Source: Candidatus Endomicrobiellum cryptotermitis
GTDB lineage: Bacteria > Elusimicrobiota > Endomicrobiia > Endomicrobiales > Endomicrobiaceae
DNA: 64,000 nucleotides
NCBI GenBank assembly: GCA_031257835.1
Contig: JAIRNY010000012.1
Location: 1 to 64,000, forward strand
Reading direction: 5' to 3'
Below the pieces are notes generated by a model that made no database searches, was not told where the DNA came from, and saw nothing but the letters and a program-made list of their open reading frames with translations. Below, one piece after another: positions 1 through 64,000 of this stretch (position 1 is its first letter; every line of letters starts with the position of its first letter). The position numbers were made by a program, and so were the translations under genes.

Positions 1-36
1 ATATATCAACCCACTAGAAAAAGAGAAGGTAAAAAA

Positions 37-907
37 TTAAGCATATATAAAAGAAGATTGAGCATAAAAAGCTTTAGAGCGATTATTGATAATAATTAAA
101 AGTTTACGCATAAGAGCAACAATAGCAACCATTTAAAGCTTGTCGTTGTTAAGAAGATGATGATAAAAAGCCTTTAAAAGGGAGTTATGTTTATAGCAAC
201 AAGGGCACACATAAAGAGAGAACGCTTAACAAGAGGTCTACCAAGGGAAGAAGAGCCAGAGTTGTTAGCAAAAGGGGCAAGGCCAGCCAAAGCAGCAATT
301 TGCCTACGATTAATAAGGCCAAGTTCAGGTAAGGCAGCTAATAAGGTCATAGTAGTTTTTTTGCCACAGATTTAACCCAAGAGATAGCTTTAGCTTTGAG
401 TTCTTGTTGATCATTGTCTATGCGATGATTGATTTCTAGTTCAATAGAGAGTAATTGTTTTTGTAAGACTTTAATGATAGTATCTATAGAACGCTTAGCA
501 GATTTATTATAGAAATGTTCTTTACGATTATTTTCTTTTTGTAACATATCTTTGATATCTTTGTGGTGGCTAATAAGTTCTTGAAGTTGATTGTTGGAGG
601 GCTGATGTAAGCGTAAAGATTCTTGCATTTTTTGTCCATAGATGGTAAGCATTTTAGCGTCAATTTTGTCGGATTTGGCATTTTGGCCAGAGCTTGAAAT
701 GAAAAGTCGTACTTTAGGACCTTGAGCTCTATGGACATTAAATCCTTTAAAACTAAAGAATCGGCAGAAGGGGAAATAGATTTAAGCAAAGAATTAATAC
801 CAAAAATGGCATTGGAAAAAGACAAAAGAGAATTGTTCTTTGATAGGAAGACATCAAATTTAGCTTTAGAAACATCAATACCGACAAAATGAGCGTATAA
901 GGGGATT
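37..907 (-). pseudogene. IS110-family transposase, frameshifted remnant
   Basis: Translating the minus strand in pieces gives an IS110-type transposase. The N-terminal RuvC-like DEDD start (GIDVSKAKFDVFLSKNN) is near 870-820. The middle part with KSDKIDAKMLTIYGQKM and a long helical region is near 680-350. The C-terminal transposase_20 part (LINRRQIAALAGLAPFANNSG, then MRKLLIIINNRSKAFY) is near 330-40. At least three reading-frame changes separate these parts, around 760-720, 360 and 190, and an in-frame stop precedes the last segment, so no functional DEDD recombinase can be made. Family order and motifs are seen directly. Inactivation is inferred from the frame breaks. An intact copy elsewhere in the genome could still mobilise its ends. 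Confidence 0.85.
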
Positions 908-1000
908 AGACATAAAAGTCTCCTTTAAAAATGGTAATAAGCTTAGCTTACAATTGTTCACAAGCCTCATAAGGAAATAACCCATCAAGCAATTACCTAG

Positions 1001-1065
1001 AGGCGTTGGAGATTGTGATATGCACGGGCATTAAGCCCTATAATTGTGTCAATCGTCCAACGCCT
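1001..1065 (-). ncRNA. Structured 5' non-coding end of the IS110 element (bridge-RNA-like)
   Basis: The stretch upstream of the transposase holds a long inverted repeat. AGGCGTTGGA at 1001-1010 pairs with TCCAACGCCT at 1056-1065, and GATTG/CAATC extends it inward past one bulged base. An inner GGGC/GCCC hairpin lies near 1025-1038. In IS110 elements of the IS621 type the non-coding end before the transposase encodes a bridge RNA with stem-loops and internal guide loops. Position and fold match that architecture. Calling it a bridge RNA is inference, and strand is assigned from the transposase. Confidence 0.4.
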
Positions 1066-1209
1066 TATACGCTTTATTATATTATTTTTTAAGGAACAAT
1101 ATTCAAGTAGAATAAACAAACAACATAGGTTAGTTCACCAAGTATTGGAAGAGAAGAGGATAGTTAAAATAATTAGCATATGGACACACTAGTAATTAAA
1201 GAGTGAAAA

Positions 1210-2487
1210 ATGATACAAAACAAAATTGAAATAAACAAAGAATTTAAGATAGCTTTTGATTTAATAGAAAAAAGCGAGGACTGTGTTTTTGTTACAGGTA
1301 ATGCAGGTACAGGAAAAACTACTTTTTTATATTATTATATTACTCACACTCATAAAAAAACAGTGGTTCTTGCTCCTACAGGTGTTGCTGCTCTTAATTG
1401 CGGAGGGGAAACGGTCCATTCCTTTTTCCATTTTAAGCCAGACGCTACTTTGTTAAAAATCAAAAAGAAAAGTCTTTCTGAAAAATCCATATACAAAAAA
1501 GTTGAAACTATTATCATAGACGAAGCTTCGATGTTAAGGTGCGATCTTTTAGATTGTATAGATAAATTTTTAAGATTAAACAGGCAAAAACATCAGCAGT
1601 CTTTTGGTGGTGTCCAAATGGTGTTTATTGGGGACTTAAAACAACTTCCTCCTGTGGTAAAGAGAGAAGAACGCAACATTTTTAGTTCTGTGTATAAATC
1701 TCCATACTTTTTAAGTGCATATTCATTGCAAAACTGTGTACTTCATAAAGTAGAATTAAGTAAAGTGTACAGACAACAAGATAACAGTTTTCTATCATTG
1801 CTAAACAGTGTGCGCAATGGCACAACTAGCGATGAAGAATTTCTAAAGTTGAACGCTCGAGTGTGCAAAAAAGTTTTAGATAGCAAAATGTCAGTTTGTC
1901 TTACAACAACCAACAAAAAAGCAACTTTAATAAACAACAGATATCTTTCGCAAATAAAAGCAGAACATTTAATATTTTCTGCTCAAACAGAAAATATTGA
2001 CGAAAACTCTAAAATTTTGCCTGCAGAACGTAACCTTATAATAAAGAAAGGTGCGCAAGTCATGATGTTAAATAATGATACTAAGTGTAGATGGGTTAAT
2101 GGTAGCGTAGGTATAGTTGAAGATATACGAAATGGAACTTCTTCAGACAAAATATTTATATATGTAAAATTTCCAAACGGTAGGACAGAAGCCGTGGAAC
2201 CTTATAAATGGGAATTGTTTAAATATAAGTGGAACGAGAAAGAAGAACAAATAGAAACAGAAAGCGCAGGATTTTTTAGTCAGTATCCACTAAAACTGTC
2301 ATGGGCAGTTACGATACACAAAAGTCAAGGCAAAACTTTTGATAATGTAGTTATAGATATGGAATACGGTGCTTTTGCTCCTGGTCAATTATATGTAGCG
2401 TTAAGTAGGTGTAAGTCTTTAGAGGGCATATCATTAGTCAGACCGCTAACTAAGAGAGATGTTATAGTTCCTCAAGTAAACTTTTAA
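1210..2487 (+). CDS. Pif1/RecD2-like superfamily 1B DNA helicase
   Basis: A 425-residue ATP-dependent helicase of the Pif1/RecD type. Visible motifs in order: Walker A GNAGTGKTT at about residue 30, motif Ia APTGVAALNCGGETVHSFF, Walker B TIIIDEASML at about 100, motif III GDLKQLPPV at about 145, and the C-terminal UvrD_C_2-like motif WAVTIHKSQGKTFD with YVALSRCK near 375-400. The set is complete, so the enzyme should be active in 5'-3' unwinding, with likely roles at replication forks or recombination intermediates. The gene stands alone between the IS110 relic and a convergent glycosyltransferase gene. It is short for Pif1 but close to compact bacterial homologues. Exact cellular role is unknown. 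Confidence 0.85.
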   Translation: MIQNKIEINKEFKIAFDLIEKSEDCVFVTGNAGTGKTTFLYYYITHTHKKTVVLAPTGVAALNCGGETVHSFFHFKPDATLLKIKKKSLSEKSIYKKVETIIIDEASMLRCDLLDCIDKFLRLNRQKHQQSFGGVQMVFIGDLKQLPPVVKREERNIFSSVYKSPYFLSAYSLQNCVLHKVELSKVYRQQDNSFLSLLNSVRNGTTSDEEFLKLNARVCKKVLDSKMSVCLTTTNKKATLINNRYLSQIKAEHLIFSAQTENIDENSKILPAERNLIIKKGAQVMMLNNDTKCRWVNGSVGIVEDIRNGTSSDKIFIYVKFPNGRTEAVEPYKWELFKYKWNEKEEQIETESAGFFSQYPLKLSWAVTIHKSQGKTFDNVVIDMEYGAFAPGQLYVALSRCKSLEGISLVRPLTKRDVIVPQVNF

Positions 2488-2523
2488 TAAAAGAATCCTC
2501 ATATTAGTTTTTTTAATTTTAGC

Positions 2524-2546
2524 GCTTTAAACAAATTGTTTAAAGC
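2524..2546. repeat. Perfect 9-bp hairpin between convergent genes
   Basis: GCTTTAAAC and GTTTAAAGC flank a 5-nt AAATT loop between the convergent helicase and GT9 genes. The place suits a bidirectional terminator, but neither strand has a good T run just after the stem, so only the hairpin itself is certain. Confidence 0.45.
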
Positions 2547-2702
2547 AGCTTTATGTTTGCAAGTAAGAGTGGCTAGCTATTCGTATAGAATTTGTGTTTG
2601 TTCTTTTAATAATTCTGTTAAAGTTATACTTCAAGATATGCGCTCCTTTTTATAAAAGTAAAATATGCTATTTATGTTATGAGTATACAACCAAGAGAAA
2701 CT

Positions 2703-3890
2703 TTATTTACTTACACTATTTATATATTCTATTGCTTTATGTGCTACAAACTCTGGAGAAATAGAATTCATGCACAAAGAGTTTTCATAACCAAGAGCGC
2801 ATCTTCCCCAAAATTGGTGATCAAATATATGGTAACAGTCTCTACACAAAGAAGAAGTTATGTTTATATTTTCTGGATATCCTGTAATTTTAGCAGATGT
2901 TGGGCCAAACAGAGTAATAGCTTTAGTACCTATAGCCTTTGCAATATGTATACAAGCACCGTCTACATCTATATGGAGTAACGAATTCTTAAGTATTGTG
3001 CAAAGCTCATTAAAAGAAGTTTTACAAGTTGCGTTTATTATGTTAGTGCCACTAAAATTGTAAGTTGAGACTCCTAACTGAACAATAGTCACTCCTTTTA
3101 AATTTTTTTGTAATATTTTCAATAAAGTTTCCCAATGTTGCCTAGGCCAACATTTAGGGTCGGCGTTAGAACCTTCTCCCCCAGTACCGTAATTAAAAGT
3201 TATATACTTTAAACTTTTTGTTATGCCAAGCTTTTCTAATGGTACAGGGTTGAAATTGAGGGTTAGCGATATGTCTTCTATATTGTCAACTCCAGATGCA
3301 GCTTTTGATATGGAAATATGATGTAAGTTGTTGTTTGGGGAAGATAAAAATTTATCTTTATAAGCTCTAATATTGCTTTGAATTTTATTACTTTCAGCTT
3401 TATTTTTTGTGTTGAATAGAATCTCTTGTTCTATTGAAGAGGTTTTATATACAACCATAGGTTTATAAATTATGTCATATTTTCTTTTAGTTAAAACAAT
3501 TAAATCGATTTCAAAGAAAAATCTTACTTTTTTTATTCCTTTGAATAAGAAATGTAACTCTCTGTTAGTATAAATATCAATTACAATGTTTGGAAACATT
3601 TTTACAATTTCGCTGATAATACTTATTTGTCTAATAGTGTCGCCAATACCCCCATTTATAATAAAAGCAATATAAAAATTCCCTTTATTATTTTTTTGAA
3701 ATATCAAACATAAACAATTGAAAAAACATCTAAAAACAGCTTTTATTAAATGCTCCAACTTTTTAAGTGCGGATCTTTCTAAATTAACAGTTTTGATAAT
3801 TTTGTTGCCTGACTTAGCAATTTTTGAAATCTTGCCAAGGTTTTGTTCAAAAACATCTTTATTTTGTGTAACAGGGCACTCGTATATCAT
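2703..3890 (-). CDS. Glycosyltransferase family 9 (heptosyltransferase-like)
   Basis: A 395-residue protein of the ADP-heptose:LPS heptosyltransferase family (GT9). After an N-terminal segment of about 95 residues comes the first Rossmann half, starting FYIAFIINGGIGDTIRQIS, where the G-x-GD loop is typical. The second half carries YITFNYGTGGEGSNADPKCW, a degenerate form of the nucleotide-sugar motif, then HIDVDGACIHIAKAIGTKAI and LFGPT near 300-330, which are standard GT9 donor-site signatures. A Cys-rich C-terminus (CRDCYH...CALG) follows, as in many relatives. It probably adds heptose or a related sugar to the lipopolysaccharide core at the inner membrane. Acceptor and donor cannot be read from the sequence. 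A second GT9 gene lies at 30730. Confidence 0.8.
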   Translation of the reverse strand: MIYECPVTQNKDVFEQNLGKISKIAKSGNKIIKTVNLERSALKKLEHLIKAVFRCFFNCLCLIFQKNNKGNFYIAFIINGGIGDTIRQISIISEIVKMFPNIVIDIYTNRELHFLFKGIKKVRFFFEIDLIVLTKRKYDIIYKPMVVYKTSSIEQEILFNTKNKAESNKIQSNIRAYKDKFLSSPNNNLHHISISKAASGVDNIEDISLTLNFNPVPLEKLGITKSLKYITFNYGTGGEGSNADPKCWPRQHWETLLKILQKNLKGVTIVQLGVSTYNFSGTNIINATCKTSFNELCTILKNSLLHIDVDGACIHIAKAIGTKAITLFGPTSAKITGYPENINITSSLCRDCYHIFDHQFWGRCALGYENSLCMNSISPEFVAHKAIEYINSVSK

Positions 3891-4066
3891 AAGTAGTTCC
3901 TTAGAGTTGTTGTATAATGGGGATACTACTATTTTTTGTATTAATTTTACAAATAGCTTTTTTTTATGTTTTAAATAATATAACTAAAACACTCTAAATT
4001 GTTAAATGGTTTGCAGTAAGGTAAAGAAACTTAAATTAAGAGAGAATATGTAAAATGCTAAAAATA

Positions 4067-4095
4067 TTGTTAAAAAATAAGTATTTTTGTACAAT
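4067..4095 (+). promoter_or_regulatory. Sigma70-type promoter for the gat operon
   Basis: TTGTTA (4067-4072), a 17-bp spacer and TACAAT (4090-4095) lie 31 bp before the gatC start. Spacing is ideal and the boxes are close to consensus. Confidence 0.6.
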
Positions 4096-4125
4096 TTTGT
4101 CAATGTACTACATTTAGGAGTGCTT

Positions 4126-4419
4126 ATGTTAAAAGAAGAACTTGAAACTACTGCTTTTTTAGCAAGGATAGACATTAAAGACGAAGAGAAAGAAAAGTAT
4201 CTTAAAGACATAAATTCTATGTTTGAATATATAGAAATTTTGCAAGAACCTAATGTCGCTACACTAAAACCTACTACGCACGTTACTGAACTTAGAAATG
4301 TGTGGAGAGAAGATATCGTAAAGCCTTGCCCTAGAGAAACAATAGATCAAATGCTTAATGGAGCTCCTGAAAGAGAAGGCACTTTTTATAAAATTAAAAA
4401 AGTTATAGAGGCGCAATGA
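4126..4419 (+). CDS. gatC: Asp/Glu-tRNA amidotransferase subunit C
   Basis: The small GatC subunit of the tRNA-dependent amidotransferase that converts misacylated Glu-tRNA(Gln) and/or Asp-tRNA(Asn) to the correct amidated form. GatC wraps around GatA and GatB and stabilises the complex. The 97-residue size is typical, as is the central sequence FEYIEILQEPNVATLKPTTH. I start it at 4126 because TAGGAG lies just upstream. The open frame extends 39 nt further but without a ribosome site. The last four bases overlap the next gene (ATGA), and gatA and gatB follow, so the set is complete apart from the corA insertion. Confidence 0.92.
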   Translation: MLKEELETTAFLARIDIKDEEKEKYLKDINSMFEYIEILQEPNVATLKPTTHVTELRNVWREDIVKPCPRETIDQMLNGAPEREGTFYKIKKVIEAQ

Positions 4420-5417
4420 TAAGAGCAATTTACTTTAAAAACGGCACAATTGTTACAGAACGCAATGCCTTAAAAATAGAGCAAGATTATAATAATAAGA
4501 ATAATAAGTTAGATCTTGTATGGATAGACATTCACTTAGAAAATCACGAGATAACTCATCAAGAAACAAATCTTCTTTCGGAAACTTTTCATTTTCATGA
4601 AATGTCCATAGAAGATTGCCTTTTTCCTCAGTATTATCCAAAAATAGAAGAGTTTGAAAACTACGTTTTTGGTGCTATCCATGGGATACAGCTTAAACCA
4701 AATTATTATCAAGATTTTGAAGATAGTATCTATGAACTTAACTTTTTTGTAGGTAAAGGGTTTTTGGTTACTGTGCACACAGAAGAACTATTTTTTCTTG
4801 AAACTCTCTTGGAAAAAGCAAAAGCGCGTCCTCAAGTTGAAATGAAAAGTTTAGAGAATTTACTTTACAATGTTTTTAATAAAGTTGTTTCTAGTTACGA
4901 GTTTACTTTAGAAAAAATTGACGACAAGATGGAAAGTTTAGAAGACGAGGTTCTTGAAGATCCAGAAACAGAAAATATGGAAGATATTTTAGACACAAAA
5001 AAGGTGGTTTTTGCTATGCGCAAAATAGCAGAATCTCAACAAGCTTCTTATGTTTATTTTACTAGGGCAAACAACAATTTAATCGCAAGAGAATATCTTG
5101 TATATTTTCGCGGCATTTACACTCAGTGTGCAAGGATGAACCAAGCAATAATTATGCGAAGCCAAATGATTGTAAGTTTGATAGAAGTTTATATGTCAAG
5201 CGTTACGGTAAAACTTACCGAAGTTATGAAATTTCTTACAGTTATAGCTACAATTGTAATGCCAGTACTTATTGTTTCAGGTTATTACGGCATGAACGTT
5301 ATTTTCCCTGAATATTCTTTTTTTGGACAAAAAGGAAGCTGGTTTTTTGCGATAGGAATAATGCTTGTTACGATAATTGTTATGTTAATATATTTTAAAA
5401 AGAAAAAGTGGTTTTAA
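4416..5417 (+). CDS. corA: CorA-family magnesium/divalent cation transporter
   Basis: A 333-residue CorA-type channel protein. The long acidic, helical cytoplasmic part (residues 1-270) includes the stretch around LEKIDDKMESLEDEVLED that forms the funnel helix. It is followed by two transmembrane helices separated by YGMN, the signature GMN loop at about residue 293 that selects hydrated Mg2+. The C-terminus is the usual basic tail (KKKKW). The start overlaps gatC by ATGA, so translation is probably coupled. A transporter inside the gat operon has no clear functional link, and co-transcription may only reflect genome compaction. Mg2+ is the likely substrate, but Co2+ or Ni2+ are possible. Confidence 0.88.
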   Translation: MIRAIYFKNGTIVTERNALKIEQDYNNKNNKLDLVWIDIHLENHEITHQETNLLSETFHFHEMSIEDCLFPQYYPKIEEFENYVFGAIHGIQLKPNYYQDFEDSIYELNFFVGKGFLVTVHTEELFFLETLLEKAKARPQVEMKSLENLLYNVFNKVVSSYEFTLEKIDDKMESLEDEVLEDPETENMEDILDTKKVVFAMRKIAESQQASYVYFTRANNNLIAREYLVYFRGIYTQCARMNQAIIMRSQMIVSLIEVYMSSVTVKLTEVMKFLTVIATIVMPVLIVSGYYGMNVIFPEYSFFGQKGSWFFAIGIMLVTIIVMLIYFKKKKWF

Positions 5418-5420
5418 GTT

Positions 5421-6857
5421 ATGATTAGAGCTAAAGAGTTAAGGAGAAGAATTTGTTCACAAAAAGTAAAAAGTGTAGATGTGGTAAAAGAGTGTTTTAG
5501 TCGTATAAAAGAAGTAGATTTTAAAGTTAAAGCTTTTTTAAAGTTAAACGAAGAAAGCGCTTTGCGTCAAGCTCAGCAAGTTGATAAAAAAGAGAACAAA
5601 AAGTATGGCCTTCTTGAAGGTGTACCTATAGCCATAAAAGACAATATTATGGTAAAAGGTGAAAGTATGACGTCTGCATCAAAATATTTAAAGCGATATG
5701 TTTCTCCTTACAATGCTACAGTTATAGAAAAATTAAAAGAAGCAGGCGCAATTTTTGTTGGTAGGACAAATATGGACGAGTTTGCTATGGGCGGTTCTAC
5801 AGAAACTTCTGCTTACCAAAAAACCGCTAATCCTTGGAACATAGAATGCATTCCGGGCGGCTCTTCTGGTGGTAGTGCTGCAGCAGTAAGTGCAGGGATG
5901 GTTCCTTTTGCTTTAGGTTCAGACACTGGCGGTTCTATAAGGCAGCCAGCAGGTTTTTGTGGGATAGTAGGATACAAACCTTCTTATGGACTTATAAGTA
6001 GGTATGGAGCTTGCGCTTTAGCGTCTTCTTTTGATCAAATAGGCACTTTTACAAAAAATGTAATGGATGCAGCCTTGCTTACAAGTGTTATAGCAGGTAA
6101 GGATTACAGGGATCCAGTTTGCCAGCCTAATGAGTGGATAGACTACACTAACGGGTTAAACGAGCTAGCCGTTTTAAAAACTTTAAAAATAGGTATTCCT
6201 AAACAACTTTTCGACTATAAAACAGATCTGGAAATAACAAAATATTTTAATGAAACTGTAAATAAACTAAAAACAGAAAACGTCCAAGTCGTAGAAGTTG
6301 ACATTCCAGCTTATAAGTACATTCCTGCTTTATATAAAGTTATTATGTGTGCAGAAGTTTCTGCAAATATTGCTACATTTGATGGGATACGTTACGGGTA
6401 CAGATCTCCAAACAGTGTTAGTTTAAACGATCAATACGCAAAATCTCGTGGAGAGTCTTTAGGTTATGAAGTAAAAAAGAGAATATTGTTTGGCACGTAT
6501 GTTTTAGGTGCAAAAAATTATCATAGATGTTATCACCAAGCTCAACAAGTAAGGACATTACTCATAGACCAAATAGAGCAAGCTTATAAACAGTGTGACT
6601 TTATATTTACGCCTGCTACTTTACAAATGCCTGTAAAGTTTGGAGAAATGCTTTCTGAAGAGTGTGACATTTTCCTTATAGCAGCAAACCTAGCTGGTCT
6701 TCCAGGGATTACAGTGCCTTGTAGTTTTACTTCAAATGGTATGCCTATGGGAGTACACTTTATGGGAACACGATTTTCTGACGCAAAACTTTTTAAAGTA
6801 GCTAACGCGTTTGAAAAAATTGCTAATTTTGATGTTGATAGATACCCAACACTTTAA
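5421..6857 (+). CDS. gatA: Asp/Glu-tRNA amidotransferase subunit A (amidase)
   Basis: The catalytic glutaminase subunit of GatCAB, which releases ammonia from glutamine for transamidation on GatB. At 478 residues it is full length. The amidase-signature Ser-cisSer-Lys triad is visible: Lys in VPIAIKDN (about residue 73), the glycine/serine loop PGGSSGGSAAAVSAG with the cis-Ser, and the nucleophile Ser in GSDTGGSIRQPAG. The C-terminal half contains GLPGITVPC and GMPMGVHFMG as in other GatA proteins. It starts 3 nt after corA and is followed after 39 nt by gatB. Keeping all three subunits implies that at least one of GlnRS or AsnRS is missing in this organism, which cannot be checked inside this window. 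Confidence 0.95.
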   Translation: MIRAKELRRRICSQKVKSVDVVKECFSRIKEVDFKVKAFLKLNEESALRQAQQVDKKENKKYGLLEGVPIAIKDNIMVKGESMTSASKYLKRYVSPYNATVIEKLKEAGAIFVGRTNMDEFAMGGSTETSAYQKTANPWNIECIPGGSSGGSAAAVSAGMVPFALGSDTGGSIRQPAGFCGIVGYKPSYGLISRYGACALASSFDQIGTFTKNVMDAALLTSVIAGKDYRDPVCQPNEWIDYTNGLNELAVLKTLKIGIPKQLFDYKTDLEITKYFNETVNKLKTENVQVVEVDIPAYKYIPALYKVIMCAEVSANIATFDGIRYGYRSPNSVSLNDQYAKSRGESLGYEVKKRILFGTYVLGAKNYHRCYHQAQQVRTLLIDQIEQAYKQCDFIFTPATLQMPVKFGEMLSEECDIFLIAANLAGLPGITVPCSFTSNGMPMGVHFMGTRFSDAKLFKVANAFEKIANFDVDRYPTL

Positions 6858-6896
6858 TAAGGTTGAAACTGTTATAAATGTTTAAGGAATAAATAA

Positions 6897-8351
6897 ATGG
6901 CTAATTATGAAACAGTAGTTGGGCTTGAGGTGCATATGCAAATTAACACAAAGTCAAAAGTGTTTTGTGAGTGCTCTACACAGTTTGGTGGTGAACCTAA
7001 CGCAAACACCTGTTTTGTTTGCACTTCTCAACCAGGAGCAATCCCAATATTAAACAAAAAAGCTGTAGAAGCTATAATTAAAACAGGGCTTGCTTTAGAT
7101 TGTATGATAAATAAACAATGCACTTTTGCAAGAAAGCAGTACTTTTATCCAGACGTACCAAAAAATTATCAAATAACACAATCAGAACCTCCGTTATGTT
7201 CTAAAGGGAAACTTGCAATAAGTGTTGAAGGGAAAGAAAAAGTTATAAACATAGCAAGAATACATCTTGAAGAAGATGCTGGCAAACTAGTGCACGAAAT
7301 AGGTAACAGAAAGTTAGACTATTCTTTACTAGATTTAAACAGAGCCAGCGTTGGTCTTATGGAGCTTGTCACAGAGCCAGAACTTAACTCTCCAGAAGAA
7401 GTTTTTGAATTTTTAACAGAGTTAAAAAATATAGTTACATATTTAGACACTTCTGAATGTAGTATGGAAGAAGGTAAAATGCGTTGTGATGTAAATGTAA
7501 GCATACGCCCTGTAGGGCAAAAAGAGTTTGGTACTAGAGTAGAAGTTAAAAATATTAACTCGATGACTGGTGTAAAAGAAACAATAACTTACGAAGTCAA
7601 AAGGCAAAAAGAAGTGCTTGAGTCAGGCGGTAAACTAGTGCAAGAAACAAGGCTTTGGGAAGCACAAGAAGGTGTAACAAAGTCAATGCGTTCAAAAGAA
7701 GGTGCGTTAGATTATAGATATTTCCCAGAGCCGGACTTAGTACCTTTTAATTTGCCGGACTCTTTTGTTGAGGACCTACGCACTCAATTACCAGAACTTC
7801 CAAAAGCTAAAAAGCAAAGATTTACAAACGATTATTCTTTGTCAGACTATGATGCGAGTTATTTAACTTCTAGTAGGCAAACTGCAGATTTTTATGAAGA
7901 AGCCTTGAATAGTTCTAAAGATAAAAAGCTGTCTGCTAAACCCTTAGCAAACTGGATTGCTACAGAACTTAGTGCAAAGCTTAATGCATCAAAAATAGAC
8001 ATATCACAGTCTCCCATTTCTAGCAAAAACTTGGCAAAACTTATAGATTTAATTTTGAATGGTACAATTTCAGGCAAAATAGCAAAAACAATTTTTGAAG
8101 ACATGTACGAAAAATCATCTGACCCTGAACTGGTAGTAAAAGAAAAAGGCTTAACGCAAATCTCAGGCGAGTCAGAAATTATAAAACTTTGCCAAGAAGC
8201 AATAGCGGAAAGCCCTAAAGCTGTAGCGGAATTTAAAGCTGGTAAAGAAAGAGCTATTGGAGCAATTGTTGGTCTTGTAATGAAAAAATCTAAAGGAAAA
8301 GCAAACCCACAATTAGTAAACAAGATTTTGCTGGAACAATTAAAAGTATAA
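6897..8351 (+). CDS. gatB: Asp/Glu-tRNA amidotransferase subunit B (kinase/tRNA binding)
   Basis: GatB phosphorylates the misacylated Glu or Asp on tRNA and amidates it with ammonia channelled from GatA. The 484-residue length is normal. Conserved parts include the opening [20 protein letters not shown], the zinc-site cysteines in CECS...[24 protein letters not shown] and [16 protein letters not shown]. The C-terminal YqeY-like tail domain ends with [19 protein letters not shown]. It is last in the gat operon, with RBS AAGGAAT shortly before the ATG. Nothing suggests loss of function. Confidence 0.95.
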
Positions 8352-8412
8352 TTTTTAATTTGCTAATAAGGATTTAAGCGGAATAACTTTTGATGAGCAA
8401 AAAAATCTTTTT

Positions 8413-8440
8413 TTGTAAGCCTACCTAAGAGAAATATTAT
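8413..8440 (+). promoter_or_regulatory. Possible promoter for proB
   Basis: TTGTAA (8413-8418), a 16-bp spacer and TATTAT (8435-8440) lie 54 bp before the proB ATG. The region is AT-rich, so a chance match is possible. Confidence 0.35.
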
Positions 8441-8494
8441 AGTTGTATATATTGTTTAGTTGAGATTTAAATTTATAGGAAATTAGTATTTTAC

Positions 8495-9586
8495 ATGAGA
8501 ATAGTTATAAAAGTTGGTACAAGCACTCTAACGACAAAAGAAGGTTTGTTAAATGAAGGATATATTTACGATTTAGCAAAAGAAATATCTGTTTTACGTA
8601 ATGATGGACATGAAATTTTAATTGTAAGCTCTGGTGCTATAGGCGCAGGAAAAGCCCATTTACGTATAAAAAACGATCAAAAAACCTTAAGGGAAAAACA
8701 AGCTTTTGCAGCAATTGGGCAACCTTTACTTATGAACGTTTACTCTAAAGCGTTTGCAAGTTATAATAATATTGTTGCACAGATTCTACTTACAAGAGAA
8801 GTTTTTGACAGGCGCACAAACTATTTAAATGTTCGCAACACTTTAAATGCTTTAATTGAAAACAAAGTAATACCTATAATTAATGAAAATGACTCAGTTT
8901 CAATTGACGAAATTGATTTTGGGGATAATGACACGTTGTCAGCTTTAGTAGCTTTAGCAGTGAATGCGGACAAACTCGTAATTTTTACTGATGTTGACGG
9001 CTTTTACAATGGTGATCCAAAAACGTCGTTATTAGTTTCTAGAATAGAGCATATTACAAAAGAAGTTGAAAAATTTGCAAACCCTGTATCATCTAGTGGT
9101 AAAGGTGTTGGAGGGATGAGGGCAAAGATAGCAGCTGCAAAGATTGCTGCTAGTTCAGGTGTAGACACAATAATTACAAACGGTATAAAGATAAGTTTGT
9201 TAAAGGATATAATTTTAGGCAAACAGGTGGGAACAAGCATAATAGCTTCAAAAAAGCGGTTAGAAGCGAAAAAATCGTGGATAGCTTTTAGTAAAAAGCC
9301 TAAAGGAACAATTTATGTTGACCAGAATGCTGAAAACTTTTTAACTAGTAAAGGTAAAAGTCTTTTAGCTGTAGGGATAACAAAAGTCAGTGGTACTTTT
9401 AAAAGGGGTGATACTATAAATATTGCAAATGCGCAAACAGGGAAACACTTTGCTAGAGGGCTTACTAATTATGATAGTAAAGATATTGAAAAAGTAAAAG
9501 GTAAGAAGACACAAGCAATGAAAGGGATAATAGACATTGTGGAAGAAGTTATCCACAGTGACAATTTAGTTGTTATTGAGACTTAA
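8495..9586 (+). CDS. proB: Glutamate 5-kinase with PUA domain
   Basis: The first enzyme of proline synthesis, phosphorylating glutamate to gamma-glutamyl phosphate in the cytoplasm. Residues 1-255 form the amino-acid kinase fold: IVIKVGTSTLT at the start, SSGAIGAGK, INENDSVSIDEI and FGDNDTLSALVA for substrate and feedback binding, and FTDVDGFYNGDP. GKGVGGMRAKIAAA is the phosphate-site loop. Residues about 275-355 are a PUA domain, as in the long E. coli-like ProB. The 363-residue protein is complete. The partner proA is not next to it, so the pathway is split or lies elsewhere. It is monocistronic, with weak RBS AGGAAA upstream. Confidence 0.93.
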   Translation: MRIVIKVGTSTLTTKEGLLNEGYIYDLAKEISVLRNDGHEILIVSSGAIGAGKAHLRIKNDQKTLREKQAFAAIGQPLLMNVYSKAFASYNNIVAQILLTREVFDRRTNYLNVRNTLNALIENKVIPIINENDSVSIDEIDFGDNDTLSALVALAVNADKLVIFTDVDGFYNGDPKTSLLVSRIEHITKEVEKFANPVSSSGKGVGGMRAKIAAAKIAASSGVDTIITNGIKISLLKDIILGKQVGTSIIASKKRLEAKKSWIAFSKKPKGTIYVDQNAENFLTSKGKSLLAVGITKVSGTFKRGDTINIANAQTGKHFARGLTNYDSKDIEKVKGKKTQAMKGIIDIVEEVIHSDNLVVIET

Positions 9587-9760
9587 CACAGAAATAATTA
9601 CAGGATTAATATTCCTATCTCAACTTTTTATGAGCAAATCCTTCAATCGTTTCAAAAAAAGACCAAGACACAAGTAAAACCAAGTTCATGATAATATTCT
9701 TATAAATTTACAATTCTTTCACATTTCCATATTACACCTTTATATTAATTGAATTAAAAT

Positions 9761-9860
9761 TGTAATACCTGGCTTGACCGAGTTTAATGGGAATTAGGAA
9801 TTTACACATAAAAATATTAGGGTGAGAGAGCCGGACCAACTGGTCAAGTCAGGTATTATA
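9761..9860. mobile_element. MITE-like element with 22-bp inverted ends
   Basis: The left end (9761-9784, containing ATACCTGGCTTGACCGAGTT) and the reverse complement of the right end (9838-9860, ATACCTGACTTGACCAGTT) match at all but two or three bases. They enclose about 50 bp of non-coding sequence that carries its own GACCA/TGGTC dyad. There is no open frame. Single or paired relatives of the end sequence recur at 18231, 23666, 30232 and 48879. No clear target-site duplication is visible, so the mode of spread is unknown. Confidence 0.6.
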
Positions 9861-9906
9861 ATAATCAGGTACTCGAATTTGTTTAATATAAAGTAAGTAA
9901 AGGAGA

Positions 9907-10193
9907 ATGAAAATGATGGATAAATTGTTAATAGGTTTTTTTGCTTATGTAGCTATGTATTGTGTAGTTGTAGTAAGACTGATAATAGTGTAGTGAAAAG
10001 AGAAAGTATAATTGCTCCGTCTTCAGAAACGTCTGTTGTAGCACCTGAGGTAGCTGCACAAAATTTAATAGCAAGGTTGGATGCAAGATCTGCTGCTTTT
10101 GATGGTACACAAAAAAGACCAAGACCAAGGACAAATCCTGGATCAGACCAAAAACCGTGCAGAAAATATTTAGGACATCATCATAATGGATGA
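9907..10193 (+). pseudogene. Small lipoprotein gene interrupted by a frameshift in a T tract
   Basis: AGGAG is followed by ATG at 9907 and the start of a signal peptide (MKMMDKLLIGFF). The frame then runs into a stop. Seven T residues (9936-9942) lie at the break. One extra T would continue the frame as CLCSYVLCSCSKTDNSVV, which places a lipobox (VLCS) and a Cys at the expected site before a polar, Pro/Arg-rich tail ending RKYLGHHHNG at 10193. The mature protein would have about 75 residues and no domain I recognise. The gene may be dead, phase-variable, or read by slippage. The sequence alone cannot decide. Confidence 0.55.
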
Positions 10194-10346
10194 ATGAAGT
10201 AAATACTTATGAGACTGGGGAGAGGAAAGAACGTTTAAAATCGTCTTTAGAAAAAAATTGCTAAGTATAGAGGATGGTCCATTAAATAACAATTAGTATA
10301 GGAATAATTGAAACTTTTTAATACAAAATGATAAACTAATGCAGTT

Positions 10347-10853
10347 ATGGCAATATTAAATATAGAAAAGTACGGTAGCAAAATTTTAAGGCAAAAATCT
10401 AAACATGTTGACAAAATAACCAAAGACATAAAGTTACTTGCTAAAGATATGGTAGAAACAATGTACTTTGCTAAAGGTGTTGGTCTTGCTGCACCTCAAG
10501 TAGGGCAACTTTTAAGGTTTTGTGTTATAGATGTAAGTCAAGATCAGAAATCGCCAATAGTTATGATTAACCCAGAAATTGTTTTTGGAGAAGATAAAAA
10601 GATTCTAAATGAAGGATGTTTGTCTATTCCTGAATTTTATGAAAAGGTAAAGCGTTTTGATAAAGTTATTGCTAATTATACGGATTTGGATGGCAGCAAA
10701 AAAGAAGTTAAAGCTCAAGGGGTTCTTGCTGTGGCTATTCAACACGAAGTAGACCATTTAGATGCGAAACTTTTTATAGACTATTTGCCAGATTTTAAAA
10801 GAAAAGTGATAGAAAAAGAAATAAAAAGAAAAAAGAAAGCAGGCAACTGGTGA
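10347..10853 (+). CDS. def: Peptide deformylase
   Basis: Removes the formyl group from the N-terminal methionine of new proteins at the ribosome exit. All three deformylase motifs are present: GVGLAAPQVG near residue 45, EGCLSIP near 91 with the metal-binding Cys, and QHEVDHL near 132 with the two His ligands and catalytic Glu. The 168-residue length is normal. The start follows NYT-free AT-rich sequence without a strong RBS. The stop overlaps the GTG start of fmt, the opposite step of the formyl cycle, which is a classic conserved pair. Confidence 0.95.
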   Translation: MAILNIEKYGSKILRQKSKHVDKITKDIKLLAKDMVETMYFAKGVGLAAPQVGQLLRFCVIDVSQDQKSPIVMINPEIVFGEDKKILNEGCLSIPEFYEKVKRFDKVIANYTDLDGSKKEVKAQGVLAVAIQHEVDHLDAKLFIDYLPDFKRKVIEKEIKRKKKAGNW

Positions 10854-11788
10854 AAGTTTTATTTTTTGGTACAGCTTCTATATCTAAATTTTATCTTGAA
10901 CATCTATATAGTAGTGGACACGAACTTTTTATTGTAACAATGCCAGACAAACCTGCATTAAGAGGGCAGCGTATTGTAAGTCCTGCAGTCAAGATTTTTG
11001 CTATAGAAAAAAGTATAAAATTTATTCAGTCTTTAAAGTTTGCTCAAGACGTGCAAGAAACTATAAAAAACTTTAACGCAGATGTTGGCATTGCAGTGTC
11101 TTATGGGAAACTTATACCAAGAAATATCTTTGCTTTACCAAAATATAGGACTTTTAATATACATTTTTCTCTGTTGCCAAAATATAGGGGAGCAGCACCT
11201 GTACAGCATGCTTTGCTTAACGGGGAAACAAAAACAGGTGTAACGTCTTTTTACATTGAAGATGGTTTAGACGCAGGCAATATTTTAGTGCAAAGGTCTG
11301 TTGACATAGAAAAAAAGGACAATGCACAAACTCTATTTAATAAGTTGGTCCCTATAGGCGTAGAAGTTATGGACCAAACTTTATCATTGTTAAAAAGTGA
11401 AAAAATTGTAATAATACCTCAAGGAGAGCCCACTTTTGCACCGACATTTAAGAAGGAAGATGGTTTAATAGATTGGTCAAAAAGTGCTAAACAACTATAC
11501 AACCAGTTTAGGGGCTTATACCTTTGGCCTGGAGTTTACTCAACGTTTATTGAAAATTGTGCAAAAAGTAAAAGAGTTAAATTTTTAGATTTTGAAATTG
11601 TAGATGAAGAATCTAAAAATAATAATTATGGGACAGTTGTTTCTATAGAAAAAAATGTAGGGTTTACCATTGCATGTGCGGTAGGAAAAATATTAGTTAC
11701 AAGACTCCAACCTGAAAATAAACCTATAATGTCTGCATGGTCTTTTGTTTTAGGCAGAACCTTAAAAGTTGGCAAAACTTTTAAATAG
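10850..11788 (+). CDS. fmt: Methionyl-tRNA formyltransferase
   Basis: Transfers formyl from 10-formyl-THF to Met-tRNA(fMet) for initiation. The 312-residue protein has the N-terminal formyltransferase domain with FFGTASISKFYLE, the signature NIHFSLLPKYRGAAPVQHAL near residue 100, and GVTSFYIEDGLDAGNIL carrying the catalytic Asp. The C-terminal OB-like domain binds tRNA (GLYLWPGVYSTF onwards). GTG start at 10850 overlaps the def stop, so the two are translationally coupled. The formyl donor is supplied through the folate pathway, to which folD at 44195 contributes. Confidence 0.94.
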   Translation: MKVLFFGTASISKFYLEHLYSSGHELFIVTMPDKPALRGQRIVSPAVKIFAIEKSIKFIQSLKFAQDVQETIKNFNADVGIAVSYGKLIPRNIFALPKYRTFNIHFSLLPKYRGAAPVQHALLNGETKTGVTSFYIEDGLDAGNILVQRSVDIEKKDNAQTLFNKLVPIGVEVMDQTLSLLKSEKIVIIPQGEPTFAPTFKKEDGLIDWSKSAKQLYNQFRGLYLWPGVYSTFIENCAKSKRVKFLDFEIVDEESKNNNYGTVVSIEKNVGFTIACAVGKILVTRLQPENKPIMSAWSFVLGRTLKVGKTFK

Positions 11789-11817
11789 TAAAGAATTGAG
11801 AATTCCAAAAAGCGCAT

Positions 11818-11837
11818 CTTGAGTGTTTAAACTCAAG
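11818..11837 (+). terminator. Hairpin after fmt, weak terminator candidate
   Basis: CTTGAGT and ACTCAAG form a 7-bp stem with a GTTTAA loop, 30 nt past the fmt stop. No U tract follows, so termination here would need Rho or be inefficient. Confidence 0.3.
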
Positions 11838-11897
11838 CAAATTAAGTGTTAAAGTATTGTGAGTTTTTATAAGTTTGTGTAAGTTAGGGAGGCTGTT

Positions 11898-12215
11898 ATG
11901 GCAATTGAAGTTAATGAAAGTACTTTTTCTCAAGAAGTGTTGTCTTCACAAAAACCAGTTTTAGTAGACTTTTGGGCACCTTGGTGCGGCCCTTGTAAAA
12001 TGCTTTCTCCAGTTATAGATGAGATTGCTGCAGAGTACGAAGGTAAAGCAAAAGTTGTTAAAGTAAATACCGATGCAAACATGTCTTTGTCTAGCCAATA
12101 CCAAATTGCATCTATTCCATGTTTAATATTATTTAAGGGTGGTAATGTAATCCAAAGAGTGGTAGGTTTTAGGTCTAAAAACGATCTAAAAAAATTAATA
12201 GACAGTGTGCTTTAA
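11898..12215 (+). CDS. trxA: Thioredoxin
   Basis: A 105-residue cytoplasmic thioredoxin. The active site WAPWCGPCKML is at residues 28-38, with the conserved Asp in VLVDFWAPW, the cis-Pro in IASIPCLILFKGG, and the typical C-terminal helix. It reduces disulfides in client enzymes and is recharged by the thioredoxin reductase encoded 32 bp downstream. RBS GGGAGG lies 6 bp before the ATG. The extra Cys before Leu in SIPCL is unusual at the cis-Pro neighbour, where Thr is common, but should not stop activity. Confidence 0.96.
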   Translation: MAIEVNESTFSQEVLSSQKPVLVDFWAPWCGPCKMLSPVIDEIAAEYEGKAKVVKVNTDANMSLSSQYQIASIPCLILFKGGNVIQRVVGFRSKNDLKKLIDSVL

Positions 12216-12247
12216 AAGTCCTTTAATTTCTAAGAAAGGGTGTAGAC

Positions 12248-13156
12248 ATGGTATATGATGTTATAATTATAGGAGCTGGCCCTGCTGGTCTTGCAGCAGC
12301 TATTTATTCTTCTAGAGCAAGGCTTAACACTTTATTAATAGAAAAAAATGGTTGCGGTGGACAAATGATTGTTACCGACCTGCTTGAAAATTATCCTGGC
12401 TTTAATGGCGGAATAAACGGGTTCGCTCTTGCTTTAAAATTGGAAGAACAAGCCAAAGAATTTGGCACAGAAATAATTTATGATGAAGTTGTAAGTGTAC
12501 AAGTTGGGAACATAAAAAATGTTGTAACGGTAAATGGTTCTTATCAAACAAAAACGATTATTATAGCTTCAGGCACGCACGTAAAAAAAATGAACATTCC
12601 CGGCGAGTCTGCTTTTATAGGTAAAGGTGTATCTTTTTGCGCTACCTGCGACGCTCCATTTTATAAGGATAAAGATGTGGTTGTTATAGGTGGCGGGGAT
12701 TCTGCTATTCAAGAAGCTATATATTTATCCAAGTTTGCCAAAAATGTAATAATTGTGCACAGAAAAGATTCTTTAAAAGCAGCAAAAATTTTACAAGAAA
12801 GACTGTTATCTTACAATAATATTTCTATAGTGTATAATAGTGTACCTAACGAAATTGTTGGTACAAGTTCTATAGAAAAAATAAGAATAACTAATATTAA
12901 AACAAGTCAAGTGCAAGAACTAAACGCAAATGGTGTTTTTGTTTTTATAGGTTTATTGCCAAACACAGACTTTATTACAAACATTTCGTTAGATGATGAG
13001 GGGTATGTTATTACAGACGAAAATATGTGCACTTCTATTGCTGGGATTTTTGCTTGTGGAGATGTAAGAAAAAAGCAGTTAAGACAAGTAGTAACTGCAA
13101 CTTCAGATGGAGCTCAAGCAGCAGTAAGTGCAGGGCACTACTTAGAAACTTTATGA
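12248..13156 (+). CDS. trxB: Thioredoxin reductase
   Basis: An FAD flavoprotein of 302 residues that passes electrons from NAD(P)H to TrxA. The FAD motif VIIIGAGPAGLAAAIYSSRA is at the N-terminus, the redox pair is in SFCATCDAPFY near residue 130, and the pyridine-nucleotide loop is VVVIGGGDSAIQEA. The FAD-closing motif GIFACGDVR is near residue 265. All domains are complete. It follows trxA directly, and its stop overlaps the polA start (ATGA). Whether it uses NADPH or NADH is not clear. The HRKDSLKAA segment, in place of a fuller Arg-rich NADPH motif, leaves this open. Confidence 0.95.
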   Translation: MVYDVIIIGAGPAGLAAAIYSSRARLNTLLIEKNGCGGQMIVTDLLENYPGFNGGINGFALALKLEEQAKEFGTEIIYDEVVSVQVGNIKNVVTVNGSYQTKTIIIASGTHVKKMNIPGESAFIGKGVSFCATCDAPFYKDKDVVVIGGGDSAIQEAIYLSKFAKNVIIVHRKDSLKAAKILQERLLSYNNISIVYNSVPNEIVGTSSIEKIRITNIKTSQVQELNANGVFVFIGLLPNTDFITNISLDDEGYVITDENMCTSIAGIFACGDVRKKQLRQVVTATSDGAQAAVSAGHYLETL

Positions 13157-15882
13157 AAAGATTTTTTATAATAGATGGCAACGCTTATATACATAGAGCA
13201 TATCATGCTTTGCCGCCGCTTACTACTACTAACAATCAGCAGGTTAATGCAGTTTACGGTTTTATAAAATTGCTATTTAAAATAAAAAATAACTTTAAAC
13301 CGGACTTTATGATTGTTTGTTTTGATTTCCCGTCAAAAAATTTTAGACATCAAATATTTGTAGAGTACAAAGCAAACAGAAAGCCTCTAGAAGTTGGTCT
13401 TATAAGCCAAATGCCCATAGCAAGGGAAGTCGTCGACGGTTTAGATATTAAAAAGATAGAAATAAAAGGTTACGAGTCTGACGACTTAATCGCAACTCTT
13501 GTAGAAAAAAATAAGCAAAACAACGTTGAAACTGTTATAGTAACTGGCGATAAAGATATTTTACAGCTTGTTGATAATAGTCAAAATGTTTTAGTTTGGA
13601 ACGATTCCAAAGATGTAATGTACGATGATAATAAAGTTGTAGAAAAGTATGGCATTTCTCCTGTCCAAATTGTAGACATGCTGTCTTTGATGGGAGACAG
13701 TGTTGATAATGTGCCAGGCATAAAAGGTATTGGCGAAAAAACAGCAATAAAACTTGTACAAGAATATAACACGTTAGAAAATATTTTAAAGAATGCTAGT
13801 TCTATAAAGGGCAATGTTGGCAAACTATTGTGCCAATATCGGGATAGTGCTTTGCTTAGCAAAAAGTTGGTAGAACTAAAAAAAGATGTACCTTTAGAAT
13901 ATAATTTGGAAGACTTTCGAACTAAAAACTTAAATTTAGATAAAGCAATTTCTTTTTTTGAAAAGTACGAGTTTAAAAGTTTAATAGAGAAAGTTAGTCC
14001 AAAAGTAAACAGTAATATGAAATCAAATCAAGAAAAAGATTCGCAATTAAACAATTCTTTTGAAATCAGTTTTGAAGTTGTTTCTTCAATACAAAAAGCC
14101 ACTGAAATAGCATCTCTTATACAGGAAACAAAAATATTTTCATTAAAAACGGTAACTTCTTTACAAGATTCTTTAAAAGCTCAAATAGTTGGTGTTAGTT
14201 TGTCTATAGAGCATGAAAAAAACATAAAATCTTTTTATTTCCCTATAGGGCATAGTGACTTAACTGCTTGGCAAATTACTTTAAAAGAATTTGAATCAAT
14301 TTTTAAGCCTATTTTTATTTCGGTTGAAATAAAAATAATAGGTCACGATTTAAAACAAGAAAGAAACATATACAGTACTAACAAGATAACGTCAAACAAC
14401 ATGTTTTTTGACACTATGTTAGCGGCTTATTGTTTAAACTCTCAAGAGTCGCACGATATTTTTGATATTGCAAAAAAATATTTAAACTTTCATGTTGATG
14501 ACGCATATCTTGCTAAAAACATAAGAAAAGTTATTTTTGCTGACGCTCCTGCAGAATTTTGTGCAAAGTATGCAAGCACAGTTTCTTGTTTGGCGTTTAC
14601 AATTTACAAAGTTTTTTATAGCCAAATTGAAAAAAATAAACTAACAAATCTCTTTTTTGACATAGAAATGCCTTTAATTGAAGTTCTTTCAGAGATGGAA
14701 ATAGCTGGTATAAAAGTGGACCATTCTTTTTTGCATAAATTTAATGAGCAAATAGTCTTAGAACTTAAAAAAAGTGAACATGAAATATATAAAATTGCTG
14801 ACAAAGAATTTAATATTAACTCTCCAAGACAGCTTGCAAATATAATGTTTGAAAAGCTCCAGCTCCCTATCATTAAAAAAACAAAAACAGGATATTCTAC
14901 AGACGAAGAAGTGTTGTTAGAACTTTCATCGTATAAAATCGCATCTGAGATCTTAAAGTATAGAGAATTGCAGAAAATAAAAAGCACGTACATAGACCCA
15001 ATAACAAACTATTGTGCTTATTATGGAGACAGAATTCATACTGTTTTTAATCAAGCTATTACAACTACAGGACGACTTTCTTCTACAGAGCCGAATTTGC
15101 AAAATATTCCTATAAAGTCTACATACGGTAAAAAGTTTAGGAAAGTTTTTATAGCTAAAGAAGAAACAGTTTTTGTTTCTGCAGACTACTCTCAAATAGA
15201 CTTAAGAGTCTTAGCCCACCTTTCAGGAGATAAAAAACTTATAGAGGACTTTAATAACGGAGCAGATATTCACAACGCTACAGCAAGGGAAATTTTTAAT
15301 ATACCAGAACCAGAGCCATTACCAGAAAATTTAAGAAGTGCAGCAAAAGCGATTAATTTTGGAATAGTCTATGGGATATCGCCTTTTGGTCTTTCAAGAC
15401 AGTTGAACGTTAACATACTGCAAGCAAAAGAGTACATAGACAACTATCTTGCAAGATATGAAGGTGTAAAACTTTGGATGAGTCAAGTTGTTAGCCAAGC
15501 TTTAAAAAGAGGGTATGTGTGTACTATAACAGGCAGGATGAGGTACATGCCAGAACTTACATCACCGATAACAAGAATAAAAAATGCAGGTGAAAGAATT
15601 GCTTTAAATATGCCTGTGCAGGGAAGCTCTGCAGACATAATAAAAATTGCAATGATAAACATTTACAAAGAACTTAAAAAAAATAATCGCAAATCTTTAA
15701 TGTTACTTCAAGTTCATGATGACCTTCTTTTTGAGGTCCCCAAAAAAGAAAAAGAAAACTTAATTTCTCTTATAAAAGAAAAAATGGAAAATGTTGTTAG
15801 TTTAAAAGTGCCGTTGTTTGTAGATATAAAAGTTGGTGCTAATTGGGGCCAAATGCAAAAATATGGGTATTTTAATAGTTGA
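13153..15882 (+). CDS. polA: DNA polymerase I (proofreading motifs lost)
   Basis: A 909-residue family A polymerase for Okazaki fragment maturation and repair. The ATG at 13153 overlaps the trxB stop. An upstream in-frame extension covers trxB and is not used. Residues 1-290 are the 5' nuclease (IIDGNAYIHRAYHALPPL, YESDDLIATL, VTGDKDILQLV, GIKGIGEKTA). Residues about 300-500 have the 3'-5' exonuclease fold without its acidic residues: the DxE site reads FSLKTVTS and the later metal Asp sites are replaced. The polymerase domain is intact: motif A SADYSQIDLRVLAHLSG, motif B RSAAKAINFGIVYG and motif C QVHDDLLFEV. It should polymerise and have 5' nuclease activity without proofreading, as in Taq-type enzymes. 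Confidence 0.95.
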   Translation: MKRFFIIDGNAYIHRAYHALPPLTTTNNQQVNAVYGFIKLLFKIKNNFKPDFMIVCFDFPSKNFRHQIFVEYKANRKPLEVGLISQMPIAREVVDGLDIKKIEIKGYESDDLIATLVEKNKQNNVETVIVTGDKDILQLVDNSQNVLVWNDSKDVMYDDNKVVEKYGISPVQIVDMLSLMGDSVDNVPGIKGIGEKTAIKLVQEYNTLENILKNASSIKGNVGKLLCQYRDSALLSKKLVELKKDVPLEYNLEDFRTKNLNLDKAISFFEKYEFKSLIEKVSPKVNSNMKSNQEKDSQLNNSFEISFEVVSSIQKATEIASLIQETKIFSLKTVTSLQDSLKAQIVGVSLSIEHEKNIKSFYFPIGHSDLTAWQITLKEFESIFKPIFISVEIKIIGHDLKQERNIYSTNKITSNNMFFDTMLAAYCLNSQESHDIFDIAKKYLNFHVDDAYLAKNIRKVIFADAPAEFCAKYASTVSCLAFTIYKVFYSQIEKNKLTNLFFDIEMPLIEVLSEMEIAGIKVDHSFLHKFNEQIVLELKKSEHEIYKIADKEFNINSPRQLANIMFEKLQLPIIKKTKTGYSTDEEVLLELSSYKIASEILKYRELQKIKSTYIDPITNYCAYYGDRIHTVFNQAITTTGRLSSTEPNLQNIPIKSTYGKKFRKVFIAKEETVFVSADYSQIDLRVLAHLSGDKKLIEDFNNGADIHNATAREIFNIPEPEPLPENLRSAAKAINFGIVYGISPFGLSRQLNVNILQAKEYIDNYLARYEGVKLWMSQVVSQALKRGYVCTITGRMRYMPELTSPITRIKNAGERIALNMPVQGSSADIIKIAMINIYKELKKNNRKSLMLLQVHDDLLFEVPKKEKENLISLIKEKMENVVSLKVPLFVDIKVGANWGQMQKYGYFNS

Positions 15883-15913
15883 TTTTTTCGAAATTTGAGG
15901 GTTTGGAGTGTTA

Positions 15914-16510
15914 ATGATAGTGGGGTTGACTGGTGGTATTGCTACTGGCAAGACTGAAAGTGCAAAATATTTGCAAGAGTTAGGAGCTTATTGCATAGAC
16001 GCAGACTTAATATCTAAAGAGTTAACAAAGAAAGGTCTGCCGGCTTTCAATGATTTAGTAAAAGAATTTGGCGAAAATATTTTACTTTTAGATGGTTCTT
16101 TAGACAGAAAAAAGTTAGGTGATATTGTTTTTTCAAACAAGCAAGCAAAACTAAAAGTAGAAAAGATATTGCATGCTTACATAATTTCTTGTATTAACGA
16201 AATTGTTTTAGCAGAAAAATATAAACAGAGCTTAATAATTATAAACGCTCCACTTCTTTTTGAAGTAGGGTTAGACAGAATTTGCGATAAAATTGTTGTG
16301 GTATGGGCTCCTTATAAAATAGAAGTAACCAGACTTGCTATTAGAGACACTTTGAATACGCAAGAAGTCAAAAGAAGAATACAGTCCCAAATTCCTATAG
16401 AAAAAAAAATGGAACTAGCAGATTTTGTTATAGACAACTCTGGAACAAAACAAAAGTTAAAAAATAATATTATAAGTTTATATAAGTTGTTGACATATAA
16501 CTTAAAATAA
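15914..16510 (+). CDS. coaE: Dephospho-CoA kinase
   Basis: The last step of coenzyme A synthesis, phosphorylating the 3'-OH of dephospho-CoA. The P-loop GLTGGIATGKTESAKYL opens the protein. The DADLISKEL motif, the LL(F/D)G-like region FGENILLLDG and the lid helices follow, and ~198 residues is normal. I place the start at ATG 15914 because GGAG lies 5 bp before it. A GTG six bases earlier would leave no room for the ribosome site. It sits 31 bp after polA and probably shares its transcript. Its 3' end contains the putative rho promoter. Confidence 0.92.
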   Translation: MIVGLTGGIATGKTESAKYLQELGAYCIDADLISKELTKKGLPAFNDLVKEFGENILLLDGSLDRKKLGDIVFSNKQAKLKVEKILHAYIISCINEIVLAEKYKQSLIIINAPLLFEVGLDRICDKIVVVWAPYKIEVTRLAIRDTLNTQEVKRRIQSQIPIEKKMELADFVIDNSGTKQKLKNNIISLYKLLTYNLK

Positions 16511-16518
16511 TATACTAT
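16490..16518 (+). promoter_or_regulatory. Consensus promoter for rho inside the coaE 3' end
   Basis: TTGACA (16490-16495), exactly 17 bp, then TACTAT (16513-16518). The long leader from here to the rho ATG (about 150 nt) leaves room for the autoregulation by attenuation known for rho in other bacteria. That part is inference. Confidence 0.6.
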
Positions 16519-16673
16519 AAATTAGCTTAATCTACGTAATAAGAGTTTTTCAAGTCTATAATTGTTGATTTAAATCAATTCAATTTAACATGCAGGAAAA
16601 ATCAATTATAATAATCCTATTTGCAAAGAACAATCAAAGAGTTTTGACAGCTTTAGAACGTTGGAGGGAGTTA

Positions 16674-17963
16674 ATGGGAAAAGATAGGCCTATGAATGTG
16701 TCAGTTTTATCTAAGCGTACTATGGCAGAATTGGTAGAAATTGCAAAAAATTTAAAACTTAACAACGTTGCAGGGTTAAGAAAACAAGAACTTATAGCGC
16801 AAATTTTTGAAGCTCAATCAAAAGCCAATAAACTAGTTTATGATGAAGGTGTCTTAGAAATTTTGCCTGACGGTTTTGGTTTTTTACGTTCTCCAGACTA
16901 CAATTATCTTCCAGGTCCAGACGATATATATATATCTCCTTCCCAAATTAAGAAATTTGCTCTAAGAAAAGGTGACACTGTTGCAGGGTATGTTCGTCCA
17001 CCTCAAGCTCAACAAGAACGATATTTCGCATTACTTCAAGTGAAATCAATTAACGGACAAGAAGATCTAGATCATATAAGAGATAGAGTCCTTTTTGATA
17101 ATTTAACTCCTCTTTATCCGAACGAGAAAATAGTTTTGGAAACAAAAAAAGAAGAAGTGCCTACAAGAGTTATAGATATGCTAGTCCCTATTGGTAAAGG
17201 GCAAAGAGTTTTAATTAATGCTGCTCCTAGAACTGGAAAAACAGTCCTTTTACAGAAAATAGCAAATGCTATAACAGAGAACAATCCTGACATTACACTT
17301 ATGGTGTTGCTTATAGATGAAAGACCAGAAGAAGTTACAGATATGCAACGTTCTGTTAAAGGTGAAGTTATTTCTTCAACTTTTGATGAACCTTCAGACA
17401 GACATATTCAAGTTGCAGAGATGGTAATAGAAAAAGCTAAAAGAATAGTAGAAAATGGCAGAGATGTAGTTGTGTTGTTAGACTCTATTACAAGGCTTGC
17501 TAGAGCATATAACACGGCCATACCTTCAAGTGGAAGAGTTCTTTCAGGCGGATTAGATTCTAATGCGCTTCAACGGCCCAAAAGGTTTTTTGGTGCAGCC
17601 AGAAACATAGAAGAAGGCGGTAGTCTTACAATTATAGGCACAGCGCTTGTTGAAACTGGCAGTAGAATGGACGATGTTATATTTGAAGAATTTAAAGGTA
17701 CAGGTAATTGTGAGATTTATTTGGACAGAAAGCTTGCAGATAGAAGAATTTTTCCTGCTATAGACTTACTGCGTTCAGGCACTAGAAAAGAAGAATTGCT
17801 ATTAAACGAAGATGAGAAAAATAAAATGTGGATAATAAGAAAATGGATGAACTCGATGAATTCTATAGAAGTTATGGAAGAACTTAGTAAACGTTTACGC
17901 AATTCAAAATCTAATAAAGACTTCTTAAAACAGATGGAACTTGCCAGCATGGAAGGTTTGTGA
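16674..17963 (+). CDS. rho: Transcription termination factor Rho
   Basis: Hexameric RNA helicase that ends transcription at unstructured C-rich RNA. I start it at 16674, where GGAGGG precedes the ATG. Twenty-eight further codons upstream are open but lack a ribosome site and conserved sequence. The 429 residues contain the N-terminal helical domain ([20 protein letters not shown]), an OB-type RNA-binding domain with [20 protein letters not shown], and the ATPase core with Walker [16 protein letters not shown]. Walker [17 protein letters not shown], the Q-loop and R-loop ([20 protein letters not shown]) follow. Complete and typical. Confidence 0.96.
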
Positions 17964-18087
17964 TTTGTTATAGGTTATATCACATAACTGCTCAATACAA
18001 GTTCAATATTTAGCAATATTGTAAAATTTCTCGTTAAAATAATAGATATTTCTCTAGGCATATACTTTAATTTGTGTTGTTTTATCT

Positions 18088-18231
18088 TCAAATTTGAATT
18101 TTCAAAAGTTCTTTTAATTTTTCTTGCAATAATTTTTTGTCAGTTAAATGTATTTTATATTCTGCAACCGTGGCAGGTTTTATTGCTCTGTTTAAAGCAT
18201 GCTCTATAACTTCATTGTCTTTGTTCTCTTA
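18088..18231 (-). pseudogene. C-terminal scrap of a DUF1016/PDDEXK (YhcG-like) nuclease
   Basis: A minus-strand frame reads ENKDNEVIEHALNRAIKPAT, then VAEYKIHLTDKKLLQEKLKE. This is the characteristic end of the DUF1016 (PDDEXK, YhcG) family, found as accessory nucleases often near restriction or toxin genes. Only about 45 codons survive. No catalytic core or N-terminal DNA-binding part is found upstream. The assignment rests on motif memory of this family end. Sequence between this scrap and the rho gene shows nothing else. Confidence 0.5.
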
Positions 18232-18251
18232 AATCCGGTCAAATCAGGTAA
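18231..18251 (-). repeat. Copy of the TACCTGACTTGACC repeat
   Basis: The reverse complement reads TTACCTGATTTGACCGGATT, close to the ends of the MITE-like element at 9761. No partner in inverted orientation was found nearby, so this is a solo end. Confidence 0.5.
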
Positions 18252-18348
18252 AAATTTAATTGTCCTAAATGTTTAGATTTAAATTTCACATCGAATTTAG
18301 GTATAATTGCTTCATTGGCAAAGATATGAAATAGTTAGTTGTACAAGA

Positions 18349-18442
18349 GGGCCGCAGTGGAACGAATAAGGAGCACAAGTGTGCGGCGGGTGCGAGAAGA
18401 GTGAGCACCCCGGAACAGGGTCTTGCCCCTGACGGGGAGGTT
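18349..18442 (+). ncRNA. GC-rich structured element, copy 1 (upstream of tRNA-Ala)
   Basis: A GC-rich block in an AT-rich context, about 90% identical over ~66 nt to a second block at 19518. GCCGCA near 18351 can pair with TGCGGC near 18382, and GGGTGC/GCACCC forms the next hairpin. A further CAGGG/CCCTG hairpin follows. A TATAAT box lies at 18302-18307 in a sequence (AATTTAGGTATAATTG) almost identical to that before copy 2. It ends about 30 bp before tRNA-Ala. The fold and covariation argue for an RNA product. Family unknown. Confidence 0.45.
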
Positions 18443-18470
18443 TATTGAAAAGTAAATGAGTGTGTATATT

Positions 18471-18543
<73 letters not shown>

Positions 18544-18682
18544 TTTTTACTCCGACTCATTTAGATTTCGTCTAAACTTCACTTCGTTTTAAGTTGTTCA
18601 GTAATTCTGAAACATTTATATTGAGTTTTGAAAATGCAAAACATTTTAAATCCAAATCTTTTAGCGACGCTCCAAATTGTTA

Positions 18683-19176
18683 TTATTTGCAAACAATTTG
18701 CAACGTGATTATATTTTTTGTCAGTTGCTCAAATTCAAGATCTTGATGACGGGAAACTATATTTGCTAAAGATAAATGATGTCTTTTTGACATCAGTTTA
18801 TTTATCATATCTTCTGTCATAGGTTGAGAGGAACTGCCTATACGGACAAAACAACCTGCTTCCGACCGTCCTTTTTGCTTTATGTAATACGGAGTTTCTG
18901 CTCTGCCTGCAACATTAACGATTATTGTTGTTTTGCCGTCTTGCTCTTTTGTCAAAATATCAAACAATCCCATAATACTTGGACGAATATTATTTATCAA
19001 TCTGTCTTTAATTTTTAGCTGCACTTTATCAGGATTAGAAATATCTATTATATGACTGTTATCTTTAATGCCAATCTGAATCCGCCACCTGTTGAATTAA
19101 GAAAAGCGACAACTTCTTTTTCCAAGTCATCGGTTAAGCTCTCTTTGTATTCTGTGTGCTTGTTTTTCATAAACAT
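18683..19176 (-). pseudogene. AlbA_2 (Schlafen-like) DNA-binding domain protein, frameshifted
   Basis: The minus strand starts at 19176 with an N-terminus KNKHTEYKESLTDDLEKEVV then AFLNSTGGG, the standard AlbA_2 opening, and loses frame just after the glycines near 19085. It resumes as IGIKDNSHIIDISNPDK, then YYIKQKGRSEAGCFVRIGSS with PMTEDMINKLM, all typical of this family (annotated as putative DNA-binding or RecG-like proteins). The C-terminal part is missing. Intact relatives are accessory regulators of uncertain role. A related relic lies at 54534. Confidence 0.75.
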
Positions 19177-19320
19177 AATTTAAAAAGATTTTGTAAATCT
19201 TTATCTTAAACTTTAAATAAGGTGGCTTCTGCGAGCTTGTTGATTGGGTTGAGTTCAGCTTTAGACTTTACTTTTTTACAGTCATTTAATTGTTAAAAAT
19301 GATTTAAATATGGACTAGTT

Positions 19321-19348
19321 TTGATTTTCTGTCCAATTTAAGTATAAT
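19321..19348 (+). promoter_or_regulatory. Promoter upstream of GC-rich element copy 2
   Basis: TTGATT (19321-19326), a 16-bp spacer and TATAAT (19343-19348). The -10 context AATTTAAGTATAATTG is nearly repeated before copy 1 at 18302, so the promoter was probably duplicated with the element. It could drive both the element and tRNA-Ser. Confidence 0.5.
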
Positions 19349-19517
19349 TGATAGCTTAAGCTTAAGAATTAAAAAAGTGCTAGGAGCGTAGATAGAAGAT
19401 AACAAAGGTGTTTGTGCAAGTGGTAACGTTCCAAGAAGTAGTTTAGCAATATTATGTAGAAGGGTATAAAAAAGGTATAACCCATTTGTATATAGTTAAA
19501 GAAGAGATGGCCGAGAA

Positions 19518-19604
19518 GGCCGCAGTGGGACGAATAAGGAGCACGAGTGTGCGGCGGGCGCGAGGAGTGAGTGCCCCGGAACCGCCTCCTGGCAAGAAGC
19601 GTTT
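19518..19604 (+). ncRNA. GC-rich structured element, copy 2 (upstream of tRNA-Ser)
   Basis: Second copy of the block at 18349. The GCCGCA/TGCGGC pair is kept. The following hairpin is GGGCGC/GTGCCC where copy 1 has GGGTGC/GCACCC, so a T-A pair became C-G (a compensating change) and another pair became G-T. Beyond the shared core it has its own GGAACCGC/GCGTTTCC stem. It lies 56 bp before tRNA-Ser. The 13 bases before it (GAGATGGCCGAG) resemble the 5' part of that tRNA. No known RNA family was recognised. Confidence 0.45.
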
Positions 19605-19659
19605 CCACCCTAGAAAGTAGAAGGTTATGTAATATTATTGTTGCTTGAAAAATAAAAGA

Positions 19660-19746
19660 GGAGAGATGGCCGAGCGGTTTAAGGCGCAGTCCTGGAAAGA
19701 CTGTTTACTCAAAATGGTAACTAGGGTTCGAATCCCTATCTCTCCG
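19660..19746 (+). tRNA. tRNA-Ser (anticodon GGA)
   Basis: An 87-nt type II tRNA. The acceptor GGAGAGA pairs with TCTCTCC and the discriminator is G, as expected for serine. The anticodon stem CAGTC/GACTG has loop CTGGAAA, giving GGA. A long variable arm (TTTACTCAAAATGGTAA) and the T-arm AGGGTTCGAATCCCT follow. It reads UCC and UCU codons. Confidence 0.93.
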
Positions 19747-19754
19747 TATACTTT

Positions 19755-19862
19755 TAGGGCCAGTATTAATTGAAATGGTAGTGTAAGTTATTAGGGGCAT
19801 GGGCAAAGCCAACTATTTGGCTTTGCGATGGGGTTCGAAGGAGGAGTCCCTATCTCTCTGCC
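19755..19862 (+). pseudogene. tRNA-Ser-like relic with a split T-arm
   Basis: The 3' part GGGGTTCGAA + GGAGGAG + TCCCTATCTCTCTGCCA copies the T-arm and acceptor end of tRNA-Ser but has seven bases inserted inside the T-stem. Before it lies a perfect 10-bp hairpin, GCAAAGCCAA/TTGGCTTTGC (19803-19826), in the place of a variable arm. No clear D or anticodon arm is found. It may be a decayed tRNA duplicate or a processing/termination element built from one. Confidence 0.4.
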
Positions 19863-19875
19863 ATTTAGTATCGCC

Positions 19876-19914
19876 GTTTAGAGAACGTCACCTCTAAACT
19901 GTGATATTTTTTTT
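19876..19914 (+). terminator. Rho-independent terminator after the tRNA-Ser cluster
   Basis: GTTTAGAG (19876-19883) and CTCTAAAC (19892-19899) form an 8-bp stem, extendable by TATC/GATA. A run of T residues follows (19907-19914). This is the clearest intrinsic terminator in the window. Confidence 0.65.
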
Positions 19915-19980
19915 ATGCCTAGTCGGTAGTTTTTCTATAACTTTCCTCTCAGAGCCTTCTCTATCTGCTTTTCAGTCTCC

Positions 19981-20440
19981 CTATTTGTTTTTCATTTGTC
20001 TAGCTTTTTCTAATACGGTGCTAAATTCTTCCGTTATTCCATGCTTATTCTCAGTCAAAAGCCTGTGGAAAATGTTTTTCATCGTCTCATCTGGATGTCC
20101 GGGTTTGGAGTCAGTCCCCATAACAACTTCCATATTCGGATATGCTTCTTCAATAATCTGTTTATATTTTTTAGCGAACGGGCATAAGGTTCCATACAAA
20201 TTGAAAAATGAATTTTATCAGCTTTAGCAAACTCAACCAAAGGCTTAACATGCTTTAGAATTTTTTCATAAGCATACAATGTCGGGCAGCCCGCGCACGG
20301 GATTACCCATAGGGCCCTCATCCGCAAATTTATGTAAATGCATCTTGTGAAGCAGATACTGTAATTTCATAAACTTTTCCGATAAAACATCATTGTTCCA
20401 ATCCATAAACGCCTCTGGTAAATTCTTTTACAGGTATCTG
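19981..20440 (-). pseudogene. Unidentified protein gene broken into at least three frames
   Basis: Minus-strand pieces join into one protein-like sequence: DWNNDVLSEKFMKLQYLLHK with FADEGPMGNP near 20410-20310, then GCPTLYAYEKILKHVKPLVE with DKIHFSICMEPYARSLKNI near 20300-20190, then ASYPNMEVVMGTDSKPGH-like sequence and a helical end ITEEFSTVLEKARQMKNK near 20140-19981. Codon use in these pieces is protein-like and frames change near 20310 and 20180. I do not recognise the family. The sequence is less AT-rich than the flanks, so it may have been acquired. No intact start was found. Confidence 0.45.
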
Positions 20441-20575
20441 TAGAAATGTCAAGTTTATTGATGATATGCTGAAGATTGAAAATGATATCATTTCATAGTT
20501 GAACTAATACACAAGAATATGTTCCTCCCACCACTTTAGTAGTTTCAATAAAATATTTTAAAAAGAACTAAGTGC

Positions 20576-20945
20576 TTAAGAGGTGTTTTTCCTGCTCTTT
20601 CCAGTCTGTAGTTTTTATATTGGTTAACTTTAGGTTGTGTCCCATTCAATATACTCTGTATTATTTTGGGAGATAAACATGTAAGTTTTAAAACTTTATC
20701 CACATATCTTTTTAATATCCTCTTCTTCGCATATTGTTTTTAGGCTGAATGTAAAACTTTCTTTTAATTTTTTGTTCCACTTATATGCTTTTAACACGGC
20801 TTTTGTAAGCTGTTCGTTTTGTTCCTTATTTTCTTCATTGGCAACTATGATTATTTTACTGCCAGTATCTACAACAGTAATTTTTATATCTTTGTTTATT
20901 GTCTCTTCAATTTTGTTTTTCTATTTTTTGTTTTAATAGCCTGTC
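20576..20945 (-). pseudogene. Recombinase/resolvase-associated protein, C-terminal relic
   Basis: A minus-strand frame runs from near 20940 (KIEETINKDIKITVVDTGSK) through KAYKWNKKLKESFTFSLKTI to a frameshift near 20700. After it the sequence continues as RYVDKVLKLTCLSPKIIQSI, then LNGTQPK. The pattern 'W..KL..G.F.S...I..EE.I...YV.KVL.L..LSP.II..IL.G.QP' is the familiar C-terminal signature of small proteins encoded with or fused to serine recombinases. No catalytic resolvase domain is present. Family call is from pattern recognition only. It points to a dead phage or integrative element here. Confidence 0.45.
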
Positions 20946-21120
20946 TTAGTAGTGGCTTAAAAGGACTTCTTTTATATATTATGTGTAAATAAGTTACTAT
21001 CCTTGTGCACATTATAAAGAGATAAAGCTGCGGTTTGACTTATTAATCTTTTTATATTACACTACTTTTGGTTAATAAAAGTGTAAAAGATGGCATAAAA
21101 TAGAACAAAGTAGAGAAAGA

Positions 21121-22459
21121 ATGTTTATTGAAAGAGAAATTTTTGCAAAATTAGAGCAATGGAAGAATTTTACCAATCGTTTGCCTTTAATAATCCAAGG
21201 AGCACGTCAGTCAAACCGGCAAAACGTTTGCTATGAAGGAATTTGGAAAAAGAAACTTTAAATGGAATGCTTATTTCAATTTTGATGAAACCGAAGAATT
21301 AAAAAAAGAATTTGAAGAAACAAAAGACCCGCAAAGACTGATAAAAAGGCTTTCTTTTTATACCAATGTTCCGATTGATCCCCCAAATACTCTTATAATT
21401 TTTGATGAGATACAAGAATGCAACAAAGCATTAAACAGCCTAAAATATTTTGCGGAGAATGCACCGAATTTTCGTATTGTTTGCGCTGGCTCACTGCTTG
21501 GCGTTTCTTTGTCTAAAGGAGATTCGTTTCCAGTTGGCAAAGTTAATTTTATGCATTTATATCCGGTAACCTTTAAGGAGTTTCTGGCGAAATATTCTAA
21601 GGAATTGTATTCATATGCAGAAAACATTTCTGCCGTAGAAAATATGCCACAAATCATATTTTCAAAATTTAAAGACGCATACATATCAAAAATATCAGAT
21701 TTCCGGTGGAATGCCTGCAGCAATATCCGAATGTTTGAAAATTCTGGCATAAGCGCGGTTGAGGAAAAATTACAGGATATTTTGAATTCATACTCTCTGA
21801 ATTTTGCCAAGCATATTCAAACCGCCGGTATCGTGCGGATTTCGGCTATATGGAATTCAGTTCCGTCGCAATTATCCAAAGAAAACAGAAAATTTATTTA
21901 TAAGTTGATAAAACCAGGTGCGAGAGCAAGGGAATATGAAGACGCTCTGCTTTGGCTTTAGCATAGCGGGTTGATTTACAGAATTTTTTGCATTTCAAAG
22001 CCAGCTTTGCCCTTAAGCGCATATGATGATTTAACCACTTTTAAAATATACCTTTCCGATATCGGATTGCTTAGAAAACTAGCTAAGCTCCCTTCAGAAG
22101 CTGTTTTGCTTAACAATAATTTGTTTATTGAATTTAAAGACGCGCTGACAGAAAATTTTGTTCTGCAATCTTTGGTTAATCAATTTGAAGTTAAACCGAG
22201 ATACTGGGTTTCGCAGGGCAAGGCGGAAGTTGATTTTATCTTGCAAAACGGAGTAGACATTATTCCCATAGAAGTAAAATCAGCCGCAAACACAGCGTCA
22301 AAAAGTCTTGCGGAGTATGATAAAGAATACAGTCCGCAAATCCGTCTAAGATATTCGTTAAATAATTTTAAAAAAGACGGAAATTTGCTAAATATACCGA
22401 TATTTTTTGCCGACTGGACAAAAAAAATATTAGGGCACATACAAGTTAAAATCGCATAG
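21121..22459 (+). pseudogene. AAA_14/DUF4143 ATPase, frameshifted with in-frame stop
   Basis: A P-loop ATPase of the DUF4143 family. The start FIEREIFAKLEQWKNFTNRL leads to IIQGARQ, where extra bases (near 21210) break the Walker A motif. The frame resumes as KTFAMKEFGKRNFKWNAYFN. Walker B LIIFDEIQECNKALNSLKYF, CAGSLLGVSLS and YPVTFKEFL follow. A TAG at 21959-21961 interrupts the C-terminal half, which then shows FKIYLSDIGLLRKLAKLPSE and the DUF4143 nuclease-like end AEVDFILQNG...IPIEVKSA. Function in the family is unsettled. Codons look less AT-biased than in neighbours, suggesting later arrival. Confidence 0.85.
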
Positions 22460-22622
22460 ATAGTCAAAACAAAATTTAAAAACGGCACTAATTCTGGTGA
22501 TGACGCTAAGCATCTACGTTCTCACATTACAGGTGGGTGGGGGAAATTGCCTCTTTTGGATTTTATAATAATGATAAAGTAGATCGTTCATGATGTCTGT
22601 TTATTTCCTATGAAGGAAGAGT

Positions 22623-23128
22623 ATGAACAGAAGGGACTTCTTAAAGTCTATAGTAAAAGTTGCAGCAGTAACAGCAATTGCAACAAAACTTCCCAAAACT
22701 ATTTGTGCTCAAAATTCAAAAAGTATTTCTTCTCCTGATCTTGTTGGTGTTAGAGATGGTACACCTGTTGAAATGTTTAGAAAAGGTATAATGCTTTTGG
22801 CGGAATACAAACTTTCGTTAAACCAGGGCAGAAAGTTGGTATAAAGCCTAATATTTCTTTTGGCTCTGGCCCAGAACATGAAGCAAATACAAATACTTGT
22901 TGGCGAGATTGTCCGTCAAGCAAGGTCAGCTTGGGCATCAGAAGTGTTATTTTCTGATCACACTCTCAACGACTGGAAGTCTTCTTATAAAAATAGTGGC
23001 AACAACAAGCTATTCAAGAAGCTGGTGGTAAAATACTTCGTGCAAACGACAAAAATCTTTACGAAACACTTCAACGACCTCAAGCAAAAAAACTTTGCCG
23101 TATAGAAGAGGAATTGCTGAGCTTATAA
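22623..23128 (+). pseudogene. DUF362 protein with twin-arginine signal, broken
   Basis: The opening MNRRDFLKSIVKVAAVTAIA is a Tat-type signal with RRDFLK. The frame ends early at 22844. Other frames then give VGIKPNISFGSGPEHEANTN, LVGEIVRQ, FSDHTLNDWKSSYKNSG and KILRANDKNLYETLQRPQAK, all in the order of a DUF362 (putative iron-sulfur flavoprotein-like) protein. At least three frame changes occur and the C-terminal ferredoxin part is missing. It would have been exported folded through the Tat pore, whose tatC gene lies directly downstream and is also broken. Confidence 0.75.
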
Positions 23129-23177
23129 TTTCTCGTTGTGTAACAGTTACAGATAATACAGAATGTGGAGCAAGTGC

Positions 23178-23648
23178 GGAACAATTGAGCAAATCGCAAT
23201 CTTTTTTGTTTCATTTTCAAGAACTTCGTAAGACCATTATTAAATGTCTTGCGGCGATTTTTTTACTATACATCCCATCATTTTTTATAACTCCACGCAT
23301 AAAAGATTCCTAGTTAAATGGAGTTGTCCAGAAGAAATAAGTTTTTTGAACTATTTTTCTCCTATGGAAGTTTTTGTAATACACCTTAAAATGGCATTTA
23401 CTGTAGCTTTAGCTGTCAGCTTTCCTTATGAATGCAAAGCATTTATGGTTTGTGTTAGGTTTAACATAGCACAACGCTCTTTTTTATCTTCTAAAAGAGC
23501 TTATATTCGTGACTATATTAATATTATCTGCAATCTTAACTTTAACTCCTCCGGACGTGTTAAGTCAAATTTTGCTTGGTTTACCCACCTTCTATTGTTT
23601 GAGTTAGGGTTATTTTTAGCGAAAAGATTTGAAAAAAATAAAAACTGA
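23178..23648 (+). pseudogene. tatC: TatC remnant (Sec-independent translocase)
   Basis: Pieces in three frames line up with TatC. The N-terminus FLFHFQELRKTIIKCLAAIF with LYIPSFFITPRI gives the first membrane helix. FLNYFSPMEVFVIHLKMAFT, then VALAVSFPYECKAF, gives the conserved periplasmic loop and second to third helices. TPPDVLSQILLGLPT and LLFELGLFLAKRFEKNK give the last helices. Two or more frameshifts and missing middle helices make it non-functional. It follows a broken Tat substrate gene, so the pathway was probably discarded as a unit. Confidence 0.75.
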
Positions 23649-23665
23649 TTTCTAACTTTAACTCT

Positions 23666-23685
23666 AAAACCAGTTAAGTCAGTTT
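23666..23685 (-). repeat. Diverged copy of the TACCTGACTTGACC repeat
   Basis: The reverse complement AAACTGACTTAACTGGTTTT matches the MITE end consensus at most positions. It lies just after the tatC relic. No inverted partner is evident. Confidence 0.35.
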
Positions 23686-23749
23686 GCTATCTAGACTTAT
23701 ACAATGTGCAACTAATCTCTTTGATAGTGTGATGGCAGGTCAGTCAAAC

Positions 23750-24037
23750 CTATTTTGTAGTATATTTTATCTTATAATAAATAATTAAAAAGCTAATGCT
23801 CCCGCAAAAAAACAGGCTTACAAGCATTCCGAACATAAAAATGTAGTCTTTGTGGATATATCCATGTAAAACACTAGACAACTGGATTATATTAAAACCA
23901 CTAAACGTTATAAGTGATATACCTTTACTACTTTTTGTTTTGTATAATTTAATAGCTTGAGGCAAAAATAATACAGCATTTACAAACATTCCTACTCCAA
24001 AAACTGCTTCTATAAAGTATTTGATGTAATCTTGCAT
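23750..24037 (-). CDS. SemiSWEET/PQ-loop family small transporter
   Basis: A 95-residue protein with three predicted membrane helices: YFIEAVFGVGMFVNAVLFLP, ISLITFSGFNIIQLSSVLHG, and a C-terminal helix around FMFGMLVSLFFCGSISFLII. The PQ motif (LPQAIKLYKTKSSKGIS) after the first helix defines the SemiSWEET/MtN3-like family. Members work as dimers and move sugars down their gradient. Here the substrate is unknown. AGAGG lies before the start ATG. It is one of the few intact genes in this decaying stretch, so it is likely under selection, perhaps for host-derived sugar uptake. Confidence 0.75.
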   Translation of the reverse strand: MQDYIKYFIEAVFGVGMFVNAVLFLPQAIKLYKTKSSKGISLITFSGFNIIQLSSVLHGYIHKDYIFMFGMLVSLFFCGSISFLIIYYKIKYTTK

Positions 24038-24070
24038 ATTGGCCTCTAAGTGTAATGAAATTTATACTAA

Positions 24071-25117
24071 TCACACATCTTTCTTGTTTATAAGTCTAAA
24101 TGTCAAATTTATCTCAGTGCCTACATTTTCTTGACTGTTAATTATTATTTGTGCATCCATATCTTTTAAAGTTTGCATTACTTGTTTAAATCCTAAACCC
24201 TGTCCATTTTCTTTTGTCGTTATAACTTATTGACAGCTTAGCAAGTTTTCTACCATTGTTTTTGGCATGCCTTGTCCATTGTCCTTTACATAAACTTTTA
24301 CTTGGTCTCCTTTTTTACAACATACCCGATATCTACTGTGCCTTTTTCTTTGTTTTGTAACGATTCCACAGCATTATTTATTATATTTGACATCATTCTA
24401 GAAATATAGAGAAGAGTTCCCTTTTATATGCCCCAAAGCATCTGTTGTGTCCGGATAATAGTTAATTTTTATATTATGCATTTTATATTCATATTTTTTA
24501 ATTTCCACTATACTATCTAAACTTAAACCCAACGATATATATTCATCTTTATTCTTTATAACAGGAGGGAATGTTCCATATTTTCTAGATTTTATAGATG
24601 CATGCTTAGCCATTAAAGCTTTAGACATGGTTTCTATACTTTATAATAGATAAATCCAAAATCTTTTTTTCCTCTTTAGATAGTTTACCAGCACACATAA
24701 ATTGAAATATTTTTAAAGATGATATAGGGGAAAATATATCATGAACTACGTTATTTGCCATGTTGTATAATTTTTGTTCTAATTTCTCTGCTTTTTTTCG
24801 ATCTGTTATGTCTATTGAAGCCCCTACAATACCAACTATATTGTTCTTATCATCCTAAAGTGGAGATTTCTTTGTTAACATTACAATAGTTTTGCCATTT
24901 GCAATAGTAGGAGTTTCTATAACTTCTTCAGGAACTTTAGTTTGCATAATTCTTTGATCTGTTTCTCTTAAAGTATTAGCAGCAGATTTCCATAATAAAT
25001 CATAATCTGTTTTCCCTATCACATCTTCTGGGGATTTTAATCCTAATATATTGTCTTTGTTAACATATCAGTTTCAAAACCAATGTACTTTTTCCTTTTT
25101 ATAGTAAACTCTTTAAA
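24071..25117 (-). pseudogene. PAS-domain sensor histidine kinase, multiply broken
   Basis: Read on the minus strand, a PAS domain appears first (LKSPEDVIGKTDYDLLWKSA ... VMLTKKSPL, stop, DDKNNIVGIVGASIDITDRK). A dimerisation-type helix region follows (EQKLYNMANNVVHDIFSPIS). The ATPase end comes last, with ISRMMSNIINNAVESLQNK (N box), VYVKDNGQGMPKTMVENLL (G1) and KENGQGLGFKQVMQTLKDM (G2). Stops and frameshifts separate these parts, near 24855, 24640, 24390 and 24230. No response regulator is next to it. This is loss of an environmental sensing system, in line with a protected host habitat. Confidence 0.75.
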
Positions 25118-25185
25118 TTACATATTTTCTCAACCCTATAAATAATATTAAATTATTACTGTTTACAATGACCACTTTGAAAAAT

Positions 25186-27353
25186 TTAAATTTTCACTTG
25201 GGGAGGTATTACAATAGAAGATTGATACGGCCATCTTTCGACTTCATAAGATTTTTCGTCAACACTAACTACAAATTCAATGTTATCGTAATTGGAAGGG
25301 AAATTAAAAGTTTCAAAGGGTATAGACATTTCTACACTTTTCCCGAAAACAGATTTTGCAAGTTGAGCAATGCTTTCCTTGCCATTATGCACAATAGTGA
25401 TACTTTTTTGTGTGTTTGTTTGTGGCAATTTTTAAAACAACTTTCACTTCTACAGGTCTAATAAATATCAAGTTAAAAGTATACTCTTCTAATAATTTTA
25501 CTATATTTTGTTCATTTAAAGCAAGTTTTAAATAGAAATTTTTAATATCAAATCCAAAGTTAAAAGACTTTAATATTGTAGAAGTTTGGTGCATAGAATC
25601 ACCAGCATGCCCAATTTCATAGTACCTTGAATTTTTCCACTCAAAAAAATCAGTAATAGTTCCATCAATTTTTGGGGATATAAAATCTTGCGGTTTTACA
25701 ATTTTGTTCTGCTTGTTTTGGGTACTTTTTATAGCTTTATAAAAAACAGCTGGCACATCTTGTCCTAAAATCTTGTATATTTTTATTACAATGTTGCCTA
25801 TAAATAAAGTCAAACTTACTATCACTGCTAGAAGAATGGTCATCTCCGTACCACCAGTTCCAATCTGAACCTTGAGCAATATGTAAGTTATCTTTATCTA
25901 AAACATCTTTTTCTATATCTGTTCCTTTAAGCTCTGGGTGTTGGTTAAAATAATTTTGAATGAAGACCCTTGTAACAGCCATATATCCCAAGAAAGATTA
26001 TCTTCTGGGTGCCCTATCCAAACACCAAAATTTCCATTGATCCACGACCCTGCAGTTAAATTCGTTATCGTATCACTGGGCGGAAATTTTTCAAGGTACT
26101 GGCTTATTCTTACAGTTTCTATGTCAGGCTCGGCGCTTAATCTTTCATACAACGCTTGTAAAAAATTCCAACCATCATTTAAATAATGTTCCCAACAATT
26201 GTCTCCATCTAAAATAACAGAAACCAACGGAGCTTCATAAATACTAGAAGCATATTCGCCTATATTTTTTACTTTGTTTATAAAATCATTAGCAGCATCT
26301 TGTGGATTCCATTTTGAGTAGACAAAACCTATAGAATCAGATAGACTATGGTCTCTAAATATTATATTTAAGTTTTTGCCGTTAATATTCAATTTAAATG
26401 GTTTAAACAAATGTCTTCTATCTCCATTAAGGTGTTTTACACTATTGAACAAAACTGCCTCGTCTGTAGCTATCCATTTTAAGCCTGCATCGCTAATTAG
26501 TTCAACTGCAACATTAGATACAGACCCTTCAGATGGCCACATTCCTAAAGGCTTTCTGCCAAAAAGATTTTCATAGATAGTAAGATACGGCATTGCTTAT
26601 ATGCCATAAAGCGTCTTCAGGATAAGCAAACCTTTTAGATGGAAGGTTAATTTTTGGCGTTGATTCAAGGGCAGAGTTTGTATCGCACAAAAGGGGAAGT
26701 ATTGGATGATAAAACGGCGTTACAGAAACGTCAATTTGTCCTCTGTCTTGCAACTCTTTATGTTTTTTTACAACCATACCACAAATTTCAGTGTGTTTTT
26801 GTATAAGTTTGTTTTTTTCTTCTTCTGTAAAATTTCTAGATTTGCTATATAGATAAGCTATAAAGTCGTCATTTTTACGCCAATATGGATCTGTCCAAGA
26901 CAAGTTAAACCAAACCTGTAAATCTCTGAAATCTTCTACAGTAAATGTTTTACAGACATTTTTAATTTCATCATTTTTAAAAGTCTCTCTACCTCTTTTT
27001 CCCAAAAGTTCATTGTACCTATTATATGGAGCAATCATTGTGTCCCAATTAGTCATAAAAAAGTTGCTTAAAACAAAAAATTTGTCTTCTTCTTTTAAAG
27101 TTACTTCCAAAAACTTATCTTTTGCTTTTCCAGAAGCATACTCTTCAAGCTGAATAAGCAGTGAAGGGGCTAGATTTATGTTTGACTTGATTTTTGGATA
27201 ATTATCTAATATTGCAACCATATCGTAATAGTCTTTAGTTGCATGCACCATTACCCAAGGAAGTTCATAAATTCCTGTGATAGGATTTTTATAAACTGGC
27301 TGATGTTGATGCCATAAAAATGCAAGGTAAACTTTTTTCATTTTAAAACACAA
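25186..27353 (-). pseudogene. Glycoside hydrolase family 57, broken in four or more places
   Basis: The first 260 codons (27353 to 26571) are open: YLAFLWHQHQPVYKNPITGI, the GH57 His motif, through FRDLQVWFNLSWTDPYW. The frame shifts near 26590 and continues with GRKPLGMWPSEGSVSNVAVE, the nucleophile region, and VILDGDNCWEHYLNDGW, the acid/base region. Further shifts occur near 25960, 25810 and 25440. The tail carries FWRGIGHAGDSMHQT-like and beta-rich sequence ending at 25186. Intact relatives are cytoplasmic alpha-glucan enzymes of about 700 residues. The breaks argue that glycogen or maltodextrin use through this enzyme is lost. Confidence 0.85.
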
Positions 27354-27382
27354 ACCTTTTCACAAGAAAACTGCTTGGAAGT

Positions 27383-27486
27383 TGCGGACTTACGTCCGCA
27401 GAGGAAACAAATTCCCAAGTCGTCTTTTTAATTGGGACAAGCGGAGCTTGCATTCTGATTTCAAGCTATGGACGTAAATCCATAGC
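27383..27486. repeat. Cluster of short hairpins between GH57 relic and GT39 gene
   Basis: Three small palindromes: TGCGGACTTACGTCCGCA (27383-27400), CAAGCGGAGCTTG (27438-27450) and GCTATGGA/TCCATAGC around CGTAAA (27465-27486). The first and third share the core GGAC(G/T)TA in opposite orientation. No T run follows on either strand, so they look more like small repeats than terminators. Confidence 0.45.
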
Positions 27487-27553
27487 AGTTGATACTTCGT
27501 AATGTTTAAAACTAACACTTTAAAAACTTTATACCAACATATGTAAAATTATA

Positions 27554-29014
27554 CTATTTTTTTTGATTTTTCTTGCCTTTAACTTTATAACCATTTGTCT
27601 CTATGACAGCGTATTGACGTATTGGGCCACCGTTTCTTTTAACATTTATAACTTCTGCATTCTCTATAGAATTAAAGTCTTCATCTAGATGGTTGTCAAT
27701 TTTTACTATTGCAGTTTTTGAAATTTCTAAATCTTTAGGGAGACTCCAGTATGCAAACTGATTTTGTCTATCGTTATCTACTACAACACCTATTTTGCCT
27801 TTTGTATAGTAAGCTATTACAGCTCCCCATTGATGAGAATTTGTTACCGCATATTTAACATCTCTATGTAAAATATTATTACCTAACTCTTGCCAGCCTG
27901 TAAACCAATTTGTTGCATCAGCAATTGCAGCTTTCTTAGAGAATCTGTAAATAGGGAATAATGCATACTTTATATGTAAACCTAAAAATATTGAAACTAC
28001 AAAATTGAAGGCCAGCCCAACTAAAAGAACCTTCCTTCTAAGTTTAGATTTTGAAGAAAGTAAATACTGGGCAACCATTATACTAAAAGCAAAATAAGCA
28101 AATGCAGGCCAATTGGCACCAGGGTAGCTCTTTAGTGCAGTAACTATAAATATGGCTATTATGGGAAAAGAAAAAGAAAATAAGAACCTATGCTTATGAT
28201 GATATGATATATTTTTAGATTTTAAATAGTATATAGAAGCAACGATACCTGAAACAAAAACAAACGGGCCTACTATTAAACATTGCGAACCCAAATATTC
28301 AAACAGATAATTTAAATGTAATTTATTGCCAGACAATCCATGGTTAAATTGAAAAGTAAAAGAAATCCATTCATTGTGAGAGTTCCAAATAATAACGGGC
28401 AAAAAAATTATAAAAGATATAACGAACATAAAATAAAAATGTTTATTTTTCAGCCATTTTAATTTTCCGTCTAACAACATATACACAGCCAAACTTAGCA
28501 CAAACAAAATTGCAGTATACTTTGAAAGAAACGATAATCCAAGGAAGAAACCTGTTATGTACCAATATTTTGTTTTGCTGGACTCTATTAAGCTCCATTG
28601 ATAGTACACAGCAAACGCAAAAAACAGAAAAGCAGGCGTATCAGGCGTAATTATTATAGAGCCAACCAACGTAAGGGGCAACGTGTTTAAAACAATAACA
28701 GAAGCAGAAGCAACTGTTTCATCTTCATGAAACAATTTTTTCGCAAACTTCCATACCAAAATACTTAACATTACTGTTACAATTATAGAAAAAAATCTAA
28801 CAGCAAGCTCGGAGTTTGATAATAGCGTAGTAATTTTTATAAACCACGCAACCATAGGTGGATGATCATAATATCCAAATGCTAATCGCTTTGACCAAAG
28901 CCAATAATATGCTTCGTCTGGGTGAAGGGAAGTAGTTGCAGATAAAAAGATTTTAAGTAAAATTATAAAACTAACCAAAAAGAACGTGTTCTTTTTGTTG
29001 AAAATCTTTTCCAT
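27554..29014 (-). CDS. GT39-family membrane glycosyltransferase (ArnT/PMT-like)
   Basis: A 486-residue polytopic membrane protein of the GT-C fold. The first periplasmic loop holds the catalytic-type acidic motif HPDEAYYWLWSKRLAFGYYD with HPPMVAW, standard for GT39/ArnT relatives. About ten hydrophobic helices follow, and a periplasmic C-terminal domain of about 130 residues. Such enzymes move a sugar from a polyprenyl-phosphate carrier onto lipid A, glycan or protein on the outer face of the inner membrane. Donor could come from the GT2 at 31908. RBS GGGGAG precedes the ATG. It is related to the N-terminal part of the fusion protein at 32611, which shares the DEA...DHPP pattern. Confidence 0.82.
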   Translation of the reverse strand: MEKIFNKKNTFFLVSFIILLKIFLSATTSLHPDEAYYWLWSKRLAFGYYDHPPMVAWFIKITTLLSNSELAVRFFSIIVTVMLSILVWKFAKKLFHEDETVASASVIVLNTLPLTLVGSIIITPDTPAFLFFAFAVYYQWSLIESSKTKYWYITGFFLGLSFLSKYTAILFVLSLAVYMLLDGKLKWLKNKHFYFMFVISFIIFLPVIIWNSHNEWISFTFQFNHGLSGNKLHLNYLFEYLGSQCLIVGPFVFVSGIVASIYYLKSKNISYHHKHRFLFSFSFPIIAIFIVTALKSYPGANWPAFAYFAFSIMVAQYLLSSKSKLRRKVLLVGLAFNFVVSIFLGLHIKYALFPIYRFSKKAAIADATNWFTGWQELGNNILHRDVKYAVTNSHQWGAVIAYYTKGKIGVVVDNDRQNQFAYWSLPKDLEISKTAIVKIDNHLDEDFNSIENAEVINVKRNGGPIRQYAVIETNGYKVKGKKNQKK

Positions 29015-29109
29015 AAACTCCCCATAGAATTCAAGGACACGAATTTAACACGATTAAATTTTACTATTTTCTTGAAATGTCTATCAAGTTATGCTAATAA
29101 AAGTACGTG

Positions 29110-29424
29110 ATGCTTGATGGTGACAATAGTGTAAGTAAAGAGTTTATTTCAATGTATGTAAAACCTGAGCTAATATTGAAATCTGTGTATACCAAACTTA
29201 AAATCAGTATTTGAAAATTCAGGATACCTTAATGCTGACGCTTTGATGCCAAGACTAGAGTTGTTAACTCAAAAAGTTGCAGGCAAACCAAGAGTAGAAA
29301 TTATACAAAAAATTTATGACGAAAGTGGTCATTCAGACCAAGCTAAAAAGTTTATTAATGAAAATAGCATTAAAAATAGTGACGGAAAGATAGTAGGTTT
29401 AAATCCTGGTGCGCTTGATAAATA
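29110..29424 (+). pseudogene. Unidentified decayed gene
   Basis: A short frame from ATG 29110 (MLDGDNSVSKEFISMYVKPE) loses phase near 29200. The sequence continues from NADALMPRLELLTQKVAGKP and EIIQKIYDESGHSDQAKKFI to GLNPGALDK at 29424. It is hydrophilic and helix-rich with no recognised domain. Some later stretches up to 29600 (KTNNGENFVKVTINEYGEQ) read like protein too. It could be a phage-type structural or accessory gene, but this is a guess. Confidence 0.35.
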
Positions 29425-29739
29425 AGAGCCCAAGCATCAGAATAGCTAAGACTAATAATGGCGAGAACTTTGTTAAAGTCACAATTAACGAATATGGAGA
29501 GCAGCAGTTGGATTTGTGCAATAAGGGGAACGCAGTCAGAACTTACTACAAACTTTGCAACAAACTTTGCAGAAAGATATTAATGCGGCATAATGATGAT
29601 TAACCCTATATATCAGGCATCAAGAATTTTGATGAGAAGGTAGACTTTCTAAAAATGCTCCACAAAGTGTATATAAACGACATTCCTTTGGTACTAGTTT
29701 AATATTAAGTACAAGAAAAGACTAAAAAAGATGACATAG

Positions 29740-30200
29740 TCATTTTTTAAGAGCTTTTATTTCAGTAAGTGACAATTCAGTACTTTTAGCAATCAAGTCC
29801 ATATCTATCCCTAATTTTAAGAGATTTTTCGCTATTTCAACCCTCCCCTCTTCTCTACCCTTGTCCATCCCTTTCTCCATCCCATCCTTAAACGCGTCTC
29901 TACGGTCACTAACAAAGTCTCTTCTTGCTTTCTCTGGTGTCATTGCTGCTATCTTCATTTGCATACTTGCACTTATAAGGAATCTGTCAATCTAAAATCA
30001 AAAAATGTCTGATAAATTTGTAAAAATATCTACTCCTTCTTCAAACTACTTTCCTACCTATATCTACAATACCAACTTGGGTTGTTTGATGTTTTCAAGT
30101 ACAACTTTTTAATTCTCTTAGCAACATCCTGATTGATATTCTTGTTTAATAACTTTATCTCCACCACAGCATTAATGGAACTAATGAAGAACGTTAAAGC
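29740..30200 (-). pseudogene. Rpn-family recombination-promoting nuclease, decayed
   Basis: The C-terminal part is open from 29964: EKARRDFVSDRRDAFKDGME, then KGMDKGREEGRVEIAKNLLK. This is the charged, helical tail of PD-(D/E)XK transposase/Rpn proteins, ending IAKSTELSLTEIKALKK. Farther upstream on the minus strand the piece INAVVEIKLLNKNINQDVAK fits the N-terminal domain. Stops and frame changes separate the two. Rpn proteins are RecA-independent DNA nucleases often expanded in host-associated bacteria. Confidence 0.7.
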
Positions 30201-30231
30201 TATATCTTAAGCAGCGTAAATGTAGTTTTAG

Positions 30232-30251
30232 AACCTGACTTGACCGGCTTT
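30232..30251 (+). repeat. Copy of the TACCTGACTTGACC repeat
   Basis: AACCTGACTTGACCGGCTTT matches the MITE end consensus closely in the left-end orientation. It lies beside the Rpn relic. No right end was found. Confidence 0.5.
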
Positions 30252-30325
30252 GAGGCAAAAAAGGGATTTTATATGCTTTTGTACCAAATATCCTATCAGT
30301 TTTCAAATCCATTAAGATTCCCTAG

Positions 30326-30717
30326 ATGGGGAAATATTTTAATGAAAGAGTTGTGATATTCTTGAGATTTACTAAGAGAATGATTTTGGTGAGTTTCAAA
30401 AGAGTAAATCATGGAGTATTGTTCAATAGCGAATCTTTTAAAGAAAAGAATGAACAAAAAGATGGCGAGCAAGATAAAGATTACATGACAAGGCTTGAAA
30501 AAATGGCTAAAGCTCAAGCTGCAATGGAATTTGATTGGAGTATAGGTTTATAGCAAAGATGGTGGATACTTTACATTATGATGAAGATTTGGTAGAACAA
30601 GAGAAATTATTTGTGGGACTTTTAGGTGATGCCAATATTAATTCTGAAGCGATGGTAAGCAGATATAGAAACGTTAGAGATATAGTAGAATCAAGTGTGG
30701 ATATTGGAGTTCTTTAA
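30326..30717 (+). pseudogene. Unidentified decayed gene, two frames
   Basis: The first frame runs from about 30326 to 30553 and ends KDYMTRLEKMAKAQAAMEFD. After a shift near 30540 the second frame reads IAKMVDTLHYDEDLVEQEKL ... INSEAMVSRYRNVRDIVESS and stops at 30717, 13 bp before the GT9 gene. The sequence is hydrophilic and acidic. No family recognised. The join is smooth, so one frameshift in a small helical protein is the simplest reading. Confidence 0.35.
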
Positions 30718-30729
30718 GAATACCGAGAT

Positions 30730-31860
30730 ATGAAAAACTTTACAGTAAATACCGACTGCTTAAATTTTCCACTAGATAGACCTTGTTTTTATCAGAAAAA
30801 TAGTGGCATTTTATGCAACCAGTGCAATGACTACAAAAAAATTTCAAATTTACAAGAAAATAAACGCATTTTAATTATAAAGCTTGGCGCAATGGGCGAC
30901 GTTTTAAGAACCACGTTTTTGCTTTGGGGGTTAAAAGAACTTTATCCAAAAAGTGTAATATCTTGGATTGTTGACGACAAGAATGCTGCGGTTCTTGAAA
31001 ACAATACATTTATAGACAATATTGTCGCAAATGATGAAAACACACTAAAATTCCTTATAGACAACTATTTTGATGTTGTTATAAATCTAGATCTTGCCTT
31101 TGAGAGCTTATCTCTTGCCAAATTATCAAATAAAGCAAAAGTTTTAGGTTTTACATTAGATAATAATAGAAACATTATTGCTTCTAGCCAATCTGCTCAA
31201 GAATGGCTTAAAATGAGCGTTTATGACGAATTAAAAAAGAGCAATTTGTTTACATACCAACACTGGATGGCGCAAATTGTGTCATTGCCAAAGGATGACT
31301 ATGAAATAATAGTCCCTCTCCAAAAAGAATCACAAGAAAAAGCTTTAAAGTTTTTAGATACTAACAACGTATCTTTAAATAAAAAGATTTTAGGCATAAA
31401 TCCTGGAGCTGGCAAAAGATGGAACTTAAAAAAGTGGACTTTGGAAAGTTTTATTGAAATTGCAGAATATTTCTCAAAAAAAGGGCATGTTATTTTATTG
31501 TTAGGTGGTAAACAAGACGAAAGGGAAATAGAAACTATTTTAAAAGAGAATATTTCTAATGTAATATCTGCTGGAACAAATAATACAATTGCAGATTTTT
31601 TTGCACAAATAAACTTGTGTAATACTGTCCTATGTGGTGACACAATGGCTTTACATGCCGCGTTAGGTCTTAAAAAAAACGTTGTAGCGCTTTTTGGACC
31701 TACATCTATTAATGAAATAGAAGTGTACTCTAGAGGTACAAAAATACAAGGTAAAAAAGATTGTATTACATGTTATAAACAAGAATGTCATTTAGAGAAT
31801 AATTGTATGAAAGCTATCAAACCAAAAGAAGTAATTGAAGCTATAGAACAGTATATATAA
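30730..31860 (+). CDS. Glycosyltransferase family 9 (heptosyltransferase-like)
   Basis: A 376-residue GT9 enzyme. After about 38 residues with four Cys it shows RILIIKLGAMGDVLRTTFLL, the classic N-terminal glycine loop of heptosyltransferases, then INLDLAFESLSLAKL. The C-terminal half has LGINPGAGKRWNLKKW, LLLGGKQDE, the donor-site pattern CGDTMALHAALGLKKNVVAL and LFGPTSINE. A Cys-containing tail (DCITCYKQECH) ends it. Expected role is addition of heptose or a related sugar to LPS core from ADP-sugar, which would use the product of the rfaE2-type adenylyltransferase at 53523. It heads the envelope cluster 30730-34749. Confidence 0.83.
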   Translation: MKNFTVNTDCLNFPLDRPCFYQKNSGILCNQCNDYKKISNLQENKRILIIKLGAMGDVLRTTFLLWGLKELYPKSVISWIVDDKNAAVLENNTFIDNIVANDENTLKFLIDNYFDVVINLDLAFESLSLAKLSNKAKVLGFTLDNNRNIIASSQSAQEWLKMSVYDELKKSNLFTYQHWMAQIVSLPKDDYEIIVPLQKESQEKALKFLDTNNVSLNKKILGINPGAGKRWNLKKWTLESFIEIAEYFSKKGHVILLLGGKQDEREIETILKENISNVISAGTNNTIADFFAQINLCNTVLCGDTMALHAALGLKKNVVALFGPTSINEIEVYSRGTKIQGKKDCITCYKQECHLENNCMKAIKPKEVIEAIEQYI

Positions 31861-31907
31861 TTTTACCTTGTTAAAAAATAAAATCAAACAAACTATGGGG
31901 CAACGTC

Positions 31908-32606
31908 ATGAAAACTGTAGTTATGATTCCAACATACAATGAAGTTTCTAATATAGAAAAAGTAATTTGTGATGTTTTAAAAAGTGTGCCAAACGCAGAG
32001 GTATTAGTTGTAGATGACATGTCTCCAGACGGTACATATAAAGTAGTTGAAAAATTAGCTACTAAAAATAGTAAAGTTCATCTTTTGTTAAGAAAAGAAA
32101 ACAGAGGTAGAGGCTATGCTGGAAAAGATGGTTTTGTTAAAGCCTTAGACATCAATGCAAACTTTGTTGTTGAAATGGACGGAGACGGGTCCCATGATCC
32201 TAAATATATATCTGAATTTTTAAAACTTATAAAAGATTGCGATGTTGTTATAGGGTCTAGATATGTTAGTGGTGGCAAAGATGAAGAAAGAACTTTACTT
32301 AGAAAACTGGTAAGCAAATTTTCAAGATTATACATATCTGCAATTTTAGGCGTAGATATAAAAGATCCATCTTCAGGCTATAGGATGTTTAAAAAAGATA
32401 CGCTTAAAAAATTTGTAAATGAATTAAAAGCCAGCGACCCTTTTATAGTGACAGAAGTTATATACCAGCTAAAGAAGAACAATTTAAAAGTAAAAGAATC
32501 GCCTATAGTTTTCCTTAAACGTTTTTCTGGAGAATCTAAATTAAGACCAATAACTTTAATTAAATATTTGTTTAAAGTATTAAAATTGAAAATGTTAGGA
32601 CAATAA
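31908..32606 (+). CDS. Polyprenol-phosphate mannose/glucose synthase (GT2)
   Basis: A 232-residue cytoplasmic GT2 enzyme of the DPM1 type. The fold opens with VVMIPTYNEVSNIEKVI. VLVVDDMSPDGTYKVVEKLA supplies the first Asp motif, and FVVEMDGDGSHDPKYI has the metal-binding DGD. CDVVIGSRYVSGG and DPSSGYRMFKKDTLKKF follow in standard order. No membrane helices are seen, as in DPM1 of bacteria. It would load mannose or glucose from the nucleotide sugar onto undecaprenyl phosphate. The GT39 fusion protein starts 4 bp downstream, so donor synthase and user enzyme are probably made together. Confidence 0.88.
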   Translation: MKTVVMIPTYNEVSNIEKVICDVLKSVPNAEVLVVDDMSPDGTYKVVEKLATKNSKVHLLLRKENRGRGYAGKDGFVKALDINANFVVEMDGDGSHDPKYISEFLKLIKDCDVVIGSRYVSGGKDEERTLLRKLVSKFSRLYISAILGVDIKDPSSGYRMFKKDTLKKFVNELKASDPFIVTEVIYQLKKNNLKVKESPIVFLKRFSGESKLRPITLIKYLFKVLKLKMLGQ

Positions 32607-32610
32607 TTGT

Positions 32611-34749
32611 ATGAACTATAGATTATGGTTTTGGGCTTTAAACGTTTTCTCAAGTGCTATTAGGCTATTGATAATAGGGAAAGTAGGGCTTACAATAGAT
32701 GAAGCCCACTATTTTACCTATACGAAATATTTAAGCTTATCTTATTTTGATCATCCTCCGCTAATAGCATACTTAATTAAAATGTCAAACCTCGTTTTTC
32801 AAAACAATATAGAATTTGCAGTCAGGTTCCCAGTAGTTTTAATTTTCTTTTTATCAAGTTGGATTTTTTATATATGTGCAAAAAAACTCTACAATGAAAA
32901 AACTGCTTTTATTAGTGTTTTACTGTTAAACGTTATACCTGTATTTTCTTTTCTTGGAGCAGTAGTAGCAGTTCCGGACTCCCCTTTAGCACTCTTTTGG
33001 CTTTTATCATTATTTGCTTTTATCAAAGTAATAGAAACATCTAAGGGTAAATTTTGGTATTTGCTTGGCATTTGCACAGGTTTTGCAATGCTTTCTAAAT
33101 ATAATGGTGTTCTACTGCCAGTATGTGCAGCTTTGTTTCTTGTTTTGTCCAAAAAGTACAGGTTCTGGTTTACAAGGAAAGAACCATATATTGCTGTTTT
33201 TATATCTTTTATAATGTTTTTGCCGGTAATTGTGTGGAACATACAAACCAATTGGGCATCTTTTGGGTTTCAGCTTAGTCATGGATTTGGCAATTCGATC
33301 CCAAAATTTTCTTTTAATTTACTAGCTAAAGCTTTAGGAGCGCAAGCTGGATATATTTCTCCTTTATTATTTTTAACTTTTATAGCAGCTACTTTCTTGT
33401 GCTTGAAAGACATATTTAAGAAAAAAGACGAAACCTCTTTATTTATTGTCTGTTTTTCTGTTCCAGTACTTTTTTTATTTAATTTTATTGCAACTTTTCA
33501 TGAGATATTACCTCACTGGCCTGTTATGGGATATTTAGTGCTTTCTGTTTATGTGGCCAACTTAACGCTAAAATTTTGGAACATAAAATGGTTTAAAAGA
33601 TACTCTTATTTGTCTTGGGGTCTGGCAGTATTTATGGTTGTTATTGTTCCTTTGCATATTCTTTATGGCATAGTGCCAATAAAAAAGTTTTTACCTCAAA
33701 AGCAAATAGAAAATGTAAAGCACGCCATTTCTGAAGCTGAAAGGATAGATATTACAAACGAAGTTTACGGTTGGAAAGAAGTAGGAGCTGAAATAGAAAA
33801 AATTTTAGATTCTCATACTAGAGACAACAAACCTTTTATTTTTACTTATAAAAGTTACCTTGCTAGTGAGCTTCAATATTGTGTTCCAGCCCTGAGAGTG
33901 TTTTGCATAAGCGATAGTCCTAACGCCTATAACTTTTGGCAGACAGACTTAAAAAAGTTTAAAAACAAAGATGGCCTATTTATTTGTAACGATTTCTTTT
34001 TTGCTAACCCCCAAGACAGGTATGGCAACCAAGCATTTGCATCTTATGAGGAAGTAAAAATATTGCCAATTTACCGAAACAGCATAAAAGTAAAAAATTT
34101 CTTTTTTACTTTATGCAAATCATTTAATCCTTCAAAACTTCCTGAAGAATATTCTAAAAGTTATACAAGTAAAAAAAATAATATATTTAAAGAATTAAGA
34201 AGGTATAACTATGCAATATTTGAATTTATTAACGGTTCTTTAAAATGTAAGATTTTAGATTTCTTTATGGCTCCTATCTCTTATTGTGATTCTAAGGATT
34301 TTAATATTAGTTTTTTTGTAATTCTTATAATATCTTTATTAATACTATGGCAAACTAAAAAAGACACTTTTTGGACAAACTTCGTACTTTTAGCAAGCGT
34401 CTTAGCTGTTGGTTCTGCTATAGTCTATTTTATGAAAAATTATTTTGGAAGACCTCGCCCTTTATCTGTATTTGGAAACGAAAGCGTGAATACGCTTTAT
34501 GAGCAAATACACAGAAACTCCTTCCCGTCTGGGCATACAGAAATAGCTGTTGCAGTGTGCACATTTATGTTTATACAAGTAAAGAAGTATTGGTATTTAT
34601 ACATATTTTTTGGTATTTTTTCAGGCTTTTACAGAATATATGCAGGAAGTCATTTCCCGTCAGACGTTTTTTTTGGAGTTTGTATAGGTGTTTTTTCTGC
34701 TTACATTGTCGTTGAATTGTTTAAAAAACACATCAGACATCCGCTATAA
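32611..34749 (+). CDS. GT39 glycosyltransferase fused to a PAP2 lipid phosphatase
   Basis: A 712-residue membrane protein with two enzymes. Residues 1 to about 500 are a GT39/ArnT-like transferase: TIDEAHYFTYTKYLSLSYFD with HPPLIAYL, then many membrane helices. Residues about 555-712 are a PAP2 phosphatase with all three catalytic motifs: KNYFGRPRP near 610, FPSGHTE near 639 with the general His, and YRIYAGSHFPSD near 675 with the nucleophile His. Helices lie in between. A fusion could couple sugar transfer from a polyprenyl phosphate to phosphate removal on a lipid (undecaprenyl pyrophosphate, or lipid A phosphate as in LpxE/F). The stop is clean and no frameshift joins the parts, so it is a true single gene. 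Confidence 0.88.
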   Translation: MNYRLWFWALNVFSSAIRLLIIGKVGLTIDEAHYFTYTKYLSLSYFDHPPLIAYLIKMSNLVFQNNIEFAVRFPVVLIFFLSSWIFYICAKKLYNEKTAFISVLLLNVIPVFSFLGAVVAVPDSPLALFWLLSLFAFIKVIETSKGKFWYLLGICTGFAMLSKYNGVLLPVCAALFLVLSKKYRFWFTRKEPYIAVFISFIMFLPVIVWNIQTNWASFGFQLSHGFGNSIPKFSFNLLAKALGAQAGYISPLLFLTFIAATFLCLKDIFKKKDETSLFIVCFSVPVLFLFNFIATFHEILPHWPVMGYLVLSVYVANLTLKFWNIKWFKRYSYLSWGLAVFMVVIVPLHILYGIVPIKKFLPQKQIENVKHAISEAERIDITNEVYGWKEVGAEIEKILDSHTRDNKPFIFTYKSYLASELQYCVPALRVFCISDSPNAYNFWQTDLKKFKNKDGLFICNDFFFANPQDRYGNQAFASYEEVKILPIYRNSIKVKNFFFTLCKSFNPSKLPEEYSKSYTSKKNNIFKELRRYNYAIFEFINGSLKCKILDFFMAPISYCDSKDFNISFFVILIISLLILWQTKKDTFWTNFVLLASVLAVGSAIVYFMKNYFGRPRPLSVFGNESVNTLYEQIHRNSFPSGHTEIAVAVCTFMFIQVKKYWYLYIFFGIFSGFYRIYAGSHFPSDVFFGVCIGVFSAYIVVELFKKHIRHPL

Positions 34750-34959
34750 GAACACAGCTAAGTATAATGCATAACAATTAAACAACTCTAAATGAGAACT
34801 TAACACTATTTATGCCATAAAGTAAGTGTGAAAAGTTTATTTTTGAAAAAAACACTTAGTAGAGATGGCTTAGCAATACATTTCACAACTCAAGCAATAA
34901 ATGAATACAATATTGGCAAAGAAGAAAAAGTGTACTTGTTTTTGTGTAAAGAAAATACC

Positions 34960-35000
34960 TTGACAATAACATTGACAATAACCTTGACAAAAGAGATAAT
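34960..35000 (+). promoter_or_regulatory. Triple TTGACA array before the Fic gene
   Basis: TTGACA occurs at 34960, 34972 and 34984 in a 12-bp tandem repeat. The middle copy is 17 bp from GATAAT (34995-35000), so it can serve as a -35 box. A start point about 7 bp later would fall near the second ATG (35007) of the Fic gene and give a leaderless message. Confidence 0.35.
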
Positions 35001-36023
35001 ATGGGTATGTTTAAACCAAAATATACTTTAACAAAAAAATTGCTTGAAAATGTTTCTGCTGTAGAGCGATTATATGGACAAATTGAACAGTTACGTTTAC
35101 CTAGAAGCTTATGGTTAAATTTAGAGCAGGGCAACCTTATACAATCAGCATATGTTTCAAATAGTATTGAAGGTAACTCTCTATCCTTTGTTGAAGTTAC
35201 CAATTTATTATTAGGAGGTAGAATTCCGGCAACACGGGATGAAAAGGAAGTTGCTAACTATTTTGGATTATTAAGACAGTTGACATCTTTTAAATCGTTT
35301 GACATAGCTACTTTGTTAAATATACACAGACAACTTCTTGCTGGAGTTAATGATAAAATTGCTGGAAAGATTAGAAATAGTGCTGTAGTGGTAGCAAATC
35401 ATGTAAAAACATTTAAAGGTGTAAAACTTATTATTAAACATAATCCTCCTTATCATAAACAAATGGAAATCAGAAAGCATTTACAATATCTTCTAAAATG
35501 GGCTAGAGAAGATGATCAGACAATTCCTATTTTAAAGGCAGGCATATTTCATCATCAATATGTCTATTTGCATCCTTTTGGTGACGGTAATGGCAGGACT
35601 TGTAGATTACTAACTGCTTTATTTTTAATACAAAACGGATATCTTATTAACAAATATTTTGTCCTTGATGATTACTACGATACTGATAGAGCTCTCTATT
35701 CCAACAAGTTGTCTATTGCCGATTCTGGAAATGTAAGCGCATGGCTTGAATATTTTACAGATGGTATAAGATATTCATTGCAAAGTGCAATTTCTAAAGC
35801 AGAAAATTCATTGTCACAAATTGCTGTGTCTATGAGGCCGACACCAAGAGAAGCGCAAATTTTAGAGAAATTTGTGAATATAAGAGAATTTAGAGTAAAT
35901 GATATTACCAAATTCTTAAAAGTTTCTAGGCAACAAGCTAACAATCTTTTAAGGGGATTAATAGAAAAAGGGCGTATTGAAAAACATGGAATAACTAAAG
36001 GGGTTTTTTATAGAATCTTGTAA
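35001..36023 (+). CDS. Fic family protein (Fic/DOC AMPylase-type)
   Basis: A 340-residue Fic protein. The N-terminal helix region has YVSNSIEGNSLSF, close to the inhibitory (S/T)xxxE(G/N) motif of self-inhibited Fic proteins. The core motif HPFGDGNGRTCRLL near residue 193 has the catalytic His and the ATP-binding residues. A winged-helix domain is at the C-terminus (REFRVNDITKFLKVSRQQAN). Such enzymes transfer AMP to a target protein. The complete motif suggests activity. The target is unknown. It is an intact accessory gene flanked by a short repeat upstream and an ATPase relic downstream. Start could be 35001 or the second ATG at 35007. Confidence 0.85.
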   Translation: MGMFKPKYTLTKKLLENVSAVERLYGQIEQLRLPRSLWLNLEQGNLIQSAYVSNSIEGNSLSFVEVTNLLLGGRIPATRDEKEVANYFGLLRQLTSFKSFDIATLLNIHRQLLAGVNDKIAGKIRNSAVVVANHVKTFKGVKLIIKHNPPYHKQMEIRKHLQYLLKWAREDDQTIPILKAGIFHHQYVYLHPFGDGNGRTCRLLTALFLIQNGYLINKYFVLDDYYDTDRALYSNKLSIADSGNVSAWLEYFTDGIRYSLQSAISKAENSLSQIAVSMRPTPREAQILEKFVNIREFRVNDITKFLKVSRQQANNLLRGLIEKGRIEKHGITKGVFYRIL

Positions 36024-36172
36024 TACTATTCTTTTCATTTTTCTTAAAATCAAAAAACCAATCAAACGTATCCAGAGATACATTTGTATTACAAACAAAA
36101 ATGTTGCCTGTAATTGAAGAAATTCCAAACTAACCGCTTAAACTGATAATTTGTTTAAAAAGAGGTACAAAT

Positions 36173-37327
36173 ATGGCTGACTTAGAACGTACTTTAAGTA
36201 AATTATTGAAAAAACTTCAAAAGGTTTTAGAGTAGTTCTTTTAAATGGGCAAAGGCAAGTTGGTAAATCGACTTTGCTTAAAAAGATGTCTGAAAAAACA
36301 AATCGTAATTATGTTTCTCTTGATAACATGAAGTTTCGTCAACTGGCAAAAACTGATCCAGAACTTTTCTTACAACAAAACCCTCCTCCGACAATTATTG
36401 ACGAAATACAATATGCGCCTGAGTTGTTCCCTTATATAAAACTTTCTGCTGACCAGAACCGTAATATTAAAGGGGCGTTTTGGCTTACAGGATCTCAAAA
36501 ATATAAGTTAATGGAAGGGGTTAAAGAATCTTTAGCCGGGCGTATAGCAATTCTTGATCTTATGGCAAATTAAAAAATATAAAAAAATTAACAATCCAAG
36601 AAGTTTATAAACTAATATGGGAAGGACAATTACCTGAACCTGTAGTTGATAAAAATATTGATCGAGAACAATACTATAGCTCATACATACAATCTTATAT
36701 TGATAGAGATGTAAAAGATTTTTATAATATAGAAAAACCATACAGTTCTTTAATTTCGTTTCAGTAGCTGCTGCACAAACAGGGAAACTACTAAATTACA
36801 CTTCACTTGCTCGAGATGTGGGTGTAGATGTAAAAACTGCCCAAGTTTGGATGGGAATATTAGAACGTTCTGGACTTGTGTATCTCTTGCAGCCGTATTC
36901 TCCTAATATAACAAATCGTATAATAAAAACTCCAAAAATGTATTTTTTAGATACTGGGTTATGTTCTTATCTTACACGTTGGAATACCCCAGAATCTCTT
37001 ATGAGCGGAGCAATGGACGGCGCATTGCTTGAAACTTACGTTGTTGGCGAAATTCTCAAATCATACTTTCATAACGGAAAAGAACCTGTTATGTATCTGT
37101 ACCGAGATGTAGATCAAAAAGAAATTGATATAGTTATAGAGTAAAATGGGACTCTCTATCCAATAGAAATTAAAAAAACTGCAAATCCACAAGCTTTTGA
37201 TTACAAGTATTTTAACCAAATAAACAAATTGAACAAAAAGGTTGGAATAGCAGCAATTGTTTGTCTACAACCTGAACGTATTCCATTAAGCCGCGATGTT
37301 GTATCTATTCCTGCCTGGGAGATATAA
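36173..37327 (+). pseudogene. AAA_14/DUF4143 ATPase, frameshifted
   Basis: Opening MADLERTLSKLLKK runs into a stop at 36232. The next frame gives VVLLNGQRQVGKSTLLKKMS, an intact Walker A, and PPPTIIDEIQYAPELFPYIK, Walker B, then FWLTGSQKYKLMEGVKESLA. A second shift near 36570 leads to LWEGQLPEPVVDKNIDREQY. A further shift near 36760 leads to the C-terminal half with VDVKTAQVWMGILERSGLVY and FLDTGLCSYLTRW. A stop at 37142 precedes the nuclease-like end YPIEIKKTANPQAF. Four lesions, otherwise full length. It is the closest to complete of the family members here. Confidence 0.85.
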
Positions 37328-37330
37328 TCT

Positions 37331-37502
37331 AAATATACTCCAGTTTTGTCAAAAGGTAATTATCTTGCTATTGAAGATATTTGTCCAGAATATTCGTTTG
37401 TTGTTACTCCGTCTCATGAAAGCTGGAGCATGAATAAATATATTGATATTGATGTTTTTTCCTTATGTAAATTAAGGAAACTTTTTTCCGAAATGATATA
37501 AT
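37331..37502 (+). pseudogene. C-terminal scrap of a second DUF4143 ATPase
   Basis: Immediately after the previous relic, the frame YTPVLSKGNYLAIEDICPEY and TPSHESWSMNKYIDIDVFSL, LCKLRKLFSEMI ends at 37502. This tail does not belong to the preceding subfamily. It closely matches the end of the relic at 62895 (ERWSMNKYIDVVPLPKLKKL). A deletion or recombination between ATPase copies probably placed it here. The rest of the stretch up to the dnaE start at 37710 has no recognised content. Confidence 0.6.
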
Positions 37503-37709
37503 TATATCAAGTGTTTTTCTAAAAACTCTAAGGTTTTATGGTTGTCATGAAAGTGCCTATAGTAAAAGACAAAAAAGTAAGTAAATGGAAAAGCTATATT
37601 GATAAGTTTTTTTAACGTACTAACGTAGCTGAAGATATGGCAAAAATAAGTGTTAAGTTTTTAGAGAGATTTTCAAATTATAAAATTTTAAAACAGTAGG
37701 TGTTTTTTT

Positions 37710-40700
37710 ATGGCTCAAGAATTTGTGCATTTGCATAACCATACCGAATATTCTTTGCTGGATGGTGCGTGTAAACTTAGAGATGATAAAGGAAATCCTG
37801 GGGAACTATTTAATCTAATAGCTAATGAATATAAGATGTCTGCTCTTGCTATTACTGATCATGGTAATATGTACGGTGCTATGGAATTTTATTGGGCGGC
37901 AAAACAAAGTGGTCTAAAACCAATTATAGGTTGCGAAGTTTACGTTGCGCCAAAATCGCGTTTTGATAAAAATATTGACAGAACATCTGATGATGGTGGT
38001 AACTACAATCATTTAATTTTACTTGCCAAAGATTTTAAAGGATATCAAAATCTTATGCGCATAGTTAGTATAGGATTTACTGAGGGATTTTATTATAAAC
38101 CTCGTGTAGATAAAGAGATTTTAAGAAAGTATAGTAGAGGTCTAATTGCTCTTTCTGGTTGTATTGCTGGAGAAGTTGCAAGAGCATTGCTGAAAAACAA
38201 CAATGAGAAGGCTCAAAAGATAGCTACGGAGTACCAAGACATTTTTGGTAAAGATAACTTTTATATAGAAATTATGGATAACGGGCTTGAAGAACAGCAA
38301 AGAATAATACCTAGACTGTTAGATTTATCAAAAAAAACAGGCATCCCACTTGTTGCTACAAACGATTGTCATTTTTTAAGAAAAGAAGATTTTGAAATTC
38401 ACGATATTTTACTTTGCATACGTACGAATAAAATGTTGGACGATCCTAAAAGATTAAGGTATAATTCAGATCTTTTTTATTATCGAAGCCCAGAAGATAT
38501 GATAAAAACATTTTCTTATGTTCCTGAAGCTATAAAAAATACTTTAGTAATTGCAGAAAAAACTAATCTTGAAATAAGTACAGATAATTTACTCTTGCCA
38601 CAATTTCCCGTACCAAAAGAATACAAGTCTGATTCAGATTATCTTGAATTTTTATGCAAGCAAGGTCTTAAAACAAAATATGTAAATATTCAACAAGAAC
38701 ATAGAGAAAGATTAAAACAAGAGCTTGCTGTTATAAAGAAAATGGGATTTGCTTCATACTTTTTAATAGTGTCAGACTTTGTAAAATATTCTAAAGATCA
38801 TGGAATTCTTGTTGGGCCTGGCAGAGGTTCTGGAGCAGGTTCAATGGTTGCCTATGCTTTAGGCATAACAGATATTTGCCCTTTAAAGTATGACTTGTTG
38901 TTTGAAAGGTTTTTAAATCCAGATAGGCGTTCAATGCCTGATTTCGATATAGATTTTGCAGATTCTGGTAGAGATGAAGTTATAAAATATGTACGTCAAA
39001 AATATGGTGAAGAAAAGTGTGCTCAAATTATAACATTTGGATCAATGCAGGCTAGGCTTGTTATAAAAGATGTGGCAAGAGTTTTGGGTTTTACGCCTGC
39101 TGAATCTAACAATGTTGCAAAACTTGTTCCTCACAATACAAGCATTAAGCAGGCTTTGGAAACTTCAATAGATTTGTCTAAACTTGTTAAATCAGATGGA
39201 AAAATTGCAAGACTTATAACTATTTCACAGAAGCTTGAAGGCTTAAAAAGACACACAGGTGTACATGCTGCTGGTATGGTTATAGCAAATGAAGAAATTA
39301 CAAATTATTCGCCACTTGCAAAAGGGGCAAAGGATATTGTTACAACTCAGTACGATGGCATTGTATTACCACAACTTGGCCTTTTAAAAGTTGACTTTTT
39401 AGGACTAAGAACTCTTACAATTATTGATGATTGTGTTAAATTTATACGACAAAATAATCCAAGTTTTAATTTAGATGATATTCCTTTAGATGATAATAAA
39501 ACTTATCATTTGTTAGAAGAAGCAAAAACAATGGGAGTTTTTCAACTTGAAAGCAGAGGGCTGCGTGACTTGATGAAAAAACTTAAGCCAAGCTCTATAG
39601 ACGATATAATAGATTTAATTTCTTTGTACCGTCCTGGCCCTATGGGGTCTGGGATGTTAGACGATTTTGTAAACCGCAAACATGGGAAAACTAAAATTGT
39701 TTATGATCATCCTATACAAGAGCCAATATTAAAAAGTACTTACGGTGTTATTTTGTATCAAGAACAAGTAATGAAAATGTCTGTAGCTTTAGCAGGGTTT
39801 ACTCCAGGAGAAGCAGACAGTTTACGTAAAGCTATGAGCAAAAAAATTCCAGAAGTTATTGAAAAGCAAAGAGAAAAATTTATAAGTGGAGCTAAAGAAA
39901 AGGGCATTGATAAAAAAATATCTGAAAAAATATTTCACAATATTATGGCTTTTGCAGGGTACGGTTTTAATAAATCTCATTCTGCTGCTTACGGCTTAGT
40001 TTCTTATAGGACAGCTTATTTAAAAGCAAATTACCCTTTAGAGTATTTAACAGCACTGCTTAACAGTGAAATAGGGCGTTCTGCAATAAAAGATAACGAA
40101 GAAAGCAAGCTGATAATGTATTTAGACGATGCAACTATTTTTGGCATTAGTGTATTGCCTCCTGATATACAATATTCTGATGGAAAATTTAAGATTGAAG
40201 GTAAAAATATAAGATTTGGTCTTCTTGCAATTAAAAATGTTGGAGAAGGTTTGGCTGATTCTATAGAACAAGCAAGAATGGAAAATGGAGTTCCTCAACA
40301 CTTTAAAGATTGGGATGACTTTTTAAAAAAAATTGATTTAAAATCTACAAATAAAAAAGCACTTGAAAGTCTTGCAAAGGCAGGGACTTTTGACTCTTTT
40401 GGTAAAGAAAAATTGCAAATTAGAGCAGATTTAATTGCCAGTATAGATTCATCTGTAGATAAAGCTTCAAAAATAAAACAAGATGAAAATTCAGCACAAG
40501 GTTTTTTGTTTGACAGTTCAGACACTATGAGTGTATCTTCTCTTCAAAAATCTAAACCTTTAGATCTTTTTGAAGCTTTAGCTTTTGAAAAAGAAGTTTT
40601 AGGTTTTTATCTTTCCGGACATCCTCTTACATCTTTAAAAAAAGAACTTGTAGCCTACTCTAACTTCAGGTTAGACAAAGTTCCTGAACCTAAAGAAAAT

Positions 40701-41234
40701 GCTGATTTTAAAACAGCGCAAATTGTTCGTGTAGCAGGCATGATAGTTTCTGTGAAAAAGTTTATTTCTAAAGCAAAAAAAGAGCCTTATGCTAGGTTTA
40801 AAATAGAAGATTTACATGGTAGTGTTGATGCTGTAATTTTCTCAAAAAATTTTGAAAAATTTAGCAGGTCCCTTATTCCTAATAATATTGTAGTACTAAA
40901 AGGTAGACTTATGGGATCTCAAGGCCAACTAGAAATTATAGTAGAAGATATTATAACTTTAGAGGAAGCAAAAAAGACGTTTTCTCCTAATGGCGGAGAA
41001 GTTCATATAAAACTTTCAACTACAAAGTATGACGATACTTTAAATGAAGGGTTAAAGAAAACTCTTGAAAACTATAAAGGTAAAGCAAAAGTTTTTATAG
41101 ATTTAGAGGATTTAGTTCACGGAAAATTTTCTATTGAAACAAAATTTCTTGTGGAATGTTCAGATAAATTTATAAATGATATTGAAACTTTTATAGGTAC
41201 AAAAGATTCTGTTGAACTTCACTATTCAAATTAA
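37710..41234 (+). CDS. dnaE: DNA polymerase III alpha subunit
   Basis: The main replicative polymerase, 1174 residues. The PHP domain opens with [19 protein letters not shown] and has [17 protein letters not shown]. The palm holds [18 protein letters not shown] and the catalytic Asp residues in [17 protein letters not shown] near residue 410. Fingers contain [14 protein letters not shown], then [20 protein letters not shown] and [11 protein letters not shown]. The C-terminal OB fold ([20 protein letters not shown]) and a final tau-binding region follow. All expected domains are intact. The PHP metal residues look mostly conserved, so residual proofreading cannot be excluded. serS follows within 15 bp. 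Confidence 0.96.
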
Positions 41235-41248
41235 ATATGGGAGATAAA

Positions 41249-42523
41249 ATGTTAGATATAAAGGTTATTAGGGAAAATGTTGAAGTTGTAAAACAAGCAA
41301 TGCTCTATAGAAATAAAGATGTTGATTTTGAACAACTATTAAAATGGGATCAGGAAAGAAAAGTTGTAATAAGTGAAATAGAATCTTTAAGACTTAAAAG
41401 AAATGAAGAATCTGAAAAAATCGGTAATCTTAAAAGAGAAGGTAAAGAGCCGTCTTTAGACTTACTTGAAGAGATAAACGAGTTAAGAAATGTGATACAA
41501 CAACAAGAAAAACAGTTGTTAATGATAGAAAATCAAATGGGAAGTTTTCTTCTTAGTCTACCTAACATTCCAGATGAAAGTGTGCCAGTTGGAAAAGATG
41601 AAAAAGACAATAAAGTTATAAGACTTATAGGAGAGCAGAGAAAGTTTCCTTTTAAACCCAAACATCACTGGGAAATTGGCGAGAAACTTGGAATTTTAGA
41701 TTTTGAAGTAGCGTCAAAAATTTCAGGGTCGCGTTTTGCGGTTCTAAAAAATGAAGGTTGTGCTTTAGAAAGAGCTATTATTTCTTTTTTCCTTGACACT
41801 CATAAAGAAAGAGGATATAAAGAAATAATGACGCCTTATCTTGTAAACCACGCTTCAATGTTTGCTACAGGACAGTTGCCCAAATTTGAAGAAGACGCTT
41901 TTAAATGCGCAAACGACGATTTGTATTTAATATCTACTGCAGAAATTTCAGTAACAAATATTTATAGAGACGATGTTTTAGACGAAGCTGTTCTTCCTCA
42001 GAAGTTTGTTTCTTACTCGGCTTGTTTTAGAAGAGAATCAGGATCCTATGGAAAAGATACAAAAGGGCTTATAAGAAATCATCAGTTTAATAAAGTTGAA
42101 CTTGTAAAGTTTGTAAGCCCTAAAGATTCAAACGAGCACTTAGAAAGTTTGGTCTGTGATGCGGGGCACGTTTTAGAACTTTTAGGACTTCCTTACAGAG
42201 TAGTTCTTTTATCTACTGGCGATATGGGGTTTTCTTCAGCAAAAACTTATGATTTAGAAGTATGGCTTTCAGGGGACTCGTTGTATAGAGAAATTTCGTC
42301 ATGTTCAAATTTTAAAGATTTTCAAGCAAGGAGAATGAACACGAAAATAAAATACAAGAATAAGAAAAGAGAGCTTCTGCACACTCTTAACGGATCTGGT
42401 GTTGCTGTTGGTAGGACTTTTGCTGCTATTTTAGAATATTACCAACAAGAGGATGGTTCAGTGATAATTCCAGAAGTTTTGCGCAAATATACAAAATTTG
42501 ATGTTATTAGACAAAAAAAATAA
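41249..42523 (+). CDS. serS: Seryl-tRNA synthetase
   Basis: Class II synthetase charging the serine tRNAs, two of which lie in this window. Start at ATG 41249, with GGGAG 5 bp upstream. The in-frame ATG at 41237 has none. Residues 1-105 form the N-terminal coiled-coil arm that grips the tRNA-Ser long variable arm. Motif 2 is [20 protein letters not shown] and motif 3 is [20 protein letters not shown]. The 424-residue length is normal. The final codons are followed at once by a fused relic of a Phd antitoxin gene, which overlaps in another frame, so a deletion end point lies at the serS stop. Confidence 0.95.
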
Positions 42524-42737
42524 TAAGGGCAATCTTGTCTATCTTACAAAGAATGGGTATGGTTCGATGGTGGTTTTGAATTTACAACAATACGCATATT
42601 TAACACACGATCTTGAGTTAAAACTTGATGAGGGTGATATTATATCAAAAATAAGTTCTGTTCTCTATGAACACAAAGATGTTTTTTCAGGGTTAAAAAA
42701 TAGAGTCAAACATAATAAATTCTCTATCTATTTTTGA
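42498..42737 (+). pseudogene. Phd/YefM antitoxin, N-terminus lost
   Basis: In a frame that overlaps the last bases of serS, the sequence NLVYLTKNGYGSMVVLNLQQ is the middle of a Phd/YefM antitoxin (the PVYLTKNGYG beta-hairpin). After it come DLELKLDEGDIISKIS and a degraded C-terminus. The DNA-binding start with SxxR and a proper initiation site are missing, and the frame ends at 42737. The toxin relic follows. Intact pairs form an operon where Phd represses its promoter and neutralises RelE. Confidence 0.65.
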
Positions 42738-42996
42738 AAAAGACTTATTAGAATTAGTAGTAGATTATATTTCAATTAATTTTAAAAATCATTCAGCAGC
42801 TCTAAAATTAATCAATACTGTTGAAAAACTTATATTAAAATCTAGCAATTGCATAATGTAATTTATTAAAAGATAGAAGATAAAAATATTACAGAATATA
42901 TGTTAAGAACTTTACAATATTTTATATTGTTATAGATGATACAATGGAAGTTAGAAGATTTATTTACAGTAAAAGACAATTCATGGATTTACTTTG
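42723..42996 (+). pseudogene. RelE/ParE-type toxin, broken
   Basis: Frames give FEKDLLELVVDYISINFKNH, then SAALKLINTVEKLILKSSN, the N-terminal half of a RelE/ParE toxin. After a stop near 42861 comes KNFTIFYIVIDDTMEVRRFI with YSKRQF, the C-terminal strands. At least one stop and one frameshift break it. RelE cleaves mRNA at the ribosome. With both antitoxin and toxin broken the pair is inert. Sequence from 42997 to 43083 has no gene. Confidence 0.65.
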
Positions 42997-43083
42997 ATAA
43001 AGAGTACGTAAGTATATGTTTGGGTACTATAAAATAAAAAGCCCACCTAACTTACCTATTAGACGAGTTTTTTGTTTTAGGTT

Positions 43084-43191
43084 TTATTTTGCTTTCTTTT
43101 TCGAGTTTTTTCCCGCTTTAGATACTGCTTTTTTTACAACTTTTTTCTTAGGAGTTGCCTTTTTTGTTTTGCATTCACATCCATAAGCCAT
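43084..43191 (-). CDS. Small lysine-rich protein (35 aa)
   Basis: A 35-residue protein, starting MAYGCECKTKKATPKKKVVK, with about 15 lysines. Start at 43191 is chosen because AAAGGAG sits 6 bp before it. The longer frame to 43296 lacks conservation signs. Composition resembles eukaryote-like histone H1 tails and small DNA- or RNA-binding basic proteins, though here with only a CEC pair near the N-terminus. The strong RBS in a region full of relics suggests it is expressed. No family is recognised. It could bind nucleic acid or acidic polymers by charge alone, or the CEC could bind metal. Confidence 0.6.
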   Translation of the reverse strand: MAYGCECKTKKATPKKKVVKKAVSKAGKNSKKKAK

Positions 43192-43292
43192 GTTTGGCTC
43201 CTTTGGGGAAAAAGTTCCCTTATTTTTTCGCACAAAGCGCAACGAATTTTCAGTAGCGTATATATTATATATAGTATAATAAATAAAAAAAA

Positions 43293-44090
43293 TCAAATTT
43301 TTTTAAGATCGCTAGGTGTTTTTCGAGGAGGAAGTTTAATGCTTTTCATTTCAAAAAATCCAGAAATAATAGCACCAATAAAATAAATGGTCCAAAGATA
43401 AGTATAGTAAACTCCTGTAATAGCTGCTATTCCTGCTAAAATAAAAGAGACTGCAAAAATAACAAGGCTTGCTTCAAGATATTTCCATTTTGTAGGCATT
43501 AGGTTGTAAATATTTGTAAGTGTATAATTATGTCTCCTATGTCTTACATAAGCTGCCGCAAGGAGTAGAAACCCTACTGGCGAAACAAATTGACAAATTA
43601 GATGTATCAGCACAAGTTGTATTGAAGATTGAGATTGAAACCATATTGGATCGTAAATAGTAATATTCTCCCAAGCGGATATAATTTTTGACTCAGTTAC
43701 AGCAATACTGTTTATAAGTGCAAATATAATACCCATTAATACCCCTATTGTGTAAGCTGCAAATTTGCTTGAACGGGGTGCTCCACTTGGGGTTGGTACC
43801 CAATGAAAAATAGCCACAAGAATAGAAGGAGAAATAACGGCCATTAAAAAAATTTGTCTTGTACAATTAATTATTAGAGGCCAAGGATGAGGCCCTAAAA
43901 TATTTTGTAGAGGTCGTGTGATAAAATAAATACCAAACAATATAAAAGCAGTTTCAAGTTTTCTAAATCCAATTTCTCCAAACATTATAGAACGAAACTT
44001 GCTTGTACGTTTTACTTGGAGTGCCATTAAAAAGTACATAAATCCTGCAATTAAGGGTAGTAAAAAAGTCACTATAAAATTAAAAGTCAT
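43293..44090 (-). CDS. Multi-pass membrane protein of unknown function
   Basis: A 265-residue protein with about seven hydrophobic helices: FIVTFLLPLIAGFMYFLMAL, ETAFILFGIYFITRPL, IFLMAVISPSILVAIFHW, FAAYTIGVLMGIIFALINSI, QLVLIHLICQFVSPVGFLLL, YLEASLVIFAVSFILAGIAA and YTYLWTIYFIGAIISGFF. Loops are short and carry a conserved-looking SGAPRSSK and HRRHNYTLTNIY. Start 44090 is taken because TTTGGAGAAACA precedes it. The topology (7 TM, no large domain) recalls 7TM diverse-intracellular or sensory kinase-input modules, but no output domain is attached. Function unknown. Confidence 0.6.
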   Translation of the reverse strand: MTFNFIVTFLLPLIAGFMYFLMALQVKRTSKFRSIMFGEIGFRKLETAFILFGIYFITRPLQNILGPHPWPLIINCTRQIFLMAVISPSILVAIFHWVPTPSGAPRSSKFAAYTIGVLMGIIFALINSIAVTESKIISAWENITIYDPIWFQSQSSIQLVLIHLICQFVSPVGFLLLAAAYVRHRRHNYTLTNIYNLMPTKWKYLEASLVIFAVSFILAGIAAITGVYYTYLWTIYFIGAIISGFFEMKSIKLPPRKTPSDLKKI

Positions 44091-44194
44091 TGTTTCTCCA
44101 AAGTAGATCATTTGTAATTAATAGCTTAAAAGCTATTTTTTATTAACTTATGAATAGTTCAGTTCCTGCAGTTGTTGGCTTGAAGTATTTCTAA

Positions 44195-45067
44195 TTACGA
44201 ATTTATTTTATTATTAAATGCTTTTAAAGTGTTTTCTAAAAGCATTGTTATCGTCATAGGGCCAACACCACCTGGTACAGGTGTTATATTTATGTTCATA
44301 TCTTTAACAGAATCAAAATCCACATCGCCGCATAAACCTTCTGGCGTTCTATTAATTCCAACATCAATGACTACTGCGCCATCTTTTATAAAGTCTTTAT
44401 TTACAAATTTTGGTTTGCCAATAGCTGCAACTATGATATCTGCATTTTTACATAAGTTTTTTAAATTGTTGGTTTTTGAATGAGCCATTATTACTGTTGC
44501 GTTATTTGCTAGTAATAACATAGAGACAGGTTTGCCAACAAGATTAGATCTTCCTATAACAACTGCGATTTTGCCTGCCAAGTTTATGTTAGATGCCTGT
44601 AATATGTGTATAACGCCAAGTGGCGTACAAGAAACTAAAATATTTTTTTCTATAATTTCATCCCAACTTTTTGAAAGGTTAAGTAAACCCGCATTAAAAG
44701 GGTGTAGTCCATCTACATCTTTTAATGGGTTGATAGCATTAATACAATCTTGTGCAATTTGGTTGTTTGGTAAAGGTAATTGTAACAGAATGCCGTCAAC
44801 TTCTTGATCAGTATTTAAATTTTTTATTAAGGAAATAATGTTTTCTATAGATGTGTTTTCATGCAAAGTATGATGAAAAGATTTAATACCAACATCTTTA
44901 CAGGTTTTAATTTTAGATTTAATGTATACTTGACTTGCTGGATTGTTTCCAACTAAAATTGTTGCTAACCCTGGAACTTTGCTAGTTTGTTGTTTAATTT
45001 TTTCAATTTTATTTTTAATTTCAATTCTTTTTTCATAAGATATTTTTTTACCATCAATTAAGTTCAT
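44195..45067 (-). CDS. folD: Methylene-THF dehydrogenase/cyclohydrolase
   Basis: A 290-residue bifunctional enzyme that interconverts 5,10-methylene-THF and 10-formyl-THF. The second supplies the formyl group for fmt and purines. The first links to the glycine cleavage system encoded at 50334. N-terminal SQVYIKSKIKTCKDVGI carries the catalytic Lys region. GILLQLPLPNNQ and KDVDGLHPFN are the family signatures. The dinucleotide loop IGRSNLVGKPVSMLLL and the closing TPVPGGVGPMTITML are clear. Monocistronic on the minus strand with an upstream AGAGGTTAAG site. Confidence 0.95.
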   Translation of the reverse strand: MNLIDGKKISYEKRIEIKNKIEKIKQQTSKVPGLATILVGNNPASQVYIKSKIKTCKDVGIKSFHHTLHENTSIENIISLIKNLNTDQEVDGILLQLPLPNNQIAQDCINAINPLKDVDGLHPFNAGLLNLSKSWDEIIEKNILVSCTPLGVIHILQASNINLAGKIAVVIGRSNLVGKPVSMLLLANNATVIMAHSKTNNLKNLCKNADIIVAAIGKPKFVNKDFIKDGAVVIDVGINRTPEGLCGDVDFDSVKDMNINITPVPGGVGPMTITMLLENTLKAFNNKINS

Positions 45068-45122
45068 CTTAACCTCTTTTTAACAAAGAATATAATGTAT
45101 TGTACAAATAATTGTAAATTTA

Positions 45123-45151
45123 TTGCAATATGGAATATTTTTTAGTATAAT
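45123..45151 (+). promoter_or_regulatory. Promoter for tRNA-Ser(GCT)
   Basis: TTGCAA (45123-45128), a 17-bp spacer and TATAAT (45146-45151), 19 bp before the mature 5' end of the tRNA. Confidence 0.65.
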
Positions 45152-45170
45152 CCCTTGCAATGTAAAGTAT

Positions 45171-45263
45171 GGAGGGGTCGCATAGCTTGGTCTAGTGCGC
45201 TGGTTTGCTAAACCGGTGTACGGATGCAAGTCCGTACCGAGAGTTCGAATCTCTCCCCCTCCG
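45171..45263 (+). tRNA. tRNA-Ser (anticodon GCT)
   Basis: A 93-nt type II tRNA. The acceptor GGAGGGG pairs with CCCCTCC and the discriminator is G. The anticodon stem CTGGT/ACCGG has loop TTGCTAA, giving GCT. The long variable arm TACGGATGCAAGTCCGTA is a good hairpin and the T-arm is GAGAGTTCGAATCTCTC. It reads AGC and AGU. Confidence 0.94.
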
Positions 45264-45285
45264 TTTTAATATTTGTAGTGTGCAG

Positions 45286-45314
45286 TTGTACAAGTTGTGT
45301 AAATATGTTATATT
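45286..45314 (+). promoter_or_regulatory. Promoter for the rpsP-trmD operon
   Basis: TTGTAC (45286-45291), a 17-bp spacer and TATATT (45309-45314), 37 bp before the rpsP ATG. It directly follows tRNA-Ser, so the tRNA and operon can be transcribed separately or by read-through. Confidence 0.6.
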
Positions 45315-45350
45315 AGGTGACGGTATTTATCGAGGAGGGGGGATATCAAG

Positions 45351-45602
45351 ATGGCAGTGCGTTTACGTTTGCAAAGAAGTGGCAAACCAAAAAGACCTTA
45401 TTATAAAATTGTAGCTATTGACCAAAGAACAAAAAGGGATGGTCAACCTATTGAAATTTTAGGTCAATATGATCCGATAGTTAAAGATAGTAAGTGTAAT
45501 GTTAATATGGAGAGGGTTAATTATTGGTTAAGTATAGGCGCAAAGGCTTCTGAAACTGTTGCTGTATTAATAAAAAAGAATCGAAGAATAGAAAATAAAT
45601 AA
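45351..45602 (+). CDS. rpsP: 30S ribosomal protein S16
   Basis: An 83-residue ribosomal protein that supports 30S assembly at the 5' domain of 16S rRNA. The N-terminus AVRLRLQRSGKPKRPYYKIV and the piece GQYDPIVKDSKCNVNMERVN are textbook S16. RBS GAGGAGGGG lies 10 bp before the ATG. It is first in the conserved order rpsP-khpA-rimM-trmD-(rplS). Confidence 0.96.
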   Translation: MAVRLRLQRSGKPKRPYYKIVAIDQRTKRDGQPIEILGQYDPIVKDSKCNVNMERVNYWLSIGAKASETVAVLIKKNRRIENK

Positions 45603-45643
45603 ATTGCTGAGGGATTGAGGAGATCTGTTAAACAGGAGGATTT

Positions 45644-45874
45644 ATGAAAGATTTAGTGCTTCTGATTGCGAAGGCTTTAGTTGATGATTCTAACCAAGTT
45701 GAAGTTAAAGAGATTGCTGGAGAAAAAGCTACTGTTTTAGAACTTAAAGTTGCGGCTGGAGATAGGGGGAAGATTATTGGTAAAGAGGGACGGATTATTA
45801 AGGCAATAAGAATTATTGTAAATTCTGCTTCTGCAAAGCTTGACAAGAGAGCAACAGTTGAAGTAGTAGAGTAA
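45644..45874 (+). CDS. khpA: KH-domain RNA-binding protein
   Basis: A 76-residue single KH-domain protein (KhpA/YlqC). The GXXG loop is in GKIIGKEGRIIKAIRIIVNS. It binds RNA, often together with KhpB, and affects small RNA stability and cell division in other bacteria. Its place between rpsP and rimM is the usual one. RBS AGGAGG is strong. Confidence 0.92.
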   Translation: MKDLVLLIAKALVDDSNQVEVKEIAGEKATVLELKVAAGDRGKIIGKEGRIIKAIRIIVNSASAKLDKRATVEVVE

Positions 45875-45880
45875 AAATAA

Positions 45881-46192
45881 ATGGATTTTAAAAAAAATAA
45901 TTTAAAGTGGAAGATCTCCGATATCTTAGGTTTTGAGGTTTTTAATCAAAATGGATATAGAATAGGAGTTCTTTCTGATATTCTAGCTACTGGCAGTAAC
46001 GATATCTGGGTTGTTAAGTATTATAATGAAGAAGTTTTGATTCCTGCTTTGAAAAATGTAATAAAAGAAGTAAATATTACAAGAAAAAAAGTTTTTGTAG
46101 TTTTGCCCAAAGAGTATGATGATATTTACGGTCAAGTAAAATCGGCTGATGATACTTTTGAGTATAACTGTTATTTTGTGTATGAAGATTGA
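45881..46192 (+). CDS. rimM: RimM-like protein reduced to the PRC-barrel domain
   Basis: A 103-residue protein lying where rimM belongs. Only the C-terminal PRC-barrel half is found: ISDILGFEVFNQNGYRIGVL and TGSNDIWVVKYYNEEVLIPA, then NVIKEVNITRKKVFVVLP. Full RimM has about 170 residues with an N-terminal barrel that helps 30S maturation. There is no room for that domain, since khpA ends 6 bp upstream. A 25-residue acidic, aromatic tail (DDTFEYNCYFVYED) is added at the end, overlapping trmD. The PRC half contacts ribosomal protein S19, so partial function is possible. It may instead be a shrinking gene. Confidence 0.7.
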   Translation: MDFKKNNLKWKISDILGFEVFNQNGYRIGVLSDILATGSNDIWVVKYYNEEVLIPALKNVIKEVNITRKKVFVVLPKEYDDIYGQVKSADDTFEYNCYFVYED

Positions 46193-46940
46193 TATTCTTA
46201 CAATATTCCCAAAAATGTTTCAAGGACCTTTTACGGAAAGTTTGATAGGAAGAGCAGTAAAAAATGATATTTTACAGATAAAAGTTACAGATGTAAGATC
46301 TTTTTGTAAAGATAAACATAAAAAAGTTGATGATAAGCCATTTGGTGGTGGTGTAGGAATGGTTTTAAAGCCAGAACCTTTATACGATGCTATAAAGAGT
46401 GTAGGTGTAAAAAAAAAGAACAACCTTTATAAGAATTCTTATTCTAACCCTTACGTTATTTACATGTCACCACAAGGTAAAACTTTAAATGATGAAATCA
46501 TAAAAAAATTTTCAAAGTTTAAACATTTAGTTTTTGTTTGTGGACATTATGAAGGTATAGATGAACGTATTATTAACTATGTTGATGAAGAAATATCTAT
46601 AGGTGATTATGTTCTTACCGGTGGCGAAATTCCTGCCATGGTGGTAGTAGACAGTGTTGCAAGACTGCTTCCAGGAGTTGTAAAAGAAGAAGCTTCAGTT
46701 AAAAATGATTCATTTTATAATGGACTTTTGGATCATCCGCATTACACAAGGCCAGCTGTATTTAAAGGGAACGAGGTTCCTGATGTTTTGCTATCTGGAG
46801 ATCATAAAAAGATTGGGTTATGGCGAAAAAATGAAGCATATGAGCGCACAAGAAAACGGCGACCAGATTTATTGAAAAATAATTTAGAGATATTAAAAAA
46901 CAAATTTAGAGGAGACGTCAAATCTAAGAAAAGGATATAA
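46182..46940 (+). CDS. trmD: tRNA (guanine37-N1)-methyltransferase
   Basis: A 252-residue SPOUT enzyme that methylates G37 next to the anticodon of tRNAs reading CNN or GGG-type codons, preventing frameshifts. The opening KIDILTIFPKMFQGPFTESL, the knot sequence YVIYMSPQGKTLNDEII, CGHYEGIDERI and the loop YVLTGGEIPAMVVVDSVARL are diagnostic. HYTRPAVFKG and LWRKNEAYERTRKRRPDLL are in the C-terminal domain. The start at 46182 overlaps the short rimM by 11 bases. A longer frame upstream is not conserved. Confidence 0.95.
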   Translation: MKIDILTIFPKMFQGPFTESLIGRAVKNDILQIKVTDVRSFCKDKHKKVDDKPFGGGVGMVLKPEPLYDAIKSVGVKKKNNLYKNSYSNPYVIYMSPQGKTLNDEIIKKFSKFKHLVFVCGHYEGIDERIINYVDEEISIGDYVLTGGEIPAMVVVDSVARLLPGVVKEEASVKNDSFYNGLLDHPHYTRPAVFKGNEVPDVLLSGDHKKIGLWRKNEAYERTRKRRPDLLKNNLEILKNKFRGDVKSKKRI

Positions 46941-46949
46941 TAGCAGGAA

Positions 46950-47280
46950 TCTTAGAATAGATATTGTAGGTCGTCTTTGTAAAGTAAGGCAAAAGGCTTT
47001 GGAAAGATAGTTGTTGGTATATAAGTTTTAGGAGTAGGTAGCAGGCAAGCAGCGGTTATTTTGATGATCCAGCGAACAAAAACACAATAGTTTGCTCCCT
47101 GTCGCATTGAAAGTCTCCAGTCCTCGATGGCACGGAAACCTTATATAACTTAACAGATATGTATAGGGACAGATGTAGATTGAGTAAATCTATCTTTCAA
47201 AGGGTAAGGGGTTATTTAATTCAACTTCTTGACTTGAGCCCAAGCGATCAAGGGGTGAAAGGGATATGTAATAGATGAGT
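46950..47280 (+). ncRNA. Candidate structured RNA between trmD and rplS
   Basis: About 330 nt with no open frame and a higher G+C than other intergenic parts. Hairpins seen include AGCGAAC/GTTTGCT (47072-47096), TAGATT/AATCTA (47176-47192), and the nested CTTGA(CTTG-AGCC-CAAG)CGATCAAG (47228-47253). The stretch then ends in TTTTTTATATT. Some segments (GGCACGGAAACC, CTTGAGCC...AGCGAT, TAGATGA) recall the 3' half of RNase P RNA in order, but the universal end motifs are missing. It may be an rplS leader, an ncRNA or a decayed RNA gene. Confidence 0.4.
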
Positions 47281-47314
47281 TTTTTATATTATTATTATTA
47301 AGAGGAGGTGTCGT

Positions 47315-47722
47315 GTGGGGCAAGTGTCATTATTAGAATACGTTCAATCAGCGCAAAAGAAAGACTTAGGCGTCTCTTTTAGACCTGGTGATCAAGTAAA
47401 AGTATATTTTAAAGTAATTGAAGGTTCAAATGAAAGAATCCAAGTTATTGAAGGCACAGTAATACGCATAAAAGGTAGCGGGCTTTCAAAGACTTTTACC
47501 CTAAGAAAAGTTTCTTTTGGTGTAGGTGTAGAAGCGATTTTTCCTATTAATTCCCCTCGTATTAAAAAAATTGAAGTTGTAAGACATGGAAAAGTGCGTA
47601 GAGCAAAACTATACTATTTAAGAAATCTTTCAGGTAAAGCTGCAAGAATTTCTGAAGACTCTTCAAAAAGGGTTACAAGTACTAATAAAGCAAAGTCAGC
47701 TCAAATATCTTCTAGCAACTAA
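47315..47722 (+). CDS. rplS: 50S ribosomal protein L19
   Basis: A 135-residue protein located at the 30S-50S interface. The family motifs [55 protein letters not shown] and [20 protein letters not shown] are all present. A C-terminal Ser/Lys-rich tail of about 20 residues is extra. It begins with GTG after a very strong RBS (AAGAGGAGGTG). It continues the rpsP-trmD gene order after the long non-coding stretch, and rnhB follows at 6 bp. Confidence 0.95.
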
Positions 47723-47727
47723 AAAAG

Positions 47728-48354
47728 ATGGAATTATTTGCTTTTGATAAAGCTTTTTATGATAAGGGCCCTAAGCTCGTTGCTGGTGTTGATGAGGCTG
47801 GGCGGGGTCCTTTAGCAGGACCTGTAGTAGCTTCAGCTGTTGCTCTTAGCAAAAACTGTATAATTGACAATTTAAACGATTCAAAAAAATTATCACCCAA
47901 AAAAAGAGAGATCCTTTTTAAAATAATAAAAGAAAAAGCTTTATTTTATGCTATCTCTGTTGTAGACAGCAACACAATAGACAAAATAAATATTTTGCAA
48001 GCTACGCTTCTTGCAATGAAAAATAGTATTTTACAATTAGAAAAAAAACCGGACATTTGTTTAATAGATGGTAATTGTAAAGTAAAACAATTAGATATTG
48101 TTCAAGAAACGATAGTCGCAGGAGATGCAAAAAGTGCTGCTATTGCAGCTGCTTCAGTACTTGCAAAGGTTACAAGAGACACTTTAATGGATAAATATGC
48201 AAAAGAATATCCTTTATACGGATTTGAGAAACACAAAGGCTATGGCACTAAAAAGCATATTGAGGCTATAAAAGAATATGGTATTTGTCCAATACATAGG
48301 AAGTCTTTTGCGCCGATATGTAATATAAACCAACTAAAGCAGCGTATAGGATAA
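47728..48354 (+). CDS. rnhB: Ribonuclease HII
   Basis: Cleaves the RNA strand of RNA-DNA hybrids and starts removal of single ribonucleotides from DNA. The 208-residue protein has the signature VAGVDEAGRGPLAGPVVASA with the catalytic Asp-Glu pair at about 21-22, ICLIDGNCKVK with the third acid near 110, and AAASVLAKVTRDTLMDKYA. YGTKKHIEAIKEYGICPIHR is the usual C-terminal part. It starts 6 bp after rplS and is followed by yraN, the common order in many bacteria. Confidence 0.95.
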   Translation: MELFAFDKAFYDKGPKLVAGVDEAGRGPLAGPVVASAVALSKNCIIDNLNDSKKLSPKKREILFKIIKEKALFYAISVVDSNTIDKINILQATLLAMKNSILQLEKKPDICLIDGNCKVKQLDIVQETIVAGDAKSAAIAAASVLAKVTRDTLMDKYAKEYPLYGFEKHKGYGTKKHIEAIKEYGICPIHRKSFAPICNINQLKQRIG

Positions 48355-48359
48355 ATTTT

Positions 48360-48740
48360 GTGTTTTTTAAAACAATAACTGCAAGAGATGTAGGTTTTGA
48401 TAAAGAAAAAGAAGCATTATCGTATATAAAGAAACTCAAGTACAAAATTTTAACAACAAACTTTATTACCAAGTTTGGCGAAATAGACATAGTTGCAAAG
48501 GATAAAGATACACTAGTTTTTATAGAGGTAAAATATAGAAAGTCTTTATATGCTGGCACTCCTCAAGAAGCTGTAACATTTGCTAAACAACAAAAAATTA
48601 TTAACTCTGCTATTGTCTACGTAAAGAAAAACAATATCAAAAGCGATATACGTTTTGACATAATAGCAATATATAATAATAAAATTGAATTAATTCAATC
48701 TGCTTTTATCCCTAAGTGTTGTGACCAATTTTATATTTAA
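48360..48740 (+). CDS. UPF0102 (YraN) endonuclease-like protein
   Basis: A 126-residue member of the UPF0102 family with a Holliday-junction-resolvase-like PD-(D/E)XK fold. The motifs are NFITKFGEIDIVAKDKDTLV (GEIDIV) then FIEVKYRKS, which together form the nuclease site, and SDIRFDIIAIY follows. The role in cells is not settled. It starts with GTG 5 bp after rnhB. The size is normal. The gene ends the rplS operon. Confidence 0.88.
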   Translation: MFFKTITARDVGFDKEKEALSYIKKLKYKILTTNFITKFGEIDIVAKDKDTLVFIEVKYRKSLYAGTPQEAVTFAKQQKIINSAIVYVKKNNIKSDIRFDIIAIYNNKIELIQSAFIPKCCDQFYI

Positions 48741-48878
48741 CTGTTGTACCTGACAGGAATCTTTTGTTTCTCAAGAGGTTCGCTTAGTTTGCTAAATTGT
48801 TTAAATGTTTGTTGCGCTTGCTATCTTACTAAATCACTCTAGTAGCGTAGATAAGGTTATAAACCAGGCCAAACTAAG

Positions 48879-48967
48879 CTCTTGACTTGACCATTTAGCT
48901 CACAAACGAACAATTTATATTTTTGGTACAATCTTACTTTTTCTTAAATCCAGTCAAGGCAGATATT
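48879..48967. mobile_element. Second, decayed MITE-like copy
   Basis: CTCTTGACTTGACCATTTA at 48879-48897 and TTAAATCCAGTCAAGGCAGA at 48944-48963 are inverted relative to each other and related to the ends of the 9761 element. Spacing (about 90 bp) is similar. The rest of the 418-bp gap 48741-49158 holds only the promoter at 49042. Confidence 0.4.
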
Positions 48968-49041
48968 TATTGTGAATAATTTTTTTCTAATGTTATAATA
49001 AAATAGTCTGTCAAAATACATAAGTATAAATACAGTTTTAA

Positions 49042-49070
49042 TTGACTGTAAAGTAATGCTTTGTTATAAT
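49042..49070 (+). promoter_or_regulatory. Strong sigma70-type promoter
   Basis: TTGACT (49042-49047), a 17-bp spacer and TATAAT (49065-49070), ahead of the TPR protein gene at 49159. The leader is about 80 nt. Confidence 0.7.
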
Positions 49071-49158
49071 TTTCAAGTTAAATTTATTTACTGCACGGAA
49101 GTCTTTCATAATAAGTTCTATGAGAGAAATAAATTAATAATAAAGAGAGCAAAATAAA

Positions 49159-49788
49159 GTGAAAGTTAACTTAAAAATAATGATTTCAAAACTGTTAAAA
49201 AGACAAAAAGAGGATAAAAGGATAATTTTTTTTACATTTATAAGTACTGGTTTAGCAGTTGTTACAATTATTTTTGTTGTATGTTTCAAACTTCACCAAA
49301 ACAATGTAGCTTCTACAAAACTAGCTTCAGCTTATCTTGCTTTTTCTCAAGGAAACCAAAAACAAGGGGTAGACCTGGTAGATGAAACAATATCTAAGTA
49401 CAGTAAAATGCCTGCAGCATACCAGGCAAGACTTTTAAAGGCAGACATATTTACTCAAATAGGTGCGTATGAAGAGGCATTAAAACTTTTAAATGATACT
49501 GTAAAAGATGCAAAACCTGAAAAAATAAAACCTTTAGCTCAAGTTAGAATAATTTATGTTTTTGATACAAAACAAGATTATTTTAATGCTATAAACGCTT
49601 CAAAAGAGTTTATAGATAAGTATCCTAGCCATTTTTTTATAAAGGATGTTTATTTAAACTTAGCTGAATATTATCTTCTTTCAGGCTCTAAAGATGAGGC
49701 AGTAAAAACATTTAGCGAAATTTTGATCAATTTCCCTGCAACTTTAGAAGCAGAAAAAGCTCAAAATAGAATTAATGAAATAAAATAA
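49159..49788 (+). CDS. Membrane-anchored TPR protein (YfgM-like)
   Basis: A 209-residue protein with one N-terminal membrane helix (IIFFTFISTGLAVVTIIFVV, residues about 22-42) and a soluble repeat region facing the periplasm. TPR-type repeats are visible around LASAYLAFSQGNQKQGVDLV, ADIFTQIGAYEEALKLLND and LAEYYLLSGSKDEAVKTFSE. It resembles YfgM, which escorts outer-membrane precursors from the Sec channel. An outer-membrane protein gene follows after 18 bp, so assembly is a reasonable link. The GTG start is taken from position. An ATG at 49180 is an alternative. Confidence 0.72.
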   Translation: MKVNLKIMISKLLKRQKEDKRIIFFTFISTGLAVVTIIFVVCFKLHQNNVASTKLASAYLAFSQGNQKQGVDLVDETISKYSKMPAAYQARLLKADIFTQIGAYEEALKLLNDTVKDAKPEKIKPLAQVRIIYVFDTKQDYFNAINASKEFIDKYPSHFFIKDVYLNLAEYYLLSGSKDEAVKTFSEILINFPATLEAEKAQNRINEIK

Positions 49789-49806
49789 ACAAGAGAGGAA
49801 AAGTTA

Positions 49807-50307
49807 ATGAAAAAATTGATTTTGTCTATTATTTTTATATTTCTATTAAATGTTTGTGTTTTTGCCCAGGAAGGAATAGTTAATAGTTTTAAAGGCAAGC
49901 TTGCAATAGGTACAAATACTACATGGATAGGAAATACAGCCTTAGCTGCAAGATATTATTTAACAGATAGAGTTGGTCTTGAAGGTTTTTTTAGTTTTAG
50001 AACAGTTATTAGTGATTATAGTGGTAGGTTTGGTAATGCCTATGTTGTTGGTGTAAAAGCGTTAGGAATAATTAAATCATATAAAAAGTTGAATGTATAT
50101 GCGTCGTCTACAGTAGGGGTACATTCAGGCAGGGATTCTAAACAAGATGTAACTTTAATTGAAGGGCTTGGTATAGAGTGGTTTGTTTTAGATAATTTAT
50201 CTCTTTCATTAGAGAGTGGACTAAGGTTAACTTCAGGTAACAACTTTACCATATTTTCAAGTGATGTAGACGATATTCCAAATGTAAGTGTAAGATTTTA
50301 TTTGTAG
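49807..50307 (+). CDS. Outer-membrane beta-barrel protein, small
   Basis: A 166-residue protein with a clear signal peptide, KKLILSIIFIFLLNVCVFAQ, cut before EGIV. The mature part shows alternating hydrophobic/polar strands (FKGKLAIGTNTTWIGNTALA, GLEGFFSFRTVISDY, LNVYASSTVGVHSG, LSLSLESGLRLTSG) and ends in VSVRFYL, a usual barrel-closing strand with a near-terminal aromatic residue. About eight strands fit an OmpW/OmpX-like barrel. Substrate or partner is unknown. gcvH follows at 27 bp and may share the transcript. Confidence 0.7.
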   Translation: MKKLILSIIFIFLLNVCVFAQEGIVNSFKGKLAIGTNTTWIGNTALAARYYLTDRVGLEGFFSFRTVISDYSGRFGNAYVVGVKALGIIKSYKKLNVYASSTVGVHSGRDSKQDVTLIEGLGIEWFVLDNLSLSLESGLRLTSGNNFTIFSSDVDDIPNVSVRFYL

Positions 50308-50333
50308 AGGATAATTGGTTAAAAGGAACAATA

Positions 50334-50708
50334 ATGAACATACCACAAAATTTAAAGTATACAAAAACACATGAATGGATAAGAGTAGAGGACAATAAAG
50401 CTATAGTAGGCATAACAGATTTTGCTCAACACGAAATAACAGATATTGTGCATGTTGAACTTCCAGAAATTGGTAGAGCTGTAAAAAAAGATTCTCCAGT
50501 TGCAGTGATAGAATCTGTTAAATCTGCTTTTGATATATATGCTCCTGTTAGTGGTAAAGTTGTTGCTGTAAATGATAATGTTTTATCTAACCCTGAACTT
50601 GTAAACCAATCGCCATATGAGCAAGGTTACTTGTTTACGATTGAACTATCAGACAAGACAGAACTCAATAGTTTATTAGATGCGCAAGCATATCAAACAA
50701 TAATTTAA
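50334..50708 (+). CDS. gcvH: Glycine cleavage system H protein
   Basis: The 124-residue lipoyl carrier that shuttles the aminomethyl group in glycine cleavage. The lipoylation Lys is in AVIESVKSAFDIYAPVSGKV near residue 65. The start KYTKTHEWIRVEDNKAIVGI and ITDIVHVELPEIG are typical. Next to it are both P-protein genes. The T protein and lipoamide dehydrogenase genes are not in this window. Confidence 0.94.
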   Translation: MNIPQNLKYTKTHEWIRVEDNKAIVGITDFAQHEITDIVHVELPEIGRAVKKDSPVAVIESVKSAFDIYAPVSGKVVAVNDNVLSNPELVNQSPYEQGYLFTIELSDKTELNSLLDAQAYQTII

Positions 50709-50719
50709 AATAGGTACTC

Positions 50720-52051
50720 ATGGACTATACACAACAAAATTACAAAGCAATAAAACAGATGCTAGATTCTATAGGTGTTACAAGTATAGATGAGCTTTTT
50801 AGTGACATCCCTAAAGATTTAAGAGTTAAAGAGTTAAACATTTCTAATGGACAAACAGAACAAGAGCTTTTGAATTCTTTTAAGGGGTTGGCTTTAAAAA
50901 ATAAAATTTCTACCACTTTTAGAGGTGCAGGAATTTACGATCATTATATACCTTCTTTAGTTTGGGAAGTTATTGGCAGATCGGAATTTTTAACGGCTTA
51001 TACTCCATACCAGGCAGAAGCAAGTCAAGGTACGCTACAAGCTATTTTTGAGTATCAAAGTTTAATTTGTGCTTTAACGGGATTAGATGTTGCAAATGCA
51101 TCTTTATATGATGGATCTACATCAGTAGCAGAGGCTGTCGTTTTATCTTTAAGAATAAGTGGAAAAAATAAAATATTAATTTCTTCTTTGCTTCATCCAG
51201 AATATATACAAACAGTTAAAACTTATTTGGAAAACTCTAAAGCAGAGTTAGTTGTTTTACCTCAAGGAGCCAATGGTGCAATAGAGAGAACTGTTTTAGA
51301 AGCTAATATAGATGATAACACTGCAGCTGTTGTAATACAGTCTCCAAACTATTTAGGCATAATTGAAGATATGCAAACGTTGTCTGCTGCTACAAAATCT
51401 AAAAATGTTTTATTTATTGCTGTAGTTAACCCTTTATCCCTTGGCCTTTTTCAAGCTCCTGGAGAATATAATGCAGATATTGCTGTTGGTGAAGGGCAAG
51501 TTTTAGGTTCTCCAATGGCTGTAGGCGGGTCGACTTTTGGTTTTATGGCTGTAAAAAAATCTTTAGAATGGAAAATACCGGGCAGAATTGTAGGTCAAAC
51601 TACAGACAAAGATAGCAAAAGAGGTTTTGTTTTAACTTTGCAGTCTAGAGAACAGCATATAAGAAGAGAAAAAGCTACATCTAACATATGTACAAATGCG
51701 TCTTTAAATGCTTTAGCAGGTTGCGTGTTTTTAGCTGGTTGGGGGGACGAAGGTTTTGTTAACCTTGCTAAAACGAACATCTCAAAAGCTAGATATGCGT
51801 TTAACAAAATTAAGTCTTTAGAGGGTTTTAAAGTAAAGTTTGAAAACAAAACTTTTTTTAACGAGTTTGTAATAGAAACTCAAAAAAATATAAAAAAGAT
51901 AAACAAAGTTTTATTGAAAAATAATATTTTAGGCCCGTTAGATTTATCCAACTTTAATGAGAACTTAACAAACTGTTTATTGTTTTGTGTAACAGAACAG
52001 AGAACCAAAAAAGAGATAGACAAATTAGTAGAACTCCTTGCAAAAATATAA
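50720..52051 (+). CDS. gcvPA: Glycine dehydrogenase P protein, subunit 1
   Basis: The N-terminal half of the split P protein, 443 residues. Motifs include FRGAGIYDHYIPSLVWEVIG and YTPYQAEASQGTLQAIFEYQ, then VANASLYDGSTSVAEAVVLS. The later part holds FGFMAVKKSLEWKIPGRIVG and the region LTLQSREQHIRREKATSNIC. It lacks the PLP lysine, which is in the second subunit, and forms a heterotetramer with it. The two-gene form is standard in low-GC and many anaerobic bacteria. Confidence 0.93.
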   Translation: MDYTQQNYKAIKQMLDSIGVTSIDELFSDIPKDLRVKELNISNGQTEQELLNSFKGLALKNKISTTFRGAGIYDHYIPSLVWEVIGRSEFLTAYTPYQAEASQGTLQAIFEYQSLICALTGLDVANASLYDGSTSVAEAVVLSLRISGKNKILISSLLHPEYIQTVKTYLENSKAELVVLPQGANGAIERTVLEANIDDNTAAVVIQSPNYLGIIEDMQTLSAATKSKNVLFIAVVNPLSLGLFQAPGEYNADIAVGEGQVLGSPMAVGGSTFGFMAVKKSLEWKIPGRIVGQTTDKDSKRGFVLTLQSREQHIRREKATSNICTNASLNALAGCVFLAGWGDEGFVNLAKTNISKARYAFNKIKSLEGFKVKFENKTFFNEFVIETQKNIKKINKVLLKNNILGPLDLSNFNENLTNCLLFCVTEQRTKKEIDKLVELLAKI

Positions 52052-52087
52052 AAATAAATTTTTTGTTTTTATGTAGAAGGAACACAA

Positions 52088-53515
52088 ATGGAAAAATTAT
52101 TAAATGAAATGTCTAGTGAATGTAAACCCGCTTATAGTCTAAATTTAGATGTAGAATGTGATTATCAAATCCCAGAAAACTTGAAAAGAAATTCTAATTT
52201 AGGTCTTCCAAATATTGCTGAAAGTGACTTGCTTAGACATTTTATAAACCTTTCAAGGCAAAACTATGCTTTAAGTACAACATTTTATCCTCTTGGTTCA
52301 TGTACTATGAAATACAATCCCTTAATCAATGAATGTATTGCAAAGTTTAACGAGTTTAATTCTGTTCATCCTTATCAAGCACAAGAGAGTATGCAAGGTA
52401 TTTTAGAAATAATTTATAAACTAGAAAAAGATTTATGTGAAATTTCTGGGTTAGATTACTTTTCACTACAACCTGCAGCTGGAGCTCATGGAGAATTTAC
52501 AGGCCTTTTAGTGATTTCAAAATATTTTAAATCTATAAAACAAAAAAGAACTAAAATAATTATCCCTGACTCTGCTCACGGGACAAACCCGGCGTCTGCA
52601 ACGCTTGCTGGTTTTGACATTATTCCTTTCAAGTCTGACCTTGACGGTAGTTTATCTATAGAAAAATTAAAAGAAATTTTAACTCCAGAAGTCGCAGCTG
52701 TTATGCTTACAGTTCCTAACACTTTAGGAGTATTTGAAAAATCAATAATAGAAATTTCAAAAATAGTTCACGACAATGGAAGCCTTTTATATTACGATGG
52801 AGCAAACCTTAATGCTGTTATGGGAATAATAAGGCCAGGCGATATAGGTTTTGACGTTATGCATATAAATTTACATAAAACATTTTCTACGCCTCATGGT
52901 GGTGGTGGGCCAGGGGCAGGCCCTGTTGGCGTAAAAGCTTTTTTGGAACCTTTTTTGCCAGTTCCAAGAATAGAGCTTAAAAAGTTAAAATATATTTTAA
53001 ATTATAAAAAATCAAAAAGTATTGGCAAAATTAAATCTTTTTTTGGGAATTTTCCTGTTCTTTTAAAAGCATATATTTATATAAAATCATTAGGAAGTGT
53101 TGGTTTAAAAAATGTGTCAGAACAAGCAGTGTTAAATGCAAATTACATGCTTGCAAAGTTAAAAAATATAATTGATGTGCCTGCAGGAGAAAAATGCATG
53201 CATGAATTTGTACTTTCACCAAAATCTGTTTTGAAAAATAGTGTAAAAACATTAGATGTTGCTAAAAGACTTTTAGATTATGGCTATTATTCTCCAACAG
53301 TATATTTCCCTGCTATTGTAGAAGAAGCAATAATGATAGAGCCAACAGAGACAGAATCTAAAGACACATTAGATAAATTTATTGAAGTACTTATTAAAAT
53401 TATATTAGAAGAATCTAATAAATGCCCTCAAAAAGTAAAAGATGCCCCAGTTAATACTCCTGTTAAAAGGTTAAACGAAGTTGAAGCAGCAAGAAATCCA
53501 GTTTTAAAATGGTAA
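52088..53515 (+). CDS. gcvPB: Glycine dehydrogenase P protein, subunit 2 (PLP-binding)
   Basis: The catalytic half of the split P protein, 475 residues. It binds pyridoxal phosphate on the Lys in DVMHINLHKTFSTPHGGGGP and decarboxylates glycine, passing the rest to GcvH. Other conserved parts are STTFYPLGSCTMKYNPLINE and LQPAAGAHGEFTGLLVISKY, then PDSAHGTNPASATLAGFDII. The C-terminal half ends with NTPVKRLNEVEAARNPVLKW. It starts 37 bp after gcvPA. Products feed one-carbon units to folate, hence to folD and fmt. Confidence 0.95.
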   Translation: MEKLLNEMSSECKPAYSLNLDVECDYQIPENLKRNSNLGLPNIAESDLLRHFINLSRQNYALSTTFYPLGSCTMKYNPLINECIAKFNEFNSVHPYQAQESMQGILEIIYKLEKDLCEISGLDYFSLQPAAGAHGEFTGLLVISKYFKSIKQKRTKIIIPDSAHGTNPASATLAGFDIIPFKSDLDGSLSIEKLKEILTPEVAAVMLTVPNTLGVFEKSIIEISKIVHDNGSLLYYDGANLNAVMGIIRPGDIGFDVMHINLHKTFSTPHGGGGPGAGPVGVKAFLEPFLPVPRIELKKLKYILNYKKSKSIGKIKSFFGNFPVLLKAYIYIKSLGSVGLKNVSEQAVLNANYMLAKLKNIIDVPAGEKCMHEFVLSPKSVLKNSVKTLDVAKRLLDYGYYSPTVYFPAIVEEAIMIEPTETESKDTLDKFIEVLIKIILEESNKCPQKVKDAPVNTPVKRLNEVEAARNPVLKW

Positions 53516-53522
53516 TAAAAAC

Positions 53523-54017
53523 ATGAAAAATTTACAAAATATTAAAAGAGCGTTACCAAGAAGAGAAATGAAGCAAGAAATTTTAAGGCTTCAAAAAGAT
53601 GGTAAAAAAGTAGTCTTCACAAACGGATGTTTTGATTTATTGCATTTAGGGCATATTAGTCTTTTTAATAAAGCTAAAAGTTTAGGTGACATTTTGATAG
53701 TTGCAATAAATTCAGATAAATCGTTAAATTGTTTTAAAGGGCCTAAAAGGCCATTAGTAAACCAAAAAGATAGAGCTAAACTGATACTTGCTTTAAAGCC
53801 TGTAGACTATGTTGTTGTTTTTGGAGAACAAACTCCAAAGGAAATTTTAAGAGAACTTCGCCCGGACATTTTAGTTAAAGGTGGCGATTATAAATTATCA
53901 GAAATTGTTGGCAGAGAATACGTAAAAAAAGTGTACAGATTTCCTTTTGTAAAAGGGAGATCGACAACAAATCTAATAAACTTAATAGTAGAAAGATATG
54001 GTTCTAAAAAAACATAA
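53523..54017 (+). CDS. rfaE2: D-beta-D-heptose 1-phosphate adenylyltransferase
   Basis: A 164-residue nucleotidyltransferase equal to the C-terminal domain of HldE/RfaE. It makes ADP-heptose, the donor for GT9 heptosyltransferases such as those at 2703 and 30730. The cytidylyltransferase-like signature is FTNGCFDLLHLGHISLFNKA (HxGH), and AINSDKSLNCFKGPKRPLV, PDILVKGGDYKLSEIVG and KGRSTTNLINLI follow in order. The kinase half is not here. It starts 7 bp after gcvPB and overlaps the next gene by 20 bases. Confidence 0.9.
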   Translation: MKNLQNIKRALPRREMKQEILRLQKDGKKVVFTNGCFDLLHLGHISLFNKAKSLGDILIVAINSDKSLNCFKGPKRPLVNQKDRAKLILALKPVDYVVVFGEQTPKEILRELRPDILVKGGDYKLSEIVGREYVKKVYRFPFVKGRSTTNLINLIVERYGSKKT

Positions 54018-54522
54018 AAAGAAAGTTGGCAACAGACTTAGTAATCAAAAAACAATTCTACCTTTTTCTTCTTGTATAAATTTGCTAAACATTTCTGACA
54101 AAGAATCTGTTTTAAGGATTATTGACGCTAATTTAAACCGTTGCCGAGAAGGATTAAGAGTTGTAGAGGATAGTTTAAGGTTTGTTTTAAATGATGGAAA
54201 ACTTTATAAAAAAGTTCGCGCAATTCGCCATAATACAGACAAAATTTTAAGAAATGTTTATGATACCATTATAAAAGAAAGGGATTCTTTTGGCGATTCA
54301 GGTAGACAAATGTCTGAAACTTCAAAAAAAACTTTACGTTCTATAGTTGTTGCTAACTTTAAAAGAGCGCAAGAATCTTTAAGAGTTTTAGAAGAATATT
54401 CAAAAAATTTTTACCCTGAATTTTCACCAGAATTTAAAAAACAAAGATACAAAACTTATATCACAGAAAAAGAAGTTTATTTGAAATATAAAGATTTTTT
54501 TGTAGCAAGATATACTAAGTAG
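53998..54522 (+). CDS. Standalone ThiE N-terminal-type helical domain protein
   Basis: A 174-residue helical protein. The pattern RIIDANLNRCREGLRVVEDS, then LRFVLNDGKLYKKVRAIRHN ... VVANFKRAQESLRVLEEYSK is the N-terminal domain attached to thiamine-phosphate synthase (ThiE) in cyanobacteria and others. The TIM-barrel synthase half is absent. No thiE is in the window, while thiC lies 660 bp downstream. It may assist thiamine synthesis, but no enzyme activity can be assigned. Overlap with rfaE2 suggests co-translation. Confidence 0.65.
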   Translation: MVLKKHKKKVGNRLSNQKTILPFSSCINLLNISDKESVLRIIDANLNRCREGLRVVEDSLRFVLNDGKLYKKVRAIRHNTDKILRNVYDTIIKERDSFGDSGRQMSETSKKTLRSIVVANFKRAQESLRVLEEYSKNFYPEFSPEFKKQRYKTYITEKEVYLKYKDFFVARYTK

Positions 54523-54533
54523 AAAACCTTTAA

Positions 54534-55120
54534 ATGAATAAAGAAATAACAAAAATACTTTCCCAAGGCAAAAGTATAAATAGAAAATTTAAGGAATGTT
54601 ATAATAAAATAGGAAACAGTGTTTATGAAACTGTTTGTGCTTTTTTAAATACAAAAGGTGGAGATATTTTTCTTGGTGTTAAAGATAATAAAGAAATTGT
54701 TGGAATTAATAAAGAATATATTTCTTTAATCAGACAAGACTTTGCCAATTCTGTAAATAATCAATCAAAATTATCTCCAGCATTTTGTCTGTCTGTTGAA
54801 GAAGTTTATATAGAAGATAAATTGGTAGGGTAGAAAAACTTGGATCAGGAGTTAGAAAGTTATATAATTTTTGTAAATTATATTCAGGTTATGATTCAGT
54901 AATTTCTGACGAAAATATATTTAAATTTATTATTTACATAGATTTTTTAATAAAAATTTACATCAAACCATCATGCAAGATAATGAAAAAGAAGTTCTTT
55001 TATTTTGTAAAGTTCCAAAGACAAGGAGCCAAATACAAAGTCACGTTAAAATGAAAAATAGAGATTATTTTAGGAAATCTATTCTAAATCCACTTGTTAA
55101 ATCTGGGAATTGGTATTAAT
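54534..55120 (+). pseudogene. AlbA_2 (Schlafen-like) DNA-binding protein, truncated and broken
   Basis: The N-terminal AlbA_2 half is open to 54833: INRKFKECYNKIGNSVYETV, then CAFLNTKGGDIFLGVKDNKE and GINKEYISLIRQDFANSVNN. A TAG and a large deletion follow. Pieces from 54960 onward end with a winged-helix domain: EKEVLLFCKVPKTRSQIQSH, then KNRDYFRKSILNPLVKSGNW. Both halves are typical of the same family. The relic splits the ThiE-N gene from thiC. Confidence 0.75.
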
Positions 55121-55179
55121 AATGCCAGATAAACCTAACAGTAAAAATCAAAAATATGTTACAAAAGGAGGAAAATAAA

Positions 55180-56445
55180 ATGACGTTAATTGAAACTGCA
55201 CAAAAAAACCAAGAAAATGATTTAATAAAGAGAGTTGCTCAAATAGAAAATTTATGTGAAGAGTTTGTTAGAGAAAGAGTTATATTAGGTAGCATTGTTA
55301 TACCTAAAAATACCAATAGAAGTTTTGAAAAAATTGTTGGTATTGGTACAGGATTAAAGACTAAAGTTAATGCTAATATCGGCACTTCACCAGATCATAT
55401 AGATATTGCAGAAGAACTTGCAAAGCTTGATGTTGCAGTCAAAGCTGGGGCAGATGCAGTGATGGATTTATCTACTGGTGGAAATTTAACGCAAATAAGA
55501 AAAGAAATTCTTGCGGCTTCGCCTGTTCAAATAGGCACAGTTCCTATTTATGAAGCAGTTTGTAAAACAGTTACAAAGGGTAAAAAAATATCTCAACTAG
55601 ATGGAGGATTTTTATTTGATGTTATAGAAGAGCAAGCAGAACAAGGTGTAGATTTTATTACAGTTCATTGTGGCATTAACAAAGCTAATGTAGAAATATT
55701 AAATAGACAAGGACGTTTAGCTGGGGTGGTAAGCAGAGGAGGCTCTTTCTTAGTTAAATATATTAATGCAACTGGCAAAGAAAACCCTTTATACGAGCAG
55801 TATGATAGACTTTTAACAATTGCAAAAAAGTATGACATTACTTTAAGCTTAGGTGACGGGTTTAGACCTGGCTGCATATATGATGCTTCAGATGGACCTC
55901 AAATTGCAGAACTTTCGGTTTTAGGCGAACTTGTTATAAGGGCAAGACAAGCACGAGTTCAGTCTATGATAGAAGGTCCAGGTCACATCCCTTTAAACCA
56001 AATAGAAGCAAATGTTACCCTTGCAAAGAGAATGGGACATAATGCTCCTTTATATTTTTTAGGGCCTTTAGTTACAGACATAGCGCCGGGGTATGACCAT
56101 ATAACATCGGCAATAGGTGGAGCGTTAGCTGCTTCTTATGGTGTTGATTTTATTTGTTATGTTACTCCTGCTGAACATTTAAGACTTCCTGACGTTTGCG
56201 ATGTACATGAAGGTGTGATTTCTGCAAAAATAGCAGGGCATGCTGCAGATATTGTTAAAGGTGTTAAAGGTGCCAAGGAACGTGATGAAGAAATGTCTAA
56301 ATGGCGTAAAGCAAGAAACTGGGATAAACAAAAAGAATTTTGTTTAGATCCAGAAAAATTTGCAAAAGAAAGGGCAAAATTGCTTCCACGACAAGAAGAT
56401 GTATGTACAATGTGCGGAGAATTCTGCTCTATGAGAGATGAGTAA
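55180..56445 (+). CDS. thiC: Phosphomethylpyrimidine synthase
   Basis: The radical-SAM enzyme that turns aminoimidazole ribotide into the thiamine pyrimidine. The start at 55180 follows a perfect AAAGGAGG. A frame start 24 bases earlier overlaps that site. The 421-residue length fits the short (non-proteobacterial) form. KVNANIGTSPDHIDIAEELA, AVMDLSTGGN, ISRGGSFLVKY-like VVSRGGSFLVKYI and LSLGDGFRPGCIYDASDG are conserved, and the 4Fe-4S site is CTMCGEFCSM near the C-terminus. No TPP riboswitch is recognisable upstream. Confidence 0.95.
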   Translation: MTLIETAQKNQENDLIKRVAQIENLCEEFVRERVILGSIVIPKNTNRSFEKIVGIGTGLKTKVNANIGTSPDHIDIAEELAKLDVAVKAGADAVMDLSTGGNLTQIRKEILAASPVQIGTVPIYEAVCKTVTKGKKISQLDGGFLFDVIEEQAEQGVDFITVHCGINKANVEILNRQGRLAGVVSRGGSFLVKYINATGKENPLYEQYDRLLTIAKKYDITLSLGDGFRPGCIYDASDGPQIAELSVLGELVIRARQARVQSMIEGPGHIPLNQIEANVTLAKRMGHNAPLYFLGPLVTDIAPGYDHITSAIGGALAASYGVDFICYVTPAEHLRLPDVCDVHEGVISAKIAGHAADIVKGVKGAKERDEEMSKWRKARNWDKQKEFCLDPEKFAKERAKLLPRQEDVCTMCGEFCSMRDE

Positions 56446-56551
56446 GTACATTTATCGCTACGCTTCGTACCTACTATAAAAAAGTTTTACTCAAAAACTA
56501 ATAAATCCATACAATAAATTGAAAGTTTTATGTCAATTTAGCATAAAACGT

Positions 56552-56580
56552 TTGACTCTCACATATTTTTAAGGTATTAT
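56552..56580 (+). promoter_or_regulatory. Promoter for the broken ATPase at 56606
   Basis: TTGACT (56552-56557), a 17-bp spacer and TATTAT (56575-56580), 26 bp before the ATG. Good promoter left in front of a dead gene. Confidence 0.55.
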
Positions 56581-56605
56581 TACATAAAAGTATTAGGAGA
56601 TTGTT

Positions 56606-57810
56606 ATGGACAATTTAATACAGCGGCCACTTTATCTTAATGCTCTTATAGATTGGAAAGACAGTGAGCTTATAAAAATTGTAACTGGGATTCGCCGTTG
56701 TGGAAAATCAATGCTTTTTTTGCTATTTCAAAATTATCTTAAAGAAAACGGTGTGACAAGTATACAAATACAAAATATAAATTTTGAAGATGCAATTTTA
56801 CGCACCTGTTAAATTGGAAAGTTCTTCATGATCATATACAGCGAATCTCATACCCGAAAAAAAAATTACATATTCCTTGACGAAATACAAAATGTTTCTG
56901 GTTTTCAAAAAGCAGTAAATAGTTTACGGCTAAAAAAAATGTAGACTTGTATATTACAGGATCTAATTCGCATATTTTATCTGGAGAACTAACAACTTTG
57001 CTTGCAGGAAGATATGTGGAAATAAAAATGTTGCCTCTTTCATTCAAAGAATATATTTCTATATATCCATTCAATAAAACAATACAGGACAAATATGCAG
57101 ACTATATTCACAACGGCTCATTTCCTATAGTGTCAGAATTTACAAAAGCCCAGCAATGGAATGATAGCAAAATAAGGCTTTTTCTTGAAAATGTCTATAA
57201 TTCTGTTGTGTTAAGAGATATAGTTAGGAGATATAATTTTAAGAGCATAACACGCCTTGAAAGTGTAATAAAGTTTATGTTTGACAATATAGGTAATGAG
57301 ACTTCAATAAAAAGAATAAGCGATATGCTTAAAGCAGAAAAACTGTCACTCCAGCCAAAAGATGTAGATGCGTACCTCGATGCAATGTTAACAAGTTTTA
57401 TACTTTATAGAGTAGACAGATATGATGTAAAAGGTCGAAAAATTTTAAAGACAAATGCAAAATATTATGTTGTAGATATAGGTCTTCGTTATTATCTTTT
57501 AGGGAAAGAGGGCGATGAAGGACTCGTGTTAGAAAATATAGTTTGTATAGAATTGTTACGACGGGGATATAAAATTTTTGTGGGCAAAGTTGATAATGTG
57601 GAGGTAGATTTTGTAGCAATAAAAGATGGAAATACTCAGTATTATCAAGTAGCACAAAATGTAGAAGATAAACATGTTTTAAATCGAGAATTAAAGTCTT
57701 TATCTGCAATACATGACCATAATCAAAAATTTCTTTTGACAACTAATACAGGAAGCCAATCTTTTAACGGAATACAACACCTAAACGTGTTTAAATGGCT
57801 TATACAGTGA
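56606..57810 (+). pseudogene. AAA_14/DUF4143 ATPase, frameshifted
   Basis: The first 68 codons are open: RPLYLNALIDWKDSELIKIV with Walker A TGIRRCGKSMLFLLFQNYL. The frame is lost at 56812. Another frame has PEKKNYIFLDEIQNVSGFQK, Walker B. From 56947 the rest is open to 57810 (YITGSNSHILSGELTTLLAG, LPLSFKEYISIYPFN ... KTNAKYYVVDIGLRYYLLGK and VEVDFVAIKDGN). So only the segment around 56810-56945 is damaged, with two shifts. It is the youngest-looking relic of the family here. The nuclease-like C-terminal domain is still intact. Confidence 0.85.
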
Positions 57811-57848
57811 TTTATCAAGTCTAAGAAAAATAACTTAAATATATCAAT

Positions 57849-58307
57849 CTAACTATTCTTTAGTTTATGTTTATTTAGATTTTTCTTTAAAAAAGCCATA
57901 TATTTTGGAAATGTGACGATTGTTTTTGTTTTTCCAATCCAAACGTATGCGCCAAGATCTTTTTGAAATTTAATTTTTATAGGATTTGCTGGGTCTAGTT
58001 CGTTTACATACCAAGCAGAGCCAATAATATTTTTGTAACGTTTTTCTGCTTTTATAGTAGAGATAAAATGGTCATTTTGTGTAATTAAATTGCCATACTT
58101 TTTTAATTGTTGTTTTACTATTTCTTCAGCTTGGTCAACATCTGGGAAAACGCTTATAAAATTTATATGTAAAATTGCTGCCATGTTTATTGTTTGTTCT
58201 TGAAAATCTACAAAATAATCTATATTTTCAATTAAGTTAGCAAAACAGGTCTTAATTACAAACATAAATGAAGCTGAAAATAAAAACACAATAAAATATT
58301 TTTTCAC
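57849..58307 (-). CDS. Secreted or periplasmic protein of unknown family
   Basis: A 152-residue protein. The start GTG at 58307 gives a classic signal peptide, KKYFIVFLFSASFMFVIKTC then FA, probably cut near residue 22. The mature part has no recognised domain but reads as a mixed alpha/beta domain: ILHINFISVFPDVDQAEEIV, KQQLKKYGNLITQND and PIKIKFQKDLGAYVWIGKTK. Alternative starts at 58313 and 58316 are possible. It lies between an ATPase relic and the DUF4416 gene, convergent with the first and divergent from the second. Confidence 0.6.
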   Translation of the reverse strand: MKKYFIVFLFSASFMFVIKTCFANLIENIDYFVDFQEQTINMAAILHINFISVFPDVDQAEEIVKQQLKKYGNLITQNDHFISTIKAEKRYKNIIGSAWYVNELDPANPIKIKFQKDLGAYVWIGKTKTIVTFPKYMAFLKKNLNKHKLKNS

Positions 58308-58401
58308 ATGCAACACCTAAACAGTAAATTTCTATAAATTATATTTTACAATTTTAATGTTTTATAGTAAACTAAAAAATTATAACAATAAAGAGGACAA
58401 A

Positions 58402-58929
58402 GTGGGGATTATTGGAACTTCAAAAAAAGTGAAATTGTTTTGTGGAATAATTTTTTTAAACGAAAAAATAAAGCAAGACACATTCACTATTTTAGAAAAC
58501 AAATTTGGGAAAATAGATTTTTTTAGTGATATTATGCCTTTTGATTTTTCAAGTTATTACAATCCAGAAATGGGAGAGAATTTAAAACGTTTATGGGTTT
58601 CTTTTGAAAAGTTAATTTTATCCTCACAACTTACTAGTATAAAAGTTTTTACAAACTCTTTAGAGGATTCATTTGCAATAAATTCTAAAAGACAAATAAA
58701 TGTAGATCCTGGATATATTAGTCTGGCAAACGTTATTCTTGCTACAACAAAAGATTATAGTCATAGAATTTATTTAGATAATGGCATCTATGGAGAAGTT
58801 ACAACTATATATAAAAAAAGTAGGTACATTAAACTCCCTTGGTCGTATCCAGACTATTTTTCTGATACAGCTACAAAATTTCTACTTAAGGCTAGGCAAA
58901 GTCTTAAGATGCGTCTTAAGGAGGAATAA
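58402..58929 (+). CDS. DUF4416 family protein
   Basis: A 175-residue protein of unknown function found in deltaproteobacteria, Elusimicrobia and others. Family landmarks are [60 protein letters not shown] and [18 protein letters not shown], then LPWSYPDY near the end. I start at GTG 58402 because AAGAGG lies 6 bp before it. A frame from 58357 is open but has no ribosome site. It ends with TAATG, one base overlapping the metallophosphoesterase gene. Confidence 0.75.
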
Positions 58930-59996
58930 TGTTTATTGTTATAATTGTATATTGTTTAAGTTTTATTTATATTGCTTGGCGTATAAATTTTGGGTTGAAC
59001 ATAAGATATCCATACAAAAGATACTTATATAGTTTGTTCGCCTTTATTGCTACTTCAAGTGTTCTAGCTGTTTATACTATTCCTTTAATTTATTATATTG
59101 CTATGTTTGGTTTTATGTGTATGGGTATAGGACAAATAATGGTTACATTTTTTATTGCAAATGATGTTGCTAATCTTATTAACTGCATATTAAAAATTAA
59201 AAATTTTAGATATTATTCAACCATGATAACATCATTTTTAAGTATTATAGCTTGTCTTATATCTTTGATAGATTTTGTTTTTGTGTTAAATATAAGAGAT
59301 ATAAAAATAAAAGTACCTACCTTACCTGTAAATTCTCTAAAAGTAGTTTTACTTTCAGATATTCATATTAATAAATACACAAATCCAAAAGTTATAAACA
59401 AAATTTTTGATAAGGCTATTTCTCTAAAGCCTGATATGATAGCTATTACCGGGGACGTTATAGATATAGATATTAATAAAAATGATAAGTATCTTGAGTA
59501 TGGGTTCCAAAAATTAAAAGCCAAGTACGGAACATTTGCTATAACAGGCAATCACGAGTATTACACAGGCGTGCAATCTTATTTAGACATGTTTGCAAAG
59601 CTTGGCATTAAAGTATTAGAAAACGATAGTATTTTGGCAAACAACGTTATCAACGTTGCCGGGATTAAAGATAAAGATTATAAAAACCAAGAAAATATTA
59701 TTAAGGCTTTATCTAACATAGATAAAAATTATCCAGTACTGTTTTTAAGTCATCGGCCAGAATCTTTTGATTATTCTTCTAATAATGATGTTAAAATAGT
59801 GCAGCTTTCGGGGCACACACACGCTGGCCAAATTCCACCTGCAACAATAGTTAGAAAATTTTTTATGAAATATTATTATGGACTATATTTTAATAATGGG
59901 TCAACCATGTACATAACCTCAGGGACTAGGCTTTGGGGCCCACCAATGAGACTTTTTAACACAAGCGAAATAGCTGTGGTTAGTTTAGAAAAATAG
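58929..59996 (+). CDS. Membrane metallophosphoesterase (YkuE-like)
   Basis: A 355-residue protein with four hydrophobic helices in the first 120 residues and a calcineurin-type phosphoesterase domain after them. Metal-site motifs are [15 protein letters not shown] (DxH) near residue 140, [10 protein letters not shown] (GD), [10 protein letters not shown] (GNHE), [10 protein letters not shown] and [12 protein letters not shown] (GHxH) near 295. The family acts on phospholipid or nucleotide-like substrates such as UDP-diacylglucosamine (LpxH/LpxI roles are met by related proteins). The membrane anchor suggests a lipid substrate, but this is inference. Confidence 0.85.
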
Positions 59997-60007
59997 GTAT
60001 GTTAAGA

Positions 60008-60559
60008 CTACATTTTTTTAGCTACAATAATAGCTGTTTGCCCTATTTGCCAAACTTTTTTTACATTAAATTGGTCACGTTGTATAAGAGTAAGATTTTC
60101 TTCCAATTGATTTATAGAACGATAGTCGCACTCTATATAAGCTCCGTTTGATATAAGTGATTCATAAATTTTTTTATAAATTGTTAATTTTTGTTGATGG
60201 TTAAAATGATGTAATGTTTCAAATGAAATGGTAACATCAAATATTCTTTTACCGAAATCAATATTAAAATGATTGCCGCAGATTAAGTCTAAATTTTTAT
60301 TAGGATATTTCCTTTTAAGTTCGTTTAGCATTGCCTGTGTTAAATCTGTCCCTGTAACTTTTATATCAGGATAAACTTTAAAAATTTCATCAAGTTCTAA
60401 ACCAGTACCACATCCTAAGTCAAGTAAATTTTTTATATGTGGTGGAATGAGTGCTGCCATTTTTTTATAACCTTGGCGACAACCAACAACATTTAACATA
60501 TGTTCGTCGTAGGTCTTAACGCGCTTTGTAAAAAAATCATGCATTTTTTCTATATTCAT
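60008..60559 (-). CDS. Class I SAM-dependent methyltransferase
   Basis: A 183-residue enzyme with motif I NLLDLGCGTGLELDEI near residue 45, motif II VTGTDLTQAMLNELKR (acidic residue for the ribose), and motif post III FDVTISFETLHHFNHQQKLT. Substrate is unknown. The fold is ubiE/methyltransferase_11-like. It is convergent with the metallophosphoesterase (12 bp apart) and divides a downstream unit with the transglycosylase. Confidence 0.78.
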   Translation of the reverse strand: MNIEKMHDFFTKRVKTYDEHMLNVVGCRQGYKKMAALIPPHIKNLLDLGCGTGLELDEIFKVYPDIKVTGTDLTQAMLNELKRKYPNKNLDLICGNHFNIDFGKRIFDVTISFETLHHFNHQQKLTIYKKIYESLISNGAYIECDYRSINQLEENLTLIQRDQFNVKKVWQIGQTAIIVAKKM

Positions 60560-60576
60560 TTTTACGTCAATTCAAT

Positions 60577-61983
60577 TTATTTAAAATATTTTCTTCCAGG
60601 TCTAATTATAAGGGTTTGTCCAGGCTTTAAATATTTGTGTTTTAATAAGATTGGATTATCTTTATAAATTTCTTTTGGTGAAGTTTTGTATTTAGATGCA
60701 ATTTTTTCTAAATATTCACCTTTTACAACTTTATGTTTTACAAACCCTGGAGAAGGATTTAAATCTTTAACTTTAGCAAGATTTTCTAAGAATAGATCTT
60801 TACTACCGTAAGGTATTTTTAGTGCAAAGTTTGAATACCCTAAAGGAGTGCTCCAAGCTTGTAGTGCAGGGTTTAATTTTTTTATTTCTTCTAATGTTGT
60901 ATTTGCGCAACTTGCAACGATTTTTAAGTCTATCACTTTGTCAGTATAATATACATCATATTTTAAAGGAGGGGCATATTTAAGATTGCTAAAACCGTAT
61001 AGCTCTAAATCTTTAGCAATTGTTGCAGCAGCTATAAATTGAGGTACATAGTTTTGTGTTTCTTTTGGTGTAGCATTTCTATTAATCATTTCATAAATAT
61101 TTGAAGCGTTAGAAAATTTCATATCTCTAATAAGTCCATACTCACCTCTATTATATGCAGCTAGCGCTAAGTGCCAGTCATTTAGCATAAGATATAGTTG
61201 TTTTAAATATAAACACGCAGCTTTTGTAGATTTTTCTGGGTCTTTTCTTTCATCTATCCAATAGTTGATTTGCAGTCCAAGGGCTCTCCCTCTATGTGCC
61301 ATAATTTGCCAAAGTCCTACTGCTCCTGTCTGGGATACGGTGTTAATATTGTATAAGCTTTCAACTATAGGTAAATATAACAGCTCTTCTGGTAAAGTCA
61401 TTTCTCTTAAAGTTTTCAAGATAATATCTTTGTATGCTTCACTACGTTCGAAAGCAAGTTGTATCCTTTCTTTTGCAGGTTTAGAGGAATATAGAGCAAT
61501 ATACTTTTCTACAAGAGAATTATCTTCACAAGACATAGCAATTGAGTAATCTTTAGTAATTGACGTTATAGTAGGTGCAGTAGAAGAATATATAGTATTT
61601 AATTGTTTTAATATTTCATTTAAATCGTCGAAAATAAAAAAATATAAAGCTGGATCAATATCAGCAGACTTTAAGGTATCTAAAAATAAATTAAAGTTTT
61701 TTTTTGCACTTTTAAGATTGTTATCTTTAAACGCATTATAAGATTTTTGATAATAAACCTGTGCTAAAACAATTTTAGATTTTGTTTTGGAATCATTAGC
61801 AGCTTCTTGTAAAGCTTTTGCTGCTTTAGATATGCTTGAGTCTTCTACAGTACTTGGTGAGGCAGCTAGATCAGTGTGAGTTGTAACATTTTGTTCATTT
61901 ACGGTTATGTTTTCTTCTTGAGCTTTTAAAGTATGGCATATAAAAAGTAGCAGAGTAATAAGTAGAATTTTATAGTTGCTCAT
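60577..61983 (-). CDS. MltD-like membrane-bound lytic transglycosylase with LysM
   Basis: A 468-residue peptidoglycan-cleaving enzyme. Signal peptide KILLITLLLFICHTLKAQEE is cut after about residue 21, without a lipobox. The SLT domain (residues about 195-320) has the catalytic Glu in LPEELLYLPIVESLYN, then TGAVGLWQIMAHRGRALGLQ and WHLALAAYNRGEYGL, the typical set. The C-terminal LysM motif VKGEYLEKIASKYKTSPKEI with LKPGQTLIIRPG binds glycan. A preceding coil-rich part of about 150 residues is TPR-like. Roles in wall remodelling or recycling fit the diderm envelope. Confidence 0.87.
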   Translation of the reverse strand: MSNYKILLITLLLFICHTLKAQEENITVNEQNVTTHTDLAASPSTVEDSSISKAAKALQEAANDSKTKSKIVLAQVYYQKSYNAFKDNNLKSAKKNFNLFLDTLKSADIDPALYFFIFDDLNEILKQLNTIYSSTAPTITSITKDYSIAMSCEDNSLVEKYIALYSSKPAKERIQLAFERSEAYKDIILKTLREMTLPEELLYLPIVESLYNINTVSQTGAVGLWQIMAHRGRALGLQINYWIDERKDPEKSTKAACLYLKQLYLMLNDWHLALAAYNRGEYGLIRDMKFSNASNIYEMINRNATPKETQNYVPQFIAAATIAKDLELYGFSNLKYAPPLKYDVYYTDKVIDLKIVASCANTTLEEIKKLNPALQAWSTPLGYSNFALKIPYGSKDLFLENLAKVKDLNPSPGFVKHKVVKGEYLEKIASKYKTSPKEIYKDNPILLKHKYLKPGQTLIIRPGRKYFK

Positions 61984-62240
61984 GGAGGTAGTATAGCACT
62001 TTTTGTAAAATTTATTTAATCAAAACTCAACCATAAACTTCTTCAAACTTACAATCTGTTTATTTTTTACTCTTAAATGCTATTACCAATAATCTTACTT
62101 CAATATCTATTTCAGGCTTGGCAATATGTTTTTGCTACTCGTGATCCCACTATAAGCTTAAAACCCTCTTTCCCCAATAAATTAAATTGCTTGCTGACTA
62201 TATCTTATTTCTTTAAGGGCGAACTTTAATAAAACAAAAA

Positions 62241-62270
62241 CAAGCAAAACAAACCTTTTTGCTTTGCTTG
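62241..62270. repeat. 10-bp imperfect hairpin
   Basis: CAAGCAAAAC (62241-62250) pairs with GCTTTGCTTG (62261-62270), one G-T pair. No T run follows on the plus side. The region 61984-62400 has no gene that I can support. This hairpin is its only clear feature. Confidence 0.35.
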
Positions 62271-62399
62271 CCAATTTACTCAAGGGACTACTATAAGCTA
62301 GCTGTGAAATTGCATTATCAGTCCTTTAATAAAAAGTTTTTAATATTAAAATGTTTAATGCCGTTTTGCGGCATAGCTACTTTGTCCATGCTAACAACA

Positions 62400-62745
62400 T
62401 AATTTAGGAAAATTGTCATCAATTTTTAAGAGATTTCCAAAGTCACGGTCGATTTGTTTCTTCCCACGAATTACATACTTTTACTCTTCCATAAAGTTGT
62501 TGACTAATCGTTCCCAGTTGTATATTTCTTGAATTTCATCCTAAAGTGTCAAATTTAAATCGTACGAGTTGTTCTTATATATCCCCCCCTTTTTTTTCTA
62601 AATTCATCAATAAGCATCAACATTATAGTTGACTCCCCACTTCTGCCAATATCTGTTAAAATTTTACCAGTGGCATATCCGCGAAAAGCATAATTTGGTC
62701 GATATAACTTTGTCTTAAAAGATATCAATATCAATATACCTCTTC
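62400..62745 (-). pseudogene. N-terminal scrap of a DUF4143 ATPase on the minus strand
   Basis: Minus-strand reading gives LYRPNYAFRGY, then DIGRSGESTIMLMLIDEFRK, a Walker A with Lys replaced by Glu (GRSGEST), and after a shift YDLNLTL, stop, DEIQEIYNWERLVNNFMEE. This is the same arrangement as the ATPase at 56606. Only about 110 codons remain. A C7T8 tract (62583-62597) lies inside. There is no C-terminal half. Confidence 0.6.
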
Positions 62746-62894
62746 ACATAGTATATTTGCGATATAATTTTGCGTATAAATAGTTAACTTATATCATAAC
62801 CGAAATTTACAAAAAAAGTAAACAGTTTTTAGATTATAACCTTAAAAACTTTTGCAAATCTTCTTAAAAAGTATAATAAGGAAAAAGAAAGAAT

Positions 62895-63761
62895 TTATTC
62901 ATATAATTACATCAGATCTAATAAAAACTATACGAAATTTTCCTGTCACTGCTGTTACTGGTCCGCGTCAGTGTGGAAAATCCTGAAGGGTTTCTTTCAT
63001 CGCAGAAAGAGAAACTTATTTGTATTGATGAAATTCAAAGAAAGCCAGAGCTTTTTCCTTTAATACGTAGTTTAGTAGCCAAGTGGAATAGAGATGGCAG
63101 TTTTCTTATACTAGGTTCAGCTTCAAGAGATATGTTAAAACAAAGTTCGGAATCGTTAGCTGGTAGAATATCGTATAAAAGATTGACACCTTTTTTGTTA
63201 AGCGAAATAGATACTAAATATAGTATTGAAGAATATTTTTTTAAAGGTGCATTTCCTCGTAGTTTATTGGCAAAGGATTCTTCTATTTCTTATGAGTGGC
63301 GTGAAAGTTTCATTTCAACTTTTCTAGAAAGAGACTTATTGCAATGGGCTGGATTTACACCTGCAACTATGCGTCGTCTCTGCACTTGCAACTTCCTTAG
63401 GTGTTAGTTCCGTTACTGTAAAAAATTACATTGATTTATTGGAAAGCACTTATATGGTGGTAACTGTTTCTCCATACTTCTCTAATCTAGTCTAGGTAAG
63501 CGATTAGTAAAATCGCCAAAAGTTTATATATGTGACTCAGGAATAACAGCAACTTTACTTGAACTTAGTTCCTTTGACCAGATGTTAAGTCATCCGTCTT
63601 TTGGTTTTATTTGGGAACAAATCGTTCTATCTAATGTAAAGGGTTGGTACCCAGATGCCGAAGTGTTTTACTACAGAACTGCTGAAAGGTGGAGTATGAA
63701 TAAATATATTGATGTTGTTCCCCTACCTAAATTGAAAAAACTTCTTTCCAAAATGATATAG
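62895..63761 (+). pseudogene. AAA_14/DUF4143 ATPase, deleted and frameshifted
   Basis: The Walker A region VTAVTGPRQCGKS is followed by a deletion that brings in LICIDEIQRKPELFPLIRSL, Walker B, GSFLILGSASRDMLKQSSES and LTPFLLSEIDTKYSIEE, open to 63407. Frame changes follow. SALATSLGVSSVTVKNYIDL, LESTYMVVTVSPYF and LGKRLVKSPKVYICDSGITA are in later frames, and the end ERWSMNKYIDVVPLPKLKKL closes at 63761. The last 240 bases of the window hold no recognised gene. Confidence 0.75.
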
Positions 63762-64000
63762 CTATAATGTTACCCTAAACCATATGAGTTATCTAAAACG
63801 GAGGCTTTTTAAGAAATTTCATCTTTTCTTTTTAAACAGACCAGCTATTTTGGGATACTTTTTACGACTTACTTATGTATTTTTGTAAGAAAAACCTTGC
63901 TTCCATAAAGGACCAGGGGATTATAGATTTTTAATTACTTTTAAACAAGTTGTAAGTGGAGTTTCTCCGTCAGATGATTTTACGTCTGGTGTAGTACCAA

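What the first reader, a model, noticed from the sequence alone, without database searches (positions are those of the whole stretch)
32611..34749. GT39 glycosyltransferase fused to a PAP2 phosphatase
One 712-residue protein holds a GT-C sugar transferase and a lipid phosphatase with all catalytic motifs, and lies 4 bp after a polyprenol-phosphate sugar synthase. The pair could make and use a lipid-linked sugar and then process the lipid phosphate in one complex, for instance recycling undecaprenyl carrier or trimming lipid A phosphate before adding sugar.
Basis: partly seen in the sequence, partly recalled or inferred. Interest (0 to 1): 0.6.

Follow-up and report, generated by a model that had tools for sequence, protein, structure and literature searches.

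The report
Sugar transferase fused to lipid-carrier phosphatase
The fused gene is real and old, and in this group of termite-gut bacteria its phosphatase half appears to be the only enzyme left that recycles the lipid carrier used to build the cell wall: it survives intact even where the sugar-transferase half it is joined to has decayed away.

Summary
The fusion is real. It is one 712-aa frame, PMT_2/GT39 plus PAP2, 4 bp after a GT2 gene. It is conserved across the bacterial order, including the complete E. proavitum chromosome, and in one related family GT2 is fused in as well. The window genome belongs to the genus of Endomicrobium/Endomicrobiellum, mostly termite-flagellate symbionts (Elusimicrobiota). 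BacA/UppP, the usual undecaprenyl-pyrophosphate (Und-PP) phosphatase, is found in none of 42 genomes of the genus, although 28 of 35 other same-family genomes have it. PAP2 occurs essentially once per genome, and that copy is this gene. In at least 18 of 35 sequences from the genus the GT39 half is truncated, missing or stripped of its motif. The PAP2 half keeps all 10 catalytic residues in every one. It also persists where lipid A synthesis (LpxC, LpxB) is broken or undetected, while UppS and, where recovered, MraY remain. Best reading: an LpxE-type PAP2 domain, possibly once part of an LPS glycosylation enzyme, became the sole Und-PP phosphatase after BacA loss, and the transferase half is now dispensable. 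This is inferred from comparative genomics; no enzyme assay was possible.

The parts
32611..34749 (+). GT39::PAP2 fusion protein, 712 aa
   Evidence: full-length relatives
32611..34140 (+). GT39 (PMT_2/ArnT-like GT-C) half, about residues 1-510; PMT_2 core residues 47-209
   Evidence: Foldseek ArnT 5f15
32698..32703 (+). D30-E31, presumed catalytic acidic pair of the GT39 half; lost in several relatives
34183..34746 (+). PAP2 (LpxE-like) half, about residues 525-712
34435..34461 (+). PAP2 motif C1 KX6RP (K609, R616, P617)
34525..34536 (+). PAP2 motif C2 PSGH (639-642)
34633..34665 (+). PAP2 motif C3 RX5HX3D (R675, H681, D685)
31908..32606 (+). GT2, DPM1-like polyprenyl-phosphate sugar synthase (232 aa), 4 bp upstream; fused in frame to the GT39::PAP2 protein in family f8 of the class
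   Evidence: PDB 5mlz E 6e-28; triple fusions
30730..31860 (+). GT9 heptosyltransferase-like gene (HEP), first gene of the conserved HEP-GT2-GT39::PAP2 operon
   Evidence: synteny
27554..29014 (-). Second, stand-alone GT39 paralogue on the opposite strand, conserved neighbour in most operon-bearing genomes of the genus

Best explanation
The gene encodes two periplasm-facing membrane enzymes in one chain. The N-terminal GT-C half (ArnT/GT39-like) transfers a sugar from undecaprenyl-phosphate, charged in the cytoplasm by the adjacent DPM1-like GT2, to an envelope acceptor, probably LPS core or lipid A given the heptosyltransferase-like first gene of the operon (inferred). The C-terminal PAP2 half, closest to LpxE, dephosphorylates undecaprenyl pyrophosphate to undecaprenyl phosphate. 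In the window's genus, and separately in E. proavitum and at least two other lineages, BacA/UppP is missing, leaving this PAP2 domain as the only recognised Und-PP phosphatase (shown: gene absence and presence; inferred: activity). It therefore became essential for peptidoglycan. In flagellate endosymbionts the GT39 half decays while the phosphatase half is kept under purifying selection, in the end as a stand-alone phosphatase of about 200-330 aa (shown by sequence). Physical coupling of the two activities is not needed for the retained function.
For: BacA in 0/42 genomes of the genus against 28/35 other same-family genomes and 223/295 of the phylum sample. 36 of 42 genomes have a PAP2, one each except for a second sub-threshold match in G027; it is this gene or its C-terminal remnant. 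All 10 PAP2 catalytic residues intact in 42/42 sequences while GT39 motifs are gone or changed in at least 18 of 35 from the genus. GT/PAP rate ratio 0.75-0.88 with intact GT39 against 0.87-1.27 with broken GT39, and dN/dS about 0.2-0.6 for PAP2 in broken lineages. At least 6 changes of GT39 state on the PAP2 tree. PAP2 kept where LpxC and LpxB are broken (G065) or not detected intact (G007, G028, G032, G035); all but G035 keep UppS and MraY. PgpA present in 31/42, including nearly all PAP2-only genomes, so PGP phosphatase is not the reason. E. proavitum (G080): no BacA, single PAP2 = the full fusion. LpxE enzymes are known to dephosphorylate Und-PP and rescue E. coli lacking this activity (PMC6581854). 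Endomicrobiellum retains peptidoglycan synthesis, while many members lack key LPS genes (PMC11257099).
Against: No enzyme assay. PAP2 specificity cannot be read from sequence; the SepP (Und-PP phosphatase) model hits far below its cut-off (44 of 250 bits). An unrecognised Und-PP phosphatase family could exist. G004 (94% complete) has neither BacA nor PAP2, although its whole locus, GT39 neighbour included, is missing and may be an assembly gap. In G025 the PAP2 frame has no standard start codon before the domain. Most genomes are incomplete MAGs. The rate comparison is not corrected for phylogeny.
Confidence: 0.68

Rival explanations
1. Lipid A phosphate-for-sugar exchanger: the PAP2 half (LpxE) removes the lipid A 1-phosphate and the GT39 half attaches a sugar at the freed position, as in lipid A species where a sugar replaces phosphate.
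For: PAP2 half nearest to LpxE 6ebu; operon with a heptosyltransferase-like gene and GT2; [quoted passage not shown] GT2-GT39-PAP2 triple fusion implies one pathway.
Against: PAP2 half is retained without GT39 and without LpxC/LpxB. May hold for the ancestral, intact fusion, but not for the role that is retained.
Confidence: 0.3
2. PAP2 half is retained as a phosphatidylglycerol-phosphate phosphatase (like PgpB, YodM or HupA) rather than an Und-PP phosphatase.
For: LpxE and YodM resemble this domain and act on PGP.
Against: PgpA is present in 31/42 genomes, including nearly all PAP2-only ones; BacA loss would leave Und-PP phosphatase without any candidate.
Confidence: 0.1
3. The fusion is an assembly or frameshift artefact, or a neutral join with no function for either half.
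For: MAG origin of the window.
Against: Same fusion in a complete isolate chromosome and many assemblies; purifying selection on both halves in intact members.
Confidence: 0.01

Closest known systems
LpxE (lipid A 1-phosphatase, PAP2; Aquifex aeolicus 6ebu), which also dephosphorylates C55-PP
   Same: Best sequence and fold match of the C-terminal half (E 2e-25 by profile; TM-score 0.81 normalised to LpxE); PAP2 motifs all present
   Different: Stand-alone 180-aa enzyme; here fused behind a GT-C enzyme and apparently the only PAP2/BacA-type enzyme of the cell
ArnT / GT39 (PMT_2) transferases using undecaprenyl-P-sugar
   Same: GT-C fold with a periplasmic domain, DE motif, adjacent DPM-like GT2
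   Different: Carries a C-terminal PAP2 domain; sugar and acceptor unknown; sequence match to ArnT itself is weak (E 0.28)
Und-PP phosphatases PgpB, YbjG, LpxT, BcrC, HupA
   Same: PAP2 route to Und-P on the periplasmic face; in H. pylori the PAP2 enzyme HupA is reported as the main Und-PP and PGP phosphatase (PMC6748449)
   Different: None of these is reported in the literature searched as part of a glycosyltransferase fusion
Adjacent but separate GT39-PAP2 gene pairs in Fusobacteriaceae, Clostridia, Gammaproteobacteria, Sulfurimonas, Pedobacter
   Same: Same two families, often overlapping genes
   Different: Not fused; fusion seen only in Elusimicrobiota loci and one MAG labelled Omnitrophota among the 80 loci examined

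Membership tests
PAP2 superfamily, LpxE-like | KX6RP, PSGH, RX5HX3D catalytic motifs | tested here: met
   10/10 residues in 42/42 sequences
PAP2 superfamily, LpxE-like | Pfam PF01569 above gathering score | tested here: met
   80.9 vs 27.2 bits
LpxE (lipid A 1-phosphatase) | Removes lipid A 1-phosphate | not testable with these tools
   Retention of the domain where LpxC/LpxB are lost shows this cannot be the only role
Und-PP phosphatase | C55-PP to C55-P activity | not testable with these tools
   Indirect only: no BacA, one PAP2 per genome
Und-PP phosphatase SepP (NCBIfam NF047884) | Score above the curated cut-off | tested here: not met
   44.2 vs 250 bits
GT39/PMT_2 transferase | PF13231 above cut-off, GT-C fold | tested here: met
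   122.7 vs 26.1 bits; ArnT, AglB and PMT folds
ArnT (L-Ara4N transferase) | Transfers L-Ara4N to lipid A phosphate | not testable with these tools
   Only a fold-level match to ArnT; no NCBIfam ArnT model among the hits
Polyprenyl-phosphate sugar synthase (GT2, DPM1-like) | GT2 domain closest to characterised DPM synthases | tested here: met
   5mlz E 6.3e-28; NCBIfam equivalog cut-offs not reached, so the sugar is unknown

The most novel reading that the evidence does not exclude
In a whole bacterial genus and in the cultured E. proavitum, bulk lipid-carrier recycling for the cell wall runs through a domain physically attached to an LPS-type glycosyltransferase, so wall-carrier recycling and outer-membrane glycosylation were mechanically linked; BacA could be lost because of this, and the transferase later fell away, releasing a new minimal Und-PP phosphatase gene by domain erosion.
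Probability: 0.35. Interest if true: 0.75.

Novelty: new variant of a known kind. Interest (0 to 1): 0.6.

Why it matters
Und-PP phosphatases are usually redundant (E. coli has BacA plus several PAP2 enzymes), which makes single-enzyme essentiality hard to study. Here the cell appears to rely on one, embedded in a bifunctional protein, in a cultured free-living species and in symbionts at every stage of genome decay. The series is a natural dissection of a fused enzyme: it shows which half selection needs, and how an essential gene can emerge from the ruins of a non-essential partner. It also warns that annotating these genes only as 'glycosyltransferase', or calling truncated copies pseudogenes, would hide an essential function.

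Tried and rejected
Artefact or frameshift: rejected. Direct substrate hand-off from GT39 to PAP2: rejected on chemistry (GT-C enzymes with polyprenyl-P-sugar donors release Und-P) and by GT39-independent retention. PGP phosphatase as the reason for retention: unlikely. Lipid A phosphatase as the retained role: rejected for lineages lacking LpxC/LpxB. A conserved transmembrane-parity rule in the truncated proteins (one N-terminal helix kept): five short forms have exactly one such helix, but G001, G028, G061 and others do not fit, so dropped. Literature searches for a described GT39-PAP2 fusion found none.

Full report
Observation. The window holds one uninterrupted 712-codon frame at 32611-34749 (+). 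Its N-terminal part matches PMT_2/GT39 (residues 47-209, E 2e-35) and its C-terminal part PAP2 (residues 592-707, E 9e-23). It starts 4 bp after a 232-aa GT2 whose best solved relative is dolichol-phosphate mannose synthase (5mlz, E 6e-28). That GT2 in turn follows a GT9 heptosyltransferase-like gene. An AlphaFold model of the whole chain (mean pLDDT 81.5) matches ArnT and oligosaccharyltransferases over the N-terminal half and Aquifex LpxE over the C-terminal half (TM-score 0.81 normalised to LpxE).

Not an artefact. Full-length fusions occur at 59-92% identity in other genomes of the genus and at 44-46% in other families of the order. The gene order HEP-GT2-GT39::PAP2 is kept across the order. 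In family f8 of the class, GT2 is fused in frame as well, giving 925-942-aa GT2-GT39-PAP2 proteins. One carrier (G080) is a single contig of 1,588,979 bp, exactly the published length of the E. proavitum chromosome (PMC4505116). Record titles of close relatives (90% and 86% identical) are Candidatus Endomicrobiellum roisinitermitis and E. incisitermitis, so the window belongs to the Endomicrobium/Endomicrobiellum lineage. Outside Elusimicrobiota the two domains are mostly separate, often overlapping neighbouring genes, for example in Clostridia, Fusobacteriaceae and Gammaproteobacteria. The fusion is therefore most simply a join of an older gene pair.

The phosphatase half stands alone in the cell. 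BacA/UppP is found in none of 42 genomes of the genus, 15 of which are at least 90% complete, but it is present in 223/295 genomes sampled across the phylum and in 28/35 other genomes of the same family. In the family outside this genus BacA is also missing from E. proavitum (G080), G083 and G066, all at least 99% complete. PAP2 is found once per genome in nearly all cases, and that copy is this gene. In G066 the two halves are on different contigs, and the lone PAP2 lies directly behind GT2.

Decay of one half only. Across 35 sequences from the genus, the GT39 half ranges from intact, through full-length but stripped of the DEAHY motif (G013, G033), and internally deleted with changed motif residues (G062, G065), to absent or reduced to a short stub (open frames of 205-330 aa). 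Every sequence keeps all ten PAP2 catalytic residues. Where GT39 is intact it evolves more slowly than PAP2; where it is broken the relation shifts or flips (ratio to outgroups 0.75-0.88 against 0.87-1.27; rank test P about 3e-5, not corrected for shared ancestry). The PAP2 tree requires at least six changes of GT39 state, with two well-supported cases nested next to intact relatives (G029/G008 beside G019; G021 beside G060). In G019 the upstream HEP and GT2 genes are already broken while the fusion is intact.

What the retained activity is. UppS is present in 37/42 genomes and MraY-type enzymes in 33/42, including all the PAP2-only genomes except the fragmentary G035, so Und-PP is made and used; peptidoglycan synthesis is reported as retained in Endomicrobiellum (PMC11257099). 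Lipid A synthesis is not needed for retention: LpxC and LpxB are fragmented in G065 (99% complete), LpxC is a broken remnant and LpxB undetected in G007, and neither is found in G028, G032 and G035, yet each keeps an intact PAP2. The last three are incomplete MAGs, so G065 carries most weight. PgpA is present in most PAP2-only genomes, which argues against a PGP phosphatase role. LpxE-type enzymes are experimentally known to dephosphorylate C55-PP and to rescue E. coli lacking that activity (PMC6581854). The simplest reading is that the PAP2 half is the sole Und-PP phosphatase. Activity itself is inferred.

What the GT39 half does. By family it should use a polyprenyl-P-sugar made by the adjacent GT2. 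The heptosyltransferase-like operon partner suggests an LPS target. It releases Und-P, so it does not feed the PAP2 half. The lipid A 'remove phosphate, add sugar' model remains open for intact members.

Exceptions and limits. G004 (94% complete) shows neither enzyme, but lacks the whole locus. The PAP2 frame of G025 has no standard start codon. Completeness varies. Topology estimates on truncated forms were inconclusive.

Noticed in passing
window 25913-27353 (-): The pair of adjacent ORFs corresponds to one 704-722-aa GH57-type protein that is intact in relatives (L098, L099, L101; the GH57 name is from memory, not scanned), so it is a broken gene in the window; also broken in L100.
   Followed up: partly
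window 29015-30729: About 1.7 kb without a sizeable gene separates the GT39 paralogue from HEP, where relatives have only about 100 bp; it holds short fragments, one (29740-29964, -) resembling the C-terminal part of Rpn/PD-(D/E)XK transposase-like proteins (resemblance from memory, not tested). Looks like decayed mobile DNA.
   Followed up: partly
L084-L088 (family f8 of the class): GT2-GT39-PAP2 triple fusion of 925-942 aa, putting donor synthesis, transfer and phosphatase in one chain.
   Followed up: partly
L121:2956-6408, L122:2986-6450: 1151-1155-aa forms with a further C-terminal region weakly matching a PHP (phosphoesterase) domain after PAP2.
   Followed up: no
L184, L185 (G066): The fusion is split: HEP-GT2-PAP2 on one contig and a GT39-only gene on another; BacA is also absent.
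   Followed up: partly
window 35001-36023 and 36274-37144 (+): A Fic-domain protein with a MarR/TrmB-like C terminus, followed by pieces that look like a broken ATPase gene.
   Followed up: no
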